DNA of 64,000 nt from Sphingorhabdus sp. Alg239-R122 (GTDB lineage: Bacteria; Pseudomonadota; Alphaproteobacteria; Sphingomonadales; Sphingomonadaceae). Numbering within the stretch: position 1 is the stretch's first letter; each line of letters begins with the position of its first letter. The notes beneath the pieces are model-generated. The model did not search any database and was not told where the DNA came from. It saw only the letters and a program-made list of their open reading frames with translations. Position numbers and translations under genes: made by a program. Of this stretch, positions 1-64,000 are shown in pieces. Where the stretch lies: positions 56,429-120,428 of the forward strand of contig NZ_UNRC01000006.1 in the NCBI RefSeq assembly GCF_900537065.1, in the 5' to 3' direction.

Positions 1-213
1 CTGCGCAGCCATGTCCGCAGTGAAATCGGGCCGATTGCCACGCCCGACCACCTGCACCTGACGCCTGCACTTCCCAAGACACGTTCTGGCAAAATAATGC
101 GCCGTATCCTACGCAAAATTGCAGAGAATGACTATGGCAGCCTGGGTGATACATCGACGCTCGCCGATCCAGGTGTCGTTGACAAGCTTATCACGGGACG
201 GTTGCAAAAATAA
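1..213 (+). CDS. acs: Acetyl-CoA synthetase, C-terminal fragment
   Basis: Only the last 70 residues are in the window; the gene enters from the left edge in frame at base 1. The segment carries the C-terminal motif [11 protein letters not shown] (residues 25-35 of the fragment), typical of AMP-forming acetyl-CoA synthetase. Its lysine (K31 here) is the conserved catalytic lysine that acetylation inactivates in this family. The enzyme converts acetate, ATP and CoA to acetyl-CoA in the cytoplasm. The tail after the motif (R-R-I-L-R-K-I-A) also fits Acs. A close relative such as propionyl-CoA synthetase cannot be excluded from the tail alone. A hairpin terminator follows 48 nt downstream. Confidence 0.88.
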
Positions 214-565
214 TATTGTGATTTTCTGGAGCTAATAATGACTAGTAGTCATGCAACAGAACATGGGTCCTGCTAGCGCAAGACCCATGTTTTGTGACTG
301 AACTTTACTGCTGGCACATCCGGATGTTCTGCCATCGCCTATGCTGGGCGCTATGCATGTGAAGCCAGCAGCACCCTATGGCTATGGCCGCAATATCAAT
401 CAACCAGATGGTGGCAAACACTCACCAAAGTGAATGACACATCTGTCTCATTTTATCTGACGACGGACATAGCATATCGAACCATCATAGATAATCTCCC
501 ACATAATCACAATACATACTATAGTTGATAAACAATAATGCATATAAACGCCAATAGTTTCTTGC
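214..565. other. Gene-poor stretch between acs and the XRE regulator
   Basis: About 350 nt without a supportable gene. It holds the acs terminator at its left end and an AT-rich right end (about 470-560) that presumably contains the promoter of the rightward XRE gene. I see no clear operator palindrome. Confidence 0.5.
261..294 (+). terminator. Rho-independent terminator of acs
   Basis: Perfect 9-bp arms (ACATGGGTC at 261-269, GACCCATGT at 282-290) enclose a 12-nt loop and run into TTTTG. The position just after the acs stop codon suggests it ends acs transcription. Confidence 0.75.
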
Positions 566-772
566 ATGGATATGCGAAAACTTGTGGGCAGGAATGTCAG
601 CCGGATCCGAAAGGAGAGGGGACTGACCCAGGAACAGCTCTCTGAGCTCTCCGGCTTATCGCAGCAATATCTTAGTGACCTGGAGCGCGGGAAGCGCAAT
701 CCGACTATCGTCACTATCCATGAAATCGCTCTTGCACTGGACGTTACGCATGTGGAGATCGTGGCGCCCTAA
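566..772 (+). CDS. XRE-family HTH transcriptional regulator, 68 aa
   Basis: A compact single-domain DNA-binding protein. Residues about 8-64 form a classic Cro/C1 helix-turn-helix: R-x-R-K-E-R-G-L-T-Q-E-Q-L-S followed by the recognition helix and Y-L-S-D-L-E-R-G-K-R-N-P. The protein has no effector domain, so it probably acts as a dimeric repressor or activator; the target is unknown. The ATG at 566 is taken as the start, and a second ATG two codons later is possible. Small solitary XRE proteins of this kind are also found as antitoxins or controller proteins, but no toxin or restriction gene lies next to it. The four genes to the right run on the opposite strand, convergent with it. Confidence 0.85.
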   Translation: MDMRKLVGRNVSRIRKERGLTQEQLSELSGLSQQYLSDLERGKRNPTIVTIHEIALALDVTHVEIVAP

Positions 773-784
773 GCAATATGAGTA

Positions 785-848
785 GCCCCTTTATGAGCAG
801 CTATATAGTATTGGCACGTTTACATAATAGCTGGCTGCAACATAGAGG
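785..848 (+). repeat. Diverged ~63-bp direct repeat, left copy
   Basis: Matches 2760-2822 with conserved blocks ATGAGCAGCTATAT, GTTT-CA-AATA and GGCTGCA-CA. It lies in the convergent gap after the XRE gene. An ATG in the repeat (793) opens a 32-codon frame ending at 891. Differences between copies include synonymous third-base changes in that frame, so the repeat may be the start of a duplicated small gene. Confidence 0.7.
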
Positions 849-897
849 GCGGGGCATTAGCGTTATAGTGACCGGTATTAAACTTACGTAATGTTGA

Positions 898-1356
898 TTA
901 GATTAACTCGGTCTGCACCCATCGTTCAATAGAGTGTTGCGCTTTATCGGTAAGTTCTAAAAAAATTCTCCGACTATCACGTCTATCAGGCCTTCGCCGA
1001 AGCAGCTCAAATTCTACGAGCATATCAATATACCGAAGAGCTGTGGTAGCCGGCACTTTGGAAGCAATACAGGCGCTGGAAATACAAATGGCATTACCTG
1101 ATGCTTGAGTTACATAAATATCCAGTAAAATGTCCCAGGCAGGTTCTCCAAAAAGGCCAGTAGGAAAATATTTTTGACGTGCAGTCCTCTCGTGAAGGTG
1201 AGTCGCTGCCTTATTTGCGTACATAAGTTTAGTAGAAAGTTGCTGGTTAGCGTCCAGTCCATGGCCCGCGAGCTCAGCAAAAAATAATGACGCGTCCGAA
1301 AGCGTCTCCGCTATCTTCGTAAGGTCTATACTATTCGGCACACTCCTTTGAGTCAC
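898..1356 (-). CDS. MarR-like winged-helix regulator
   Basis: 152 residues from the GTG at 1356. The C-terminal half (about 70-145) reads as a MarR winged helix: a helix ending in P-A-T-T-A-L-R-Y-I-D-M-L, then the wing L-L-R-R-R-P-D-R-R-D-S-R-R-I-F-L-E-L-T-D-K-A, which is diagnostic for the family. The N-terminal ~65 residues are poorly conserved and may carry the dimerisation or sensing part. The coding region overlaps the 3' end of the upstream membrane-protein gene by 26 nt, implying translational coupling; an internal GTG at 1341 is a possible alternative start. The ligand is unknown. It sits in a leftward set with two small proteins and a LuxR-HTH protein, so it may control that set. Confidence 0.72.
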   Translation of the reverse strand: MTQRSVPNSIDLTKIAETLSDASLFFAELAGHGLDANQQLSTKLMYANKAATHLHERTARQKYFPTGLFGEPAWDILLDIYVTQASGNAICISSACIASKVPATTALRYIDMLVEFELLRRRPDRRDSRRIFLELTDKAQHSIERWVQTELI

Positions 1357-1768
1357 CTGGCTGTGCCAAGTTGGATGACTGATCCATTGCTATTCCGATA
1401 ACCATAGCCAGTAAACCAGGAATTGCCCAAAAACCTCCTAACGCTTGATAAATGCTTGCTGCAAAACTTGCCGAAAATAGTGTTGCCATATGCGTTGCCA
1501 CGGTATTCACCTGGAAAGCTGCCACCCAAAGCGGCCAATAAGCCTTGCTGGAAAGGGCAATGGCTAGCATTGCCATAAGCGTAATCAAATCGATCACCAT
1601 AACTATGAACTGTGTCTCTAGCCAACTGTCCGTCTCCTGCCCGGTGAGTGAGAGCAATGAAGCGCAAAGGATTACCAGAGAGGCCCTTCTGCCATCACGG
1701 CCTCCAGCGAATGATGCATATGTGCAACTTAGAATGACCAGCATCCAGAAAAAGATTACGATTTCCAT
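1331..1768 (-). CDS. Small integral membrane protein of unknown function
   Basis: 145 residues with about four hydrophobic segments (near residues 2-18, 30-43, 53-72 and 100-128). There is a short basic loop A-G-G-R-D-G-R-R after the first segment and a polar tail. I recognise no family. It is followed directly by the MarR-like gene, which overlaps its end, and lies in the same leftward group as the DUF-like 114-aa protein and the LuxR-HTH protein, so a shared membrane-linked signalling or stress role is possible but not shown. The start at ATG 1768 is the first in frame; its Shine-Dalgarno is weak. Confidence 0.6.
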   Translation of the reverse strand: MEIVIFFWMLVILSCTYASFAGGRDGRRASLVILCASLLSLTGQETDSWLETQFIVMVIDLITLMAMLAIALSSKAYWPLWVAAFQVNTVATHMATLFSASFAASIYQALGGFWAIPGLLAMVIGIAMDQSSNLAQPGDSKECAE

Positions 1769-1826
1769 TCAAGAAGTCCATGACTTTGCCTCTCAATGGT
1801 CAAGGTAGATTGCGGTAATATCCTAG

Positions 1827-2171
1827 TTACGCACGGTGAACGTCAGCTTCTCTCAGCTTTGCGCTTTCATTCCCCAATCCACCCGGGCAACCATAGCCTA
1901 CCTCAGCAAGAGATGATTGAGCCTGGACTTTACCTAAGGTCCTAACTGTATCCGCCATTTTTGCGCGCCCCGAGATGATTAGACTAATCGCATCGGCTGT
2001 TGAACCCAGGAGTTGCTGGCTTGTATGAATGGGTAGTCTGCTGTCTCTGCTGCCTTCAACCAACGATGTGATAAGCGCAGTCCCATCCAACAGGGCGGCA
2101 TCTATCGATTTGCAAACCCTTTGTGTGTCTGTTGCAACAATGGATCCAGTTGTCTCACTTATTTCAAACAT
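1827..2171 (-). CDS. Conserved-type small protein of unknown function, 114 aa
   Basis: The start is set at ATG 2171 because a strong AAGGGGAA ribosome site lies 5 nt upstream; a GTG 15 nt earlier would put that site inside the gene. The protein is soluble, rich in Ser/Thr/Ala, with a repeated short helical pattern (A-L-L-D-G-T-A-L-I-T-S-L-V-E then T-S-Q-Q-L-L-G-S-T-A-D-A-I-S-L-I). No domain is recognised. The pattern suggests a helical bundle. It lies between the LuxR-HTH gene upstream and the membrane-protein gene downstream, all leftward, so it is probably part of that operon. Confidence 0.55.
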   Translation of the reverse strand: MFEISETTGSIVATDTQRVCKSIDAALLDGTALITSLVEGSRDSRLPIHTSQQLLGSTADAISLIISGRAKMADTVRTLGKVQAQSSLAEVGYGCPGGLGNESAKLREADVHRA

Positions 2172-2221
2172 AGCTTCCCCTTTCACGCAAATAGCGTGTT
2201 ATTTCTGCTCGACTATTCGAG

Positions 2222-2677
2222 TTAGCTAAATACGGCCAAAACACCTGAGGTTATGAGCGCGATGGCAGTGAAAATTACCAAAGAAATTACTGCTATCTGC
2301 AATATGCCCAAAACCCTGCGTCCTGTTTCTAGCTGATTTGGCTTACCTCCGAGTAACGGCAATGTGAACATTTGGCGAAACAAAGACCTTTGCTCATTTT
2401 GTTCCGACGCTCTCAGGTTACTTGATTTTTGCGGGTCGGCAATGGACTCCGGCTGACTAGGTAATTTCTGCCTAGATGCACTGTCTCGAAAAAATCGAGC
2501 TGCTTCTGCTCTGTTTGCAGCCTGCAAAACGGTAACAGCAGCATGTAGATGATTATCGACTGTTGATGGGGAGATATCAAGAAGGCGCGCGATTTCTTTC
2601 GATGTATAGCCATCACCTACCAACCTCAGACAATCTTTCTGACGATCAGTTAGCTTTTCGATTCTACTTGGCCCCAT
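2222..2677 (-). CDS. LuxR-type HTH protein with C-terminal membrane anchor
   Basis: 151 residues. Residues about 6-60 are a GerE/LuxR helix-turn-helix: L-T-D-R-Q-K-D-C-L-R-L-V-G-D-G-Y-T-S-K-E-I-A, then I-S-P-S-T-V-D-N-H-L. A polar linker of about 60 residues follows, and a single hydrophobic segment (about 124-147) closes the protein. The order is unusual: the DNA-binding domain is first and a tail anchor last, with no receiver or autoinducer domain. It would tether DNA binding to the inner membrane. It is the first gene of the leftward set ending with the MarR-like gene. The start ATG 2677 precedes the first HTH residues closely, as expected. Confidence 0.8.
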   Translation of the reverse strand: MGPSRIEKLTDRQKDCLRLVGDGYTSKEIARLLDISPSTVDNHLHAAVTVLQAANRAEAARFFRDSASRQKLPSQPESIADPQKSSNLRASEQNEQRSLFRQMFTLPLLGGKPNQLETGRRVLGILQIAVISLVIFTAIALITSGVLAVFS

Positions 2678-3178
2678 ATTCTGATGCTAGAATTACAAAT
2701 TTGTAATGTCCACATACTCAATTTGGCTCAGCTTCATTGCCTTATACAATATTTGATCCGCCCCCTTATGAGCAGCTATATGGAGTTAGTGGGTTTGCAC
2801 AATACACGGCTGCACCAAGAGGTTGAGCATCCTACACATAAGATAACTTATCAACTGTCCGCAAACGACTGCTTTGCGCCCCAATGTCGGTCATTGCCCT
2901 TTAAGTCAACGCAGTCCAAAAGCAGACGTCCTGCGTATGCTGCACGGTCCGACAGCTCAATCTAATAGGTTTTCCTAAGGCCGTGGTCTTGGCTTCTCTG
3001 ACAGGTTGCATTCTCAAGGCGATATTGTCCAGCCTTAAGAGCTTGATCAACATAAATGTTTTACGGATGTGTGCGAAATGGAATACGGCAGTATTTTACC
3101 AAAGAAGCCATAAAATGGGTGCTCGCATTAATGAAAACGGCCGCTTTAGGGACCGAATATATACTGTTGTCAATTTGA
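2678..3178. other. Long intergenic stretch before the zinc operon
   Basis: About 500 nt with no gene I can support. It contains the right copy of the ~63-bp repeat (2760-2822), an open frame from ATG 2768 to 2965 that begins with that repeat, and at about 2860-2950 a degenerate GTCCGC / CGGTCATTGCC segment resembling the interspersed intergenic remnants common in sphingomonads. The promoter of the zinc operon lies at its right end. Confidence 0.5.
2760..2822 (+). repeat. Diverged ~63-bp direct repeat, right copy
   Basis: Partner of 785-848, about 1.97 kb away; the pair brackets the leftward MarR/membrane/unknown/LuxR gene set. The in-frame ATG is at 2768, and the peptide shares M-S-S-Y-x-x-L-x-x-L-H-N-x-x-L with the left copy. 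Confidence 0.7.
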
Positions 3179-3201
3179 TCAATGTAATATAGTTACATTG
3201 A
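3179..3201. promoter_or_regulatory. Zur-type operator overlapping promoter and start region
   Basis: Perfect palindrome with 9-bp arms and a 5-bp centre: TCAATGTAA, TATAG, TTACATTGA. It resembles the AATGTTATA-type half sites of Zur operators (one to two mismatches per half). It ends one base before the ATG at 3203. A -10-like TATAGT (3188-3193) lies inside it, with TTGTCA at 3167-3172 as a candidate -35 at 15-bp spacing. Transcription would then start near the ATG, which has no Shine-Dalgarno, so the first message may be leaderless. A Zur-like gene is present downstream in the same operon. Confidence 0.72.
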
Positions 3202-3202
3202 A

Positions 3203-3511
3203 ATGAAATTATCCTCGCATCGATTCAGGCGTAGATTTGCAGGCACCTTTTGGCTGCCTGTTGTTCTGTGTGTTTTGATGCTTGGCCAGATCATTGCGGC
3301 GGGGCACACGCACGAAAATCAATTTGACGCATCTCTGGAAACAGAATGTGCAATTTGTTCTTACGCAGCACAAAATGATGATTTTGATGTACCAAAGCCC
3401 ATAAGCGTTCAGGCTATCGAAGTTTCACATTCATGGTTTCCTGATGCGGTAAGCTGGCAGCCTGTCACTGTTACTTTCCAAGCAAAGGCGCGCGCGCCCC
3501 CTTATTTCTGA
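3203..3511 (+). CDS. DUF2946-like small secreted or membrane-anchored protein
   Basis: 102 residues. A basic N-terminus (R-F-R-R-R-F) and one hydrophobic segment (about 15-33) act as signal or anchor, followed by H35-T-H37, then C49-A-I-C52 and a C-terminal A-R-A-P-P. This His/Cys layout and the end are typical of DUF2946-type proteins that often precede TonB receptor genes in metal loci. A periplasmic metal-binding role is plausible but unproven. It is the first gene after the Zur-type palindrome and has no ribosome site, compatible with leaderless translation. A 173-nt gap separates it from the DUF1826 gene. Confidence 0.7.
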   Translation: MKLSSHRFRRRFAGTFWLPVVLCVLMLGQIIAAGHTHENQFDASLETECAICSYAAQNDDFDVPKPISVQAIEVSHSWFPDAVSWQPVTVTFQAKARAPPYF

Positions 3512-3684
3512 CGTCTGGTTGCAAACCGGCCGCAGCGTATCGCTGTACGGCCGCGTGTAACTGACTTTCCAAATATTATCAGCTGTCTGATCCGCTCGGG
3601 TCAGGCGCATTTTCTTTGGTTATACAGGAATGTAATAATGAATAATTCGAAAGTTGCGCACTTGATACTGGGTAGCCCTGTATC

Positions 3685-4212
3685 ATGAATTGCGCAGAGC
3701 TTGTCATTGACTGGGACGCAATCCGCGATCCGGCTTGCAGTATTCTTATTGAGCCGCGAATGCCCCCAATATCGGACATAAGCATAGAGGAGCTTTTAAG
3801 AGAGGCACCTTTTTCTTGGTATGTGGAAGGCACTTTGGATGAGGTCCAGGCAGACCTGATCACGTTACCTGGCGACATGCGGATCGACATTTCGAATCTC
3901 GGATCGCGTTTTATGAAACTGATGCACGTTGATAAACTGCGTGTCCGTATTGAAGGTGTCACCGGCAATGCCTGCAAGAAACTCCATGCCGATTATACCG
4001 ACCTGCGTCTGATTACAACATATGCTGGCGCAGGCACGGATTATGCGCCGCAAAATGATCGCCGTCTTGAACGCATGCCCACGGGTGCGGTTGGGCTGTT
4101 CAAAGGTAAGCTGTTCGGCAATGGGCACACCCCATGCCTGCATCGCTCTCCACCAATTGAAGGCACGAATGAAGCACGTCTCGTGCTGGTTATCGACACG
4201 CCTGAAAAATAG
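3685..4212 (+). CDS. DUF1826 family protein
   Basis: 175 residues. The N-terminal part has I-R-D-P-A-C-S-I-L. The middle has the R-V-R-I-E-G-V-T-G-N-A-C-K-K-L-H-x-D core, and the end has the family hallmark C-L-H-R-S-P-P-I with R-L-V-L-V-I-D. Biochemical function is unknown; I recall DUF1826 genes accompanying zinc-responsive COG0523/Zur loci, which fits this operon. An in-frame TAG just upstream fixes the start at ATG 3685. That ATG overlaps the stop of a 16-codon leader frame (3637-3688) that has its own AGGAA site, so translation may be coupled to the leader. Confidence 0.78.
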   Translation: MNCAELVIDWDAIRDPACSILIEPRMPPISDISIEELLREAPFSWYVEGTLDEVQADLITLPGDMRIDISNLGSRFMKLMHVDKLRVRIEGVTGNACKKLHADYTDLRLITTYAGAGTDYAPQNDRRLERMPTGAVGLFKGKLFGNGHTPCLHRSPPIEGTNEARLVLVIDTPEK

Positions 4213-4253
4213 AAATTTCATGCAATTTGAATAATAATATCAGGGAATTTATA

Positions 4254-6404
4254 ATGAAATACATATTCTTTCTAGCGACAGCATCCATCGCTTTCACGCC
4301 AGTTGCACCTGCATTCGCCCAAGACAGTGAAAATGATGAAGCCGAAATTGTCGTATCGGGTGTTCGCCCGGCCTATCGAGGTGATTTCGAAGAGCTTGAA
4401 ATTCCTCAGGCAGACCAAATCATTGATCAGGAAACACTGCGCGACGCAGGTGTAGTTGATTTGAATGCTGCTCTAGACCTGTCGGCTTCGGTGTCGCGGC
4501 AGAACAACTTTGGCGGACTGTGGAATAGCTTCTCCATCCGGGGCTTTTCGGGTGACATCAACCTGCCGAGCAACTTCCTCGTCAATGGCTTTAATGCGGG
4601 TCGCGGGTTTGGCGGGCCGCGCGATATTTCAGGGATTGAGGCTGTTGAGGTCCTAAAAGGTCCGCGCTCTGCGGTTTACGGGCGCGGTGAGCCCGGTGGC
4701 ACCATTAACCTGATCACCAAACGCCCACAGCTCGAGACATCGGGCTACGTTCAATTTCAAGGCGGCTCTTTCGATTTCTATCGCGGCGACATTGATCTGC
4801 AGACCACCCTCGGGGATAATGTTGGAGTCAGGATCGCAGGATTCTACGAAGATGCTGGGAGCTTTCGAGGGCCCAAGGAAACGCAAAAATATGGGTTCTA
4901 CCCGTCGGTGCGTTTTGACATAGGGGAAAGCTCGATCTTGACCTATGAACTGGAATACACCTCACAGGAATTGCCACAGGATCGCGGTGTCATCTTTTCC
5001 GATCAGTTCGGTTTCTCGCCGCGCAGATTGTTCACAGGTGAACCCGATGCGCTCATCGACACCGAGGTTCTGGGTCATCAGTTAGAGTTCCAGCACAACT
5101 TCAGCGACGATTGGAGTGTTCTTGTCGGTGCGGGATACAGGGAGACATCGCTTGTCGGAGATGCGTATGAGAATAATTTTGGCAGCCGTCAGCCTTATCT
5201 GATCGATGGTGAAACCATTTCGCGTTTTTTCCGGTTCAGGGACTATGAAGCGGATTATCTGGCTCTGCGCGCTGAACTAACAGGTGAGTTCAACACCGGG
5301 GGTATTCGTCACCGTGTGATCGTAGGTGTGGATTATGATGAGTTCGACAACGATCAGATAGCCAATCGTTTTCGCCAAGGCGGTATTGGCGGAGCGCCGA
5401 GCAGCTCGCTCGATCCGCAGACCTATCTGTTGATCGATGTGGATAATCCGCAATATGGCCTCTATCCGCGACCGATTCCAGCCGCGCAGATTGACCGACT
5501 GGAAACGACCAGCGGTTTCGGTTTCTACATTCAGGACCAGATCGATCTGACTGATAAACTTCAGTTTCGTTTTGGCGGCCGGTTTGACGATTTCGAGCAA
5601 AAACTGATCAACCGGCGCAGTGATCCTGCGGCTGTGAACGAATCTTCCAACAGTGCATTCTCGCCGCAGGCGGGCATCGTTTTTCGTGCAACCGGCGGGG
5701 TCAGTTTATACGCCTCCTACGGGGAAGGCATCCGCCAACTCTCTGGTACCGATTTTGAGGGAACATCGTTCGACCCGAACAAATCGACATCGCTAGAGGC
5801 AGGTATCAAACTTGACCTTGGCACAGTGTTTTCCGGAGTGCAGGGGTCGGCCTCTGCCACCGTCTTTGACGTCGATCAGAGCAACATTCTTATCTTTGAT
5901 TCCCGTCCAGAGGCAGCCGGAGAATTAATTCCGGCCGGCGAGGCGCGCAGCCGCGGACTGGAACTGGATGCCAATGCCAGCTTCGATAGTGGCCTGCGTG
6001 TCTGGTTCTCCTACGCGTATACTGATGCGGAATATACGAATAGCGGCACCGACTCGGCGACTTTTACAACATTTGACCCGGGCGAGCCGCTGATCAACTC
6101 GCCCGATCATCAGCTGAGCCTGCAGGCATCGCAGAGCTTTGCAATCGCTGACCTTGCCGCACAAATTGGCGGAGGTGTCCTTTATGTTGGTGAACGAAAC
6201 GGTGAAGTGGGCGGCGATTTTGTTTTGCCAGATTACACAACTATCCGTCTGTTCGGTCAGATTGAACCGATCGAAAACCTGGCGATCCGCCTTGATATCG
6301 ATAATCTGTTCGACGAGACCTTTTACACGGATTCCTTTGCCAATGTCTGGGTGCAACCGGGCGCTCCAAGAACAGTACGCGTTTCCGCTCGTTTCAAATT
6401 TTAA
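4254..6404 (+). CDS. TonB-dependent outer-membrane receptor of the zinc operon
   Basis: 716 residues. The start ATG 4254 has AGGGA 8 nt upstream and begins a clear signal peptide (M-K-Y-I-F-F-L-A ... A-F-A-Q-D). The plug domain (about 25-150) contains V-E-V-L-K-G-P-R-S-A-V-Y-G-R-G-E-P-G-G, typical of siderophore-type receptors; the rest is a 22-strand barrel ending in aromatic F-K-F. It would import a chelate or metal complex across the outer membrane using TonB. The siderophore-type plug alone would suggest iron, but the operon has a Zur-like gene and a Zur-type operator, so a zinc-complex substrate is my preferred inference. The ABC ATPase gene starts 18 nt downstream. Confidence 0.9.
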   Translation: MKYIFFLATASIAFTPVAPAFAQDSENDEAEIVVSGVRPAYRGDFEELEIPQADQIIDQETLRDAGVVDLNAALDLSASVSRQNNFGGLWNSFSIRGFSGDINLPSNFLVNGFNAGRGFGGPRDISGIEAVEVLKGPRSAVYGRGEPGGTINLITKRPQLETSGYVQFQGGSFDFYRGDIDLQTTLGDNVGVRIAGFYEDAGSFRGPKETQKYGFYPSVRFDIGESSILTYELEYTSQELPQDRGVIFSDQFGFSPRRLFTGEPDALIDTEVLGHQLEFQHNFSDDWSVLVGAGYRETSLVGDAYENNFGSRQPYLIDGETISRFFRFRDYEADYLALRAELTGEFNTGGIRHRVIVGVDYDEFDNDQIANRFRQGGIGGAPSSSLDPQTYLLIDVDNPQYGLYPRPIPAAQIDRLETTSGFGFYIQDQIDLTDKLQFRFGGRFDDFEQKLINRRSDPAAVNESSNSAFSPQAGIVFRATGGVSLYASYGEGIRQLSGTDFEGTSFDPNKSTSLEAGIKLDLGTVFSGVQGSASATVFDVDQSNILIFDSRPEAAGELIPAGEARSRGLELDANASFDSGLRVWFSYAYTDAEYTNSGTDSATFTTFDPGEPLINSPDHQLSLQASQSFAIADLAAQIGGGVLYVGERNGEVGGDFVLPDYTTIRLFGQIEPIENLAIRLDIDNLFDETFYTDSFANVWVQPGAPRTVRVSARFKF

Positions 6405-6422
6405 GAATAGGAAGGTAGAGTT

Positions 6423-7142
6423 ATGACATCTCCGCTTGAAGCTCGCTCGCTCTCGCTGGTACGCGAAGGGAATACAGTTCTTGACGATGTTTCTTTTACA
6501 GTCGCCCAAGGAGAGATATTCGCTTTACTGGGCGGTAATGGTGCGGGTAAATCGAGCACTTTACTGACCTTTCTCGGCTTTCTCGAGCCTTCGGGCGGCG
6601 ATATACTGGTCAACGGAACCAGTGTTGGCAGTGATGTTGCTCTGGCGCGCTCAGCTATTGCTTATCTGCCGGAAGCTGCTGCGCTTTACGGACATATGAC
6701 CGCTTATGAAAATCTCGATTATTTTCTCGATTTGGCGGACAAGCTAGCCAGTCAGGCTGAAATAGATGCGGCACTAGAGCGTGTAGCATTACTCGTAGAG
6801 GCGCGGTCCCGGCGATTGCAATCCTATTCCAAGGGGATGCGGCAAAAGACGGCAATCGCGCTTGCGCTGCTTCGCGAGACGCCGATCCTACTACTTGATG
6901 AGCCAACATCGGGTCTTGATCCCATTGCCATCGATGAGTTTCACGATTTGGTCAAGGCGCTCGCTGAGGGCGGCCAAACTATCTTGATGGTGACGCATGA
7001 TGTTTATGGTGCATGTCAGGTCGCGGATCGGGTGGGCCTGCTCCGACGGGGCAAGCTTGTTGGCAGTTTTGCAGCCGAGAATAACAAGCGGATAAACACC
7101 GAAGCCGTGCATGCAGCATTTGCAGAGCGAGAAGCAGTATGA
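6423..7142 (+). CDS. ABC transporter ATPase (ABC-2 type)
   Basis: 239 residues. Walker A G-G-N-G-A-G-K-S (37-44), signature S-K-G-M-R-Q (136-141), Walker B I-L-L-L-D-E (155-160), D-loop S-G-L-D (163-166) and switch H192 are all present, so it should hydrolyse ATP. The Q-loop position reads Y-L-P-E, common in the CcmA/NosF-like ABC-2 branch. It is the only ATPase in the operon and should energise the two following permeases; the next gene overlaps it by 4 nt (ATGA). The ABC-2 class usually exports or does membrane work rather than binding-protein-dependent import, and no periplasmic binding protein gene is present. Confidence 0.92.
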   Translation: MTSPLEARSLSLVREGNTVLDDVSFTVAQGEIFALLGGNGAGKSSTLLTFLGFLEPSGGDILVNGTSVGSDVALARSAIAYLPEAAALYGHMTAYENLDYFLDLADKLASQAEIDAALERVALLVEARSRRLQSYSKGMRQKTAIALALLRETPILLLDEPTSGLDPIAIDEFHDLVKALAEGGQTILMVTHDVYGACQVADRVGLLRRGKLVGSFAAENNKRINTEAVHAAFAEREAV

Positions 7143-8575
7143 CAGCAATAACTCGCATCGCGCGTGAAGAGTGGCGACTATGGCTGCGTTCAAAAACAGT
7201 TGTGGCTGCTGCGCTGATCGTTGTAGCCTTGTTGACAGCCACAAGCGTTCTAACGGTCCACCGTATTGCTTCCGAGCAATCGCAGCGGCTCGAACAGCAG
7301 GTCGCAGCAGAGCAGACTTTTTTTGCGCAACCGGATCGCCACCCGCATCGTATGGTGCATTATGGTCACTATGCTTTCCGCCCTCCGCCGCCACTCGCCA
7401 TGTTTGAACCTGGTGTCGATGCCGTTACTGGCCAGTCGATCTTTCTTGAAGGTCACCGCCAGAATACGGCCATGTTTGCCGATACCAAAGCAGCTGCTGA
7501 TCTCGGCGGATTTGCGGCACTAACTCCGGCAGGTCTCTATCAGTTACTGCTACCGCTCCTCCTCATCGTGCTGGGTCATGCGCTTTTCCTGCGTGAGCGG
7601 GAGAGTGGCACGCTTGCCGTGATGCTGGCACAGGGGCAATCGGGTGTGAAGCTGGCACTGGGCAAGGCAACGGCTTTGCTTGTGGTTATTGCCATCTTCA
7701 TGATCCCGCTGATCGCGGTCGCTGCCTATTCAGTAAGTTTGGGCGAGAGCGCGCTTGCTGCCTTTTCGCTGGTCGGCGGATATTTCGCTTATTTATGTAT
7801 ATGGGGCGCTATCGTTCTTACCGCTTCGGTCATCCTGAAACAGCGTGCCGTCTCGCTCGGTGTATTGATTTTCATATGGCTGTTCGCCGCACTAATCGTA
7901 CCGCGCTTTGCCATCAATGCGAGCAGCGTAGCAATCGACGCGCCGGGCAAAATCGAGAGCGATCTTGTGATGCTGGCTGAACAGCGCAAGCTGGGCGATG
8001 GCCACAACGCGGCTGATCCGGCCTTCCAGCGTTTGCAAGACCAAGTGCTGAAGCAATATGATGTCGAAACTATTGAAGAATTGCCAATAAACTGGCGCGG
8101 TGTCGTCGCATCCTATTCAGAGGCTGAACTGACCGAATTGCTGAATGATTACACCGAAAAACGCATGGGCCTTGAAGCTAGCCAGTCCCGCATGTTCGAA
8201 TGGTTCGGACTGGCATCACCAACCATATCTGTCAGCTCGCTATCGCGCGCACTCGCGGGGACAGATCTTGCGACGCACCATCGTTTCCTGCGCGAAAGTG
8301 AAGTTTTGCGCTTTGATTTTGTCCAATCACTCAATCAGGCTCATGCCGAAAAGCTGGATTACACGACAGATATCAATCGCAACAATGATGCGGCATCTGC
8401 ACAGCGGGCACGGATCAATTCGGCAAGTTGGCAAGTGCTTGATGAGTTTCGCTTTGCCCCTGACAGCGCCAGCAAGCGTCTCGGTAGAACTGCACTATCG
8501 CTGGGGATACTTATTATGTGGCTGTTGCTAGCCTGCGTTATTGTGCTCCTCACTGCGCGGAGGGTAAGAGTATGA
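7139..8575 (+). CDS. ABC-2 type permease with large periplasmic domain (DUF3526-like), first
   Basis: 478 residues. One membrane helix (about 19-39), a long external segment, then a cluster of helices between about 135 and 260, a second external segment of about 170 residues, and a final helix near the C-terminus. Family layout matches DUF3526-type ABC-2 permeases. A His-rich stretch in the first external loop (R-H-P-H-R-M-V-H-Y-G-H-Y, about 66-78) could bind metal. Translationally coupled to the ATPase before it and to the second permease after it by 4-nt overlaps. It probably forms a heterodimer with the next gene product; the substrate is unknown, and zinc-related traffic is inferred from context. 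Confidence 0.82.
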   Translation: MTAITRIAREEWRLWLRSKTVVAAALIVVALLTATSVLTVHRIASEQSQRLEQQVAAEQTFFAQPDRHPHRMVHYGHYAFRPPPPLAMFEPGVDAVTGQSIFLEGHRQNTAMFADTKAAADLGGFAALTPAGLYQLLLPLLLIVLGHALFLRERESGTLAVMLAQGQSGVKLALGKATALLVVIAIFMIPLIAVAAYSVSLGESALAAFSLVGGYFAYLCIWGAIVLTASVILKQRAVSLGVLIFIWLFAALIVPRFAINASSVAIDAPGKIESDLVMLAEQRKLGDGHNAADPAFQRLQDQVLKQYDVETIEELPINWRGVVASYSEAELTELLNDYTEKRMGLEASQSRMFEWFGLASPTISVSSLSRALAGTDLATHHRFLRESEVLRFDFVQSLNQAHAEKLDYTTDINRNNDAASAQRARINSASWQVLDEFRFAPDSASKRLGRTALSLGILIMWLLLACVIVLLTARRVRV

Positions 8576-9825
8576 TGTTGCGAAATTTTGCCCGCGAAAT
8601 CCGTTTCCTTTCCAAGGACCGAGGCGCGCTATTCTGGCTGGCGCTTTCATTCATCCTTTCGGTGATTGCCGTCTCATTCGGTGTGACCGAGGTTCGTGAA
8701 CAGCGCGAGACTATTGCAAATTTGATTGAGGAAGACGCTGCAGATCGTGCCAATGCGCTGGAGGGACAGGAAGATTGGGGAAGTGCCGCCTATTATGCTT
8801 TCCACTTTACCTATGCTCCGCCGTCTGACTTTGCCTTTGCGGCGATGGGGCAGCGTGACAGCACGCCGTGGAAGCACCGGGTGCGCATGCTTGCTTTAGA
8901 AGCCCAAATACATGAGGCTGATACGCGTAACGCGGATTTTGGTCTGGTCGGCAGGTTCGACTTTGCCTTTCTGGCAGCGTCGGTTGTTCCGCTGCTTCTC
9001 ATTCTCTTGCTCTATGACCTGCGCGCGTCCGAACGAAGTGCCAGCAGGCATGATTTTCTGGTAGCGACTGCGGGTTCATCGCTCTCATTATGGTTTCCAA
9101 GGGCCTTGGTCAGAGTTGCCGGGCTTGCGCTCCTGTTGCTCGTTCCCCTCTGGGTTGCCTCGTTAATCGCGGGAGCATCAGGAATGGTTACCTTGCAAGC
9201 AACCGGCATCGTAGTTGGCGCGCTGGCTGTCTGGTGGCTGATAGTTGAGCTGGTCAGCCGTATCAAAGCCTCTCCATCCGTTCTGCTCACCTCTCTCATA
9301 GGATTGTGGCTGGCTCTAGCTATCGTTGTTCCGGCGCTCTCCAAAGCTGTCATCGAAACGAATAATCCTATTCCAGATGGCGGTGAAATTCTGTTACTTC
9401 AGCGAGAAACCGTGAACGATGCCTGGGACCTACCCAAAGAAGCGACGATGAAGCCGTTCATCGAAACTCACCCTGAATGGCGAGAATACGCGGAAATCGA
9501 AGAGGGGTTCGAATGGAAATGGTACTACGCTTTCCAGCAAGTCGGTGATCAAAAAGCGGCTCCGCTTGTCGAACAATATCGTGAAGCACGACTCAGACGT
9601 GACCGCCAGGCCGGGATCGCCGCGTTGCTTTCTCCAACCTCTTTTGTCGAACGCGCTTTTGAAAAACTGGCCGGTACAGATGCGGTTTCCATGATTGCCT
9701 ATGAAGATGAGGTGCGTGATTTTCATGCCGAGCTTCGGGCATTTCACTATCCGCTTATGTTTCCAGAGAAGGACTATGATTCGGGGCTACTGGCTGAACT
9801 TCCGCTTTACAAGCCCGAGAGCTGA
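8572..9825 (+). CDS. ABC-2 type permease with periplasmic domain (DUF3526-like), second
   Basis: 417 residues, starting at the ATG that overlaps the preceding stop (ATGA). Topology repeats that of the first permease: a helix at about 20-40, an external domain (A-A-Y-Y-A-F-H-F-T-Y-A-P-P-S-D), a helix cluster between about 130 and 260, then a long external segment; the final helix of its partner seems absent or very short. Shared motif with the partner: external domain ending before P-L-L-L-I-L-L-L-Y-D-L-R-x-S-E-R-x-S. The pair and the ATPase likely form one complex. A 124-nt gap follows, holding a 41-codon open frame and then zur. Confidence 0.8.
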   Translation: MMLRNFAREIRFLSKDRGALFWLALSFILSVIAVSFGVTEVREQRETIANLIEEDAADRANALEGQEDWGSAAYYAFHFTYAPPSDFAFAAMGQRDSTPWKHRVRMLALEAQIHEADTRNADFGLVGRFDFAFLAASVVPLLLILLLYDLRASERSASRHDFLVATAGSSLSLWFPRALVRVAGLALLLLVPLWVASLIAGASGMVTLQATGIVVGALAVWWLIVELVSRIKASPSVLLTSLIGLWLALAIVVPALSKAVIETNNPIPDGGEILLLQRETVNDAWDLPKEATMKPFIETHPEWREYAEIEEGFEWKWYYAFQQVGDQKAAPLVEQYREARLRRDRQAGIAALLSPTSFVERAFEKLAGTDAVSMIAYEDEVRDFHAELRAFHYPLMFPEKDYDSGLLAELPLYKPES

Positions 9826-9827
9826 AC

Positions 9828-9953
9828 GTGCCAGATCGCCAGAACATTGATCCAAACCGCTTTAGAACCGGGGCGGGTGCCTGTCTTCTCACACTTGCGT
9901 ATTGGTGCACTCGGCGACTTTGCAAGCTTTGCATTGTTATATCAGAATCATGA
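9828..9953 (+). CDS. Possible 41-aa Cys-rich peptide before zur
   Basis: A GTG-initiated frame fills the gap between the second permease and zur and ends in a TGA overlapping zur's tandem ATG codons. It encodes four Cys residues (A-C-L-L-T, W-C-T-R-R-L-C-K-L-C) and no recognisable domain. The tight fit at both ends argues for translation, possibly coupling; the lack of a good ribosome site argues against. Low confidence. Confidence 0.25.
   Translation: MPDRQNIDPNRFRTGAGACLLTLAYWCTRRLCKLCIVISES
9931..9949 (+). promoter_or_regulatory. Possible second Zur half-site before zur
   Basis: GCATTGTTATATCAGAATC directly precedes the zur start. The left half (ATTGTTATA) fits a Zur half-site; the right half is degenerate. 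It could allow autoregulation, but the match is weak. Confidence 0.3.
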
Positions 9954-10378
9954 TGACGGTAAGGCGAAAACCCTATTCGACTGATCACAATGTCCTTAAT
10001 GTTATGGAATCTAAAAAGCGGCCGCTCAGCGCTTATCAAATCGCTGATGCGCTTACACGCATAACACACACGCAGGTCTATCGCGCATTGGACCGTCTGA
10101 TTCTGGCGGGCAGCGTAAGAAAGATTACTTCGTGCAACCACTTTGTTACTGCATCAGCTGCGCATGAAATCGCCATGGTCTGCAAACGATGCGGATATTG
10201 TGAGTTGCGGCAAAATGATGCTGCATTCTCGGCACTTGGCACATTATGTGCCGCCCAAGGTTTTACGGTCCGTGAAGCATTCATCGAAATCTCGGCCATC
10301 TGCAGCAATTGCGTAGAGGCCGATGGAAAGCTATGTTCAACAACGCCCAATAAAACGGAGACGATTTCCCATGATTAG
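9950..10378 (+). CDS. zur: Fur-family repressor, Zur-like
   Basis: 142 residues from ATG 9950 (an ATG follows immediately at 9953). The winged helix includes S-A-Y-Q-I-A-D-A-L and V-Y-R-A-L-D-R-L-I-L-A-G; the metal-binding half has H72-E, C78-K-R-C81-G, E-I, and C118-S-N-C121. Two CxxC pairs and the L-S-A-Y-Q-I helix start favour Zur over Fur. It should repress under zinc sufficiency by binding the palindrome at 3179-3201 and perhaps its own upstream site. Unusually it is near the end of the operon it would control. Its last 8 nt overlap the S46 peptidase start. Fur or a peroxide regulator is the alternative. Confidence 0.82.
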   Translation: MMTVRRKPYSTDHNVLNVMESKKRPLSAYQIADALTRITHTQVYRALDRLILAGSVRKITSCNHFVTASAAHEIAMVCKRCGYCELRQNDAAFSALGTLCAAQGFTVREAFIEISAICSNCVEADGKLCSTTPNKTETISHD

Positions 10379-12422
10379 ACGTTCAATTTTCCTCGCTTCT
10401 GCTGCAATAACCATGTTCAGCGCGGTGCCTTCACCAGCTCTTGCCGATGAAGGCATGTGGACTCTGGATGCATTTCCAGCCGAACAGATGCGCGAAAAAT
10501 ACGGATGGGCACCCGACCAGGCATGGCTCGACCGGGTACAGGCGGCTTCGGTACGTTTGACAGGTGGTTGCTCCGCCAGCTTCGTTTCGCATCAAGGGCT
10601 CATTCTCACCAACCATCACTGCATCGCAAGCTGCCTGTATGAAAATTCGACCGATGCGGACGATTTTCTGAAGCGCGGCTTTATTGCGGCGAACCGTGAG
10701 CAAGAGAAGAAGTGCGCTGGTCAACAGGCCGAGATTGTCACCAGTATTGTCGATGTGACAGACGATATAACAGCAGCCATTGGCGATGCCACTGGCGAAG
10801 CGCTTACCAAAGCGCGCAGCGCAAAAATTGCCGCACTCGAAAGTGCGGGTTGTACCGATATGAAAACTACCCGCTGCCAAGTCGTCACTCTTTTTGGCGG
10901 CGGCCAGTACAAGCTTTATATTTATCGCAAATATTCCGATGTCCGGCTGGTCTGGGCACCCGAAGACCGGGCGGCAACATTTGGCGGCGATCCCGATAAC
11001 TTCAATTTCCCGCGCTATTCGCTCGATGCCTCGTTCCTGCGCGCTTATGAAAATGGCAAGCCCGTTGCGACGCCCGCGCACCTCACATGGAACCCGCGTC
11101 CGCCAAAGGAAGGCGAAGTTACATTCGTTGTCGGTAATCCCGGCTCGACATCACGGCTTTATACGCAGAGCCAGCTTGCCTTTGAACGCGAAGTGCGTCT
11201 GCCGGTGACGCTCACCACCCTGTCCGAACTGCGCGGACGGCTTATCCGTGCGATGGAGGAAAACTCGGAAAAGGAACGTGAAGGGCTGGACCTGCTTGGC
11301 GGTATCGAAAACTCGCTGAAAGTCTATATTGGCCGTACCAGGGCGCTGAACGATCCTGCCTTCACCGCGAAACTTGCCGAAGCCGAAACCGAACTGAAAG
11401 CGAAAAGTAGGAGCAATGCCGCTATTGATGATCCATGGACTAGCGTGGATGAGGCAATGCAGGCCTATCGCTCCTATTATCTATCTTCTCGCTTTACCGA
11501 TCCTTCTGGCGATCTATACGGCTATGCGCAGGCATTAGTGCTGGCCGCCATCGAACGTGAAAAACCCAATGCGGAGCGTTTGCCCGGCTATACCGACAGC
11601 GCGCTTCCTCTTACGGAAAAGCGGTTGCTTGATGAGCGGCCAATCTATCCATGGCTTGATGAACTGATATTCGGATGGAGTTTATCGAAGGGCCGCGAAT
11701 ATCTGGGCGCGGATGATCCTGATACGAAATTGATATTGGGCAAGGAAAGCCCCGAGCAACTGGCCGAACGGCTAGTAAATGGAAGCGACCTTGCCAACTC
11801 CGAAATGCGCAAAAAGCTGTGGGATGGCGGGATGGCAGCTATCGAAGCGTCCGACGATCCAATGATTGCTTTCGCACGAAAGCTTGAAGGGAGGCAGCGT
11901 GAACTAAAGCAGCAGATCGACGAAAATTATAGCGGCCCGCTCGCCACTACCGGTGCCAAACTCGCCGATGCGCGTTTTGCTGCCTATGGCGACAAACTCT
12001 ATCCCGACGCGACCTTTACGCTGCGCATCAGCTACGGCCAGGTAAAGGGCTGGATGGAGCGCGGCCAGCAGGTACCGATTGCCACCACCATGGGCGGCAC
12101 GTTTGACCGCGCAACCGGCAATGAACCGTTCGACCTCGCACCCGCGTTTGCAGCGAACAAGAACAAGATTGATCCCGCCACGACATATGATTTCGTATCG
12201 ACCAACGATATTATTGGGGGCAATTCCGGTTCGCCGGTGATTGATAAGGAAGGCACTGTGATCGGCGCGGCGTTTGATGGCAATATCCACTCGCTCGGCG
12301 GGAATTATGGTTACGATCTTAATCTTAACCGTACAGTATCGGTGTCCACGGCCGCAGTACAGGAGGCACTGGAGACGATATACCCGGCACCGCACTTAGT
12401 AAAAGAGCTTGCAGGAAAATAG
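10371..12422 (+). CDS. S46-family dipeptidyl-peptidase (DPP7/DPP11 type), secreted
   Basis: 683 residues. The signal peptide M-I-R-R-S-I-F-L-A ... A-L-A-D-E sets the start at ATG 10371, inside the last codons of zur. Chymotrypsin-fold catalytic residues are visible: His82/83 in T-N-H-H-C, the Asp loop F-G-G-D-P-D-N-F-N-F-P-R (about 204-215), and Ser619 in G-G-N-S-G-S-P-V. S46 enzymes remove dipeptides from peptide N-termini in the periplasm. Its place in the zinc-type operon suggests a role under zinc limitation, when zinc peptidases would lose activity; that is inference. An efficient terminator follows. Specificity (DPP7 versus DPP11) cannot be assigned safely. Confidence 0.93.
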   Translation: MIRRSIFLASAAITMFSAVPSPALADEGMWTLDAFPAEQMREKYGWAPDQAWLDRVQAASVRLTGGCSASFVSHQGLILTNHHCIASCLYENSTDADDFLKRGFIAANREQEKKCAGQQAEIVTSIVDVTDDITAAIGDATGEALTKARSAKIAALESAGCTDMKTTRCQVVTLFGGGQYKLYIYRKYSDVRLVWAPEDRAATFGGDPDNFNFPRYSLDASFLRAYENGKPVATPAHLTWNPRPPKEGEVTFVVGNPGSTSRLYTQSQLAFEREVRLPVTLTTLSELRGRLIRAMEENSEKEREGLDLLGGIENSLKVYIGRTRALNDPAFTAKLAEAETELKAKSRSNAAIDDPWTSVDEAMQAYRSYYLSSRFTDPSGDLYGYAQALVLAAIEREKPNAERLPGYTDSALPLTEKRLLDERPIYPWLDELIFGWSLSKGREYLGADDPDTKLILGKESPEQLAERLVNGSDLANSEMRKKLWDGGMAAIEASDDPMIAFARKLEGRQRELKQQIDENYSGPLATTGAKLADARFAAYGDKLYPDATFTLRISYGQVKGWMERGQQVPIATTMGGTFDRATGNEPFDLAPAFAANKNKIDPATTYDFVSTNDIIGGNSGSPVIDKEGTVIGAAFDGNIHSLGGNYGYDLNLNRTVSVSTAAVQEALETIYPAPHLVKELAGK

Positions 12423-12444
12423 CGGTTATTCAATTCGTCCGCGA

Positions 12445-12485
12445 AGCCAAACTCCGCAGTTCCATATTGCGGAGTTTGGCTTTTG
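12445..12485 (+). terminator. Strong terminator of the zinc operon
   Basis: 14-bp arms (AGCCAAACTCCGCA at 12445-12458 and its exact complement at 12468-12481) with a 9-nt loop, followed by TTTT. Located 23 nt after the S46 peptidase stop. Confidence 0.9.
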
Positions 12486-12828
12486 TTGCAGCACTAGAAT
12501 TGACTAAAAACTATCGTTTAAGCTCGATCGATGCGCCTTGTTTTAGGCGAAACAGTAGGCCTTCAATTTGGTTCAAAGAAGCACTTACTTCGTAGCATGG
12601 CTACGATTGCTAGTTCGCTGTTTAACAGCGGGGTAGCTAATTAGAAGTTCAGAGCTATCAACAGTTCAGGTCTGTTGTAGGAAAGTCCACTATTCACTGC
12701 TCGTTTCCAAAAAGTGGAATGACGGCTATCGGCCCAAGTTTCGACCAGCGCTCAGCGGCGGAGATTGGGGGTGAAAGCGGACGTAGCGTAACGGTGCGCA
12801 ATCGGGCAATCTGGGATAATACAAACAC
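12486..12828. other. Gene-poor stretch with small hairpins
   Basis: About 340 nt with no supportable gene. It contains two adjacent short hairpins, CGTAGC-ATG-GCTACG (12591-12605) and CGCTGT-TTA-ACAGCG (12616-12630) flanked by a weak outer GCTA/TAGC pairing, and at 12713-12800 a degenerate GGAATGACGGCTATCGG ... GAAAGCGGACG segment resembling interspersed intergenic remnants of sphingomonads. Confidence 0.45.
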
Positions 12829-13014
12829 TCAATCTCGGAAGAACCTCTTCTCTTCAGAGAGGAAGCGGAAGATCCAGACCAAAGTAAAAACGCCAAAAGC
12901 AACCAATCCCCAGACTGGCGGCTCCTCGTCCCCTTTATGCAGAATAATGGCCGCAGCCATTATTATCCATGAGGGAATGCCAACGTAGATTTCAAGGCGC
13001 CGAGCGAGAGTCAT
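12829..13014 (-). CDS. Small two-helix membrane protein
   Basis: 61 residues: basic start M-T-L-A-R-R-L-E, hydrophobic helix (about 10-26), short polar loop K-G-D-E-E-P-P, second helix (about 33-49), then a charged tail F-L-S-E-E-K-R-F-F-R-D. Positive-in topology and clean ends favour this strand over the opposite frame covering the same bases. No family recognised. It lies downstream of nothing obvious on its strand. Confidence 0.6.
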   Translation of the reverse strand: MTLARRLEIYVGIPSWIIMAAAIILHKGDEEPPVWGLVAFGVFTLVWIFRFLSEEKRFFRD

Positions 13015-13088
13015 TTAGCAGGCCTATCGCAAGTGGAGCCGCCGCACAACAAGGAATCATCAACGTCCGAAACTGAGGGTGAAAGCGA

Positions 13089-13658
13089 TCACTTCTGTGG
13101 TTTAACCGCTAGTGGCAGATCATCAAACAAAGCTGGAGGCCCACCAAGTTGGGCGCCTTCAATTTCGAGCATCTTAAGTTTGGTTTCTACGCCGCCCGGC
13201 GCTGAAAAGCCGGTAAGTTTTCCATTTGCACCAACAACGCGGTGGCAAGGAACGATGATCGGGATAGGATTGCGCCCGAGAGCCTGGCCAACCCTTTGAG
13301 CAAAAAGTTTGTCCCCGAGTTCCGATGCAACATCGCCGTATGTGCGCGTCTCCCCAGCCGGAATTGCGCAAGTGACAGCGTAGACCTTCTTTGCGAATGC
13401 ATCGACTTCACCAAGGTCGCAGGCGACAAATGACAAATCTACTTTTTCACCTTCAAGCAGCGCAATGATTGATTGAATGGCACGATCAATGGCCGGTGGC
13501 GGTTTAGCTCTTCTCGCCCCAGTTCGTTTGACAACGCGGGCCGCCGTCGCGGCAGGTGTCTTTTCAGGCAAAGAGGCTGCGACGACCACCTCGCCACGCC
13601 AAGCGATGCAACAATCACCGATCGCCGTAGGAAAAAGAGTATATTGCGCTATATTCAA
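13089..13658 (-). CDS. ogt: Methylated-DNA--protein-cysteine S-methyltransferase
   Basis: 189 residues. An Ogt/AGT protein with the active-site motif I-V-P-C-H-R-V-V-G near residues 137-145, preceded by the HTH-like I-P-A-G-E-T-R-T-Y-G-D-V-A and followed by L-T-G-F-S-A-P-G-G. It transfers the methyl group from O6-methylguanine (or O4-methylthymine) onto its own Cys, a one-use repair reaction. The N-terminal ribonuclease-like domain is present but diverged. It is a single-gene unit; no Ada or AlkB partner is adjacent. Confidence 0.95.
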   Translation of the reverse strand: MNIAQYTLFPTAIGDCCIAWRGEVVVAASLPEKTPAATAARVVKRTGARRAKPPPAIDRAIQSIIALLEGEKVDLSFVACDLGEVDAFAKKVYAVTCAIPAGETRTYGDVASELGDKLFAQRVGQALGRNPIPIIVPCHRVVGANGKLTGFSAPGGVETKLKMLEIEGAQLGGPPALFDDLPLAVKPQK

Positions 13659-13793
13659 AAAAAGCCTCAGTCCTTAGGCAGGGAAACAAAGTCAACAAAG
13701 ATGGCGTGGTTCATGTGGTTAAATGCACCTAATCCCATCTTGGGGACTTGCCTTGCTGGAGGTATGCAGTGAATTTGTTGCATATATCTTGAC

Positions 13794-14291
13794 CTATTCC
13801 AGTCCAGCCTGCGGTCCGCGTTCGAGCAACGTCGTCAGAACAATATGGCTGCGAGTATTAGTGACATCGCCAAACTCCCGCATCCGGACCAGAAGCTCGT
13901 CGAGAGCATTTGTGCTTTTACACCGCGCCTTTATCAAAAGGCAGGAATCTCCGGCTACGCTGTGAATCTCTTCAACATCAGCGTCCTCATGTAGTTTGGC
14001 AAAATTTTCCCGGGCCCTGGCTCCGGTGTAATTCACATGAATAAAGGCGAGAAGCGGGCGCCCGATTTTTGCGCCGTCCAGGCTAATGGTATTCTTCATA
14101 ATCACGCCTGCGGCTTTCATTTTCTTCACCCGTTCGTGCACAGCTGGTGCCGAAAGATGCACCTTTGCACCTAGGTCAGAATAGGATTGCGATGAATCTT
14201 CGCTAAGCGCGCTTAATAATTTTCGGTCTGTATCGTCGATAACCAGCTCCGATACCCGTTTCTGCTGAACGCCGTTCGTATTTATATCCAT
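13794..14291 (-). CDS. Lrp/AsnC-family transcriptional regulator
   Basis: 165 residues. The N-terminal HTH (about 18-65) reads I-D-D-T-D-R-K-L-L-S-A-L-S-E-D-S ... L-S-A-P-A-V-H-E-R-V-K-K-M; the C-terminal RAM effector domain (about 80-160) carries the G-D-S-C-L-L-I-K-A turn. Such regulators sense amino acids. It is divergent from a LysE-family exporter with a 17-bp palindrome between the genes, so it probably controls that exporter. Confidence 0.92.
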   Translation of the reverse strand: MDINTNGVQQKRVSELVIDDTDRKLLSALSEDSSQSYSDLGAKVHLSAPAVHERVKKMKAAGVIMKNTISLDGAKIGRPLLAFIHVNYTGARARENFAKLHEDADVEEIHSVAGDSCLLIKARCKSTNALDELLVRMREFGDVTNTRSHIVLTTLLERGPQAGLE

Positions 14292-14315
14292 AAGTCCAAA
14301 AATCCTTGATGCCGA

Positions 14316-14332
14316 ATATTATTCGATAATAT
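14316..14332. promoter_or_regulatory. Palindromic operator between Lrp-type regulator and LysE exporter
   Basis: ATATTAT-TCG-ATAATAT, perfect 7-bp arms, in the 81-nt divergent gap. A likely binding site for the adjacent Lrp/AsnC regulator. Confidence 0.6.
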
Positions 14333-14372
14333 AGCTATATGGCAATATTATATTCTGCAATAGGAATTCTCT

Positions 14373-14984
14373 ATGGAACTGAGCGTTTACCTCATTTTCT
14401 TCGTCACCACTGCCATCGTGATTTTCGTTCCGGGCCCTGCGGCAATCGCAATAGCAGCCCAAGGGGCGGGCAATGGCCACAAACGCGCAACCTTCGGCGT
14501 ATTTGGCGTAGCAGCGGCCAATGCGGTCTATTTCATTTTGTCCGCCATGGGCATTGCATCGCTGCTGATCGCGTCGGCGTTTGTTTTCAACGCCATCAAA
14601 TGGATTGGGGTTGCCTACCTGATCTATCTCGGCCTGACAGCAATCTTCAGCAAAACCGGCGGCATTCAGTTTCCCACGGGCAAGCTTCAGTCCGCGGTTT
14701 CATTATTTGGAAAAGGTTTCATTGTCGAGTTCGCGAGCCCAAAGGCATTGCTATATTTTGCAGCAATCCTTCCGCAGTTTCTCGATGTCTCAAGACCAAT
14801 CGTTCCCCAAATGCTCCTCATGGGCGGGACGACAGTCGCGTTCGATCTGATCTCATACAGCCTATACGCTTATGTCGGTGACCGGTTGACCAGCGGCGCT
14901 GTCAAAGAATGGATCGTCCGCCTGATCAATCGCGTAGCTGGCGGAGCTTTGTTGTTGGCGGGTGCACGGATGGCGAGCGTTTAG
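14373..14984 (+). CDS. LysE-family amino-acid exporter
   Basis: 203 residues, about six membrane helices. It begins with the LysE signature F-V-P-G-P-A-A-I-A-I-A-A-Q-G (about 18-31) and has the E-F-A-S-P-K-A-L-L-Y-F-A-A-I-L-P-Q-F segment (about 117-134), both typical of the LysE/RhtB superfamily. It exports amino acids or related compounds across the inner membrane; the substrate is not predictable. Divergent from its likely Lrp-type regulator. Confidence 0.93.
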   Translation: MELSVYLIFFVTTAIVIFVPGPAAIAIAAQGAGNGHKRATFGVFGVAAANAVYFILSAMGIASLLIASAFVFNAIKWIGVAYLIYLGLTAIFSKTGGIQFPTGKLQSAVSLFGKGFIVEFASPKALLYFAAILPQFLDVSRPIVPQMLLMGGTTVAFDLISYSLYAYVGDRLTSGAVKEWIVRLINRVAGGALLLAGARMASV

Positions 14985-15029
14985 GCACGCTCTTGGATTG
15001 ATCGATAAGCGCCAGCAGATTGGACTGAC

Positions 15030-15560
15030 ATGACCGAACTATTCCCACCCATCGAACCCTATGAAACAGAGTTTCTGGATGTAGGTGACGGCCACACGAT
15101 ATTTATTGAACAAGCAGGTAACCCCAGCGGCAAGCCAGTAGTCTATCTGCATGGCGGCCCAGGGGCAGGGAATTCACCGGTAACGCGACAGTTATTTGAC
15201 CCTGATATTTACCGGATTATCCATTTCGATCAAAGAGGATGCGGCCAGAGTACGCCGCATGCCTCGTTGGACGCCAATACGACTTGGCATCTTGTCGAAG
15301 ACATGGAAAAAATCCGCAAGCATCTGGGTATAGAGGCGTGGCAGATTTGCGGCGGAACGGCAATATCCCGCTCGACTGGGTTGAGCAGCGAAAGCAACTC
15401 GGGTTCAGCTGAAACATTAAAACTGCATCTGCATCCGAGGACGCTAAATCGGCCTCTAGAGATAATGGCGAGATCATGCCTGTTTCTGCGAGGCCAAATG
15501 GGTCTCTGGTGCGCACTGCAACCACTGTGCTGCCATAACCCGCTAAGAACACGCGACTAA
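15030..15560 (+). pseudogene. pip: Truncated prolyl aminopeptidase (proline iminopeptidase)
   Basis: Residues 1-110 match the N-terminus of prolyl aminopeptidase: L-F-P-P-I-E-P-Y, the oxyanion H-G-G-P-G-A-G, D-Q-R-G-C-G-Q-S-T-P-H, and W-H-L-V-E-D-M-E-K-I-R-K-H-L-G-I. Homology stops just after W-Q-I-C-G-G (about base 15360), exactly where G-G-S-W-G-S with the catalytic Ser should follow. The remaining 66 codons are unrelated, Cys/Ser/Leu-rich text, so nucleophile, Asp and His are all lost. The protein would be inactive. The break lies about 250 nt from a tRNA-Thr gene, suggesting loss by integration or deletion at that site. Confidence 0.85.
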
Positions 15561-15610
15561 TCCGGCCACGTTGGTCAGAATCTCAGGACACGGAAAAACT
15601 GAAGAAAAAA

Positions 15611-15685
<75 letters not shown>

Positions 15686-15845
15686 CAACCATTTTATGCC
15701 TGCATATGCAGGAAATGTGCAGCCGGTGGTTCAGCTGGACAGAGGCGCCTAATGGTCAAGTGCCGCCTTTTTGTCAAGCCATATAGCAGGCACATGATGC
15801 ACTCTGCTTGCAATAGGCGACAAATTGCGGCAATTCGTGCGCGTT

Positions 15846-15983
15846 ATGGCGAAAAAAGACACTAAAGAAGAACGTGCCGCGCGGTTGGCAGAGAATCTGC
15901 GCGCCAATTTACGCCGCCGCAAGCAGCAGGCGCGTGAAAGCGGAGGCCAGGTGGTGCAAAATGAATCAGGTGAGGAAGAATAG
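15846..15983 (+). CDS. Small basic/acidic 45-aa protein
   Basis: ATG 15846 to TAG 15981. The sequence M-A-K-K-D-T-K-E-E-R-A-A-R-L-A-E-N-L-R is a strongly basic amphipathic helix (A-N-L-R-R-R-K-Q-Q-A-R) with an acidic tail E-S-G-E-E-E. I recall very similar short proteins in sphingomonads, but the function is unknown. It is convergent with the downstream thioesterase gene, only 3 nt apart. Codon pattern and composition look coding. Confidence 0.65.
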   Translation: MAKKDTKEERAARLAENLRANLRRRKQQARESGGQVVQNESGEEE

Positions 15984-15986
15984 TCC

Positions 15987-16445
15987 TTAGCCTTGATTCG
16001 GCTTTATCTTTTCAAACCCGGCAATGGCACCGCGAAACCTGTCTGGAACAGGCGCAGGGCGGCCTGATTCTTTCAGGAAATGGACATAGGTTGACGTAAC
16101 GACGCACAGCAGCTCGTCGCCGCGAAACATGGCTATCTGAAACACAAAGCTGCTATTGCCGATTTCCGCAACGCGTACGCCCATGTCAATCACGTCGTCC
16201 GCCTTGGCGGAACCGCGGAAATCAAGCGCGCTATGCCGTACCATGACATCTCCGTCCGGTCCGAAAAAGTTCACGCTTTCCCAGCCGCCATCGCCGCCCA
16301 GTTCGCGAAAATATTCGGTTACCGCAATATCGGCGAAAGTGAGGTAATGGCCGTTAAAGACCACATTTTGTATATCAACTTCGTGGTAGCGCACACGCTT
16401 GGGCGCAAATATCGCAAAGTCGCTGCGATCCGGACTATTTATCAT
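15987..16445 (-). CDS. Hot-dog fold acyl-CoA thioesterase (4HBT/YbgC type)
   Basis: 152 residues from ATG 16445, 4 nt after the stop of the M24 peptidase; an earlier in-frame ATG at 16511 lies inside that gene and is less likely. The signature R-V-R-Y-H-E-V-D-I-Q-N-V-V-F-N-G-H-Y-L (about 17-35) is the YbgC/4HBT active site, with D as the catalytic acid. It hydrolyses acyl-CoA thioesters in the cytoplasm. Close spacing suggests co-transcription with pepP. Confidence 0.87.
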   Translation of the reverse strand: MINSPDRSDFAIFAPKRVRYHEVDIQNVVFNGHYLTFADIAVTEYFRELGGDGGWESVNFFGPDGDVMVRHSALDFRGSAKADDVIDMGVRVAEIGNSSFVFQIAMFRGDELLCVVTSTYVHFLKESGRPAPVPDRFRGAIAGFEKIKPNQG

Positions 16446-16449
16446 GAAG

Positions 16450-18249
16450 CTATTCGGGCTGCGTGACAGGTGCGCAGGCGGCTTCGAGCCATTCCCGTGC
16501 ATCACCCTCAAGCCGTGGCCCCACGATTTTCATGACCTTGGCGTGATAATCGTTCAGCCATGCCAGTTCTGTGTCTGACAGCATGGATGCATCAACCAAA
16601 TTACGGTCAATCGGCGCGAATGTGAGCGTTTCAAAACCCATCATCTCTTGCTCTGCCCCCTCTATTGAACGACTTTCGACCAGCACCAGATTTTCGATGC
16701 GGATGCCATATTCATTTGCCTTGTAATATCCAGGTTCATTGGAACAGATCATGCCTGGGCGCAGTGGCTCGCTCATGCCGCCAAAGCTGGCGATACGCTG
16801 CGGGCCTTCATGCACGGCCAGATAGCTGCCGACACCGTGTCCGGTGCCATGCGCATAATCGACGCCGTCCGCCCATAGATACTGCCGGGCCAACGCGTCG
16901 AGCTGCCCGCCTGTAGTGCCTTTCGGGAAAACGGCACGGTCAAGCGCGATATGACCCTTGAGCACCTGTGTGAAACGCCGCCGCATCTCGCCCGTTGGTT
17001 CGCCGACAATCATGGTGCGCGTAACATCGGTGGTGCCGTCCAGATATTGTCCGCCGCTGTCGACCAGATACATGGAATTCATGGTGATCGGCTTGTTGGT
17101 TTCCTCTGACACCTTGTAGTGGCACAGCGCACCATTGGACGAAGCGCCCGATATGGTGTCAAAACTCAGATCCTTGAGCGCCGGACTTTCTTCACGAAAT
17201 TCCTGCAGCTTGGCGGCGACAGACAGCTCGTCATGGCTGCCCCCGGGCGCTGCAACAGAAAACCAGTGCAGGAACCGTGAAAGTGCGGCGCCATCGCGCG
17301 CCTGAGCAGCACGGTGACCGGAGGTTTCGGCCTCATTCTTGATCGCTTTGGCGAGCACAGTGGGGTCGCGGCGACGGGTGATTTTCGCTTCTACTGCACG
17401 CAACCGTTCGAATATCGCGGCAGCGGCACGTTCGGGATCAACGCCAACCTTCTTGCCTTTCAGCATTTCCAGTTCTGCTTCAAAAGCATCATATTCGTGC
17501 AGGCTCACCTGATTGCCCAGATGGGCGCGTACATCATCGGTCAGTTTTTCTGGTGACACAAACAGGTCGGCATGTCCGTCACTATGTACAATCGCATGGG
17601 CAAGCGAAACCGGTGTGTGAGTGATATCCTTACCGCGTATGTTGAACAGCCACGCCACCGAATCAAGCGCATTGACCACGGTTGCATCCAGCCCTTCGGA
17701 CTTCAGCCAGCCTGCAACCTCGTCACGCTTGTCCTCGGCGGACTTGCCAGCATATTCCAATGGATGAACAGTGAGCTGCTCTGGTGAGTGGGCAGGCTGA
17801 TCGCCCCAGATGGCATCTATCGGGTTGCTGCCCGTAGCGACGGCTTCTGCGCCCTTGAATTTGAGCTTGCGCGCCAGGTCTTTTGCCCAGTCGTCAGTGT
17901 GCAGCCATGCATCATAGCCGATTTTTTGACCCTGCCCGGTATTTTCCTTCAGCCAGTCGAGCATCGACTGGTCATAAGTGCCGATATAGTCATAAAATTG
18001 CCCGTCCACCTGATCGCGTACCTGAATGGTATAGCGCCCATCGGTAAAGATGGCGGCTTTGTCGAGCATAACGACTGCGCTGCCCGCGCTGCCCTTGAAT
18101 CCTGTCAGCCATTCGAGTCGCTGGGCGTAACTGCCGACATATTCACTCATATGCTCGTCACTGATAGGGATGATAAACCCGTCCAGACCTTCGGTTTTCA
18201 GCTTGTCGCGGAGCGCGGACAGACGGGCTTCATAAGTGGACATCAACAT
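16450..18249 (-). CDS. pepP: Xaa-Pro aminopeptidase, M24B family
   Basis: 599 residues, the long three-domain form. Two creatinase-like N-terminal domains (starting R-L-S-A-L-R-D-K-L) precede the pita-bread catalytic domain, where the metal ligands are visible: D-S-G-G-Q-Y and D-G-T-T-D-V-T-R-T, H-G-T-G-H-G-V-G, the S-N-E-P-G-Y-Y glutamate and the final E-N-L-V-L-V-E. It removes an N-terminal residue preceding proline using two metal ions. ATG 18249 is preferred over ATG 18243 because AAAGG lies 7 nt upstream. Divergent from the S9 oligopeptidase gene, also proline-directed. Confidence 0.95.
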   Translation of the reverse strand: MLMSTYEARLSALRDKLKTEGLDGFIIPISDEHMSEYVGSYAQRLEWLTGFKGSAGSAVVMLDKAAIFTDGRYTIQVRDQVDGQFYDYIGTYDQSMLDWLKENTGQGQKIGYDAWLHTDDWAKDLARKLKFKGAEAVATGSNPIDAIWGDQPAHSPEQLTVHPLEYAGKSAEDKRDEVAGWLKSEGLDATVVNALDSVAWLFNIRGKDITHTPVSLAHAIVHSDGHADLFVSPEKLTDDVRAHLGNQVSLHEYDAFEAELEMLKGKKVGVDPERAAAAIFERLRAVEAKITRRRDPTVLAKAIKNEAETSGHRAAQARDGAALSRFLHWFSVAAPGGSHDELSVAAKLQEFREESPALKDLSFDTISGASSNGALCHYKVSEETNKPITMNSMYLVDSGGQYLDGTTDVTRTMIVGEPTGEMRRRFTQVLKGHIALDRAVFPKGTTGGQLDALARQYLWADGVDYAHGTGHGVGSYLAVHEGPQRIASFGGMSEPLRPGMICSNEPGYYKANEYGIRIENLVLVESRSIEGAEQEMMGFETLTFAPIDRNLVDASMLSDTELAWLNDYHAKVMKIVGPRLEGDAREWLEAACAPVTQPE

Positions 18250-18374
18250 GGCGGACCTTTCAAATATCTTGAATTAAGCTGCTGTCCTCTACATAGGTTG
18301 TATCGTGGGATTTTGCCACCGCGATAATGCCGCGGGGCAAAATTCTGAACTGCCGGATATGAGGAGCCTGTCAT

Positions 18375-20522
18375 ATGAAAATCTCTTTCATCGCCCTGAG
18401 CGCTGCGGCGGCCCTTTTGCTTACCCCCCAAACCATTTCAGCCGAGGAAAATATGACTGCAAAACAGATCACACCGCCGGTCGCGGAACAGCGCCCGTAT
18501 AGTTATGAACGGCACGGCATCACGGTGGAGGATCCCTATTTCTGGCTGAAGGATCAAAGCTATCCCAAAGTGGATGATGAAGATGTGCTCGATTACCTCA
18601 AAGCCGAAAACACCTATTTCGATGCGCAGATGAAAGGGCAGGAAGACCTTGTCGAAACGCTGTTCGAGGAGATGAAGGGGCGGATCAAGGAAGATGACAG
18701 TTCTGTCCCGCAAAAGGATGGCGATTGGCTGTACTGGGTCGAGTATGACAAGGGCGCACAGTATAAGAAATGGTACCGCAAACCTGTTACGGGCGGTGAC
18801 AAAGTCCTTATCCTTGATGAGACAGAACTGGCCAAGGGCAGGGAATATTTCCGGCTTGGCAGTTTTTCGGTCAGTCCGAATGGCAAGCTGCTGGCTTATT
18901 CGCTTGATGACAGCGGTTCCGAACGCTTTGATGCGCGGATTAAAAACCTGGAAACCGGTGATTTGCTGGAAGATACGATCCCCGGCACGCTGTCCAGCCT
19001 GGTCTGGTCGAGCGATTCCAAGTCGCTGGTTTATGGCCTTGCCAATGAAAACTGGCGTACTGACAATGCGCGGCTGCACGTTATTGGTACGCCGTTTGAA
19101 AGCGATATTGAGCTATATAAAGAAGAAGACGAGGGATACCGTGTCGGCGTTGGTTTGACGTCATCGGAAAAATATCTGGTAATTGCTACAGGCGACAATG
19201 AAACCAGCGAAGTGCGGCTGGTGGATGCCGCCAATCCGGCGGGCGAACAAATCCTTGTCAAGCCGCGCAAGAAAGGCGTGGAATATTCGGTCGATGAACA
19301 TGACGGCACGCTCTATATCCACACCAATGACAACCATATCAATTTCCGCCTCGCCACCGCCAGCATGGACGTGCCAGGCGAGTGGACGACTTTAATTGCG
19401 GGCAGCGACGCGTTCTACATGACTGATGTGGAGGCCTATAGGGATTTCTATGTCGTGGAAGGGCGCGAAAATGGCCTCGACCAGATTCAGGTGCGCTATT
19501 ATGACGATACTGCGCGGGTGGAGATGGTCGCATTTCCCGAAGCCAGCTATAATGCAGGTCTGTCGAATAACCCGGAATATGACACCAAAAAACTGCGTAT
19601 TTCCTATGAATCGATGGTCACGCCAGACACGGTCTATGACTATGATGTTGCGGAAAAATCGCTGGAAACACTGAAAGTACAGGAAATTCCGTCTGGTTAT
19701 GACGCGAGCCAGTACCGCACCGAACGTGTGACGATCAAGGCGCGCGATGGGGTGATGGTGCCCGCATCGCTTGTTTATCACAAGGATACGCCGCGTGATG
19801 GCAGTGCGCCGCTGCATCTCTATGCATATGGTGCCTATGGCTATGCCATACCGCCCATTTTTTCGACCACGCGGCTGTCGCTGGTGGATCGCGGGTTTAT
19901 CTATGCCATTGCACATGTCCGCGGCGGTGATGATTTGGGCCGGCAATGGTATCTTGACGGTAAACTGAAGAAGCGTACCAATACCTTTAATGACTTTGTT
20001 GATGTGGCGCGCGGGCTTGCCGCGAATAACTATACATCGCTTGGCAAGGTCACGGCATCGGGCGGCAGCGCGGGCGGTGAGCTAATGGGCGCAATCGTCA
20101 ATAGCGACCCCGAAATCTGGGGCGCGGTGGCGGCGCATGTGCCGTTTGTCGATGTGCTGAGCACCATGCTTGACGAAAGCCTGCCACTGACACCGGGTGA
20201 ATGGCCCGAATGGGGCAATCCGATTGCCGACAAGGACGCGTTCCTGCTGCTGCAGAGCTATTCGCCCTATGACAATGTCAGCGCGCAGGATTATCCGCCG
20301 CTGCTTATCACCGGCGGCCTGAATGACCCGCGCGTCACCTATTGGGAGCCCGCCAAATGGGCGGCGCGCCTGCGCGCAACCAAGACAGATGACAATGTGC
20401 TGCTCCTTAAAACCAATATGGGCGCAGGCCATGGCGGCAAGTCGGGACGTTTTGACAGCCTGCGTGAAACGGCGGAAGAGTTCGCGTTCCTGCTCTGGCA
20501 GATGGGCATGGCGGAGGATTGA
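18375..20522 (+). CDS. ptrB: S9 prolyl oligopeptidase family protease (oligopeptidase B-like), secreted
   Basis: 715 residues. A signal peptide (about 1-23, ending T-I-S-A-E-E) sends it to the periplasm. An N-terminal beta-propeller (about 50-430) caps the alpha/beta hydrolase domain: Ser565 in G-G-S-A-G-G-E, Asp in G-G-L-N-D-P-R-V-T-Y-W-E-P, His in G-A-G-H-G-G-K-S-G-R-F. These loops fit oligopeptidase B more than prolyl endopeptidase, so specificity is probably after basic residues, though this is inferred. It overlaps the next gene by one base (TGATG), implying a shared operon with the gluzincin. Confidence 0.93.
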   Translation: MKISFIALSAAAALLLTPQTISAEENMTAKQITPPVAEQRPYSYERHGITVEDPYFWLKDQSYPKVDDEDVLDYLKAENTYFDAQMKGQEDLVETLFEEMKGRIKEDDSSVPQKDGDWLYWVEYDKGAQYKKWYRKPVTGGDKVLILDETELAKGREYFRLGSFSVSPNGKLLAYSLDDSGSERFDARIKNLETGDLLEDTIPGTLSSLVWSSDSKSLVYGLANENWRTDNARLHVIGTPFESDIELYKEEDEGYRVGVGLTSSEKYLVIATGDNETSEVRLVDAANPAGEQILVKPRKKGVEYSVDEHDGTLYIHTNDNHINFRLATASMDVPGEWTTLIAGSDAFYMTDVEAYRDFYVVEGRENGLDQIQVRYYDDTARVEMVAFPEASYNAGLSNNPEYDTKKLRISYESMVTPDTVYDYDVAEKSLETLKVQEIPSGYDASQYRTERVTIKARDGVMVPASLVYHKDTPRDGSAPLHLYAYGAYGYAIPPIFSTTRLSLVDRGFIYAIAHVRGGDDLGRQWYLDGKLKKRTNTFNDFVDVARGLAANNYTSLGKVTASGGSAGGELMGAIVNSDPEIWGAVAAHVPFVDVLSTMLDESLPLTPGEWPEWGNPIADKDAFLLLQSYSPYDNVSAQDYPPLLITGGLNDPRVTYWEPAKWAARLRATKTDDNVLLLKTNMGAGHGGKSGRFDSLRETAEEFAFLLWQMGMAED

Positions 20523-21898
20523 TGCAGAAAATAGCGATATGTCTGTGTGTCATTGTCGCTGTTTTCTTTCAGAGCAGTGCGGCATCAGCGCAGGAAGTAC
20601 GCGTTGAGGTAGTCCGCGACGGTAATGAATGGACCGCGACTTATCGCTTTGCACGGTCCAGTCCTGGCTGGGCGCTGATCCGTTCCAATCCCGCACGCAA
20701 GACAGGACGCAGCTGGCGACTGGATAGCTGGTTGGTAGAAACGCCAGGTGTAACACTGGCGCGGTTTGATGGGCGCGACCTATTGATCGCGGACAAGGGA
20801 CATGTTCCCCGAACCGTGCAGGTGCGCTTTACACCTTATGCAGATGATATACTCGCGGGATATGACCCGGCACTTGCCTTTAGCACGGGTGCGGTTGCGC
20901 TCTTTACGGGACAATTCGACGCCATGCCCTGGTCCGCCGAAAACGGTGTGGATATACAAAAGGCGCAAAATGCACAGGTCATATTGCGCGATCGCCGCGG
21001 GAAGGTGCTGTTTGATGGTGCCAGGCACCATATGGCTGTTACCAATGGCCGTGCAGGCTATGCCGTATTCGGGAATGCCGATATTCTGGAAACGGAATAT
21101 CTGGCTACGTTGATTGATCCCGATTTGCCGGACTGGCTATCGGCAGAACTGCTCAGATATATCCCGGCAACACTGGAGTTTTACACAGAGCGGTTGGGCA
21201 GCGCCAAAAAGGATGGCAAGCCCACTATTATGGTAAGCTGGAAAGGAGCCACACCGGGCCTGTCCAGCCTGGGCGGCAGCGTATTGCCGAATATGGTGGC
21301 GATGGTCATGGAAGGCAGTGCCCTGTCCGACAATAGCGACAAGGCACTGGATAATGCCAGGTGGTTTATCGCGCATGAATCTGCTCATTTCTGGCTGGGC
21401 CAGACAGTCGGCTATCAAAAACGCGCGGACATGTGGATGACCGAAGGCGGCGCTGACCTGATGGCTATCCGTGCGGTGGCAAGCATCAACCCGGATTTCG
21501 ACGTACGCGGTGAATTGCAGCGCGAGCTGGATGACTGTGTTAAGTTTACCAGGAACAAGCCTTTGGGTGAGGCTGACAAGCGCAATGAATTTCGTGCATT
21601 TTATGCATGCGGTGCAATATTCGGGATGATAGCTGAAGCAGCTGCGCAGAAAAAGGGAGGTGACTTTTTCACCTTCTGGAACAGCCTTGTTGCCGCGAAC
21701 AGAAAAGATGGCATAGTGACGCGCAGGGAATGGCTTGCCGCTCTCGACAGGATTGCCGGGAACACAGCATTTTCAGCCGATATCCGCACGCTTCTCGACA
21801 CATCCCAGGATGATCCGGGTGCGGTGATCGAAGCCATGTTGAAACGCGCCGGCATCCTGATATTACGCGATAATGATGGAAGGTTGATACTTTCGTGA
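20522..21898 (+). CDS. Secreted M1-like gluzincin metallopeptidase homologue
   Basis: 458 residues with a signal peptide (M-Q-K-I-A-I-C-L-C ... A-S-A-Q-E). Zinc motif H285-E286-S-A-H289 and the third ligand E308 in T-E-G-G-A-D give HExxH-x18-E, the exact spacing of M1 aminopeptidases. The usual GxMEN exopeptidase motif is not evident; instead the region before the zinc site reads P-G-L-S-S-L-G-G-S-V-L-P-N-M, so substrate recognition may differ. The start overlaps the S9 gene stop; the thioesterase gene overlaps its end by GTGA. Likely a periplasmic zinc peptidase. Confidence 0.78.
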   Translation: MQKIAICLCVIVAVFFQSSAASAQEVRVEVVRDGNEWTATYRFARSSPGWALIRSNPARKTGRSWRLDSWLVETPGVTLARFDGRDLLIADKGHVPRTVQVRFTPYADDILAGYDPALAFSTGAVALFTGQFDAMPWSAENGVDIQKAQNAQVILRDRRGKVLFDGARHHMAVTNGRAGYAVFGNADILETEYLATLIDPDLPDWLSAELLRYIPATLEFYTERLGSAKKDGKPTIMVSWKGATPGLSSLGGSVLPNMVAMVMEGSALSDNSDKALDNARWFIAHESAHFWLGQTVGYQKRADMWMTEGGADLMAIRAVASINPDFDVRGELQRELDDCVKFTRNKPLGEADKRNEFRAFYACGAIFGMIAEAAAQKKGGDFFTFWNSLVAANRKDGIVTRREWLAALDRIAGNTAFSADIRTLLDTSQDDPGAVIEAMLKRAGILILRDNDGRLILS

Positions 21899-22299
21899 CA
21901 CAGGCTTTTGAAAAACCCTTTACCGCCACACCGGCCCATATCGATGAGCTTGGCCATGTGAATAACGCGGTGTGGGTGCAGTGGATTCAGGATATGGCGA
22001 CTGCACACTGGCAGGCGGCGGCGGATCCGGCGCATGTGGATGCCTATATCTGGGTCGTGATCCGGCATGAAATTGATTATAAAGGCAATATTGCCGAGGG
22101 AGAGCAGGTCACGGGCCGTACATGGATACCTGGTGAACCCAAAGGTGCGCGTTTTGCTCGTAATGTCGAATTTGTCGGTGATGGTGGCAAAATCAAAGTG
22201 CAGGCGCTGACATGGTGGGCGATGATTGATCGGCAATCACAGCGGCCCGTACGCGTGACGCCGGAAATCGCTGCACCGTTTCTGTCAAAAAACTTCTAA
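21895..22299 (+). CDS. Acyl-CoA thioesterase, 4HBT family
   Basis: 134 residues starting at GTG 21895, which overlaps the preceding TGA by 4 nt, so translation is coupled. The motif T-P-A-H-I-D-E-L-G-H-V-N-N-A-V-W (about 11-26) is the hot-dog fold active site. It hydrolyses an acyl-CoA in the cytoplasm; the substrate is unknown. It ends the peptidase operon; the arsR operator begins 19 nt beyond its stop. Confidence 0.9.
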   Translation: MTQAFEKPFTATPAHIDELGHVNNAVWVQWIQDMATAHWQAAADPAHVDAYIWVVIRHEIDYKGNIAEGEQVTGRTWIPGEPKGARFARNVEFVGDGGKIKVQALTWWAMIDRQSQRPVRVTPEIAAPFLSKNF

Positions 22300-22317
22300 A
22301 GACCGGCTTCCGGTAAC

Positions 22318-22377
22318 ATTTCCAATATTATCGAAATATAAATTGACTCCGTCCTTCATTTCGATAATATTGGAAAT
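22318..22377. promoter_or_regulatory. arsR promoter with 20-bp inverted-repeat operator
   Basis: Two exactly complementary 20-bp arms (22318-22337 and 22358-22377) surround a 20-nt centre. TTGACT (22343-22348) and TAATAT (22365-22370), 16 nt apart, form a sigma-70 type promoter whose -10 lies inside the right arm. ArsR bound to the arms would block RNA polymerase. Confidence 0.8.
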
Positions 22378-22386
22378 ATAGAAATT

Positions 22387-22728
22387 ATGGAGTCGGGTAT
22401 GAATGAAACTGGAGCTGTGAGTGCACTGTCATCATTGGCGCAGGAGCACAGGTTAAAAATTTTTCGGTTATTGGTTCAGGCCGGGCCCGATGGGTCGTAT
22501 GCGGGTGCAATAGCAGATCGTCTGAAAGTTCCGGCAAGCTCGCTATCGTTTCACTTGGCGCATTTAACGCGTTCAGGACTTATCAGTCAGGAACGACAAT
22601 CCCGGCAACTGATCTACCGCGCCGAATTCGCCCGTATGAACGAGTTGCTGAATTATCTGATGCTAAATTGCTGTCAGGATTCTGCCTGTACCCCTGACTC
22701 TGTCACCACCGAAGGAGCACACTCATGA
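22387..22728 (+). CDS. arsR: ArsR-family arsenic-responsive repressor
   Basis: 113 residues from ATG 22387 (an internal ATG at 22399 is possible). Winged-helix core with V-P-A-S-S-L-S-F-H-L-A-H-L-T-R-S-G-L. The C-terminus carries C95-C96-Q-D-S-A-C101, the arrangement of As(III)-binding thiols near the C-terminus seen in ArsR of the Acidithiobacillus type. It would release the inverted-repeat operator on binding arsenite or an organoarsenical. Overlaps the next gene by ATGA. Confidence 0.9.
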   Translation: MESGMNETGAVSALSSLAQEHRLKIFRLLVQAGPDGSYAGAIADRLKVPASSLSFHLAHLTRSGLISQERQSRQLIYRAEFARMNELLNYLMLNCCQDSACTPDSVTTEGAHS

Positions 22729-23165
22729 AACGTATACACATCCATTTATCTGTAAAAAACATCGAAAAGTCTGTGGCTTTTTATAGCAAGCTATTTGGCC
22801 AGGAGCCAACCATGATCAAAAATGATTACGCTAAATGGATGCTGGATGATCCGCGTGTCAATTTTGCGATGTCGAGCCATTGCGGTACGGAGCGCGGTGT
22901 TGAGCATATTGGTATCCAGTCGGAAAATGCGGAAGAGCTTGCTGATGTATATGGACGGTTGAAAGAGGCGGGGCAGCCTGTGCTTGATGAAGGTGAGGTG
23001 ACATGCTGCTATGCGCAGTCAGAGAAAAACTGGACCAGCGATCCCGACGGTGTTGTGTGGGAAGCGTTCCTGAGTTCAGGCGAAGCCACTCATTATGGCG
23101 ACCGGATAGATGCCGAACAGGTAAAGACCGCTAAACCGCCTCGCAAGGAATGCTGCGCGCCTTAA
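22725..23165 (+). CDS. arsI: ArsI/CadI-type vicinal-oxygen-chelate dioxygenase (C-As lyase)
   Basis: 146 residues, VOC fold. It has the vicinal Cys pair C94-C95 in E-V-T-C-C-Y-A-Q and putative iron ligands His5 or His7, His61 (G-V-E-H-I-G) and Glu113 (V-V-W-E-A-F), matching the layout described for ArsI. It is predicted to cleave the carbon-arsenic bond of trivalent methyl- or aromatic arsenicals with O2. It also has a C-terminal C-C-A-P. Only arsR accompanies it; no pump or reductase gene is adjacent. The stop overlaps the convergent membrane-protein gene by 4 nt. Confidence 0.9.
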   Translation: MKRIHIHLSVKNIEKSVAFYSKLFGQEPTMIKNDYAKWMLDDPRVNFAMSSHCGTERGVEHIGIQSENAEELADVYGRLKEAGQPVLDEGEVTCCYAQSEKNWTSDPDGVVWEAFLSSGEATHYGDRIDAEQVKTAKPPRKECCAP

Positions 23166-23446
23166 CGTTTATGGCGCCGTGCTTCCAGAAAACGGCCAAA
23201 CCCAAATCCAGCGATGAAAACGCCGCCATATACCGCGAATAACGTCACATAGATTTTGAGCAGCGCGGCAACATCAAAGCCTGTACCGCCTGATGAGAAG
23301 CCTCCCCATATCGCCTCGGCCATATAACCGCTGCCCAGCAGTGTCATCAGCATGGCAATGGCAGCAATACCAGCAAAATGAATGGATTTCAGCTCAGGCA
23401 ATTGCGTGGCTGCGCCGAAAATAATGACAAGAACGAACAGGTCCAT
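23162..23446 (-). CDS. Small inner-membrane protein of unknown function
   Basis: 94 residues with three hydrophobic helices (about 1-15, 22-43 and 62-84) and a basic C-terminal tail R-F-L-E-A-R-R-H-K-R in the cytoplasm. No family is recognised. It starts 5 nt after the fadD stop on the same strand, so it is probably co-transcribed with the acyl-CoA ligase. Confidence 0.65.
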   Translation of the reverse strand: MDLFVLVIIFGAATQLPELKSIHFAGIAAIAMLMTLLGSGYMAEAIWGGFSSGGTGFDVAALLKIYVTLFAVYGGVFIAGFGFGRFLEARRHKR

Positions 23447-23451
23447 TGGCC

Positions 23452-25122
23452 TTAGGTCACGTTTTCTTCGGCCCTGAGCGCCTTGCGGTCGAGCTTGCCG
23501 ATCATCGTTTTGGGCAGCTCTTCGCGCACCACCACACCGGTAACGCGCTCATGTTTGCCCAGCTTGGCATTGAGCCAGTCTTTCAGCGCGCTGCCATCAA
23601 TATCCGCGCCGTCCTCCAGCGTGACGAAAGCCTTGGGCATTTCGCCGCGATATTCGTCAGGTACACCGATGACGAGCACTTCCTTGACCTGTTCATGGTG
23701 ATCGGCGACTTCTTCGATCTGGCTCGGGAACACCTTGAACCCGCCGACAGAGATCATATCCTTGATGCGGTCGACAATTTTCACATAGCCTTCTTCGTCA
23801 ATTACCGCGACATCGCCGGTGCGCAGGAATTTGCCCAGGAATACATCCTCATCGGCATCGGGCCGGTTCCAATAGCCTTTCATGACCTGCGGTCCGGAAA
23901 ATATAAGCTCGCCCGGTTCGCCTTTTGCCACCTGTTTTGAAGGGTCTTCCTTGTCTACAAAACGCACTTCGGTGCCAGGTAGCGGATGGCCAATTGTGCC
24001 GGTCTTGCTCAGCCCTTCATAAGGATTGACCGAAACAACGCCGCTGCTTTCCGTAAGCCCATAGCCTTCGACCAACCGTGCATCGGTGCGTTCCTCAAAC
24101 TTGGTTTTGAGTTCGCCCGAAAGCGGAGCGCCGCCCGATATGCAGACCCGCAGCGAACTGAAATCGGTTTTGTCAATTTCAGGGCAGTCGAGCAGCGCCT
24201 GATACATGGTCGGCACGCCGGGCAGGGCAGTGACCTTGGTCCGGTTTATGGCTTTGAGTGCCTGTACAGCGTCAAAGCGCGGCAGCATGACAATTTCACC
24301 GCCATTCATCACCGTGCGGTTAAGCACACAGGTATTGGCGAAGACATGGAAAAAGGGAAGCACGCCCAATATCCGGTCTTCATCCGTCTCATGATGCGGA
24401 TCAATGGCATTGACCTGCCGGGCATTGGCGGTGAGGTTTTGATGGGTGAGGATCGCACCCTTGGGCGTACCGGTTGTTCCGCCGGTATATTGCAGGACGG
24501 CAGGGTCATTGACGGGGTCAATATCCACTGCATCGTAATCGCCGTCATTATCAATCAGCTCTGCAAATAATGACACGCGGCTATCAGTTGGAATAGCGGC
24601 TTCTTCACCGCGTTTGAACAGGCGGTAGAGGATGGATTTTCCCATCGGCAGAGCCTCGGCCACGGTGCCGACAATCACGCGTTCAAGCGAGCTGTTTTCG
24701 AGCACTTCCAGCGCGCGAGGCAATAGCGCCTTGGCCGACAGGGTAATCAATATTGTGGTGCCGCTGTCCTCAACCTGATGCGCCAGTTCGTCAGGCGTAT
24801 AGAGCGGAGAGAAATTGACGATTGTCGCACCCGCAGCCATCGCGCCATAATAGGCGGCGACATATTGCGGGACATTGGGGAGGAACAGCCCGACCCGTGT
24901 GCCGCGTTCAATCCCCATATCTTGCAAACCTTTGGCAACCTGCTCCGCAGTCGCCGCAACTGATGTATAGCTATATTTGCGGCCCATAAAATCGAGCAGC
25001 GGCATGCCGTTCAAACGGCGGGCGCTGTCAAAAAACATATCCGGCAGTGACATGGGGTCGAATGACTGATCCCATGTGCATGGATGGTTGTAATGGGTAT
25101 TCCAGATCGGGGAATCGGTCAT
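23452..25122 (-). CDS. fadD: Long-chain fatty acid--CoA ligase
   Basis: 556 residues, full length for the family. AMP-binding P-loop Y-T-G-G-T-T-G-T-P-K-G-A (about 211-222), G-Y-G-L-T-E-S (about 352-358), the R-T-G-D motif, and the C-terminal catalytic lysine region P-K-T-M-I-G-K-L-D-R-K. It activates fatty acids to acyl-CoA with ATP, for beta-oxidation or lipid building. Whether it activates fatty acids for sphingolipid acylation is not indicated by position, as the sphingolipid genes are 10 kb away. Confidence 0.92.
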   Translation of the reverse strand: MTDSPIWNTHYNHPCTWDQSFDPMSLPDMFFDSARRLNGMPLLDFMGRKYSYTSVAATAEQVAKGLQDMGIERGTRVGLFLPNVPQYVAAYYGAMAAGATIVNFSPLYTPDELAHQVEDSGTTILITLSAKALLPRALEVLENSSLERVIVGTVAEALPMGKSILYRLFKRGEEAAIPTDSRVSLFAELIDNDGDYDAVDIDPVNDPAVLQYTGGTTGTPKGAILTHQNLTANARQVNAIDPHHETDEDRILGVLPFFHVFANTCVLNRTVMNGGEIVMLPRFDAVQALKAINRTKVTALPGVPTMYQALLDCPEIDKTDFSSLRVCISGGAPLSGELKTKFEERTDARLVEGYGLTESSGVVSVNPYEGLSKTGTIGHPLPGTEVRFVDKEDPSKQVAKGEPGELIFSGPQVMKGYWNRPDADEDVFLGKFLRTGDVAVIDEEGYVKIVDRIKDMISVGGFKVFPSQIEEVADHHEQVKEVLVIGVPDEYRGEMPKAFVTLEDGADIDGSALKDWLNAKLGKHERVTGVVVREELPKTMIGKLDRKALRAEENVT

Positions 25123-25192
25123 GTGGGGTGCTGCGCCTGTACAAATTTCAATTTACAAAGGTGTAAATTGGTTTCCTGTGCGGAGCAAGGGC

Positions 25193-26335
25193 TTAGGCGG
25201 TCTTGCTGAACCAGCCGACACCATCTTTTACATCCAGCTGTGCGCGGCCGGTATGTTCCAGGTGCCTGAGGTGCGCCATCGCTTCGCCGGTTGCCAGGCC
25301 ATATACGCTGTCATCAATTTTGCGCGCAAACAGCAGCGCGAACGTATCCACTGCGCGCATAGGTTTGTCTGCCAGCGCTTTTTCCAGTGCATCCAGCCTG
25401 TCATGATGCCCCGCCGCGAGCGCATCCAACCGGTTATGCGCGCCGGTAAAAGGATAGCCATGGGCAGGCAGCACCAGCACGTCTTTTGAAAGCACACGGC
25501 GGAATTTAGCGATGCTGCGGAGCCATTCGCCCAGCGGATCAGCTGTTGGTTCACTCGTCATCACCGATACGTTTGAGGTGATGCGCGGCAATATCTGGTC
25601 GCCTGCGATAATCACACCATTGTCTTCATCCACCAGGCAGGCATGTTCGGGTGTATGCCCGCCGCCAGTCAGGATCCGCCAATTGCGCTTGCCAACCTGG
25701 ATGACTGCGCCTTCATCAAGCCGCACATGGCTGATCGGGATCGGTGCGACGGCCTTGGCAAAATTACCCCAGCCGCGTTTACGCAGGTTCTCGATCCGCT
25801 CCTCATCCCATCCGGCAAAACGCATCTGGTCCAGCGCCTCGCGTGGTGGTTCGTCGCGCACATCCGTGGTCAGCATGCGTGCCATCAGCCATTCGGTGCG
25901 GTTCATCCAGAGCCGCACGCCATGTTTCTCGCACAGCCATCCGGCGCCGCCGACATGGTCAGGGTGGAAATGCGTGACAATAACACGGGTGATTCGGCGG
26001 CCATCCAGATCACCCGAAAACAGTTTTTCCCATGCCTTCAGGCTTTCGCCCATATTAAGTCCGGTATCGACGATCGCGACACCTTCGCCCTGTTCATCCT
26101 CATCATCCAGCAGCCAGATATTGATATGATTGAGCAACCCGGGAACGGGCAGGCGTGTCCAGCCAATGCCTGCTGCGAGCGGGAAGAGTTCGCCATATTC
26201 AGGTGCGTGGTCACCAATGGGATAAGTCAGGCCCTTGAACTCTTTTGCATCCAGCCCGTGCTGATCCAGATATTCCAGATCAGTCAGCGATGCGTCGTGC
26301 GCGGGCGGTGTTTGGGCGTTTGTGTCTGATGTCAT
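25193..26335 (-). CDS. Metallo-beta-lactamase-fold hydrolase
   Basis: 380 residues from ATG 26335; an earlier in-frame ATG would run back into trcR and across its terminator. The metal-binding motif H-F-H-P-D-H-V-G-G, a later G-H-T-P-E-H and D-Q-I-L-P, and the C-terminal helical domain match the glyoxalase-II-like MBL group. It probably hydrolyses a thioester or lactone; the substrate is unknown. It forms its own unit between the trcR terminator and fadD. Confidence 0.88.
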   Translation of the reverse strand: MTSDTNAQTPPAHDASLTDLEYLDQHGLDAKEFKGLTYPIGDHAPEYGELFPLAAGIGWTRLPVPGLLNHINIWLLDDEDEQGEGVAIVDTGLNMGESLKAWEKLFSGDLDGRRITRVIVTHFHPDHVGGAGWLCEKHGVRLWMNRTEWLMARMLTTDVRDEPPREALDQMRFAGWDEERIENLRKRGWGNFAKAVAPIPISHVRLDEGAVIQVGKRNWRILTGGGHTPEHACLVDEDNGVIIAGDQILPRITSNVSVMTSEPTADPLGEWLRSIAKFRRVLSKDVLVLPAHGYPFTGAHNRLDALAAGHHDRLDALEKALADKPMRAVDTFALLFARKIDDSVYGLATGEAMAHLRHLEHTGRAQLDVKDGVGWFSKTA

Positions 26336-26389
26336 AATGCCAGCGTAGAATATTGCTGCATCAAGGTGAAGTGATTTAATCGTTCGATT

Positions 26390-26426
26390 AAAAAAGGCGC
26401 CGCACCCGTGGTTACAGGGCGGCGCC
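26390..26426 (-). terminator. Terminator of trcR
   Basis: GGCGCC arms (26396-26401 with 26421-26426) extended by a CCC/GGG pairing, followed on the minus strand by six T. Ends the leftward trcR message before the MBL gene. Confidence 0.8.
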
Positions 26427-26447
26427 ACGTAACAAGTGTGCGGAAAC

Positions 26448-27209
26448 CTATTCGCTTTCGTCAGTCGCGGTAACTTCCACTGGCGCATCATCGCCATCAG
26501 CGTCACTGAACAGATTGGCTTCCTGGGCCGCCTTGGCTTCTTCGGCAGCTTCCTTTTCCGCTTGCAATGCCGCCAGTTCGGCCTCCTGTGCAGCTTTTTC
26601 GCGTTCCGCGCGCAGTTCTTCGATCAGTGCTTCGCGGTCGCCGCCCAGCTTGGTGTCTTCGGGCACTTCATCCTCAATACCAGCTTTCTTCGCGGCTTTT
26701 GCCACGATAGCGTCAAGCTCGCGTTGTGAGCAAAGGCCAAGTGTTACCGGATCCTTGGGCTGGATGTTGGTGATGTTCCAGTGGCTGCGCTCTCGGATTG
26801 CGTTGATCGTATTGCGCGTAGTGCCAATCAGTTTGCCGATCTGGCCATCGGAAATTTCCGGGTGGTTGCGCAGCAGCCATGCAATGCCGTCAGGTTTGTC
26901 CTGACGCTTGGAAACGGGCGTGTAGCGCGGACCTTTGGTGCGGCGCACCTGTTCCGGGCCTTTCGACATGATCAGCGAATATTCCGCATCTTTCTGGCCT
27001 TTTTCGATTTCTTCCATGGTCAGTTCGCCTGCACGCACGGGGTCGCGGCCGGTATATTTGGTGCTGGCCAGATCATCGGCCATGGCCTGCACTTCCAATA
27101 TGTGCAACCCGCAGAATTCGGCAATCTGTTCAAATGTCAGGCCGGTATTGTCCACAAGCCAGGAAGCCGTCGCGTGCGGCATGAGGGGGGTACGACCATC
27201 TTGGGCCAT
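26448..27209 (-). CDS. trcR: Cell-cycle transcriptional regulator TrcR (DUF1013)
   Basis: 253 residues from ATG 27209, giving the family start M-A-Q-D-G-R-T-P-L-M-P-H-A-T-A-S-W-L-V-D. DUF1013 proteins are conserved in Alphaproteobacteria and contain an HTH-like region (G-L-T-F-E-Q-I-A-E-F-C-G-L-H) and a second (I-S-D-G-Q-I-G-K-L-I-G-T-T-R-N-T-I). The C-terminal third is a Glu/Ala/Lys-rich predicted coiled coil ending in an acidic tail. TrcR is described as an RNA-polymerase-associated factor in the cell cycle of this class. Confidence 0.93.
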   Translation of the reverse strand: MAQDGRTPLMPHATASWLVDNTGLTFEQIAEFCGLHILEVQAMADDLASTKYTGRDPVRAGELTMEEIEKGQKDAEYSLIMSKGPEQVRRTKGPRYTPVSKRQDKPDGIAWLLRNHPEISDGQIGKLIGTTRNTINAIRERSHWNITNIQPKDPVTLGLCSQRELDAIVAKAAKKAGIEDEVPEDTKLGGDREALIEELRAEREKAAQEAELAALQAEKEAAEEAKAAQEANLFSDADGDDAPVEVTATDESE

Positions 27210-27335
27210 GCACAAATCTCCATAAAATAAGGGCCACCCCTCGCGGGATGGCCTGATGATTGCCTTCCATGTAGGCGAAACCGCAGGAGCCTGCAAGTGG
27301 GCAAATGGATTGCCACTGGACAGCAGGGATGGCAG

Positions 27336-28337
27336 CTAAACTTCGAGCACGATTTTTCCGAAATGACCGCCGCTTTCCATATGTGCGTGCGCGGCGGAAG
27401 CACCTGTAAGGGGAAAGCTCTTGTCCATCACAGGGCGCAATGTGCCTTTTTCGACGAAATCCCACACATTGCGGTGGATTTCGTCGGCGAGCAGCCCCTT
27501 GAATACATTGCTGCGCGGACGCAGGGTTGATCCGGTGAGGGTGAGGCGGCGGCTCATCACTTGCGCCATGTTTATCTGTGTCATCAACCCGCCTTGCACG
27601 GCAATGGTGACATGGCGGCCATCCTCGGCCAGGCAGTTCAGGTTGCGCGGTACATAATCGCCCGCAACCATGTCGAGCACGGCCTGCACGCCCTTGCCAT
27701 CAGTGATTTTTTGTACGGCCTCGACAAAATCCTGATCCTTGTAGTTAATCGCATGCGCTGCGCCCAGGCCAAGTACCTGCGCACATTTTTCATCCGACCC
27801 GCAGGTGACAATGACCGTCAGGCCGAACAGCTCGCCCAGCATGATCGCCATGGTGCCGATGCCGCTGGTGCCGCCATGGACCAGCACGGTTTCCCCGTCA
27901 CAGGTATAGGCACGTTCGAACAGGTTATGCCACACGGTGAGCAGTGTTTCGGGGAGGGCCGCAGCTTCGCTAAGTGGCAGGTCTTCAGGAACTGGCAGGC
28001 AGTGGCTGGCTTGGGCAATGCAATATTCGGCATATCCGCCGCCATTTACGAGCGCGCAGATATTTTTGCCCATCATATGCATATCTGCGTCCGACCCTGC
28101 AGCCATGACTTTACCGGCGATTTCAAGCCCGGGTAGCGGGGATGCGCCCGCAGGTGCAGGATATAGCCCCATGCGCTGCACAATATCAGGGCGGTTGACG
28201 CCGGCTGCTGCAACTTTGATCAGCAATTCGCCCGCTTCTGGCCGCGGCACAGGGTGTTCACCTGCCACCAGCACTTCGGGCCCGCCTGGCTGGCTGATGG
28301 CAATGGCCGTCATTGTCTCTGGAATTTCCTGTGTCAT
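27336..28337 (-). CDS. NAD(P)H:quinone oxidoreductase, zeta-crystallin type
   Basis: 333 residues from ATG 28337, preceded by GGGAGGA. An MDR-superfamily enzyme: M-T-A-I-A-I-S-Q-P-G-G-P-E-V-L N-terminus, G-V-N-R-P-D-I-V-Q-R-M-G-L-Y-P-A-P, then the nucleotide site V-L-V-H-G-G-T-S-G-I-G-T-M-A. It matches the PIG3/zeta-crystallin quinone reductase group, which uses NADPH and lacks catalytic zinc. Divergent from the DUF1192 gene, a pairing I recall as common in this class. Confidence 0.9.
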   Translation of the reverse strand: MTQEIPETMTAIAISQPGGPEVLVAGEHPVPRPEAGELLIKVAAAGVNRPDIVQRMGLYPAPAGASPLPGLEIAGKVMAAGSDADMHMMGKNICALVNGGGYAEYCIAQASHCLPVPEDLPLSEAAALPETLLTVWHNLFERAYTCDGETVLVHGGTSGIGTMAIMLGELFGLTVIVTCGSDEKCAQVLGLGAAHAINYKDQDFVEAVQKITDGKGVQAVLDMVAGDYVPRNLNCLAEDGRHVTIAVQGGLMTQINMAQVMSRRLTLTGSTLRPRSNVFKGLLADEIHRNVWDFVEKGTLRPVMDKSFPLTGASAAHAHMESGGHFGKIVLEV

Positions 28338-28470
28338 ATATCCTCCCGAACCAAGCTTTTCCGCCCTTTTTAGATAGTTTCCACATAAATCGGAGCCCCT
28401 TATTGACAGCGCGGGGCCTGTGGTCAACATTATCCGTACAGGTCGAAGCCTGAAGGAAAGGAGCAGGGAT

Positions 28471-28671
28471 ATGGATTTGGACGATGATTTACCGCGCAAA
28501 TCCATGGATGCGGCGCATATGCTGGGGGCAGAGGATCTGGATCCGCTGTCACAGGAGGAGCTGGATGTACGTGTTGCGCTGCTGAAGGCGGAAATTGTGC
28601 GCGTGGAGGCACGCAAACAGGCGGCGGGTGCACACCGTGCCAATGCCGATGCGCTGTTTCGCAAGTCCTAA
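28471..28671 (+). CDS. DUF1192 family protein
   Basis: 66 residues. The start ATG 28471 has AGCAGGGAT upstream. D-D-D-L-P-R-K, then L-D-P-L-S-Q-E-E-L-D-V-R-V-A-L-L-K-A-E-I-V-R-V-E is the DUF1192 core, a single amphipathic helix. Function is unknown. Divergent from the quinone reductase gene and upstream of clpA. Confidence 0.88.
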   Translation: MDLDDDLPRKSMDAAHMLGAEDLDPLSQEELDVRVALLKAEIVRVEARKQAAGAHRANADALFRKS

Positions 28672-28850
28672 GCGCTACAGGAAGCGGAGGCAGCGCATAT
28701 TCACATTGCTGCACAGCTTCCTATATGAATGAGACTGTAAATGCGTGAGAGGAACGGAACGCATGATGGAAGCAGTTGATGAGACCCGGCTCTTTCCGGG
28801 ACGTACATAAGAAGGGCAGCGTCCAAAGTGGCGTTGCGGAGATGTAAAAT

Positions 28851-31175
28851 ATGCCGTCATTTGCGGAATCACTGGAAAAAACGCTGCATCAGGCGCTGAC
28901 CAATGCAGCCGATCGTTCCCATGAATATGCCACGCTGGAGCATTTGCTGCTTGCTCTCATCACCGATGATGATGCGGCGCAGGTGATGAAGGCGTGTGGC
29001 GCAGACCTTGGCGAGCTTGCGGGCACTGTCACCCATTATCTCGACAATGAACTGGATTCGCTCAAAGTCGAAGAGCAGACCGACCCTGCGCCCACATCTG
29101 GTTTCCAGCGCGTGGTGCAGCGTGCGATCCTGCATGTCCAATCATCGGGCAAGGATGTCGTGACCGGTGCCAATGTGCTTGTGGCGCTGTTTTCAGAGCG
29201 GGAAAGCTACGCTGTCTATTTTCTGCAACAACAGGACATGAGCCGGCTCGATGCTGTCAGCTATATCAGCCATGGTATCGGCAAAGGCGGCAATCCTTCA
29301 GAAACCAAGCCTCCAGAAGGCGCGGAAGAAACGCAGGATGAAAAAGGCGAAGGCAAACAGAAGAAAGAAAGCGCGCTTGACCAGTATACCGTCAACCTGA
29401 ACGAGAAAGCCAAGGCGGGCAAAATCGACCCGCTGATCGGGCGTGGCCCTGAAGTTGACCGCACCGTCCAGATCCTGTGCCGCCGTTCGAAAAACAACCC
29501 GCTTTATGTGGGTGAGCCAGGGGTTGGTAAAACCGCGATTGCCGAAGGATTGGCGCGTAAGATCATCGAAGGCGACGTGCCGGATGTACTGGATAAAGCG
29601 GTGATTTACTCACTCGACATGGGCGCGCTGCTTGCCGGGACACGTTATCGCGGCGATTTTGAAGAGCGACTGAAAGCGGTGGTGGCTGAGCTTGAGAAAA
29701 TGCCGCATGCTATTTTGTTTATCGATGAGATTCACACGGTGATTGGCGCAGGTGCAACCAGCGGCGGAGCAATGGATGCCTCCAACCTGCTGAAGCCTGC
29801 GCTTTCCGGCGGCTCGATTCGCTGTATCGGTTCAACCACGTACAAGGAATTTCGTAACCATTTTGAAAAGGACCGCGCTTTGCTGCGCCGGTTCCAAAAA
29901 ATCGACGTGAACGAGCCCACGATTGACGATGCAATCAAGATTTTGCGTGGGCTGCGATCGGCTTTTGAAGACCATCACAAAGTCAAATACACGCCCGATG
30001 CGATCAAGACAGCGGTCGAGCTGTCGGCGCGTTACATCAATGACCGCAAATTGCCCGACAAGGCGATTGACGTGATTGATGAGGTGGGCGCGATGCAGAT
30101 GCTGGTGCCTAAATCGCGCCGCCGCAAAACGATCACTGCCAAAGAAATCGAAGCAGTCATCGCCACCATGGCGCGTATTCCGCCCAAATCGGTCTCGAAG
30201 GACGACCGCGCGGTATTGCAGCATCTGAAACGTGACCTGAAACAGGTGGTGTTCGGACAGGATCAGGCGATTGATGTGCTTTCCAGCGCGATCAAACTCA
30301 GCCGTGCAGGTCTACGCGATCCCGATAAACCGATTGGCAATTACCTGTTCAGCGGTCCGACCGGCGTCGGCAAGACCGAAGTTGCACGCCAGCTTGCCAG
30401 CATCATGGGCATACCGCTGCAGCGGTTTGACATGTCGGAATATATGGAGCGGCACAGCGTATCACGCCTCATAGGCGCGCCTCCGGGGTATGTCGGCTAT
30501 GATCAGGGCGGCCTTTTGACTGACGCTATTGATCAGCAGCCGCACTGCGTGCTGCTGCTCGACGAGATTGAGAAAGCGCACCCCGACCTGTTCAACATAT
30601 TGTTGCAGGTAATGGACAATGGCAAACTTACCGACCATCACGGCAAGACGGTCGACTTCCGCAATGTTGTGCTCATTATGACCACCAATGCCGGGGCCAG
30701 CGAAATGGCGAAAGAAGGCATGGGCTTCGGTGATGCAACCAAAGAAGATGCGGGTGATGAAGCCGTGAAGAAAATGTTCACGCCGGAATTCCGCAACCGT
30801 CTGGATGCCGTGGTTCCATTCACGTATCTTACGCCCGGAGTCGTGGCGCGGGTGGTTGACAAATTTATTCTGCAACTGGAATTGCAGCTTGCGGATCAGA
30901 ACGTGCATATCCGGCTTGACCAGGATGCGCGCGACTGGCTTGCTGTCCGCGGCTATGACCGATTGTTTGGTGCCCGCCCGATGGGACGCTTGATACAGGA
31001 GAAGATCAAACAACCGCTTGCCGAAGAGCTGTTATTTGGCAAGCTCAAGGATGGCGGCGAGGTTAATGTGCATATGAAAGACGGGGCCATGGCGTTCGAA
31101 GTCATGCCTGCTCCGCCTAAAACACCGCGCAAAAAGAAAGCCAAGAAAAAGTCCGCATCCGGCAAAGCCAAATAA
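28851..31175 (+). CDS. clpA: ATP-dependent Clp protease ATP-binding subunit ClpA
   Basis: 774 residues. The N-domain (1-145) is followed by two AAA+ modules: Walker A G-E-P-G-V-G-K-T (about 224) with I-L-F-I-D-E, and G-P-T-G-V-G-K-T-E (about 503) with [10 protein letters not shown]. The ClpP-docking loop position reads M-G-F. It unfolds N-degron substrates for ClpP. The C-terminus is a Lys-rich tail. The adaptor gene clpS, often directly upstream, is absent here; the preceding 180 nt contain no such gene. Confidence 0.95.
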
Positions 31176-31182
31176 AGCAGGC

Positions 31183-31803
31183 ATGGCATATATAAAGACA
31201 ATTGACCGGGAGGCCGCACAAGGAGATCTGGACGCATTATATGCCAAGATTGCCGGGCCGGATGGGCGCGTTGACAATATATTAATGGCACATAGTCTGC
31301 GGCCACATACGCTGGAAGGCCATATGGCGCTGTATAAGGTGGTGTTGCACCACCGCGGTAACGCACTGCCCAAATGGATGCTTGAGAGCATCGGAGTGTT
31401 GGTGAGTGCGATTAACAACTGCCAATATTGCGTGGATCATCATCTGGCCGGCCTTAAACGGCTGGTACGTGATGAGGAGCGCTATACGAAGCTGGAGGCG
31501 GCGTTGCTGGCAGTGGCGGACGATCCGCAGAAATTGACAGATGCTTTTACACAAAAAGAACATGCGGCCTTGTCCTACGCAGCAAAGCTGACAGGTGCGC
31601 CTGCCGCGATTACTGAAAATGACATTGCGATCTTACGTGCTCATGGTCTTGAGGATGGTGAAATACTGGAAGTCAACCAGGTGGCGGCCTACTTTGCCTA
31701 TGCCAACCGCACTGTGCTTGGGCTCGGCTGCTCCACGCAGGGAGAAGAGCTTGGCCTTTCGCCAGGGGATAACGAAGATCCCGACAATTGGTCGCATGGG
31801 TGA
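31183..31803 (+). CDS. Carboxymuconolactone-decarboxylase-family, peroxidase-related enzyme
   Basis: 206 residues, 7 nt after clpA. An all-helical AhpD-like fold with the redox motif N-N-C-Q-Y-C-V-D-H-H (about 79-88), where CxxC plus the following His is the AhpD active-site pattern. Predicted to act as an alkylhydroperoxidase-like thiol peroxidase. Likely co-transcribed with clpA. Confidence 0.85.
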   Translation: MAYIKTIDREAAQGDLDALYAKIAGPDGRVDNILMAHSLRPHTLEGHMALYKVVLHHRGNALPKWMLESIGVLVSAINNCQYCVDHHLAGLKRLVRDEERYTKLEAALLAVADDPQKLTDAFTQKEHAALSYAAKLTGAPAAITENDIAILRAHGLEDGEILEVNQVAAYFAYANRTVLGLGCSTQGEELGLSPGDNEDPDNWSHG

Positions 31804-31860
31804 CATTTATTTCCGAATTGATGGCTTGAGATACGGTTCAGTTCACCCTATTTTGGTTCT

Positions 31861-32196
31861 ATGAGTGAAATTGCCGATATCATCCTGACGCCAAACGCGG
31901 CAAAGCGTGTGGCCGCAATTGCCGCAAAACAAGGCAAGCCCGCGATGCTGCGCCTGTCCGTGGAAGGCGGGGGTTGTTCCGGTTTTCAATACCGTTTCGG
32001 CCTTGCCGAAAGCATTGAAGCAGATGATGTGATGGCCGAAGAATCTGGCGTGAAGCTGGTGGTGGATTCTGTCAGTCTGGATCTTGTGCGCGGTTCTGCG
32101 GTGGACTTTGTCGAATCACTGGGCGGTTCGGCTTTTCAGGTAACCAACCCCAATGCCGCATCTGGATGCGGTTGCGGATCGAGTTTTTCGGTTTAA
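31861..32196 (+). CDS. erpA: Iron-sulfur cluster insertion protein ErpA (HesB/IscA family)
   Basis: 111 residues. Three conserved cysteines are in place: G-G-G-C-S-G-F-Q-Y (about C39) and C-G-C-G near the end. A-type carriers pass Fe-S clusters to target apoenzymes. The start ATG 31861 is the first in frame. It may run with xth downstream (38-nt gap). Confidence 0.92.
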   Translation: MSEIADIILTPNAAKRVAAIAAKQGKPAMLRLSVEGGGCSGFQYRFGLAESIEADDVMAEESGVKLVVDSVSLDLVRGSAVDFVESLGGSAFQVTNPNAASGCGCGSSFSV

Positions 32197-32234
32197 TTCT
32201 TTCGCTGCCCAAATGAATGCGATAAGCAGTTTCC

Positions 32235-33023
32235 ATGCGTATCGCGACTTACAATATAAACGGCATAAAAGCCCGTCTTCCCCGTTTGCTCGAATGGTTG
32301 GAGGAAACCCAGCCTGATGTCGCCTGCCTTCAGGAAATCAAGACGATGGACGAAGGCTTTCCGGCCGCTGAGTTTGAAAAAATCGGCTATGGTGCGATCT
32401 GGCATGGGCAAAAATCGTTCAATGGTGTGGCGATTCTCGCCAAGGGTAGTACGCCTCAGGAAACGAAACGCGGGCTAGACGGTGAGCCGGAAGATGACCA
32501 TAGCCGCTATCTGGAAGCGGACGTTAATGGCGTGCGTATAGCAAGTATCTATCTGCCCAACGGTAATCCGCTGCCAGGCCCTAAATTCGATTATAAACTG
32601 CGCTGGATGAAACGGTTACGTGCGCGTGCGGCCGAATTATGGGCGCTTGAAATTCCTGCAGTACTGGCGGGTGACTATAATGTCATCCCGCGCGATAATG
32701 ATGTTTTCCTGCCTGCTGCCATGGCATCTGATGCGCTGATGCAGCCCGAAAGCCGCGATGCCTATCGCCGCATGCTGGGTGACGGATGGACTGATGCCAT
32801 TGGCAGTTGGCATCCAGATGGCGGGGTCTGGACCTATTGGGATTACCGAACCAAGGGGTGGGAGCGCGATGCTGGGTTCCGAATCGATCACCTGCTGCTC
32901 AACCCGCTTGCGGCAGATCGCCTGAACAATGTGGGCGTTGATAAAGAACATCGCGGGCGTGAAAAGGCGAGCGATCATACACCCGCCTGGATTGAGCTTG
33001 GCGTCACCGATATGCAGCCATGA
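32235..33023 (+). CDS. xth: Exodeoxyribonuclease III
   Basis: 262 residues. EEP-fold nuclease beginning M-R-I-A-T-Y-N-I-N-G-I-K-A-R with L-Q-E-I-K, G-D-Y-N-V-I-P and the final S-D-H-T-P-A-W-I catalytic His. It acts as an AP endonuclease and 3'-5' exonuclease in base excision repair. Overlaps the following hydrolase gene by 4 nt. Confidence 0.95.
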   Translation: MRIATYNINGIKARLPRLLEWLEETQPDVACLQEIKTMDEGFPAAEFEKIGYGAIWHGQKSFNGVAILAKGSTPQETKRGLDGEPEDDHSRYLEADVNGVRIASIYLPNGNPLPGPKFDYKLRWMKRLRARAAELWALEIPAVLAGDYNVIPRDNDVFLPAAMASDALMQPESRDAYRRMLGDGWTDAIGSWHPDGGVWTYWDYRTKGWERDAGFRIDHLLLNPLAADRLNNVGVDKEHRGREKASDHTPAWIELGVTDMQP

Positions 33024-33856
33024 TGGCGATTGCCATTCGGTTCCTGCTTTTTGCCGTGGGATTATACCTGATCGCACTGGCGTTGATTTATATATTCCAG
33101 CGCAGTTTCATGTACCTGCCCGATACGCAGCGCGTTTCGCCTGAACAGGTGGAGCTTGACGGTTTTTCTGTGGTGAACATCATGTCCGGTGAGAATAAGC
33201 TGGTTTCATGGTGGCATCCGCCTGTCGATCAAACACAGCCTGTCATTTTGCATTTTCACGGTAATGGCGGAGCGTTGGCCGGGCGGGCGGACATGTATCG
33301 CACACTTGCAGCATCTGGGGCAGGCCTGTTGGCGGTTGGCTATCCCGGTTATGGCGGCAATGCGGGAAAGGCCGGTGAACAGATGTTTTACCAGGCCGCC
33401 CGGGCCAATTATGGCTGGCTGCGTAAACAGGGCTTTCGTGGGAAAGATATTGTTATCGCGGGCCAGTCGGTTGGGACAGGCCCGGCCGCATATCTTGCCG
33501 CGAATACGAACGCCGCCGGACTGATACTTGAAGCGCCCTATACTTCCATGGCTGATATGGCTGCGCGGCAAATGCCGCTTTTCCCGTCCCGCCTGCTGGT
33601 GAAAGACCGGTATGAAAATCTGTCGCGCATCGGTAAAATTGATATGCCCCTCGCGTGGATTCATGGTGAGCGTGATGGCCTTATCCCGGTACAAATGGGG
33701 CAGATATTGTTCGATGCAGCGCGGCAACCCAAATGCGCCTATCGCATTGAAAAAGGAAAGCATAATGATTTGTGGACGTATGGAACAGGTGAGATTATTT
33801 TAGAGCAGGCTGCGTTAATGGTGCGCGAAAGACGGTGCGAAAACCGCGTGCGTTGA
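33020..33856 (+). CDS. Alpha/beta hydrolase, membrane-anchored (BEM46-like)
   Basis: 278 residues. An N-terminal membrane anchor (about 3-24) is followed by the hydrolase fold: oxyanion H-F-H-G-N-G-G, nucleophile elbow G-Q-S-V-G-T-G (Ser about 154), acid H-G-E-R-D-G-L-I-P, and His in K-G-K-H-N-D-L. Eukaryotic relatives are BEM46/ABHD13. The substrate is unknown. Translationally coupled to xth. Confidence 0.88.
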   Translation: MMAIAIRFLLFAVGLYLIALALIYIFQRSFMYLPDTQRVSPEQVELDGFSVVNIMSGENKLVSWWHPPVDQTQPVILHFHGNGGALAGRADMYRTLAASGAGLLAVGYPGYGGNAGKAGEQMFYQAARANYGWLRKQGFRGKDIVIAGQSVGTGPAAYLAANTNAAGLILEAPYTSMADMAARQMPLFPSRLLVKDRYENLSRIGKIDMPLAWIHGERDGLIPVQMGQILFDAARQPKCAYRIEKGKHNDLWTYGTGEIILEQAALMVRERRCENRVR

Positions 33857-33907
33857 CAGGATATTCGCATAGCGGTTATGCTTTTACATATACCGGCATA
33901 TACCGGC

Positions 33908-35068
33908 TCAAAGTATCTTATCGTATATCTGGTAGGCTTTGTTTACCCTGCCGCCAATGACTTCGCCAATGGAATTCATGCCCTGGTTATCCTCTAATAT
34001 CCAGCCAATCTCGCCGCGTTGCGCGCCATATTTTTCGACGGCATCACGGCGGATAAATTCGATCATCATGAAAGCGAGCTGACTGGCGAGACGTGAGCCC
34101 TGTAATTCCTGCACCACACCCATCAGTGGCACACGCATCGTATTCGTGTTGGGTTTGCGCAGCCACCAGAGCAGCTTGGCCCAGTTGAACGGCCATAATG
34201 TGCCATTATAATCCACCAGCTTCTCGTTGATATTTGGCAGCGTAATCATGAAGGCAACCGGTTTGCCATCATATTCGGCGATGCGGATCAGATCCTCCAG
34301 CACAATCGGCTTCAATTTTTTACCGACATAGGCAATTTCGCTGTCAGTCAGCGGGACAAAGCCCCAGTTTTGTGACCACGCATCGTTCAGGATTCCCATG
34401 ATAAGGGCGGCTTCCTCGGCAAAGCGGCTCTTGTTTACGCGTCGGATACGGATGCGATCGTTTTTCTCTCCCGAAGCGACAATGCGGTTCACCAGCTTGC
34501 CAAAGCCATCGAGAATATCAACTTCCCATGTCATGACCTGCTTCACCGGATTATAGCCGGCATTTTCAATCCACTGCTGATATTCCGGACGCTGATGCCC
34601 CATCATGACGGTAGGTGGATGATCATGACCGCTGATAAGCTGGCCGGGTTCATCCCATATCGACAGGCTTAGTGGGCCAAGCGCGCGGTGCATATCCTGT
34701 GCGCGGAGCCATTGTTCCGCCGCATCGATGAGCGCAGCGGCTGCATCTTTGTCAAACGCTTCCAGCATGCCCCAATTGCCGGTGCCAGGCCCCATGCCTT
34801 GTTCGGGGGGCTGTTTCAGCGCGAGCAGGTCGATATGCGCGCTGATCCGCCCCACGACCATGCTGCCACGCCGTGCCAGCATGGGCTGTACCCGCGCATG
34901 TTCAAAAAAAGGGTTTTTGCCGGGCGTAAGTAATGCGCGGATTTCATCTTTCAATGGCGGTACCCAATTCGGGTCATCGGCATAGATTTCCCATGGCAGG
35001 TTTATAAAGGCTTCAAGGTCAGCTTTGCCGTCAACGGGAGTTACCGTGATATCTGTCTTACTTGTCAT
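33908..35068 (-). CDS. bcerS: GNAT-fold N-acyltransferase, candidate bacterial ceramide synthase
   Basis: 386 residues from ATG 35068. Sequence features P-W-E-I-Y-A-D-D-P-N-W-V-P-P-L near the start, G-P-L-S-L-S-I-W-D-E-P-G, and a C-terminal region ending G-R-V-N-K-A-Y-Q-I-Y-D-K are typical of the large GNAT-like family. In Caulobacter a member of this family is the ceramide synthase bCerS, which N-acylates 3-ketosphinganine. Its position near spt, acp and cerR (within 12 kb) supports that role here. A generic N-acetyltransferase is the alternative; the assignment would be firmer with a tree. Confidence 0.78.
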   Translation of the reverse strand: MTSKTDITVTPVDGKADLEAFINLPWEIYADDPNWVPPLKDEIRALLTPGKNPFFEHARVQPMLARRGSMVVGRISAHIDLLALKQPPEQGMGPGTGNWGMLEAFDKDAAAALIDAAEQWLRAQDMHRALGPLSLSIWDEPGQLISGHDHPPTVMMGHQRPEYQQWIENAGYNPVKQVMTWEVDILDGFGKLVNRIVASGEKNDRIRIRRVNKSRFAEEAALIMGILNDAWSQNWGFVPLTDSEIAYVGKKLKPIVLEDLIRIAEYDGKPVAFMITLPNINEKLVDYNGTLWPFNWAKLLWWLRKPNTNTMRVPLMGVVQELQGSRLASQLAFMMIEFIRRDAVEKYGAQRGEIGWILEDNQGMNSIGEVIGGRVNKAYQIYDKIL

Positions 35069-35134
35069 GCCGCCTTGTGGCGCGGGTGCGACAATAATGT
35101 CAAGAAACCGGTGATCTCTCACATGGCCATAATA

Positions 35135-35146
35135 TGATCTAGATCA
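35135..35146. promoter_or_regulatory. FNR/FixK-type palindrome upstream of the desaturase gene
   Basis: TGATCTAGATCA, perfect 12-bp palindrome fitting the TTGAT-N4-ATCAA core except for the outermost bases. It lies between divergent bcerS and desaturase genes, 82 nt before the latter. Confidence 0.4.
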
Positions 35147-35228
35147 GTGAAATCCGTCGCGAACGGCCCAATATGCTGCCATTATCTCGCCATCATGTTC
35201 TGGTCTAAGTCAGCCATAAATTGGATAT

Positions 35229-36344
35229 ATGTATATGAATAACAAAGCTCTCAAAGCCGAAAATTTCACCCCAGCTGCGCAGGATAGTGCTGCTTCACAA
35301 ATGCGCGCGCCCATTACGGATGACAGGGAAATTATCCGTACAGCGGCGACTCTTACACGCGACCTGAATGCGCCCAACCCCGCCATATATTGGGGTGATT
35401 TCATGGCATCCGTGATTGTCGGCTATGGCGCTTTGTTCGCGGCTATAGCTGCTACATCTACAGGATGGATGATTGCGGCCGGTATTGTTTCCATGCTGGC
35501 ACTCTACCGGGCGGGCAGCTTTATTCATGAGCTCACCCATTTGAAGGATGGTTCCGTACTTGGTTTCCGGCTTGGCTGGAACCTGCTGGCAGGCATACCG
35601 CTCATGGTCCCGTCTTTCATGTATGAGGGCGTGCATAACCTGCACCATGCCAAGACACGTTATGGTACGGTGCAGGATCCGGAATATCTGCCGCTCGCGT
35701 TGATGAAGCCCTACACCGTGCCGCTATTTGTGGCGGTGGCTGCGCTTGCACCGCTCGCATTGCTGCTGCGTTACGGAATATTGGGGCCTCTGTCACTGGT
35801 AATACCGCCGCTCAGAAAGCTGGTGGTTGAGCGCTATTCCGGTCTTGTCATCAATCCCGAATTTCGCCGCAAAATGCCTGAGGGCAAGGCGCGGCGCAAC
35901 TGGATGTGGCAGGAAACGGGCGCGAGCCTGTGGGCAATAGCATTGCTTGGTGGCACAGCAACCGGAATCATCCCCCTCAAGGCTTTCATCATCTTCCTGG
36001 TTATCAGCGGCGGTTCCGTCGTGATTAATCAGGTTCGTACGCTCGTGGCTCATCTATGGGCCAATGAGGGCGAGGTGATGAGCGTGACCGCACAGTATCT
36101 CGACAGTGTCAATGTTCCGCCGCCTGCAATGCTGCCTGCGCTCTGGGCACCTGTAGGCCTGCGTTATCATGCGCTGCACCACCTGTTGCCGGGCGTGCCC
36201 TACCATAATCTGGGTGAGGCGCATCGCCGCCTGGCCGAAGAATTACCGGTGGAATCGCCTTATTACAAAGCCAATTACACAAGCCTGACAGGACTGGTGG
36301 TACAGCTGGTGCGCAGTACGTTTAAGGGAAAACTGGTTAAGTAA
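35229..36344 (+). CDS. Membrane fatty acid desaturase/hydroxylase family enzyme
   Basis: 371 residues. Three His clusters typical of the membrane di-iron family: H100-E-L-T-H104, H136-N-L-H-H140 and H314-A-L-H-H318, with an extra H275 in V-A-H-L-W. Hydrophobic helices lie near 60-95, 115-130, 165-195 and 235-265. It should use O2 to desaturate or hydroxylate an acyl or long-chain-base chain. Divergent from the ceramide synthase candidate, so a sphingolipid substrate (2-hydroxylation or chain desaturation) is inferred; ordinary fatty acid desaturation is possible. ATG 35235 is an alternative start. Confidence 0.85.
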   Translation: MYMNNKALKAENFTPAAQDSAASQMRAPITDDREIIRTAATLTRDLNAPNPAIYWGDFMASVIVGYGALFAAIAATSTGWMIAAGIVSMLALYRAGSFIHELTHLKDGSVLGFRLGWNLLAGIPLMVPSFMYEGVHNLHHAKTRYGTVQDPEYLPLALMKPYTVPLFVAVAALAPLALLLRYGILGPLSLVIPPLRKLVVERYSGLVINPEFRRKMPEGKARRNWMWQETGASLWAIALLGGTATGIIPLKAFIIFLVISGGSVVINQVRTLVAHLWANEGEVMSVTAQYLDSVNVPPPAMLPALWAPVGLRYHALHHLLPGVPYHNLGEAHRRLAEELPVESPYYKANYTSLTGLVVQLVRSTFKGKLVK

Positions 36345-36383
36345 GCGCCCTAGCTTTTGGCCCATGGGTCAGGATATTGTTTT

Positions 36384-37481
36384 CTATTCCTCGGTCCGGA
36401 TAAGGACAGATTCCCCGACCAAGAAGAACAGCACGAAGGGTGCCCAAGCGGCGACCAGAGGCGGATAGGCACCCAGATTACCCATGGCGAGTGAGAAATT
36501 ATCGGCCACGAAAAAGGCAAAGCCCAGCGCCATACCGATAACGGCGCGCAGGAAAAGCTGACCTGAACGGGCCAGACCAAATGCGGCCACTGCGCCCAGT
36601 AGAGGCATTAATATTGCCGATAGGGGACCTGAAATCTTGTGCCACAAATTGGTTTCAAGCGACTGTGTCGGTTTGCCCGCTGCCTTGAGTTCATCAATGG
36701 CCGATTTCAGTTTCATGAAAGAAAGACCATCGGCATTGACGTTGCCTAATGTGAACTGGTCCGGTGTCATGCCGCTGTTGACGGTATAATCACCCAGCTT
36801 AGTTTCTTCGCTGCTTGTCACATCGAATGCGACGGCATCCTTCAACTTCCAGCCATTGCCCGAATAAACTGCCTGCGCCGCGCTGATGGTTTGCACCAAC
36901 GCGCCATCACCTGCGCGCTCATAAATCTCCACATTGTCCAGCCGTGTGCTGTTGCCATTGCCGCTGACAAATCCGGCATGGACAAGGTTGTTGCCGTCGC
37001 GCGCCCAGATATTGGTCCGGGTTGATGGGTCATCCGGTACAGGGCCGTACTCCGCCTTTTGCCACAGCGAAAGCGTGGATGTCGCGGGGGCGACAATACG
37101 GTCGTTAAAGGCAAATGTGATGCCTGCGACAAGCAGGCTGGCAAATAATAGCGGGGCCAGCACCTGATGCGCGGATAACCCTGCTGCCTTCATCGCGATT
37201 ACTTCACTGTTCTGGTTTAGTGACGCCAGTGTAATAATTGTGGCAAGCAGCACCGAAAATGGCAGAATAAACTCAATGATTTGCGGTGCGCGTAGCGATA
37301 TATATTGCCACAGATCCGCTTCGCTGTTCCCGGCAACGGCAAGTATCTTGCCGCTTTCGCCCAATAGGTCGAGTGTCTGCAGGACTATGACAAAGATCGC
37401 CAGGACCGCCAATATACGGATCAGGAACATACGGGCCATATAGATGGCCGTTGTCGGTGAGGGAAAAAATTCCAGCTTCAC
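36384..37481 (-). CDS. lptG: LptG-like permease (YjgP/YjgQ family)
   Basis: 365 residues. Membrane helices near the N-terminus (about 15-40, 55-80, 95-120) and C-terminus (about 275-360) flank a periplasmic beta-jellyroll (about 125-270), the LptF/LptG layout. It starts 27 nt after the LptF-like gene on the same strand. These proteins pair with the LptB ATPase to lift lipid from the inner membrane. In the sphingolipid context it may move glycosphingolipid rather than LPS; that is inference. Confidence 0.85.
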   Translation of the reverse strand: MKLEFFPSPTTAIYMARMFLIRILAVLAIFVIVLQTLDLLGESGKILAVAGNSEADLWQYISLRAPQIIEFILPFSVLLATIITLASLNQNSEVIAMKAAGLSAHQVLAPLLFASLLVAGITFAFNDRIVAPATSTLSLWQKAEYGPVPDDPSTRTNIWARDGNNLVHAGFVSGNGNSTRLDNVEIYERAGDGALVQTISAAQAVYSGNGWKLKDAVAFDVTSSEETKLGDYTVNSGMTPDQFTLGNVNADGLSFMKLKSAIDELKAAGKPTQSLETNLWHKISGPLSAILMPLLGAVAAFGLARSGQLFLRAVIGMALGFAFFVADNFSLAMGNLGAYPPLVAAWAPFVLFFLVGESVLIRTEE

Positions 37482-37508
37482 GCGGCAAAACCTTTTTGAG
37501 TGAGGTTT

Positions 37509-38720
37509 TTAACTGTCATGATGGCTCCGTTTTCTGCCGAAACTGAGCAGGCCCTTGAGCCATACCCCGGATTTCGCAAATATTCTTTCCAGGCTGCCAA
37601 TGGGCTGTCCGCCAGGCACATGGGCGACTTGATAATACATCCAGATGATAAGCGTGGCGAACAGGAAGAACGGCACCCACAGCGCGATAAGCGGATCGAC
37701 AATGCCGAGCGCCCCGACATCTTCGCCATACTGGTTTATCTTGTGATAAGTCACAATCAATATGATCGACAGGAATACGCCTAGCGCGGATGTGGAGCGC
37801 TTGGGCGGAATGGCGAGTGCCAGCGCGAGCATCGGCATGAGCAACATCATCACCACTTCGACTATACGGTAATGGAAATTGGACCGGGTTTCGTTGCGTT
37901 GCTGCTCCGAAATATCGGGGCTGGAGCCGATGCGTACCAGTTCGGGCAGGGTATATTCACGGTCTTTGCCGCCACGGCTGCGAAACGCTTCGATCTTGGG
38001 TAGGTCGATTGGCAGGTCATGGCTGCTAAAACTCAATACGCGGGGGCTTTCATAATCAGGGGCATCATGGGTGAGCACCCCGTCTGTCAGCCGTAGGATA
38101 ATGGTATCGGGATCATCCGTGGCCATAAAACGGCCTTTGCTGGCGGTCACCGAAATCTCCGTGCCATTCTTGCTTTCGGCATGCACAAACAGCCCGCTCA
38201 GGTCACGGCCCTGATTCTGGCTCTCCTCAATACGAAGCGTCATTTTTTCGCCAAATTTCGTAAACTCGCCCACTTTGATGGAGGCCCCCAGTGCACCGGA
38301 GCGCAGCTCAAAGCCGAGTTCCTCATAGGCATAGCGGGCCTGCGGCTGGATAAAACCAACCAACGCCAGATTGACCAGCATCAAGGCGATCGCAAACATG
38401 TAAGGGACGCGGAGCAGGCGGCCATACCCCAGACCGACTGCGCGAAATACGTCCAGCTCGGAAGAAAGCGCAAGTCCCCGAAAAGCAAGTAATATTCCGA
38501 GTAAAAGGCCGATAGGAATGCCGAGTGAAAGATATTCAGGAATAAGGTTTGCCAGCATCCGCCACACCACGCTGACAGGACCGCCTTCAGCGGCCACAAA
38601 GTCGAACAGCCGCAGCATTTTTTCAAGCACCAGCAGCATAGCCGAGATAATCAGCGTAGCAATCAGCGGAATGGCAACGCGCTTGGCGATATAAAGGTCG
38701 ATGGAAGTGAGGAATTTCAA
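37509..38720 (-). CDS. lptF: LptF-like permease (YjgP/YjgQ family)
   Basis: 403 residues. It begins S-I-D-L-Y-I-A-K-R-V-A-I-P-L, has three N-terminal helices, a periplasmic jellyroll (about 120-280) and three C-terminal helices, then a basic tail. LptF/LptG normally form one heterodimer with LptB2. They lie between the ceramide synthase/desaturase genes and the lipid kinase set. The pair may be the cell's only LptFG or a second dedicated pair; the window cannot tell. Confidence 0.87.
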   Translation of the reverse strand: MKFLTSIDLYIAKRVAIPLIATLIISAMLLVLEKMLRLFDFVAAEGGPVSVVWRMLANLIPEYLSLGIPIGLLLGILLAFRGLALSSELDVFRAVGLGYGRLLRVPYMFAIALMLVNLALVGFIQPQARYAYEELGFELRSGALGASIKVGEFTKFGEKMTLRIEESQNQGRDLSGLFVHAESKNGTEISVTASKGRFMATDDPDTIILRLTDGVLTHDAPDYESPRVLSFSSHDLPIDLPKIEAFRSRGGKDREYTLPELVRIGSSPDISEQQRNETRSNFHYRIVEVVMMLLMPMLALALAIPPKRSTSALGVFLSIILIVTYHKINQYGEDVGALGIVDPLIALWVPFFLFATLIIWMYYQVAHVPGGQPIGSLERIFAKSGVWLKGLLSFGRKRSHHDS

Positions 38721-38848
38721 CTTATTGTCGCCCTGTCACCCTATTTTGGCCGCAAATTTCACCCATATAAAGAATCAAACGGGGGCGTTACATGCCGGTC
38801 CCATATGTTTCGACATAACCGGCTATAACCAGTTGGAGACGAAACGTC

Positions 38849-39370
38849 ATGTTCAAATTTTCAAATGTCGCACTGTTCGGCGGTAGCGCAGCCATGGCTT
38901 TGGCCCTGGTGGCGACCCCTGCAGGCGCACAACGCCAGAAAATCAGCAATGATATGAGCAAATGCGTCAGCGGTGCAGGCCCTGCTGTGCTGGTTGAAGT
39001 GCGCGGGTTCAAAAAAACCACGGGCCGCATCCGCGTTCAGGCCTATGAAGGCACCAGCGCAAAATGGCTGAAAAAAGGCGCATGGATAAACCGCATCGAC
39101 GTGCCCGTGCGCGCCAATGGCGGTAAAATGCGCTTTTGCATGCCGCTTCCTAAAGCAGGCACCTATGGCATTGCGGTCCGTCATGACATGGACGGCAATG
39201 GCAAGTCGGGCTGGAACGATGGCGGCGGATTTACCGGTAACCCCAACATTTCGCTGACCAACCTGAAACCTTCGATCAAGAAATCGGCCATTCGCGTGGG
39301 CAATGGCGTGGCGCGTGCCAACGTTGTGCTCAACTACCGCCGCGGCCTTAGCATTAAGCCGATCGGATAG
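38849..39370 (+). CDS. DUF2141 secreted protein
   Basis: 173 residues with a signal peptide (about 1-27, ending P-A-G-A-Q). DUF2141 core: V-E-V-R-G-F-K-K-T-T-G-R-I-R-V-Q-A-Y, then H-D-M-D-G-N-G-K-S-G-W-N, a small beta-rich domain of unknown function. It is divergent from lptF and lies 3 nt before the lipid kinase gene, so it is in that operon and may be a periplasmic partner for sphingolipid handling (inference). Confidence 0.88.
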   Translation: MFKFSNVALFGGSAAMALALVATPAGAQRQKISNDMSKCVSGAGPAVLVEVRGFKKTTGRIRVQAYEGTSAKWLKKGAWINRIDVPVRANGGKMRFCMPLPKAGTYGIAVRHDMDGNGKSGWNDGGGFTGNPNISLTNLKPSIKKSAIRVGNGVARANVVLNYRRGLSIKPIG

Positions 39371-39373
39371 TTT

Positions 39374-40348
39374 ATGGCTTTAGTGGCACTCCTTTCTAAT
39401 CCCCGCTCTACCGGCAATAAATCACTATTGCCGGAAGTGCGGAGCTTTTGTGCGGAGCAGGCCGATATATTCCACTATGAGGTTGAACAGGCCGACCAGA
39501 TTGCGTGCGCGCTGAAAACGATAGCGCGCGTCAAACCTAAGGTTCTGGTCATTAATGGCGGCGACGGTACTGTACAGGCGGCGTTGACCGAACTGTACCA
39601 GGGCGGCCATTTTGGCGATAACCCGCCGCCTGTCGCAGTGCTTCCCAACGGTAAGACAAATCTGATTGCACTTGACCTTGGCGCGAAAGGTTCCGCGCTT
39701 TCGGCGCTTAAGGAAATTGTGGAAATTGCCCGCAATGATGAGCTGGAGTCGCATATTGTCGTGCGGCAGATGATTGCACTTTCGGGTGGCAGCAGTGAAA
39801 AACCGGTTCTGGGCATGTTTCTGGGCGGTGCGGGCCTTGCCGAATTTATTCTTTACTGCCGCCATAAAATCTATCCGCTGGGGCTGCCCAATGGACTCAG
39901 CCATGTTCTGGCCGGAATTGCCGGGTTTATTTCATTGCTGTTTAAAGCGCCTTTCGAATTCCTGCCACGGCGTTCACAGCCGCTGCGCATATCACTTATC
40001 CGTAATGGAGAGGTGCAGGGAAATTATGCGCTGCTGATCGTTACCACGCTTGAAAAACTGTTGCTCGCGGGCAAATCGGGTAGTTGGTACAGCAGCAGGG
40101 ACCGGCTTAAATTTTTTGCGGTTGACCAGAATCCCGGTGTTGTCATGCGAATGATTTTCGCAATCCTATTCGGGCGTATGGGGCAGAAGAAAGTGCACGG
40201 TGTGCATATAGAACAGGGCGATGAAATCCGCATTGACGGCGACCATAGCAACGTCATCTTGGACGGTGAGCTGTTTGAAGCGAATGAAGATGCGCCCATC
40301 ATATTGCGCTCAACCGAGCCAGTCCCATTCCTGAAAATCGCGGCCTGA
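39374..40348 (+). CDS. DAG-kinase-family lipid kinase, ceramide kinase candidate
   Basis: 324 residues. The ATP motif N-G-G-D-G-T (61-66), the L-P-N-G-K-T-N-L-I-A segment and the C-terminal beta-sandwich with I-E-Q-G-D-E-I-R-I-D-G-D place it in the DAGK/LCBK family. In Caulobacter a kinase of this family phosphorylates ceramide on the way to anionic sphingolipids. Its neighbours (DUF2141, Tam41-like enzyme, spt, acp) make ceramide or a sphingoid base the most likely substrate; diacylglycerol is the alternative. Confidence 0.82.
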   Translation: MALVALLSNPRSTGNKSLLPEVRSFCAEQADIFHYEVEQADQIACALKTIARVKPKVLVINGGDGTVQAALTELYQGGHFGDNPPPVAVLPNGKTNLIALDLGAKGSALSALKEIVEIARNDELESHIVVRQMIALSGGSSEKPVLGMFLGGAGLAEFILYCRHKIYPLGLPNGLSHVLAGIAGFISLLFKAPFEFLPRRSQPLRISLIRNGEVQGNYALLIVTTLEKLLLAGKSGSWYSSRDRLKFFAVDQNPGVVMRMIFAILFGRMGQKKVHGVHIEQGDEIRIDGDHSNVILDGELFEANEDAPIILRSTEPVPFLKIAA

Positions 40349-40395
40349 AGGTTCTCGTGCGGACGATAGGCCCGCTTTGCTGATTTAGGTCCATC

Positions 40396-41328
40396 ATGCC
40401 AGATACAGCACTTCTCAGACTCATCAAGGCCGAGCTGGTCGAAGCGGTAGATCCGCGTATTTCGGACTTTGCGGCTGCCATTGCCGCGGATTATGGCGAT
40501 GCGGCAAGGTCGGTGCTGTTTTACGGCTCCTGCCTGCGTAGTCAGCAGTTGGAAGGGCAGATGCTCGATTTCTACCTGATTGTCTCCGATTATGATGCAG
40601 CTTTTCCAGATAGCTGGAAAGCGCGAGCCAACAGGTTGCTGCCGCCCAATGTGTTTCCGGCACAGCATAACGGCCTGGTGGCCAAGTATGCGGTGCTGAG
40701 TGAGGCTGATTTTCACCGACTCAACCGCCAGGAAGCAAGCGCGGTGAGCGTATGGGCACGCTTTGCCCAACCGTCGCGGCTGGTATGGCAAAGTGATGCC
40801 ATTGCAGCGGAACAGGCAGTTTTGGCCATATCAGGTGCGACGCCCACGCTGCTCAACGCTGCACTGGCGCATACAAGTGTCGAACAGATGTCGATGCTGG
40901 ATTTGTGGGAAAAGGGTTTTGCCCTGACTTACAGTGCGGAGCTGCGTGCCGAGCGGTCGGACCGTTCCGCCTCGGTCGTGGAATTTTCGCCGCAGCGTTA
41001 CAGCGAATTCGGACATGCCGCCCTGCCGCTTACGTCCATCAGGAACACGCGTGATGGGGATAATGTTACGCTGCTGCCGGGGCAACGGGCTGCAATCATG
41101 GCGGAGCGCAGGCGCTGGCCGGGGCTCAGGCGGCGCGGCAAGCTGCTGACCCTGGCGCGGCTGGCCAAGGCGACGGGGACTTACGCCGGGGGGATTGATT
41201 ATATCGCCTGGAAAATCAACCGTCATGCCGGCACCGATATAGAGGTGAAGGACTGGCAACGCCGCTGGCCGATATTGGGAGCCATCGTGATGCTCCCACG
41301 GCTTATCTTGCGCGGGGCGATTAAATAA
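40396..41328 (+). CDS. Tam41-like CDP-lipid synthase (nucleotidyltransferase) homologue
   Basis: 310 residues. Y-G-S-C-L-R-S-Q (43-50) and L-D-F-Y-L-I-V (57-63) form a nucleotidyltransferase core. The following A-N-R-L-L-P-P-N, V-A-K-Y-A-V-L-S and V-W-A-R-F-A-Q-P-S-R-L-V-W (118-131) align by eye with the N-x-x-N/K-Y-G-V/W-x-x-F-Y-x-A-G-R-L-Q-K-P segments of mitochondrial Tam41, which makes CDP-diacylglycerol from phosphatidate. It follows the lipid kinase gene by 47 nt. It could use a phosphorylated sphingolipid with CTP; the substrate is inferred from context only. Confidence 0.6.
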   Translation: MPDTALLRLIKAELVEAVDPRISDFAAAIAADYGDAARSVLFYGSCLRSQQLEGQMLDFYLIVSDYDAAFPDSWKARANRLLPPNVFPAQHNGLVAKYAVLSEADFHRLNRQEASAVSVWARFAQPSRLVWQSDAIAAEQAVLAISGATPTLLNAALAHTSVEQMSMLDLWEKGFALTYSAELRAERSDRSASVVEFSPQRYSEFGHAALPLTSIRNTRDGDNVTLLPGQRAAIMAERRRWPGLRRRGKLLTLARLAKATGTYAGGIDYIAWKINRHAGTDIEVKDWQRRWPILGAIVMLPRLILRGAIK

Positions 41329-41359
41329 GGGCATAATACAGTTCTATGAGGAGCTTATT

Positions 41360-41758
41360 ATGCCTGAAAAATTACAGAAAAATCCCATTCATCTGGGCCT
41401 TGGCGCGACCGCTATCGTACAGCCGGAAATGACCGGTGATATGTCTTGGTATGCTGGCTATGTGGAGAGGCATGGTGAGGATGGACACGAAGGACGGTTG
41501 GTATCCATGTACAGGTTCACTGAAAGCTGGGACGTGTGGGAAATGCACCCTAAAGGCAATGAAGTGGTCCTGTGTACTGAAGGCCGCATGGTGCTGGTGC
41601 AGGAAATGCCGGATGGGTCGGAAAAACGCACGGCACTGGAAGCAGGCGAGTATGCCATTAATGACTGCGGCATCTGGCACACGGCGGATGTGGAGAGGGA
41701 GGCGACGGCGGTATTTGTCACAGCCGGTGAGGGGACAGAGCACCGGGAGCGAAAATAG
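41360..41758 (+). CDS. Small cupin-domain protein
   Basis: 132 residues, preceded by a GAGGAG ribosome site. Single cupin: W-E-M-H-P-K-G-N-E-V-V-L-C, then G-E-Y-A-I-N-D-C-G-I-W-H-T-A, with H and E positions fit for a metal. No substrate can be named. It ends 8 nt from the convergent spt gene. Confidence 0.8.
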   Translation: MPEKLQKNPIHLGLGATAIVQPEMTGDMSWYAGYVERHGEDGHEGRLVSMYRFTESWDVWEMHPKGNEVVLCTEGRMVLVQEMPDGSEKRTALEAGEYAINDCGIWHTADVEREATAVFVTAGEGTEHRERK

Positions 41759-41766
41759 CAGCGCTA

Positions 41767-42966
41767 TCAGATAGCGCCGACCTGTTTTCCTGATTTTTCA
41801 AAAATTTCCAGGATTTCACCCACCTGCTCGCTGGTATGTTCTGCACAGAGTGAACAACGCAGCAGCGTCATGCCCTGCGGTGTTGCGGGCGGCCGCGCAA
41901 GATTGACATAAAGCCCGTTTTCCAACAGCGCTTGCCACAGCAATGCGCCCTGCATCATATCCTCGACCATGACAGCGATAATGCCGCTCTGCGCCTCGGG
42001 CGTGCCGAGCGTGTAGCCTATTTCACGTAACCCCAGATGCAGCCGTTTGCTGTTTTCCCACAGATGGGCGCGTTTATTGCCGCTGTGCATCAGCTTGCGG
42101 ATTGAGGCGGCAGAGGTTGCCACCACAGCGGGGGGCAGAGATGCCGTGAATACATAGGGGCGGCACACCAGCCGCATAATATCGAACTTCGGGTGGTTTG
42201 AGACGCAGAAACCGCCAACTGTGCCAACGCTTTTACTGAATGTGCCGATGATAAAGTCGACATCGTCAATCACGCCCTGCTCTTCGCATACGCCGCGGCC
42301 GTTTTCGCCGATAAAGCCCATGGAGTGCGCTTCATCGACCAGCACCATGGCACCATATTTCTTGCAGATGGCGACCATTTCTTTCAGCGGTGCGACATCG
42401 CCCAGCATAGAATAAACGCCTTCGAGTACCACCAGCTTGCCGGCTTCTTCGGGCAGGCGTTTCAGCCGTTTTTCCAGTGCTTCGATATCATTGTGACGGA
42501 ATGCGACAATCTGCGCATTGCCCATCGCGCAGCCGTCATAAATGCTGGCATGACTGTCAATGTCCAGAATGACATAGTCATCCTTGCCCGCAAGTGTGGC
42601 GATCACGCCCAGATTTGCCTGGTACCCGGTGGAAAAGACCATAGCATGGTCCATGGCGTAAAAATCCTTGAGCGCCTGTTCGACTTCCTTATGCCCCTGA
42701 TAGGTGCCGTTCAGAACGCGGCTGCCGGTCGTGCCCGCACCGAAATTGTCCAGTGCTTCATGCCCTGCCGCCAGTACATCATCGTCAAACGTCATGCCCA
42801 TATAGTTATAGGTACCGAGCAGGATGGTTTCCTTGCCATTGCAGATTGCCACGGTAGGCGACTTCACCTGTTCCATCACCAGCGCGAACGGGTCGCGCAC
42901 GCCAGTGGACAGCAGGGTTTCACGTTCATTGATAAGGGGGTCAAACTTGGAAAGGAGATCGGTCAT
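41767..42966 (-). CDS. spt: Serine palmitoyltransferase
   Basis: 399 residues from ATG 42966. A soluble alpha-oxoamine synthase, closely similar to the Sphingomonas paucimobilis enzyme by eye (G-K-E-T-I-L-L-G-T-Y-N-Y-M-G-M-T-F). PLP residues: D211-E-A-H214, T-F-S-K245-S forming the Schiff base, H139 stacking. It condenses L-serine with palmitoyl thioester to 3-ketosphinganine, the first step of sphingolipid synthesis. The acp gene lies 46 nt upstream on the same strand, so acyl-ACP may be the donor. Confidence 0.95.
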   Translation of the reverse strand: MTDLLSKFDPLINERETLLSTGVRDPFALVMEQVKSPTVAICNGKETILLGTYNYMGMTFDDDVLAAGHEALDNFGAGTTGSRVLNGTYQGHKEVEQALKDFYAMDHAMVFSTGYQANLGVIATLAGKDDYVILDIDSHASIYDGCAMGNAQIVAFRHNDIEALEKRLKRLPEEAGKLVVLEGVYSMLGDVAPLKEMVAICKKYGAMVLVDEAHSMGFIGENGRGVCEEQGVIDDVDFIIGTFSKSVGTVGGFCVSNHPKFDIMRLVCRPYVFTASLPPAVVATSAASIRKLMHSGNKRAHLWENSKRLHLGLREIGYTLGTPEAQSGIIAVMVEDMMQGALLWQALLENGLYVNLARPPATPQGMTLLRCSLCAEHTSEQVGEILEIFEKSGKQVGAI

Positions 42967-43012
42967 GATTGCTGGCCTTGCTCTGATGATGCGATAGGGT
43001 TGGATCCGGCTT

Positions 43013-43258
43013 TTAGCTATCCTGCAGCTTTTCGACAGCATCCACCAGCTGGCCGACGGTTTCAATCTCCGCCTGCATGTTCATGGTGATGATGATATCG
43101 AATTCATCCTCGATAGCGGCGACGAAATCCATCACTGTCAGGCTGTCCCATTCCAGATCACCCATAAAGGTCGCGTCATCACTGAGCTGCGCGTCTTTGA
43201 CGTTAAACGGGGTGATGAGTTCATGGATTTTCGCCTGTGTGGCTTCGCGGTTGCTCAT
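43013..43258 (-). CDS. Acyl carrier protein for sphingolipid synthesis
   Basis: 81 residues. The phosphopantetheine site is D38-S39-L40-T in L-E-W-D-S-L-T-V-M-D. It is acidic overall. Directly upstream of spt, matching the Caulobacter arrangement in which a dedicated ACP supplies acyl chains to Spt. Confidence 0.93.
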   Translation of the reverse strand: MSNREATQAKIHELITPFNVKDAQLSDDATFMGDLEWDSLTVMDFVAAIEDEFDIIITMNMQAEIETVGQLVDAVEKLQDS

Positions 43259-43430
43259 AAAAATATCCTGTTACTGGTTTCATGCCCCTGTGACAGCGGA
43301 TTGCGGCGGGAATTGGGCGAAATCCGCGCACAAAACTTGCCCCTCTGTCTTATCTATGACAGGCTTATGCAAAAATACGGGTCGCGGCAAGGTGAAGCGC
43401 TGTTATCGGCGCGAAAAAGGGAGAAATCTT

Positions 43431-43973
43431 ATGCCTGTTGCGGAAAAGGACAAACTTGCTGAACCTGCCACAGAATGGCCAATGCAATCGATTCAGCTAT
43501 TACGGACTGTACAGCAGCACCATGTGCAACTCAGTATCATGGCCGATCAAAAAGCATCCATGCTGATCGGGGCGACATTCGTGGTATTCACCATCGCCAT
43601 TGCGCAAAGCGGAGGTGGCAACGCATCCTTGCCCATGCTGGTGCTGGCCATATCTTCCTTCCTGTCAGCAGGGCTCGCGGCAATGGCTGTCATGCCATCC
43701 AGCGGGCCGAAACCCGGAGCACGCCCCAATCCATTATTCTTCGGGGTTTTTTCAGGCATGGATGAAGATGCCTTTACCGAAAATGTGCTGGAACAGATCA
43801 GTTCCACTGAAGGCACGTTTCGGGCAATGCTGCATGATATCTATCAGATGGGCAGCGTGCTGGCCGAAAAGAAATATTTCTACCTTGGCATTGCCTATCG
43901 CGCGTTTCTGACCGGATTGACCCTAACATTTATACTCTATGTGATAGAGCAGTTTTTCGGGCCTCTTATCTAG
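43431..43973 (+). CDS. PycTM/DUF5706-like membrane protein
   Basis: 180 residues from ATG 43431 (AAGGGAG 8 nt upstream). Layout: an N-terminal helix, I-M-A-D-Q-K-A-S-M-L (36-45), two close hydrophobic helices (about 43-60 and 66-84), a cytoplasmic segment with G-M-D-E-D-A-F and Y-Q-M-G-S-V-L-A-E-K-K-Y, and a final helix (about 152-174). The D-x-K-A helix and the K-K-Y-x-x-L pattern match the Pycsar transmembrane effector domain. No pyrimidine cyclase gene is nearby, and the gene is nested between acp and cerR, so it may be a housekeeping member of the family. Confidence 0.65.
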   Translation: MPVAEKDKLAEPATEWPMQSIQLLRTVQQHHVQLSIMADQKASMLIGATFVVFTIAIAQSGGGNASLPMLVLAISSFLSAGLAAMAVMPSSGPKPGARPNPLFFGVFSGMDEDAFTENVLEQISSTEGTFRAMLHDIYQMGSVLAEKKYFYLGIAYRAFLTGLTLTFILYVIEQFFGPLI

Positions 43974-43982
43974 TCACTGACC

Positions 43983-44902
43983 TTAGAGCCAGCCAGCTTT
44001 TTTATACCAGAGCGCGGTTTGCCTGAGGCCGTCACGGGTTTCTATTTTCGGCATCCATAATGACCGTGGCGGCCGACTGCTTGCATCCACTGTCCAGTCG
44101 TCATGGCACATATAGCTAACCCGGTCTGGGGTCAGCTTCGCATTGGTATTGCGCACCAGCCGGTCGACACCTGCACCAAGGCGCAGCAGTGCGGGAGGCA
44201 GGGATAAGGGGCGGATGCCGCGGCCCAAAGCTGTGCCTATGGCGCGGGCGAACGCTTTGTGTGTCCAGCCGCCTTTCGCGCCATCATCGGCTTCGAATAT
44301 CTGTGAGGTAACATCTTCGGATGACGGTCTGAGCTCAATCAGCAGCCGGGCTAGGTCAGTGGCATGGATAAGCGACAGACGGCCTTCTGGCGGCAATAAT
44401 ACGAACCCGCGCTGCGCCATTTTGAACAGGTCGAGCATTTCACCATCGCCAGGGCCATATATAGCGGGCGGACGTACGATGGTCCAGTCGAGCCCGCTGG
44501 CGGCGACGATCTTCTCTGCCTTGGCCTTGGACCATCCATAGATGGAGAGGTCCGGCTCGCGCGCGGCCAGCGAAGACACATGGACAAAACGCGGCAGGCC
44601 CATGGCCTTGGCAGCGTCAACCATCGCAAGCGTGCCGGCGACATTGCCGTCTTCAAACCCTTTTTTATCAGGTGCGTTGACCACACCGGCAACATGTATG
44701 ACCGTGCCCGCGCCATCGCATAGTTCCTTAAGGGCTTCGCCGTCCGACAGCGATCCTTCGACCCAGGTGACGCCGTAAACGGGTTTTTGCGGGCGGCGGG
44801 TAAGGGCGCGCACGGGTATTTTCTGCGCGCGCGCCATGTCGATCACATTCTTGCCGACAAACCCGGTCCCGCCGGTCAGTGCGATGGTGCGGACAGCGTT
44901 AT

Positions 44903-44906
<4 letters not shown>
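43983..44906 (-). CDS. cerR: NAD-dependent epimerase/dehydratase, ceramide reductase candidate
   Basis: 307 residues. Extended SDR: T-G-G-T-G-F-V-G (11-18) for NAD(P), catalytic Y123-G-W-S-K127. In Caulobacter an enzyme of this family encoded beside spt and acp reduces oxidised ceramide. It starts at GTG 44906 overlapping the proB stop (GTGA), so it is the third gene of obgE-proB-cerR. A sugar or steroid substrate is possible but the neighbourhood favours ceramide. Confidence 0.83.
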
Positions 44907-47100
<2,194 letters not shown>

Positions 47101-47165
47101 TTAGGCGCGCCATGCCGCCTTGGCCAGTTTTTTGTCGTGAAATGATGCGTTTCAGCGATGCGGGG

Positions 47166-48236
47166 TTAGCGTGAGGGTGTTTCCGTGCCATCACTGCTTT
47201 CCCCTGAGGCATTTTCCTCGGCTGTGGCGGGCTTGGCAGTTTCAACGCCCGGTATCGGCTGTACCGTCAGGTTCGGGTCATATGCAGGCGTGGACGGTGT
47301 ATATCCCGGTATGGTGGATGCGGTGTTGGCGCGCGCAGGCGCCGGGGCACCTGGAACCGGCTGTACCGTCATATTGGAATCATATCCTTCCGGCTTTTCA
47401 GAGGGAACATAGCCATAGCTGGGCGCCGTGCTGACACCCGATGGAGGCAGGGTGGTTGTTGTCACTTCGCCGCCCTGCGGAATGATCGGCCCACTGATAA
47501 CTCCGGCATTACCCGCGGGCACTGAAGTCGTGCCATTATAAAGTGATCCCTGCGTGCCAGATGCAAAAGAGCTGGTAGGCTGCCGGGGTCCATAGGCCTG
47601 GTTCCACACAGCCAGATCGCGCTTATACTGGTCATAGGCTGCAAAAAAGCGGTTGAACACGTCTTCTATTTCAGTCAGTCCGATATAGGCATAGCCTGTC
47701 AGCTGGTCTTTTGGCGTCAGTGTCAGTTGCCGCGCTACGCCAATCGACACATTACAAAATTCCGATTTCACAGGCGGCAACGAGAAAAAATTATAGACCC
47801 GCGTGCTGTGCGTGTCGCGCACGCGGCGATAATTGGATCCATTCTCGCGGCGGAACTTGCTCTCTATGGCCCGGTTCGCTTTGCTCAGTTGTGACTTATG
47901 TGTTTTCAAAAAGGTGTTATAGTCGGAGGCCAGCTGGTAATGTCTCGGCTCGACACAGTTGAGCGCGGCCACGTTCAGCGCGGAGCGCAGATGCCACAAT
48001 GTTTCCAGTTCGCCTATGCCTGTATTTACCGTTATACGGCGGCCATCCACACCAACGGGCGGAATTGCCATATTTGTGGTTGCATAAAGCGGGGGCGTCG
48101 GCATGGCTGGAATAACGACCGGCGGCGGCGGTGGAGGCGGGGCTACAACAACTGGGGGCGGCGCAGGTTTTGCGCATGCGGCCAATGCAGCCAGCAGGCC
48201 CAAAACAGAAAAACGAGCGAAAATTTTCAACGACAT
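47166..48236 (-). CDS. Proline-rich lipoprotein with repeated C-terminal tail
   Basis: 356 residues. The lipobox L-A-A-C (Cys21) predicts an acylated, membrane-attached protein. A Pro/Val-rich linker (about 23-48) is followed by a soluble domain (about 60-220) with no recognised family, then a low-complexity tail. In the tail two copies of Y-D-S/P-N-M/L-T-V-Q-P-V/I-P-G lie about 34 residues apart. Role unknown; an envelope protein spanning peptidoglycan is plausible. Confidence 0.78.
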   Translation of the reverse strand: MSLKIFARFSVLGLLAALAACAKPAPPPVVVAPPPPPPPVVIPAMPTPPLYATTNMAIPPVGVDGRRITVNTGIGELETLWHLRSALNVAALNCVEPRHYQLASDYNTFLKTHKSQLSKANRAIESKFRRENGSNYRRVRDTHSTRVYNFFSLPPVKSEFCNVSIGVARQLTLTPKDQLTGYAYIGLTEIEDVFNRFFAAYDQYKRDLAVWNQAYGPRQPTSSFASGTQGSLYNGTTSVPAGNAGVISGPIIPQGGEVTTTTLPPSGVSTAPSYGYVPSEKPEGYDSNMTVQPVPGAPAPARANTASTIPGYTPSTPAYDPNLTVQPIPGVETAKPATAEENASGESSDGTETPSR

Positions 48237-48396
48237 CCTAATCCAACCCCATTATTTGCTTGTGCATATACCCTATACATTAACCATGCTGATAGCGCGA
48301 TGAACGGAAAAGGCAAAACATGTTTGTCGAAAAATTGCCTGTGCTGTGCGCGGCGGACGACGGGTTGAATCATATACTGGTTAACGGGGGCAATAA

Positions 48397-48430
48397 AGCA
48401 AAAGGCCCGGCGGTTTCCCGCTGGGCCTTC
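48397..48430 (-). terminator. Terminator of the Bax inhibitor-1 gene
   Basis: 12-bp arms AAGGCCCAGCGG / CCGCCGGGCCTT (one wobble), GAAA loop, then TTTTGCTTT on the minus strand, 23 nt after the stop. Confidence 0.85.
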
Positions 48431-48452
48431 CACATCTTCTATAAAGCAAATA

Positions 48453-49199
48453 TTATTCGCTGCTGCCCAGGAAGCTGAGCAGGAACTGGAACATATTGAT
48501 GAAGTCCAGATAGAGGCTGAGCGCGCCCATGATGATATATTTGCCCATCATGTCCGTGCCCGCCACATGGCTGTACATGGATTTGAGGCGCTGTGTATCA
48601 TAGGCGGTGAGGCCTGCGAAAATGAATACGCCAATCGCGCTTACCACATAATGCATGGCTGGAGACTGCAGCCAGATGTTGATGAGCATGGCCACAATCA
48701 GGCCGATCACGCCCATAATCAGGAAGCTGCCCCAACCGGACAGGTCTTTCTTGGTGGTGTAGCCCCATAGGCTAAGCCCTGCAAAAGCAGCGGATGTCGC
48801 AAAAAATGTCTGCGCGATCGAAGACCCTGTATAGCGCAGGAAAATCGTCGACAGGCTAAGCCCCATCAGGACCGCGAAGCCCCAGAAAAGCGCTTGCAGT
48901 GTGAATGTGGACATTTTCTGTGCGCCAAAGCTCATCGCGAAAACAATGGCCAGAGGCGACAGGATGATGATCCAGGGCAGAAAACCGCCGCCGCCAAATA
49001 CCTGCGCAGCCATGCCGGAACTGGCAAACAGCATGGCAACAATACCGGTCAGCAGTACGCCGCTTGCCATATAGTTATAGATGGACAGCATGTATGAACG
49101 CAGGCCTGCGTCATAGGCCGCTGTATCAACAGTGCCCGCCTGCGTGCCAAAGCTGGTGCGCGGGGCATCAGTGGAACGGGGATCTGGCCAATTTGCCAT
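48453..49199 (-). CDS. Bax inhibitor-1/YccA family membrane protein
   Basis: 248 residues from ATG 49199 (M-A-N-W-P-D-P-R). About seven membrane helices; the BI-1 hallmark G-L-T-A-Y-D-T-Q-R-L-K (about 200-210) is present. Bacterial members behave as pH-sensitive calcium leak channels or modulate FtsH. Single-gene unit with its own terminator. Confidence 0.93.
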   Translation of the reverse strand: MANWPDPRSTDAPRTSFGTQAGTVDTAAYDAGLRSYMLSIYNYMASGVLLTGIVAMLFASSGMAAQVFGGGGFLPWIIILSPLAIVFAMSFGAQKMSTFTLQALFWGFAVLMGLSLSTIFLRYTGSSIAQTFFATSAAFAGLSLWGYTTKKDLSGWGSFLIMGVIGLIVAMLINIWLQSPAMHYVVSAIGVFIFAGLTAYDTQRLKSMYSHVAGTDMMGKYIIMGALSLYLDFINMFQFLLSFLGSSE

Positions 49200-49365
49200 A
49201 ATATTCAAACTCCTTTGCCCGGCTGAAACTCTGGAATAAATGCCGGATAGTCAATATATCGTCTTTCTGCAGATTATTTTCAAGGAAAACCGCAATGAAA
49301 ATGGTTATCGCAAAATTAAGCGGCTTTTCTTGATTTCGCCTCTTTTTCGCGCCATTGCAGTGCCT

Positions 49366-49788
49366 ATGAGCGATCCCACACCGATTATCCAGAGCCTTAT
49401 AGCCGGGCTTCCTGTACTTTTGCTGCACCTCGGCAGTGCCACCGCCGTATGGGCGGGCGCTTTGCTGCTATATATCTGGATCACACCGCACCGTGAACTT
49501 GCATTGATCCGTGAGGGCAATGAGGCAGCGGCAATTTCCTTTGGCGGAGCTGCCATCGGGCTGGCAGTGCCGCTCGCATTCTGCCTGCGCGCATCACTCA
49601 ATGTCTGGGATATATTGATCTGGGGCAGTGTCATCCTGGTTTTGCAGCTCATTGCCTTTCGCGTGCTGGATTTCATGCTGAAAGACCTGCCCAAGCGCAT
49701 TGAAAATGACGAGCGCGCAGCGGCCATATTTCTGGCGATGAGCAAATTCGCGGTGGCCGCGCTCAATGCGGCGGCGGTTTCGGGATAA
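49366..49788 (+). CDS. DUF350 family membrane protein
   Basis: 140 residues from ATG 49366. Four helices in the DUF350 pattern: G-S-A-T-A-V-W-A-G-A-L-L-L-Y-I-W-I-T-P-H-R-E-L-A-L-I, then G-N-E-A-A-A-I-S-F-G-G and I-W-G-S-V-I-L-V-L-Q-L. Function unknown, envelope-located. Its stop overlaps the protease start (TAATG). Confidence 0.9.
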   Translation: MSDPTPIIQSLIAGLPVLLLHLGSATAVWAGALLLYIWITPHRELALIREGNEAAAISFGGAAIGLAVPLAFCLRASLNVWDILIWGSVILVLQLIAFRVLDFMLKDLPKRIENDERAAAIFLAMSKFAVAALNAAAVSG

Positions 49789-50618
49789 TGCGCAAGGGCT
49801 GCCTGCCCCTCTTTTTAGGGCTGATTCTACTTCTGATGTGGCTGGATGCAGAGGATCTGCAGGGTCCGGGTATTGATGTCGAACAATATGATGGCGAAGA
49901 ATGGACGGAGGACGATCGGGGGCCAAGGCGGCCTATGCCGCGTAGTGCCGAGCGTTACATTATCCAGGACCAGGGCCCCATGCGTGACAGCCAGGGCACG
50001 GCTTTTTCCGTGGATACGGATGGAGTGTGGCTGACCGCAGAGCATGTCACCCATGGCTGTGACCGTATCGGGATTTTGAAAAATGGCCGGGTAATGCTGG
50101 CTGCCCGCGTCCTGGAAAGCCGCGAAAGTGACGCTTCAATCATCCGTGATGGCCCGGTGAGCAACGCGTCCTTCGCGCTTACCACCACGCGCCCGCGCAG
50201 CGGCGATCGCGGCTATCATATGGGTTATCCGGGCGGCCGGCCGGTGGTCGTGCAATCGCGCTTCATCGGCGCGGCTCAGGCACAGCGGGGGCTGTCGAGC
50301 CGGCGGTTCGAGCCGATATATGCATGGGCAGAAATTGCACGCATCCCGCGGAACAACAATCCACTGGGCGGGATTAGCGGCGGCCCCACTTTCAACCGGA
50401 ATGGACAGGTTGTGGGCATTAATTCCGCTTCGACTGACCGGCGCGGACGGGTATTAACAACCGATCCCAATGCGGTTAAAAGACTTGTCGATGCGAGCGG
50501 CGATGTGGACGAAATTGGCCGGGCCGGTGCCATTGGCAATGCGAATGATGCCGCTGCCTATTTCCAGCAGTTCATCCGCCGCGGTCTGATTACGCAGGTC
50601 TATTGCGACGTATATTAG
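49788..50618 (+). CDS. Secreted trypsin-like serine protease
   Basis: 276 residues. N-terminal membrane anchor or signal (about 5-19), then a chymotrypsin fold: His86 in T-A-E-H-V, probable Asp115 in S-D-A-S-I-I, Ser197 in G-G-I-S-G-G-P-T. The C at 91 and C-terminal C may pair. No PDZ domain, so not DegP-like. Translationally coupled to DUF350; the aquaporin gene follows 8 nt on. Confidence 0.85.
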   Translation: MRKGCLPLFLGLILLLMWLDAEDLQGPGIDVEQYDGEEWTEDDRGPRRPMPRSAERYIIQDQGPMRDSQGTAFSVDTDGVWLTAEHVTHGCDRIGILKNGRVMLAARVLESRESDASIIRDGPVSNASFALTTTRPRSGDRGYHMGYPGGRPVVVQSRFIGAAQAQRGLSSRRFEPIYAWAEIARIPRNNNPLGGISGGPTFNRNGQVVGINSASTDRRGRVLTTDPNAVKRLVDASGDVDEIGRAGAIGNANDAAAYFQQFIRRGLITQVYCDVY

Positions 50619-50626
50619 GGGACAGT

Positions 50627-51346
50627 ATGAGCGAACAACTGACAAACGATGCAGTTTCGTCATCCAGGCATATGAGGCGCGGCCTTGCCAGATGCCTGGC
50701 CGCTGAGGCTCTGGGGAGTTTTTTCCTTTTCGCGGCCGTGGTCGGTTCCGGCATTATGGCGGAAAACCTGGCGGGGGGAAATGTCGCCATTGCGTTATTG
50801 GGCAACACACTGGCCACCGGGGCGATACTATTCGTGCTTATCACCATTTTGGCCCCGATTTCCGGCGCGCATTTCAACCCCGCGGTTACCATGGTGGCAT
50901 GGTTGCGACGTGAACTGCCCGCGCATGAAGGGTTGCTATATGTGCTGTCACAGCTGGCGGGAGGGATATTGGGTATTTTCGCCGCACACCTGATGTTTGA
51001 TCTCGACATTGTGCAGTTTTCCACCAAAACGCGCACCGGTGTTGGCCAGTGGGCCGGGGAGTTTGTGGCCACATTCGGCTTGATTCTCACTATATTGGGT
51101 TGTGTGCGTTTCCGCAGCGAATGGGTCGCCCCTGCGGTTGGCCTCTACATTACGGCGGGATACTGGTTCACCAGTTCTACCAGCTTTGCCAATCCGGCTA
51201 TAGCTGTGGCGCGCAGCCTGTCCGACAGTTTTGCCGGGATTGCGCCTGCCGATGTGCCCATGTTCATTGCCGCGCAGCTGGCGGGGGCGTTGTGCGCGGC
51301 TTTTGTCGCAAAATGGATGATTGATCCCGATATCCCCGGCAGTTGA
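50627..51346 (+). CDS. Aquaporin/MIP-family channel
   Basis: 239 residues. Six helices with two half-helix motifs, N84-P-A in H-F-N-P-A-V-T and N189-P-A in S-F-A-N-P-A-I-A-V-A-R. Conducts water or small neutral solutes (glycerol, arsenite); selectivity-filter residues cannot be fixed here. Third gene of the DUF350-protease set. Confidence 0.92.
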   Translation: MSEQLTNDAVSSSRHMRRGLARCLAAEALGSFFLFAAVVGSGIMAENLAGGNVAIALLGNTLATGAILFVLITILAPISGAHFNPAVTMVAWLRRELPAHEGLLYVLSQLAGGILGIFAAHLMFDLDIVQFSTKTRTGVGQWAGEFVATFGLILTILGCVRFRSEWVAPAVGLYITAGYWFTSSTSFANPAIAVARSLSDSFAGIAPADVPMFIAAQLAGALCAAFVAKWMIDPDIPGS

Positions 51347-51443
51347 TGACAGGAGTGAATAACTGGGCAAATGCCATCGCCCCTTGATTTTATCGTCATC
51401 CGCGGCAAATAGGGCGAAATCATATTTGGAGTTTGAAGACATA

Positions 51444-51731
51444 ATGACCGAAACGAAACAGGATACACCGCCCGACCGCCTGGCTATCAGCCCACGCAGC
51501 CCGCATTTTGGCGGCGACTTGCTGTCGCGCGGTATCGGCATCCGCTTCAAGGGTGTGGAAAAGAATAATGTTGAGGAATATTGCATTTCCGAAGGCTGGA
51601 TCCGCGTTCAGGCGGGCCGGACAATGGACCGCAAGGGTAACCCATTGACGTTGAAACTCAGCGGCCCTGTTGAAGCATGGTTTGAAGATCTGGGTGACAA
51701 TCCGCCGGTGGCGAAGAAAGACGGTCGATAA
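51444..51731 (+). CDS. DUF3297 family protein
   Basis: 95 residues from ATG 51444. Core P-P-D-R-L-A-I-S-P-R-S-P-H, then G-I-G-I-R-F-K-G-V-E-K-N-N-V-E-E-Y-C-I-S-E-G-W and K-G-N-P-L-T-L-K-L-S-G-P-V-E. Small soluble protein of unknown function, widespread in proteobacteria. Ends before a bidirectional terminator. Confidence 0.9.
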   Translation: MTETKQDTPPDRLAISPRSPHFGGDLLSRGIGIRFKGVEKNNVEEYCISEGWIRVQAGRTMDRKGNPLTLKLSGPVEAWFEDLGDNPPVAKKDGR

Positions 51732-51770
51732 GATAGAATCTGCTATATTCAGCATTTAGGCCAAACAATA

Positions 51771-51805
51771 AAAACCCGGCAGTTCCATATGGAACTGCCG
51801 GGTTT
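51771..51805. terminator. Bidirectional terminator between DUF3297 and TonB receptor genes
   Basis: Near-perfect 17-bp palindrome AAACCCGGCAGTTCCAT and its complement, A-rich on the left and T-rich on the right, between two convergent genes. Confidence 0.9.
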
Positions 51806-51828
51806 CTCACTCCCCAAGCGTGAACTTT

Positions 51829-54105
51829 TTAAAAACGCGTGCCAATCGATACACCGTAAATGCGTGGTTCGTTGACAAAACCTGTCAGGTTGTTGAAGTC
51901 AATGCCGCCAACTGCGCTTTTATCATTTGTAATATTACGGACAAATGCGGCAATGTCCAGTTTCTCATCATCGGTGCGATAGCCAAGACGCAGGCCACCT
52001 TCGAGCAGTTTGTCATCGCTGAATTCAACCGAGTTATAGAGGAAGAACTGGATGCGAGAGCGGTAATACCAGTCGGTAAAGGCATAGATTTCACCATTGC
52101 CCACCGGAACGCCATAGCCTAGCGAACCGCTGACGGTCCATTTAGGGGACTGTGGCAGCTGATTGCCGTCAATTGAGAAAATGCCCGGGCTGCCTGCGCG
52201 CTGCGGGTCGAGCACGGTACAGGCAGAACCACAGCCTTGTGTGAACAGGTTCGGATCGTTGATTTCGGTGTCGTTATAGCCGACGCTCAACGAAAGTTGC
52301 AGGTTATCAATCGGTGCCGCTTCAAATTCCGCTTCAACACCGTAACCATCCACTTTTGCTGCGTTAATCAGTGTTGCAAAGTTGGCTGTTCCGCCTACGG
52401 CAGTCAGCTGCAGATCAGATGTACTGAAATGATAACCGGTCAGATTGAAGCGCACACGGTTGTCCGCCAGCTGGGTTTTGAAACCCGCTTCGTACGACAT
52501 GGTTTTTTCTGAATTAGCGACGGAGATGTCGCGCCCAAAGGCCAGGCGCCCCTGAATGGATGGTGCGCGGTAACCGCGTGCAACGCGCGCGAATAGGTTG
52601 ATGTCATCGCTGACGGGATAACCAAGACTGACATCCCATGTGATTACATCGTCCTTAACGCTCGTGCTGATTGGCGCAACCGGGCCGCCAAAGCCAAGAA
52701 AGCCGGGGCGGTTGTCGACCGGACGTGCCGCGGTAAAGTCGCGCTTGTCATCATTATAACGCGCGCCGGCTTGCAATTTCAGGCCACCCTCAAATTCATA
52801 ATTGACCGATGCGAAAATACCGAATGCTTCACTCTGCTGATCCTGCACGGCAATGGCAGCCGGGGTCACGTCTGTCGGTGTGCCAAAGTCCAGCGTTTCA
52901 ATTTCCAGGTCTTCGTCAAAATAGAAAAAGCCAGCCTGATAACCGAAGCCGCCGATATTGTTAGAGGCGACGCGGATTTCCTGTGTGAACTGGCTGAGTG
53001 AAGGTACATTATCCTGTGTCTGCGCAGAAAAAGGGATAAAGCCGGGACCCTGATCAGGGGCAAACTGATTACCGAAACCGCCATCAATATCGCCGCGGCT
53101 CCTGAGATCGCCTGTCCAATAGGATGTAATCGAATAGAGCGTGGCTGCACCGAAATCATATTCAAGGTTCAGGCCGGCATTATAGACGTTGAGCTTTTGA
53201 AAATTCAGGCCGTCAGCGCGCACTTCATCGCGCTTGAACGGTGTGCCGGGGCCGGCTGCGCCGTTCAGGTCATTGTTGCCTGTCTGAAAAGTGTTCGCAC
53301 GGAAGATAACGGCGCTGCCATCATAGATGCGGACCTGGCCAACCACGCGTCCAGTAAAACCGCCTGATTCATATTGTAGCTGCAACCTTGCGGCAATGTC
53401 GTCATAGCCACCCTGATTGTCATCGCCCGGCGCATCCAGATTGTCGATCCAGTTGTCACGGTGCTGGTACAGGCCGGACAAGCGGACGGAAAAGCCGTTA
53501 TCATCTGCCGCGCCAACGCCCAGCTCGACCTGTGACGTGCCATATGTGCCATAGCTGGCCCGGGCAAAGCCGGCCGTTTCGCCCGGTTTCGTAGTGTCGA
53601 ATTTGACAATGCCAGCCGGTGTATTGCGGCCAAACAGTGTGCCCTGCGGCCCACGCAATACTTCAATGCGGTCAAGGTCGAATACCGGAAAGCCTTTGAG
53701 GATCGGGTTTTCCAGTACAACATCGTCATAGACGACGCTTACCGGCTGCGATGCGTTCAGGTCAAAATCGCTATTGCCCAGACCGCGAATATAAAACCGC
53801 GGGAATGTACGGCCGAAGGAGCTTTCGACGTTCAGGCTGGGCACACGGCCCGCCAGTGCGCGCACATCTGCGCCAGTCGAGGTTACGGCTTCAAGCGTAT
53901 CACCGCCCAGCGTGGCAACTGATACGGGCACTTCCTGCAGGTTCTCCTCGCGCCGCTGTGCGGTCACGACGATTGTGCCAAGGCCACTTTCGGCCTCGGC
54001 GGTTTCCTGTGCGTCCTGTGCAAGTACGGGGGTTGCGGTAAAAGCGCTTGCAAGGCTGATGGCCAGGGCTGCGCGTGAAATACTGGTTGTCGGGGATTTA
54101 GTCAT
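51829..54105 (-). CDS. TonB-dependent receptor
   Basis: 758 residues from ATG 54105 (AGGAG upstream). Signal peptide to A-Q-D-A; TonB-box-like I-V-V-T-A-Q-R-R-E-E-N-L-Q-E-V-P-V-S-V; plug with R-G-P-Q-G-T-L-F-G-R-N-T-P-A-G; barrel ending in a terminal R-F. The plug type is the large sphingomonad group (catechol, glycan or aromatic substrates). Substrate unknown. It stands alone, with its own terminator. Confidence 0.92.
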   Translation of the reverse strand: MTKSPTTSISRAALAISLASAFTATPVLAQDAQETAEAESGLGTIVVTAQRREENLQEVPVSVATLGGDTLEAVTSTGADVRALAGRVPSLNVESSFGRTFPRFYIRGLGNSDFDLNASQPVSVVYDDVVLENPILKGFPVFDLDRIEVLRGPQGTLFGRNTPAGIVKFDTTKPGETAGFARASYGTYGTSQVELGVGAADDNGFSVRLSGLYQHRDNWIDNLDAPGDDNQGGYDDIAARLQLQYESGGFTGRVVGQVRIYDGSAVIFRANTFQTGNNDLNGAAGPGTPFKRDEVRADGLNFQKLNVYNAGLNLEYDFGAATLYSITSYWTGDLRSRGDIDGGFGNQFAPDQGPGFIPFSAQTQDNVPSLSQFTQEIRVASNNIGGFGYQAGFFYFDEDLEIETLDFGTPTDVTPAAIAVQDQQSEAFGIFASVNYEFEGGLKLQAGARYNDDKRDFTAARPVDNRPGFLGFGGPVAPISTSVKDDVITWDVSLGYPVSDDINLFARVARGYRAPSIQGRLAFGRDISVANSEKTMSYEAGFKTQLADNRVRFNLTGYHFSTSDLQLTAVGGTANFATLINAAKVDGYGVEAEFEAAPIDNLQLSLSVGYNDTEINDPNLFTQGCGSACTVLDPQRAGSPGIFSIDGNQLPQSPKWTVSGSLGYGVPVGNGEIYAFTDWYYRSRIQFFLYNSVEFSDDKLLEGGLRLGYRTDDEKLDIAAFVRNITNDKSAVGGIDFNNLTGFVNEPRIYGVSIGTRF

Positions 54106-54298
54106 CGGAAATAACTCCTGAAAAGGCGGTGGAAGCGTGACGATGTATATTTTAAAGAATCGATTATTCGCTGGCGCGTTCAAAGCCGATATCATACCTC
54201 ACGTCAACGCAAGAGCGCTGGCTCTCTGCGATATCTCCACATGGTGTTGCGTATATGTGACGTATTTATGACTATATCTGGTGCCAGAAGCTATAAGG

Positions 54299-55687
54299 CT
54301 AGAAACTCATTTCATCATAAATCCGGCTGACATCGCCGTTCCATGCCCCGTGATAGCGCTCCAGCAGGTGTTCGGCGGGGGTCTTGCCGCTGCTGACAAT
54401 TTCGCGCAGCGGGTCGAGGAAGCCACTTTCATTATCGCCGCTACTGTTCAGCTCGCCGCGTGCGGTCAGGCCTGCCGACGCGATATCAAGCACTTCACGC
54501 GCTATATCAAGCAGCTTGCCACCACCCGCAATAGGCGCTTCAAAGCCCATTTTCGGAACATTGTCACGCAGCGCCTGCCGTTCATCCAGCGTCCAGTCTT
54601 TGACAAGGTCCCATGCGGCGTCCAGTGCGCTCTGGTCATAGAGCAGTCCGACCCAGAAAGCGGGCAGCGCGCAGATCCGGTTCCACGGCCCGCCATCCGC
54701 GCCGCGCATTTCCAGGAAGCTTTTCAGGCGCACTTCGGGAAAGGCGGTGGACAGGTGATCATTCCAATCGTCCATTGTGGGTTTTTCGCCCGGCAGGATG
54801 GAGAGCTCACCTTTCAGGAAATCCCGGAAGCTTAGTCCAGCTGCATCCAGATACTGGCCATCGCGGTAGACAAAGTACATCGGCACATCGAGCATATATT
54901 CGGCATAGCGTTGATAGCCGAAACCATCCTCAAACACGAACGGTAACATACCGGTGCGCGCTGCGTCAGTGTCGGACCAGATATGGCTGCGATAGCTTAA
55001 ATAGCCATTGGGCTTGCCCTCGGTGAAAGGCGAATTGGCGAACAGTGCGGTGGCGAGTGGCTGTAGTGCCAGCCCCACGCGGAATTTCTGTGCCATATCG
55101 GCCTCAGAGCTGTAGTCGAGATTGACCTGTATCGTGCAGGTGCGCAGCATCATGTCGAGACCCAGATTGCCGACCTTCGGCATGTGGTTCATCATGATCT
55201 TATAGCGCCCCTTGGGCATGACGGGCAGGTCGCTGCGCGCTTTATCTGGCCACATGCCGAGGCCCAGAAAGCCTTTGCCGGTTTTTGCGCCAATCGCCTT
55301 TACCTGGGTCAGATGACGGCCGGTTTCGGCGCAGGTCTGATGCAGATTGCAAAGCGGCGCGCCGGAGAGTTCAAGCTGTCCAGCAGGTTCCAGGCTGACA
55401 TTTCCGTCCGCGCCTTTCAGCGCAATGACATTACTTGTGCCATCTTCGGATTTCTCCTCGACCGGTTCCCAACCAAATTCGGTGAGCGCGTGGAGCAGGT
55501 CGCGAATACCGCCTTTTTCGGTATAGCTGGGGGCGTGATGGTCGCCTGTGCAATAGACGAATTTTTCATGCTCGGTCCCGATCCGCCATGTATGTTTCGG
55601 CTTTTCGCCGGACTGCATGGGGTGTAAAAGCTGGTCAAAGCTTTCGATGACAGGATCATTGCGATCTGAAACTGATTTCGTGCTCAT
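54299..55687 (-). CDS. gshA: Glutamate--cysteine ligase, plant/alphaproteobacterial type
   Basis: 462 residues from ATG 55687. Contains I-G-T-E-H-E-K-F near the start, the M-M-R-T/L-R-T-C-T-I-Q-V-N-L-D-Y-S region and P-L-A-T-A-L-F-A-N-S-P-F, all typical of the plant-like GshA group. It makes gamma-glutamylcysteine, the first step of glutathione synthesis. In relatives this gene usually follows rsmE directly; here a 2.1-kb gene and a repeat tract intervene. Confidence 0.94.
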   Translation of the reverse strand: MSTKSVSDRNDPVIESFDQLLHPMQSGEKPKHTWRIGTEHEKFVYCTGDHHAPSYTEKGGIRDLLHALTEFGWEPVEEKSEDGTSNVIALKGADGNVSLEPAGQLELSGAPLCNLHQTCAETGRHLTQVKAIGAKTGKGFLGLGMWPDKARSDLPVMPKGRYKIMMNHMPKVGNLGLDMMLRTCTIQVNLDYSSEADMAQKFRVGLALQPLATALFANSPFTEGKPNGYLSYRSHIWSDTDAARTGMLPFVFEDGFGYQRYAEYMLDVPMYFVYRDGQYLDAAGLSFRDFLKGELSILPGEKPTMDDWNDHLSTAFPEVRLKSFLEMRGADGGPWNRICALPAFWVGLLYDQSALDAAWDLVKDWTLDERQALRDNVPKMGFEAPIAGGGKLLDIAREVLDIASAGLTARGELNSSGDNESGFLDPLREIVSSGKTPAEHLLERYHGAWNGDVSRIYDEMSF

Positions 55688-55733
55688 GCGCTCTGGTTTA
55701 GAAAGCAAGGCCCTTCAACGCCAGCAAAAAAAA

Positions 55734-55784
55734 CCAGGCCGGTAAAAAACCCAGACCAGTAAAAAAGCCAGAACGGTAAAAAGA
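55734..55784. repeat. Three tandem 17-bp repeats
   Basis: Units CCAGGCCGGTAAAAAAC, CCAGACCAGTAAAAAAG and CCAGAACGGTAAAAAGA, preceded by a partial CCAG-A8 unit. Lies upstream of gshA and downstream of the DUF11 protein gene; could be a binding array or a slippage product. Confidence 0.75.
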
Positions 55785-55825
55785 CTGTCAGCGCCGAAGG
55801 TTTATGACGTCAGCACGGGATTAGA

Positions 55826-57922
55826 TCAGTCGACAGTCGCCTGGAATGTCAGGGCAAATGTGGAGGCAGGGCCCAGGTTGGTGGCGGACATGCCGATAGT
55901 TGTGCCGCTGATCGAGGCCCCGAATGGATCGCTTTCATCCGCACCTGTCGCATCGTCATCTTCGGTATCAGGCGTCGCGTTGCAGCCTGTTCCGGTGCGC
56001 AGTGACCCTGGATTATAAGTGATATTGGCCGGCAGGTTATCGACAGCGGAAATATTTTCCGCCGTCGCCGAACCTGAATTGTTGATCAGGATGCAGTAAT
56101 TGATGACTGCGCCCGGTATCGCCTTGGGATCGGTGGTACCATTAGCGGGGTCGCTGACGACAGAGCTTAACTTGGTCACGGACAGCGTGGTTTCAGGGTT
56201 GCAATAATTGAAATCGAACAGCGTAGCTGCCTGGCCGTCCGGGTCGGCGGGCGCCGTGGTGTGGTTGCCATAGACGAATGTTACCGTATCGACAGGTGAG
56301 GTGAATGTGACCCAGACATTGCCGTCTGCAGAGTTGCCCGCCGCGCCAGCATCACCAATGGCGGTGTTGCCAACGACATAATTGGCAATGCCGTTGGTCA
56401 AGGTGGGCATCACTGCCGTGCCATTATAGCTGCCGGTAATGGTCACTTTGTCCGCAAAGTCATTATTGCCAAAATCCACATCAAGCACGACAAATTGCAG
56501 TGCCGGGACGGCTGTTGGCAGTGTAATCACTGTTGTTGCTGTCTGCGAACGGTTGGTAAATTCCAGAAACTGGTACAGCCCGGCCTGTGTGGCGCCGAAA
56601 CCACCTGTGTTGTCAGAAGTGATTGCAGGCGCACCATTGGCAAAAGCGCCGTCGGTTGTCAGTGCATAGTTGATGCTACCGATATTGGGCACGGTATAGC
56701 TGTTATTGGTTGTACCCGATACCCATGTCCGGGCGTTCCAGTCGGTCAGAGTATTGCTTGCCGGGCAGCTAAGCGTGGGCGGTGTGCCGGCGACACGCGT
56801 GCCACTCACGGTAAAGCTTACAGAGGCATAATCATCTTCGCTTGCCACACCATTATTTACGGTGGAATCGATATCGACAATCGAACTCGCGGTAATCTCG
56901 GCGGTGTTGGTCACTGTCGCGCCCGATGTTGCGTCGACAGTGCCGGAAATGGTGATTGACCGGGTGGCGCCTATCGGCACTGTCCCGACATTCCATATAC
57001 CGGTAACATCATTATAGCTTCCCGTACCACTGGCGCTGGCGAAGGTGAAGCCTGCAGGCAATATGTCAGTTACTTCCACACCATTGGCAGTTCCAGTGGA
57101 AGCACCCGAATTGCTTACAGACAGTGTGTAGCTGACCGCCGTTCCATTGGCGGGGGTAGCATTGCTCACTGTCTTGGAAAGTGACAAGTCGGCATTGGGA
57201 GGCGTATCATACTGGAAATCGGACAGGCCGATATACTGGTTCGGACCACTGGGGTCGCCCGTCTGAGACTGGCCGGAAAAATAGACGATACGCACGCGTT
57301 TGATCGCGGTGGCACCGAAATTGATGGTGACGTCACCCGCAGTGCTGGACAGACTGGAAGAGCTGTTGCCCAGAAAGCCGGTCATATACCCGTTGCTGAC
57401 CCGCGAATTGGTAGTGCCCGTGGTATAGAAAGCGGCGGTATTTGCCGCGTTCTGGAATACGCCGCTGCCTGTGTCATAATAGACTTCGACTGCATCCTGC
57501 GCAGCGTTTACATTCCGGTCAACATCCAGCAGGCGGAATGTGAGGCCAGTGACATTGGCGTCAAACGTGTAGGTTGTGGTGATCTTATCATCCGCATCAT
57601 AGGCGCTATTATCAAAGTTATAAAGCAGCGGCCCGGTCTGCGTACTGATATTACCAGTATAATAGGACAGAAAGCCGGTCGAATATGTGGGTGTAAACGT
57701 ACCGCCATCGGTGGAACTCGTCTGGTTGACTGTGATAGTGCGACCCCCGGCGGTGAGTGTATCGCCATCGGGCACGGCCTGGAAATTGCCCAACCCCAGA
57801 TTGGTCCAGTCCGCCGTTGTGGTTTGCGCATGCACGGATTGCGGCATGCCGGCCATCAGGACCAGCAGGACCAATAAAAACCACGTTTTTACAACATGTA
57901 AGTGCGTATCGTGCGTGACCAC
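55826..57922 (-). CDS. Large secreted DUF11-repeat protein
   Basis: 698 residues with a signal peptide (about 10-33, V-H-A-Q-T). Four beta-rich modules: an N-terminal domain (about 35-245), a DUF11 repeat (about 246-375: D-L-S-L-S-K-T-V-S ... V-T-D-I-L-P-A-G-F-T-F), a second large domain related in style to the first (about 385-580), and a second DUF11 repeat (about 583-698: L-S-V-T-K-L-S ... V-D-N-L-P-A-N-I). It ends abruptly with no sorting tail. Probably a cell-surface or extracellular structural or adhesive protein; function unknown. Confidence 0.8.
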   Translation of the reverse strand: MVTHDTHLHVVKTWFLLVLLVLMAGMPQSVHAQTTTADWTNLGLGNFQAVPDGDTLTAGGRTITVNQTSSTDGGTFTPTYSTGFLSYYTGNISTQTGPLLYNFDNSAYDADDKITTTYTFDANVTGLTFRLLDVDRNVNAAQDAVEVYYDTGSGVFQNAANTAAFYTTGTTNSRVSNGYMTGFLGNSSSSLSSTAGDVTINFGATAIKRVRIVYFSGQSQTGDPSGPNQYIGLSDFQYDTPPNADLSLSKTVSNATPANGTAVSYTLSVSNSGASTGTANGVEVTDILPAGFTFASASGTGSYNDVTGIWNVGTVPIGATRSITISGTVDATSGATVTNTAEITASSIVDIDSTVNNGVASEDDYASVSFTVSGTRVAGTPPTLSCPASNTLTDWNARTWVSGTTNNSYTVPNIGSINYALTTDGAFANGAPAITSDNTGGFGATQAGLYQFLEFTNRSQTATTVITLPTAVPALQFVVLDVDFGNNDFADKVTITGSYNGTAVMPTLTNGIANYVVGNTAIGDAGAAGNSADGNVWVTFTSPVDTVTFVYGNHTTAPADPDGQAATLFDFNYCNPETTLSVTKLSSVVSDPANGTTDPKAIPGAVINYCILINNSGSATAENISAVDNLPANITYNPGSLRTGTGCNATPDTEDDDATGADESDPFGASISGTTIGMSATNLGPASTFALTFQATVD

Positions 57923-58073
57923 TTGTTATCCCGTTAACTTTTTGCTCGTTTCGCCCTAACAAAAGAGCCCTAAGCTAAAGTTAATTTTCGGGACGGTATT
58001 GCGCTGTTATATTATTTTACAAGCCGCAGGAAAGCTGGAAAAATTCTGGTTAACGTGTGACCGCCTTTCATGG

Positions 58074-58832
58074 TTAATTCCAGTCACCCCGGCCCGCCAT
58101 CCACAGGCTGACTGCGGCAGCTGCTGCCGTATCGGCGCGTAATATGCGCGGACCTAGTGAAACAGGCACTGCACTTGGGTGGGCGCGGATCATATTGCCT
58201 TCTTCATCGTTGAATCCGCCTTCAGGGCCGATTAATATCGCGGCCGGGCCATCATGCGCCACCAATGCCTTGCGAAACGAACCTTCCCCGCTGGCATGAA
58301 TGCGTTCATCGGCAAAGAATATATGGCGGCCTTCCGGCCATTCTGCCAGCAGGTCGGCCAGCTTTGTGAGATCGCCCAGTTCAGGCAGGCTGGAACGTTC
58401 GCACTGTTCTGCCGCTTCTATCATATGCGCGCGCAGGCGGTCGGGCTTTATCTTGTCCACCACCGTGCGCTGTGTCCGCACCGGCACAAACCGGCGTACA
58501 CCCAGCTCACATGCCTTTTCCGCCATCCAATCAAAGCGCGCACGCTTGATGGGTGCGGCACATAGCCATAGATCCGGTACGATTTCACGTTCGCGCAGCT
58601 TTTGCGTGAGTAAGACAGTGACGGCGCGTTTTGCGGCATGTGTCACTTGGCCCAGATATTCACCTGTGCGGTTATCGAACAGGACAATCGCATCCCCAGG
58701 CTTTGCCCGCATGACATTAGCAAGATAATGTGCCTGTGGTCCGCCAAGACGAAGCTCTATGCCGTCGGACAGCACCTCATCGACAAACAGGCGCGGCGCG
58801 CTATGTGGCGGATAGGCAGGGGTGGCGGGCAT
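58074..58832 (-). CDS. rsmE: 16S rRNA (uracil-1498-N3)-methyltransferase
   Basis: 252 residues from ATG 58832. The SPOUT-class C-terminal knot is visible: I-L-I-G-P-E-G-G-F-N-D-E-E and L-G-P-R-I-L-R-A-D-T-A, with the N-terminal PUA-like part R-L-F-V-D-E. Methylates U1498 of 16S rRNA. Divergent from ubiA. Confidence 0.95.
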   Translation of the reverse strand: MPATPAYPPHSAPRLFVDEVLSDGIELRLGGPQAHYLANVMRAKPGDAIVLFDNRTGEYLGQVTHAAKRAVTVLLTQKLREREIVPDLWLCAAPIKRARFDWMAEKACELGVRRFVPVRTQRTVVDKIKPDRLRAHMIEAAEQCERSSLPELGDLTKLADLLAEWPEGRHIFFADERIHASGEGSFRKALVAHDGPAAILIGPEGGFNDEEGNMIRAHPSAVPVSLGPRILRADTAAAAAVSLWMAGRGDWN

Positions 58833-58902
58833 GTTCGGCCTTTCGTGAATTTTTGCCGCAGCATGTTTAGACAATTGCGTATCTAATCGCTACAGCGCTT
58901 GC

Positions 58903-59811
58903 ATGAGCGAGGCAAGCGTACCCGATACACAGATAGGCGGCCTGATGGGCTTGCTACCGGCAAGAGTGCGGCCCTATGCGCTGCTGGCGCGGTTTGACCG
59001 GCCGATCGGCTGGTGGCTGCTATTTTGGCCTTGCGCCTGGGGATCGGGGCTGTCGGGGGAGGTTATCCGGCGCTGGGATCTGCTGCTCTGGTTTTTGGCA
59101 GGCGCGATTGCCATGCGCGCTGCGGGGTGCGTTTATAACGATATTATCGACCGTGACCTGGATGCACAGGTCGAACGCACGCGTGACCGTCCGCTGGCAA
59201 GCGGGGCAGTGTCGCTAAAGGCCGCGTGGATATGGCTTTTCAGCCTGTGCCTCATTGGTCTTGTCGTCCTGCTGCAGCTGAACTGGCTGGCGGCGGGCGT
59301 GGCGCTGAGCAGCCTTGCGCTGGTGGCCGCCTATCCGTTCATGAAACGCATCACATGGTGGCCGCAGGCATGGCTAGGGCTGGTGTTCAGCTGGGGTGCA
59401 TTGGTGGCATGGGCCGCGGGTGAAGGCGATCTGTCACTGCCCGCGCTGCTGCTCTATGCGGGCAGTATCTTCTGGGTCATCGGTTATGACACTATCTATG
59501 CTGTGCAGGATGTGGAGGATGATGCGCTGGTCGGCATCCGTTCCAGCGCGCGGGCATTGGGCGGGAATATCAAGCCGGGTGTCGCGGCATTTTACTTTAT
59601 CGCCATCGCATTATGGGCCGCTGCTTTTTGGCAAGTGCGGCCGCAATGGCTGGCGCTGGCCGCGCTGCTGCCGATGGCGCTGCATTTACTGTGGCAGGTG
59701 GCAACACTGAAAATCGGCGATGGCGGCGATGCACTTGCCAAATTTCGCAGCAACCGGGACGCAGGGCTGTTGATGTTTCTGGCCTGCGCCACCGTGGGCC
59801 TTGCTGGCTAA
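58903..59811 (+). CDS. ubiA: 4-hydroxybenzoate polyprenyltransferase
   Basis: 302 residues, eight to nine helices. Prenyl-diphosphate motifs N-D-I-I-D-R-D-L-D (about 81-89) and Y-A-V-Q-D-V-E-D-D (about 202-210). It attaches the polyprenyl tail to 4-hydroxybenzoate in ubiquinone synthesis. Followed 21 nt on by the DUF6065-like gene. Confidence 0.95.
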   Translation: MSEASVPDTQIGGLMGLLPARVRPYALLARFDRPIGWWLLFWPCAWGSGLSGEVIRRWDLLLWFLAGAIAMRAAGCVYNDIIDRDLDAQVERTRDRPLASGAVSLKAAWIWLFSLCLIGLVVLLQLNWLAAGVALSSLALVAAYPFMKRITWWPQAWLGLVFSWGALVAWAAGEGDLSLPALLLYAGSIFWVIGYDTIYAVQDVEDDALVGIRSSARALGGNIKPGVAAFYFIAIALWAAAFWQVRPQWLALAALLPMALHLLWQVATLKIGDGGDALAKFRSNRDAGLLMFLACATVGLAG

Positions 59812-59832
59812 GCACTTGAGGGGGAGAGCGGC

Positions 59833-60627
59833 ATGAGTGATTTCAGGATCAATTTCAGCTTTGATCAGGATGACGGTGCGGATGCGCAGGAGAAAGAGCC
59901 CGGTGCCGCAGATGATGCGGCCACCGCTGCCGATATAGAATTCCTCTGCGATCCTGCGCTGGCGGGCCGTATTCCCGCGCCGGAACGTGCCATACGCTTC
60001 GCGCCCGACTGGTTCAAACGGCTGGAGCGTGAAATGGATATGAAAGACGCGCATGGCCTGCCGGGGCTGACTGCAAAGGCCTGCCTGCCCATGACCGATG
60101 CTTTTTCGCTCGGTTTCATGATCCCGTTGCCGCTTGATGTGCAGTTCCACATTCCCGAAGACCGCGTGTCGGTACAGATGGGCTGGGCACCGGATGCACC
60201 ATTCCAGCCTGTTGAACAGCATCATCCCGGTCAGATCGGCGCGCCCGAGCCGCCTTTTCAGAGCACGATGCCGCTTAAATTCATCAATCCGTGGCGGATC
60301 CGGGTACCGCAGGGTTATTCGGTCCTGCTGACCCAGCCATTCAGCCGCCCGGACTTGCCGTTCGGCTGTTTTAGCGGCTTTGTTGACTGTGACCGGTTTG
60401 ATACAACCATCAACCTGCCTTTTGCATGGACCGGCGATCCGGGGGATTATATGCTGCCCGCCGGTACGCCCATTGCGCAAATTGTTCCCATCCGCCGTGA
60501 CACGCTGCTTAAACAGGGCATGGCGCGTGCATCAACACAGGCCGAGCTTGATGAACAGGCCGCTGCGGCGAAGCGGAAATATGGCGAAGAATCGACCTAT
60601 GCACGTGACTGGCGCGTCAAGAAATAG
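59833..60627 (+). CDS. DUF6065-like cytoplasmic protein
   Basis: 264 residues. P-E-R-A-I-R-F-A-P-D-W-F-K near residue 51, F-I-N-P-W-R-I-R-V-P-Q-G-Y-S-V-L-L-T-Q-P, and Y-M-L-P-A-G-T-P-I-A-Q-I-V-P-I-R-R-D point to the DUF6065 family; the fold resembles a double-stranded beta-helix. Function unknown. Probably co-transcribed with ubiA. Confidence 0.7.
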   Translation: MSDFRINFSFDQDDGADAQEKEPGAADDAATAADIEFLCDPALAGRIPAPERAIRFAPDWFKRLEREMDMKDAHGLPGLTAKACLPMTDAFSLGFMIPLPLDVQFHIPEDRVSVQMGWAPDAPFQPVEQHHPGQIGAPEPPFQSTMPLKFINPWRIRVPQGYSVLLTQPFSRPDLPFGCFSGFVDCDRFDTTINLPFAWTGDPGDYMLPAGTPIAQIVPIRRDTLLKQGMARASTQAELDEQAAAAKRKYGEESTYARDWRVKK

Positions 60628-60659
60628 GCTTTGGCGTCCACACACATGGCCAAGCTTGA

Positions 60660-61046
60660 TCAATTATAGCTCACCACCTCAAATTCTATGCCGTTCGCAT
60701 CGAAGAAATAAAAACGGCGGCCCGGTTCGTAATCATCATGACTGAAAGGTTCCAGTCCGGCAGCAACCACCTTCGCTTCCACTGCATCCAGGTCATCCAC
60801 GACAATGCCGATATGGTTGAGCGGCACGCCCTTGGTGAATTTTGGCTGCGCCGCTTTCACCTCATCACTGGCATAGAGCGCAAGATAATCATCATCGCTG
60901 CCCACATGGATGGTATACCCGCCCAGCATGGATGGCCCCTCCCACCGGATATGCCAGCCAAACAGGCCCTGCATAAGCTGCGCGGAGGCCTGTGGGTCAG
61001 CGACGGTCAGGTTGGCATGTTCGATGCGGGCAGATGTTGTACTCAT
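60660..61046 (-). CDS. VOC-family (glyoxalase-like) protein under SoxR control
   Basis: 128 residues from ATG 61046. A paired beta-alpha-beta-beta-beta VOC fold: I-E-H-A-N-L-T-V-A-D-P, F-G-W-H-I-R-W-E-G, then L-N-H-I-G-I-V-V-D-D-L and the C-terminal I-E-F-E-V-V-S-Y-N with metal-ligand-type His and Glu. It may act on redox-derived or electrophilic compounds. Its promoter carries a consensus SoxR box with the diagnostic 19-bp spacer. Confidence 0.88.
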   Translation of the reverse strand: MSTTSARIEHANLTVADPQASAQLMQGLFGWHIRWEGPSMLGGYTIHVGSDDDYLALYASDEVKAAQPKFTKGVPLNHIGIVVDDLDAVEAKVVAAGLEPFSHDDYEPGRRFYFFDANGIEFEVVSYN

Positions 61047-61127
61047 TTTACGGTTCCTTTGAATGTTAAATATTAAAATCAATGCTTTGATTGTACTTTG
61101 ATCTGGTACGAATCAGCGTGTTTGCTA

Positions 61128-61158
61128 TTTCTACAACCTCAAGTTAAATTGAGGTCAA
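61128..61158 (-). promoter_or_regulatory. SoxR-activated promoter with SoxR box
   Basis: On the minus strand: -35 TTGACC (61158-61153), 19-nt spacer, -10 TAGAAA (61133-61128). The SoxR box CCTCAAGTTAAATTGAGG (61137-61154) fills the spacer and differs by one base from the enterobacterial soxS box core. The long spacer is the mark of MerR-family activation and drives the VOC gene. Confidence 0.88.
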
Positions 61159-61200
61159 GATATTATTTCATGATATGTACAGGCAGGCGAAGAAGGCGAT

Positions 61201-61644
61201 ATGGCGCAGCACAAATTATTGCAGATTGGTGAGTTAGCGGCTCGTACGGGACTATCCGTTTCGGCTATTCGGTTTTACGAGGAAAAAGGGCTGGTGGAGC
61301 CGCTGCGCACTGGCGGCGGGCAGCGCCGTTTTCTACGCAGTGATATCCGGCGGCTGTCGTTTGTGCTGATCGCGCAGCAGCTGGGGCTGACCATTGGCCA
61401 GATTGAGGCGGAGCTGTCGAAATTGCCGCAGGGACGCAACCCGACCGCTGCCGACTGGCGCAAAATCAGCCGAGCGATGCGCAAAAGCATTGATGAAAAG
61501 ATCGCACAACTGGAACGCACCCGCGACCGGCTGGATGGCTGTATCGGCTGCGGTTGCCTGAGCTTGAAAACCTGCGCACTGTATAATCCGGATGACAGGG
61601 CGGGCCTGAAAGGATCGGGGCCAAGGCTGGTGCTGGGGAATTAG
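61201..61644 (+). CDS. soxR: Redox-sensing transcriptional activator SoxR
   Basis: 147 residues. MerR HTH (L-Q-I-G-E-L-A-A-R-T-G-L-S-V-S-A-I-R-F-Y-E-E-K-G-L), dimerisation helix, and the [2Fe-2S] ligand set C114-x2-C117-x-C119-x5-C125. Oxidation of the cluster by redox-cycling drugs activates it. No soxS is present, as usual outside enterics; the divergent VOC gene is a direct target candidate. Confidence 0.96.
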   Translation: MAQHKLLQIGELAARTGLSVSAIRFYEEKGLVEPLRTGGGQRRFLRSDIRRLSFVLIAQQLGLTIGQIEAELSKLPQGRNPTAADWRKISRAMRKSIDEKIAQLERTRDRLDGCIGCGCLSLKTCALYNPDDRAGLKGSGPRLVLGN

Positions 61645-61659
61645 CTGGATCACGCGGGT

Positions 61660-61989
61660 TTAATCCTCAAAATCCTGTTCGGCGAGGTCCTGCAGGCTTC
61701 GCTGCGCACGCTTGATCTTCTTTTGAACTACATAATTCGTGATGATGAGAAACAGCAAGGATATTGCTGCGATGATGGCAGCGACAGGCCATAGCCACTG
61801 AAACTTGCCGGAATAATGGGTAGCAAGACCGATAACCGCAAAAGCCAGCGCCCATCTTATAGCCCAGAAAACAAGACGGTGTCGCAATGAGGTGCCGAGC
61901 TCTAGTGATTCATGGTCCAGTTGGCGTTCATTTTCTTCGATGAACCGCGTCAGGTCATCATGCTTTTCACCTTCAGGTTCAATTGGCAC
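61660..61989 (-). CDS. Small two-helix membrane protein
   Basis: 109 residues. GTG 61989 is chosen because AGGAGG lies 7 nt upstream; an earlier ATG lies inside smc. Acidic N-terminus (E-G-E-K-H-D-D-L-T-R-F-I), two helices (about 43-60 and 69-87), basic tail K-K-I-K-R-A-Q-R-S-L. Family not recognised. It follows smc by 25 nt, so probably co-transcribed. Confidence 0.7.
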   Translation of the reverse strand: MPIEPEGEKHDDLTRFIEENERQLDHESLELGTSLRHRLVFWAIRWALAFAVIGLATHYSGKFQWLWPVAAIIAAISLLFLIITNYVVQKKIKRAQRSLQDLAEQDFED

Positions 61990-62014
61990 GGGGTTACCTC
62001 CTGTTTTTGCTGGC

Positions 62015-64000
62015 CTATTCCGCCGCCAGCAATTCTTCTGCGCCGCCCAGGTCAACTGATACCAGCCGTGAAATGCCCTGTTCGATCATGGTGACACCGA
62101 ACAGGCGGTGCATGCGGCTCATGGTCACGGCATTGTGGGTGACAATCAGGTAGCGGGTGTTGGTCTCACGTGTCATCGTGTCGAGCAGATCGCAGAACCG
62201 TTCGATATTGGCATCATCAAGCGGCGCATCGACCTCGTCGAGAACGCAGATCGGCGCGGGATTGGTCAGGAACAGTGCAAAGATAAGCGCCACGGCGGTC
62301 AGCGCCTGTTCACCGCCCGATAACAGAGTGAGCGAAGACAGTCGCTTGCCCGGGGGCTGCGCCATGATTTCGAGACCTGCCTGAAGCGGATCATCACTGT
62401 CGACCAGTTCCAGATGCGCCTTGCCGCCGTTGAACAGCTCGGCAAACAGCTTGCGGAAATGCTGGTCGACGGTTTCGAACGCATCCAATAACCGTGTGCG
62501 ACCTTCACGGTTCAGACTGCCGATTGATCCGCGTAACCGGTTGATGGCTTCGGTCAGTTCGGCATGTTCTGCATGCCCCTTGTCAATTTCCGCCTGCGTT
62601 TCTTCCAACTCATCCGCCGCTACCAGATTGACCGGGCCGATACGCTCGCGGGCGGTATTCAGCCTTTCATGCTCGGTGCTTTCGGCGGCGGCGTCACGGA
62701 TAGCGTCGGCATCAAATTCCATTTTTTCGGGCAGCATGGGCGGCGGGCATTCAAACCGCTCGCCCGAAATCCGGGCCATTTCCACACGGCGCAGATCCTG
62801 ATTTTCAGCGCGGGCGACGGCGCCAGCCCGCTCCTCTCGCGCGCTGCTCAATGCTTCGGCAGTGGTTGCCAGACTGGTTTCATGGGCGCGCAGTTCGGTC
62901 TCGGCCTCGCGCGCCGCATTTTCCAGCGTTTCCAGGCTAGCGGCTTCCTCGCTGTGGCGTGTGGTTTTAGCTGTGACCTGCTCCTTCAGCGATTCTGGCC
63001 TGGCGGCCAGCACTGCGCGCTCTTCGGCCAGTTCTTCGATGCGTTTCGCCATATCGGCCATCCGCGTGGCCGCTTCGGAAGAGCGCGCCTGCCAACCCTT
63101 GATTTCGGCGCTGATGACAGCGCCGCGCTCACGTGCCTGTGACAGCGATTGATCGAGTGCGGACACCGCGGCCTGCGCGCTTTGCATTGCGCTGCGTGCG
63201 GCATCATTTTGCGCCTGTAATTTCTCGGTTTCCGCCTGCTGCTTTGCTCCATCGGGCAGCGCCGCGCGGGTCTTGCGTGCGGCATCCAGCTCAGCCTGTG
63301 CTTCTTCCCGATCGCCTGCGACAGCTTTGATCTGCGTTTCCAGTTCATCACGCCGTTCGCGTGCGCGGCGGCGTGCATATTCGCACTGGTCCAAAGCGCG
63401 CAGGGCTTCGCGCTCTTCGGCACTGGCGGTATCAATGGCGGTGCGGGCCGAACGGATATCATTCTGTATGGCGTTCAGCTTTTCAACATGCGCTGTGAGC
63501 ACAGTCTCTGCCGCTTCGGTGGCTGTGAGAGCAGCAGGTACAAGCTTCTGCAATTCTTCCAGCCGGGTACGCCGGGCCAGCCTTTCAGCGGTGGCAGCGC
63601 CATCGCCATGCGACACAAATCCGTCCCAGCGGCGCAGCCGCCCAGACAGTGTAACCAAACGCTCGCCCAGCCGGAGCGGTGCGCCATCATCTTTTTCCAT
63701 GACCCAGATATGGCGGAGCCGCGACGACAGTGCTTCGGGCGCTGAAACATGGTCCGCCAGCCGCGATGCATCTATGCGGTTGCCGCTGCTATCCCCGTCC
63801 ATGGCGGTGCCAGTCCAGAAACGGCCATCGCCATCGGCTTTGCCCACTGCGGCACTTAGGTCATCGCCCAGTGCGGCGGCGAGTGCGGTCTCATAACCTT
63901 TGTTCGCGCTGACATCATCCAGCGCCTTGCCGCTACCCTGCTGCTGCGCCAGCTCGCGGGTAAGTGCGGCAAGTTCACGTTCGAGCGCAGCGGAATCGGC
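62015..64000 (-). CDS. smc: Chromosome segregation protein SMC, C-terminal part
   Basis: About 661 residues are visible; the gene continues past the right edge. Hinge text G-Y-E-T-A-L-A-A-A-L-G-D-D-L lies near the edge, followed by a long coiled coil (R/E/A-rich, about 63600-62700) and the C-terminal ATPase half: signature L-S-G-G-E-Q-A-L-T-A-V-A-L and Walker B C-V-L-D-E-V-D-A-P-L-D. SMC with ScpA/ScpB condenses and segregates chromosomes. Confidence 0.96.
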   Translation of the reverse strand, partial: ADSAALERELAALTRELAQQQGSGKALDDVSANKGYETALAAALGDDLSAAVGKADGDGRFWTGTAMDGDSSGNRIDASRLADHVSAPEALSSRLRHIWVMEKDDGAPLRLGERLVTLSGRLRRWDGFVSHGDGAATAERLARRTRLEELQKLVPAALTATEAAETVLTAHVEKLNAIQNDIRSARTAIDTASAEEREALRALDQCEYARRRARERRDELETQIKAVAGDREEAQAELDAARKTRAALPDGAKQQAETEKLQAQNDAARSAMQSAQAAVSALDQSLSQARERGAVISAEIKGWQARSSEAATRMADMAKRIEELAEERAVLAARPESLKEQVTAKTTRHSEEAASLETLENAAREAETELRAHETSLATTAEALSSAREERAGAVARAENQDLRRVEMARISGERFECPPPMLPEKMEFDADAIRDAAAESTEHERLNTARERIGPVNLVAADELEETQAEIDKGHAEHAELTEAINRLRGSIGSLNREGRTRLLDAFETVDQHFRKLFAELFNGGKAHLELVDSDDPLQAGLEIMAQPPGKRLSSLTLLSGGEQALTAVALIFALFLTNPAPICVLDEVDAPLDDANIERFCDLLDTMTRETNTRYLIVTHNAVTMSRMHRLFGVTMIEQGISRLVSVDLGGAEELLAAE

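Follow-up and report, generated by a model that had tools for sequence, protein, structure and literature searches.

The closest described counterpart of the locus considered here is the ZnuK–ZnuGHI system of Caulobacter crescentus (CC1517–CC1520; Mazzon et al. 2014, PMC4176598), which pairs a TonB-dependent receptor with an ABC ATPase and two permeases. According to the accessible part of that article, these genes are Zur-repressed and EDTA-induced, zur mutation raises their expression 12–41 fold, the evidence comes from microarray, lacZ and EMSA experiments, and zinc-starved cells depend on the znuK receptor to grow; ZnuGHI was described in 2014 as a putative uptake system, and the same part of the text presents neither a znuGHI deletion nor a transport assay. 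DUF3526 permeases appear almost unstudied, although ZnuGHI was named in that year, and the word DUF3526 had no occurrence in the literature searched. ZnuABC, which presumably does a similar job, high-affinity zinc uptake under Zur, has an ABC-3 permease and a ZnuA-type binding protein. ABC-2 permeases are generally classed as exporters, and those of NosDFY are linked to metal handling.

In the window, i.e., the whole stretch of 64,000 nucleotides of Sphingorhabdus sp. Alg239-R122 DNA that was analysed, ORF reading placed eight genes on one strand from 3203 to 12422 (Table 1), in agreement with the seven or eight genes of the preliminary description, which had proposed a Zur-type zinc-limitation operon. 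That proposal is well supported by the homology to ZnuK/ZnuGHI and by the position of the box in relatives, and the locus is very probably a Zur-repressed zinc-starvation operon of the Caulobacter type, probably acquired, with a built-in regulator.

Table 1. Features of the operon, with positions in the window.
Feature	Position	Strand	Basis
Putative operator, perfect inverted repeat	3179–3201		repeat search; position in relatives
Small protein, gene 1	3203–3511	+	ORF; relatives in L072, L076, L077
Terminator-like hairpin between gene 1 and DUF1826 gene	3584–3607	+	pattern scan, consensus match only
DUF1826 protein	3685–4212	+	Pfam PF08856, 1.8e-28
TonB-dependent receptor, ZnuK-like	4227–6404	+	TIGR01783, 1.8e-87; 33% identity to L092 receptor
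ABC ATPase, ZnuG-like	6423–7142	+	PF00005; 50% identity to L092
ABC-2 permease 1, ZnuH-like, DUF3526	7139–8575	+	PF12040 and PF12679; 36% identity to L092
ABC-2 permease 2, ZnuI-like, DUF3526	8572–9825	+	PF12040; 40% identity to L092
Short Zur paralogue	9950–10378	+	ORF, NCBIfam profile, alignments
S46 dipeptidyl-peptidase	10371–12422	+	Pfam; 8-nt overlap with short zur
Intrinsic-terminator-like hairpin, 13-bp stem then TTTTG	12445–12481	+	folding compared with shuffles

The operon is real. Overlaps of 4–8 nt, initially ascribed to the genes in general, occur at three junctions only, ATPase/permease 1 (4 nt), permease 1/permease 2 (4 nt, if permease 2 begins at ATG 8572) and short Zur/S46, and the other junctions have gaps of 173, 14–41, 18 and about 124 nt; for the receptor, an ATG at 4254 is a likelier start than 4227. 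The strong terminator noted at the end corresponds to a hairpin directly 3′ of the last gene (−30.8 kcal/mol, z −6.5, none of 200 shuffles as good), which a separate terminator pattern scan did not list. Pattern scanning gave 19 terminator-like sites in the region against 11.3 expected, among them the hairpin after gene 1, a consensus match and possible attenuator, and found no promoter-like site in the gap before short zur. The operon does not stand out by its GC content (0.525 at 3179–9825 vs. 0.545 in the rest of the window).

The comparison locus was that of C. vibrioides (L092), picked out by its published Zur box. A receptor homologous to ZnuK (3.65e-82, the L092 ORF being cut at the locus end) adjoins an ABC ATPase and two ABC-2 permeases homologous to ZnuG, ZnuH and ZnuI; as initially described, both permeases are DUF3526 proteins (3.6e-31 and 1.7e-31, Pfam/NCBIfam). 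DUF3526 was matched in only one of 14 control genomes, that of Caulobacter vibrioides. Permease 1 carries the conserved motif RHPHRxVHYG...LEGHRQN between its first hydrophobic stretches, and four histidines of the loop previously called His-rich are retained in 93–96% of 28 homologues. An ABC-3 (ZnuB) permease has no match in the host genome and is likewise absent from the Caulobacter control, and in both systems the unit holds no binding-protein gene and has a palindrome of Zur-box type at the promoter. The earlier view of a zinc-limitation system unlike znuABC and devoid of a binding protein agrees with these results, the operon having ABC-2 permeases where ZnuABC has ABC-3, and no ZnuA-type binding protein. 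The arrangement differs from Caulobacter, where a single box separates the receptor gene from the divergently oriented znuGHI. Here the genes share one direction and one putative operator, and with them stand a small first gene, a DUF1826 gene, the gene of the short Zur and, next to it, that of the S46 peptidase.

Two other functions of the ABC-2 complex can be considered. One is a NosDFY-like machine that spends ATP on remodelling or loading either a periplasmic protein or the receptor, and transports no zinc. No solved homologue of permease 1 was found; its AlphaFold2 model, built from a four-row alignment, is poor (mean pLDDT 57.6), and a Foldseek search with this model gave NosY-type chains of NosDFY as the matches of highest probability (7o0y_D, probability 0.90), but with an E value of 0.2, none reaching 0.001 or better. 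The similarity to NosDFY is weakly structural and not significant; long conserved non-membrane parts and the histidine motif of permease 1 would suit such a machine, but Pfam revealed neither a NosD- nor a NosL-like gene in the operon, and this function seems unlikely. The second is a metallophore circuit, in which a zinc chelator made by the cell leaves through the ABC-2 pair and returns, once loaded, through the receptor. The exporter classing of ABC-2 permeases and the membership of the receptor in the siderophore-receptor subfamily (NCBIfam TIGR01783) are consistent with it, as are possible modifying enzymes in the clusters of some relatives (AstE/AspA deacylase, HGSNAT-type acyltransferase and, in Hymenobacter, an M14 metallopeptidase), but these enzymes are optional. 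No synthase was found among the 10 window proteins and those neighbours in relatives that were Pfam-tested, a minority of the neighbours in the 20 loci, and the preliminary description had likewise seen none in the window. The Caulobacter system was described as putative uptake, and its znuK is needed in zinc starvation (PMC4176598, accessible part), so the zincophore export suggested in the preliminary description found no backing and is rather doubtful.

The perfect palindrome reported at the front of the operon has 9-nt arms and a 5-nt spacer, reads TCAATGTAA-TATAG-TTACATTGA and is of Zur-box type (core TGTAA-N5-TTACA); in the 2.5 Mb genome, TGTAAYNNNRTTACA is matched exactly at one place only, the core TGTAATATAGTTACA of this repeat. 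The palindrome stops 1 nt short of the first ATG and covers a plausible −10 element (TATAGT, 3188–3193, with TTGTCA at 3167–3172 and a 15-nt spacer; both were read by eye and lie outside the limits of the promoter pattern scan), so that the first mRNA may be leaderless. As regulon-wide signals, both TGTAAYNNNRTTACA (7 genome matches with up to one mismatch vs. 21 for the reversed control) and TGTTAYNNNRTAACA (150 with up to two mismatches vs. 207) were rejected. The significance of the palindrome rests on its position in relatives, not on genome-wide enrichment: Zur-box-like palindromes number 23 in 14,721 nt upstream of the receptor, against 1.4 expected and 36 in 373,780 nt elsewhere, although three overlapping pairs among the sites, and close relatives and the published Caulobacter locus among the 21 loci, make the Poisson value optimistic. 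At least one box precedes the receptor in 18 of the 21 loci, the other three having none in the 700 nt tested. Among the top Zur-box matches of the host are sites 10 nt upstream of exbD and 54 nt upstream of tonB. The half-site is TGTAA here and TGTTA in Caulobacter, and for this reason the binding regulator cannot be told from sequence.

Conservation of the neighbourhood, the absence of which from all relatives was named beforehand as refuting the proposal, is evident. Of 296 genomes of the order, 45 contain a homologue of permease 1. Twenty neighbourhoods were fetched; all of them have an annotated receptor match and 17 an annotated permease 1, the latter having escaped the ORF picker in L073, L082 and L087. 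The receptor/pump core is also present on plasmids of Betaproteobacteria and Bacteroidota: twelve plasmid records match permease 1, eight were opened, six have gene tables, and in five of these six the receptor stands beside the permeases. The distribution is patchy, with the permease absent from both congeners searched and 79–85% identical in five genomes of other genera. The operon was probably acquired; a gene after it has matches of only 34–36% in the two congeners and so sets no edge to the acquired stretch.

The accessory genes differ in how closely they belong to the unit. The DUF1826 assignment holds, and DUF1826 is reported among zinc/Zur-responsive genes of Pseudomonas and Francisella in the parts of the literature accessible to us. 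The product of gene 1 has an N-terminal hydrophobic stretch and an HTHEN motif; its naming as DUF2946 gained no support from Pfam or from BLAST against one annotated DUF2946 protein. A relative is found in the same place in L072 (43%), likewise with no Pfam match, and weaker ones in L076 (25%) and L077 (34%). The S46 peptidase (2.1e-211, Pfam/NCBIfam), originally counted into the operon's system, is not part of the conserved unit and is probably a bystander of the zinc module: none of the 20 neighbourhoods has an annotated S46 match, and a targeted search of eight genomes (E up to 1e-20) found one only in the window's own. At E up to 1e-60, S46 occurs in 68 of the 296 genomes; three carriers of permease 1 (G168, G191, G270) have a close copy (76–78% identity), which lies either on a different contig or over 1 Mb away from permease 1. 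The nine best other S46 loci showed no neighbour matching a gene of window positions 1–22000 apart from S46 itself, a weak comparison, the picker having missed S46 in four of them.

The gene called zur in the preliminary description does encode a member of the Fur family that has two CxxC pairs, yet this member is a short paralogue, not the main Zur, and its sensory site is not intact; one separate full-length Zur and one Fur are encoded elsewhere in the genome. Its start is ATG 9950 or 9953, a TTG at 9902 also being open. The protein falls short of the curated cut-offs (18.7 vs. 23.1 bits for Pfam FUR, 56.8 vs. 167 for NCBIfam Zur) and is homologous to E. coli Zur (PDB 4mtd, 3.7e-11). With ligands and base-reading residues taken from the accessible part of the E. 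coli Zur work (PMC4219657), it keeps the base-reading Tyr45 and Arg65 and the structural Cys103/Cys106/Cys143/Cys146, but at most one of the four sensory ligands (His77/Cys88/His96/Glu111): His77 is replaced by Arg, Cys88 by Ala and Glu111 by Leu, and the lone His falls at or near position 96, depending on the aligner. The family-variant sensory site (HPxC-x-HDC plus His at 111) is lacking as well, and the sensory loop is four residues shorter than in full-length Zurs of the family.

Short Zurs of this kind number 20, a lower bound, several genomes besides eleven having two matches that are unclassified; Tyr45 and Arg65 are present in all 20 and the structural Cys4 is complete in 18. Zinc-acquisition markers lie near the short Zur at 10 of 10 loci of a first set (10 of the 11 then known, G212 being left out of the scan) and at 8 of 9 of a second, and near full-length Zurs at 0 of 21 loci, all 21 being of the window's family and four of the seven in the second set (G088, G108, G130, G161) being already in the first. 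Some first-set matches were of a locus to its own reference protein; with these left out, nine of the ten loci still match references from other loci, G166 and G167 by the receptor only, and the window is the exception. The short Zur of G212 has COG0523 and DUF1826 neighbours. Full-length Zurs do adjoin the ABC-3 permease in f8, another family of the order, so the short kind cannot be defined simply by its proximity to zinc genes. Judged by its residues, the short Zur is a zinc regulator with no intact sensory site that recurs in zinc-gathering clusters of related bacteria; it is the new element here, whereas the receptor with an ABC-2 pump was already known from Caulobacter.

A decaying, functionless copy would be compatible with the long branches and the weakly resolved tree, in which 10 of 13 rows form one group at 81/82 support and three lie elsewhere (alignment row L150 bears the label canonical but holds the short Zur of G132, and L029 and L033 recur as L139 and L152; rows L150, L139 and L152 were removed before tree building). 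L185 has lost both zinc sites and L188, which keeps His at 77, has no zinc marker nearby; G132 keeps Cys at 88. Decay is nevertheless improbable, given the number of members, the retention of Tyr45/Arg65 and Cys4 and the recurrence in zinc islands, and it would not be expected to spare base-reading residues while losing one same site each time. Finally, it is very improbable that the cluster answers to iron through Fur: the best equivalog scores of the receptor are to ferrichrome and ferrioxamine receptors, but all far below cut-offs, whereas lacZ and EMSA experiments identify the Caulobacter homologues as targets of Zur (PMC4176598, accessible part), the operon holds DUF1826 and a putative operator of Zur type, and COG0523, DUF1826, MerC and ZIP genes lie beside other short Zurs.

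For the Zur-repressed zinc-starvation operon, a mechanism can be proposed in which repression is carried over from the literature on the Caulobacter homologues, and in which we infer binding in this organism, the direction of transport and the role of the short Zur. In zinc-replete cells the full-length Zur would sit on the palindrome, across the −10 region, and shut the operon; when zinc runs out it would be released. Powered by TonB, the receptor would carry zinc itself or a complex of it made by others through the outer membrane. At the inner membrane the metal would be handled by the complex of one ATPase and two DUF3526 permeases, uptake being the most likely direction and the conserved histidine cluster being taken to be periplasmic. 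Metal import by an ABC-2 exporter-type fold would be mechanistically unusual; the histidine motif and the pairing of receptor and pump in Alpha- and Betaproteobacteria and Bacteroidota make it testable whether this fold can import metal.

If co-transcribed, the short Zur would be made mainly when the operon is on. Since its base-reading residues are kept and an intact sensory site is absent, it would most likely act on the same operators with no response to zinc, as a local feedback brake, a competitor or a heterodimer partner of the main Zur. One site-B mutation abolishes repression by E. coli Zur (PMC4219657, accessible part), which argues against the short Zur as an effective repressor alone. 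More tentatively, sensor-less Zur paralogues might be a distinct regulator class that travels with zinc-acquisition islands in this bacterial family, reads the Zur operator zinc-blind and, being made mainly once the island is derepressed, sets its gain, either as a brake or as an antirepressor capturing the main Zur; the island in the window would then take in zinc by an ABC-2 pump in place of ZnuABC. A local brake would mean negative feedback and an antirepressor positive feedback, and the short Zurs would represent a natural case in which a metal sensor has retained DNA reading but given up sensing, and is found time and again inside the islands on which it would act. Divergent Zur-like genes with longer loops, outside the 20 short Zurs, also lie near the module in G024 and G270.

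The window operon consists of eight rightward genes (seven or eight in the preliminary description), framed, as stated there, by a perfect inverted repeat in front and a strong hairpin behind; the overlaps of 4-8 nt reported there for the whole run occur at three junctions only. Family searches recovered the DUF1826 protein, TonB receptor, DUF3526 permeases and S46 peptidase named in that description, and DUF2946 found no support for the small first protein. The S46 gene, taken then as a part of the zinc system, turned up alongside that system in none of the relatives examined and is therefore probably a bystander. As read from the sequence, a plausible -10 lies within the inverted repeat, and a single base separates the repeat from the first ATG, so that the first transcript may be leaderless. 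The gap between the first gene and the DUF1826 gene contains a terminator-like hairpin, which may be an attenuator or mark where a short transcript of its own stops.

Coordinates and assignments of the operon features and related loci (bare coordinates refer to the window)
Feature	Coordinates	Direction	Assignment or context
Inverted repeat, 9 nt	3179-3201		before first gene
Operon	3203-12422	rightward	eight genes
Gene 1, small protein		rightward	no Pfam match
Hairpin	3584-3607		gene 1/DUF1826 gap
Gene 2		rightward	DUF1826 (family search)
Gene 3, receptor		rightward	TonB-dependent, siderophore subfamily TIGR01783 (family search)
Gene 4		rightward	ABC ATPase (family search)
Genes 5 and 6, permeases		rightward	DUF3526 (family search)
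Gene 7, short Zur	9950-10378	rightward	weak Fur/Zur match (family search)
Gene 8		rightward	S46 peptidase (family search)
Candidate Zur box, host	C3:267170-267184 (L112 1501-1515)		10 nt before exbD
Candidate Zur box, host	C12:18402-18416 (L117 1501-1515)		54 nt before tonB
Variant operators	L070 4494; L080 6518; L081 10032; L087 12199		before receptor
Deacylase	L076 6414-7508		AstE/AspA type
Acyltransferases	L076 11030-12196; L077 9737-10903		HGSNAT type, between receptor and ATPase
M14 metallopeptidase	L126 9718-10773		Hymenobacter plasmid, after second permease
Second module	L071 324-3352		beside first module

According to excerpts of Mazzon et al. 2014 (PMC4176598), Zur of Caulobacter crescentus represses the receptor gene znuK and the divergent znuGHI, termed an ABC-2 type system; a zur mutant showed 41-, 29-, 38- and 12-fold increases for the znuK/znuGHI genes, EDTA induced their lacZ fusions, and in EMSA Zur bound the shared promoter, whose box sequence was published. 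An exact search of the genome collection with this box gave 17 loci, one of them in Caulobacter vibrioides DSM 9893, where the adjacent genes resemble those of the window (receptor 33%, ATPase 50%, permease 1 36%, permease 2 40% identity) and both permeases match DUF3526 (1.4e-40 and 2.2e-38). The remaining 16 box loci yielded no permease matches, and among 14 control genomes DUF3526 was found in Caulobacter only. These homologues beside the box, DUF3526 in both permeases and its restriction among the controls mark the window operon, by sequence, as one of the ZnuK/ZnuGHI type. The kind of zinc operon is already known, but the layout is new: znuGHI and znuK diverge from a shared promoter, whereas all eight window genes follow one inverted repeat.

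Across 21 loci, the 14,721 nt immediately preceding the receptor contain 23 TGTWAYNNNRTWACA-like sites (at most two mismatches), where 1.4 are expected, versus 36 in 373,780 nt elsewhere. Three loci (L072, L084 and L086) have no such site in this stretch; in L072, however, a perfect copy lies further upstream, in front of the first gene. TGTAA-type sites also occur in three relatives with a single Zur match (G276, G286 and G229), so a short Zur is not needed for this half-site. A variant operator, TGATAT-N3-RTATCA, precedes the receptor in several relatives, perhaps reflecting a shifted Zur specificity.

The host genome lacks an ABC-3 (ZnuB) permease, in agreement with the earlier view of a system unlike znuABC; across the order, 35 of 296 genomes have this permease, a single one of which belongs to the window's family, and it also occurs in 2 of the 45 permease 1 carriers. 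The host genome has a single perfect match to TGTTAYNNNRTAACA, the Caulobacter-type Zur box, and six sites with one mismatch. The perfect match lies directly before exbD and one of the six directly before tonB, which suggests zinc control of the TonB energiser itself. The other five have no obvious zinc gene adjoining (one was Pfam-tested).

Homologues of permease 1 (E up to 1e-20) were found in 45 of the 296 genomes. Five genomes outside the host genus share 79-85% identity in this protein, yet neither congener searched has a homologue, so the operon was probably acquired. The neighbourhood proved conserved in relatives: all of 20 neighbourhoods of ~19 kb had an annotated receptor match, and 17 an annotated permease 1; for the other three the simple ORF picker had taken overlapping frames, and some ATPases were missed as well. 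Variable members are DUF1826, MerC, an AstE/AspA deacylase (Pfam-confirmed in 6/20) and a membrane acyltransferase (2/20); the acyltransferase may modify the cargo. The deacylase, absent from the window, adjoins or lies near the ABC-2 permeases, following permease 2 in L068, L070, L072, L074 and L075. The core module is also annotated on plasmids of Eleftheria and Comamonas (Betaproteobacteria), of Hymenobacter and Spirosoma (Bacteroidota), and of Blastomonas; on one plasmid, from Methylocystis, the ABC part stands with no adjoining receptor. Across 28 homologues of these groups the permease 1 motif RHPHRxVHYG...LEGHRQN is kept, the four histidines at 93-96% and other named positions at 86-96%.

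The part worth following is the sensor-less Zur. The gene first described as zur is indeed Fur/Zur-related, aligning with E. coli Zur at 3.7e-11, but it is probably not a regular zinc-sensing Zur; Fur and a full-length Zur are encoded elsewhere in the host genome. According to excerpts of PMC4219657, E. coli Zur has site A (Cys103/106/143/146), site B (His77/Cys88/His96/Glu111) and base-reading Tyr45 and Arg65, and mutation of either site abolishes repression. The window protein retains site A, Tyr45 and Arg65, and in site B His77, Cys88 and Glu111 are replaced by Arg, Ala and Leu; its lone His may match His96 but is placed elsewhere in other alignments. The aligned full-length Zurs of the family have a variant site B (HPxC-x-HDC together with a His at 111), and the E. 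coli ligands are retained in five Zurs linked to znuB in another family. A profile built from seven short Zurs indicated four more in 296 genomes, and one of eleven found nine outside the profile set in 397 genomes of the family, all nine missing site B except for one His77. Zinc markers stood at 10/10 short-Zur loci of the first set versus 0/21 full-length-Zur loci. At eight of the nine new loci COG0523, DUF1826, the FtsX-type ABC or a receptor, resembling those that adjoin other short Zurs, lay no more than ~1.6 kb away (at one locus the receptor alone), versus 0/7 for the full-length Zurs scanned alongside. Tyr45 and Arg65 are kept in 20/20 short Zurs, and single site-B ligands persist in two others (Cys88 in G132, His77 in L188). 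The short Zur of L185 (genome G466, contig C8) has neither zinc site, keeps the base-reading residues and adjoins a COG0523-like gene. In G024 and G270 the Zur-like genes close to the module were excluded as being of a different build. In the literature collection searched, queries on Zur paralogues and Zur in Sphingomonas returned no description of such proteins, judged by title and abstract.

Homology, operator position and ligand loss underlie a scheme in which zinc starvation would release the main Zur, and the receptor would bring zinc in, driven by a TonB system perhaps itself under Zur. The steps of Zur control and of the receptor being required when zinc is scarce draw on C. crescentus (excerpts of PMC4176598). 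The ABC-2 complex, bearing the conserved histidines, would pass zinc onward, and the short Zur, presumably produced mainly under starvation, would act at the same operators without zinc sensing; the transport direction and the sign of this action we infer. In L071, one of the relatives' loci, a perfect Zur box stands ahead of a second zinc-type module made up of a small gene, an ABC ATPase, an FtsX-type permease and DUF3299.
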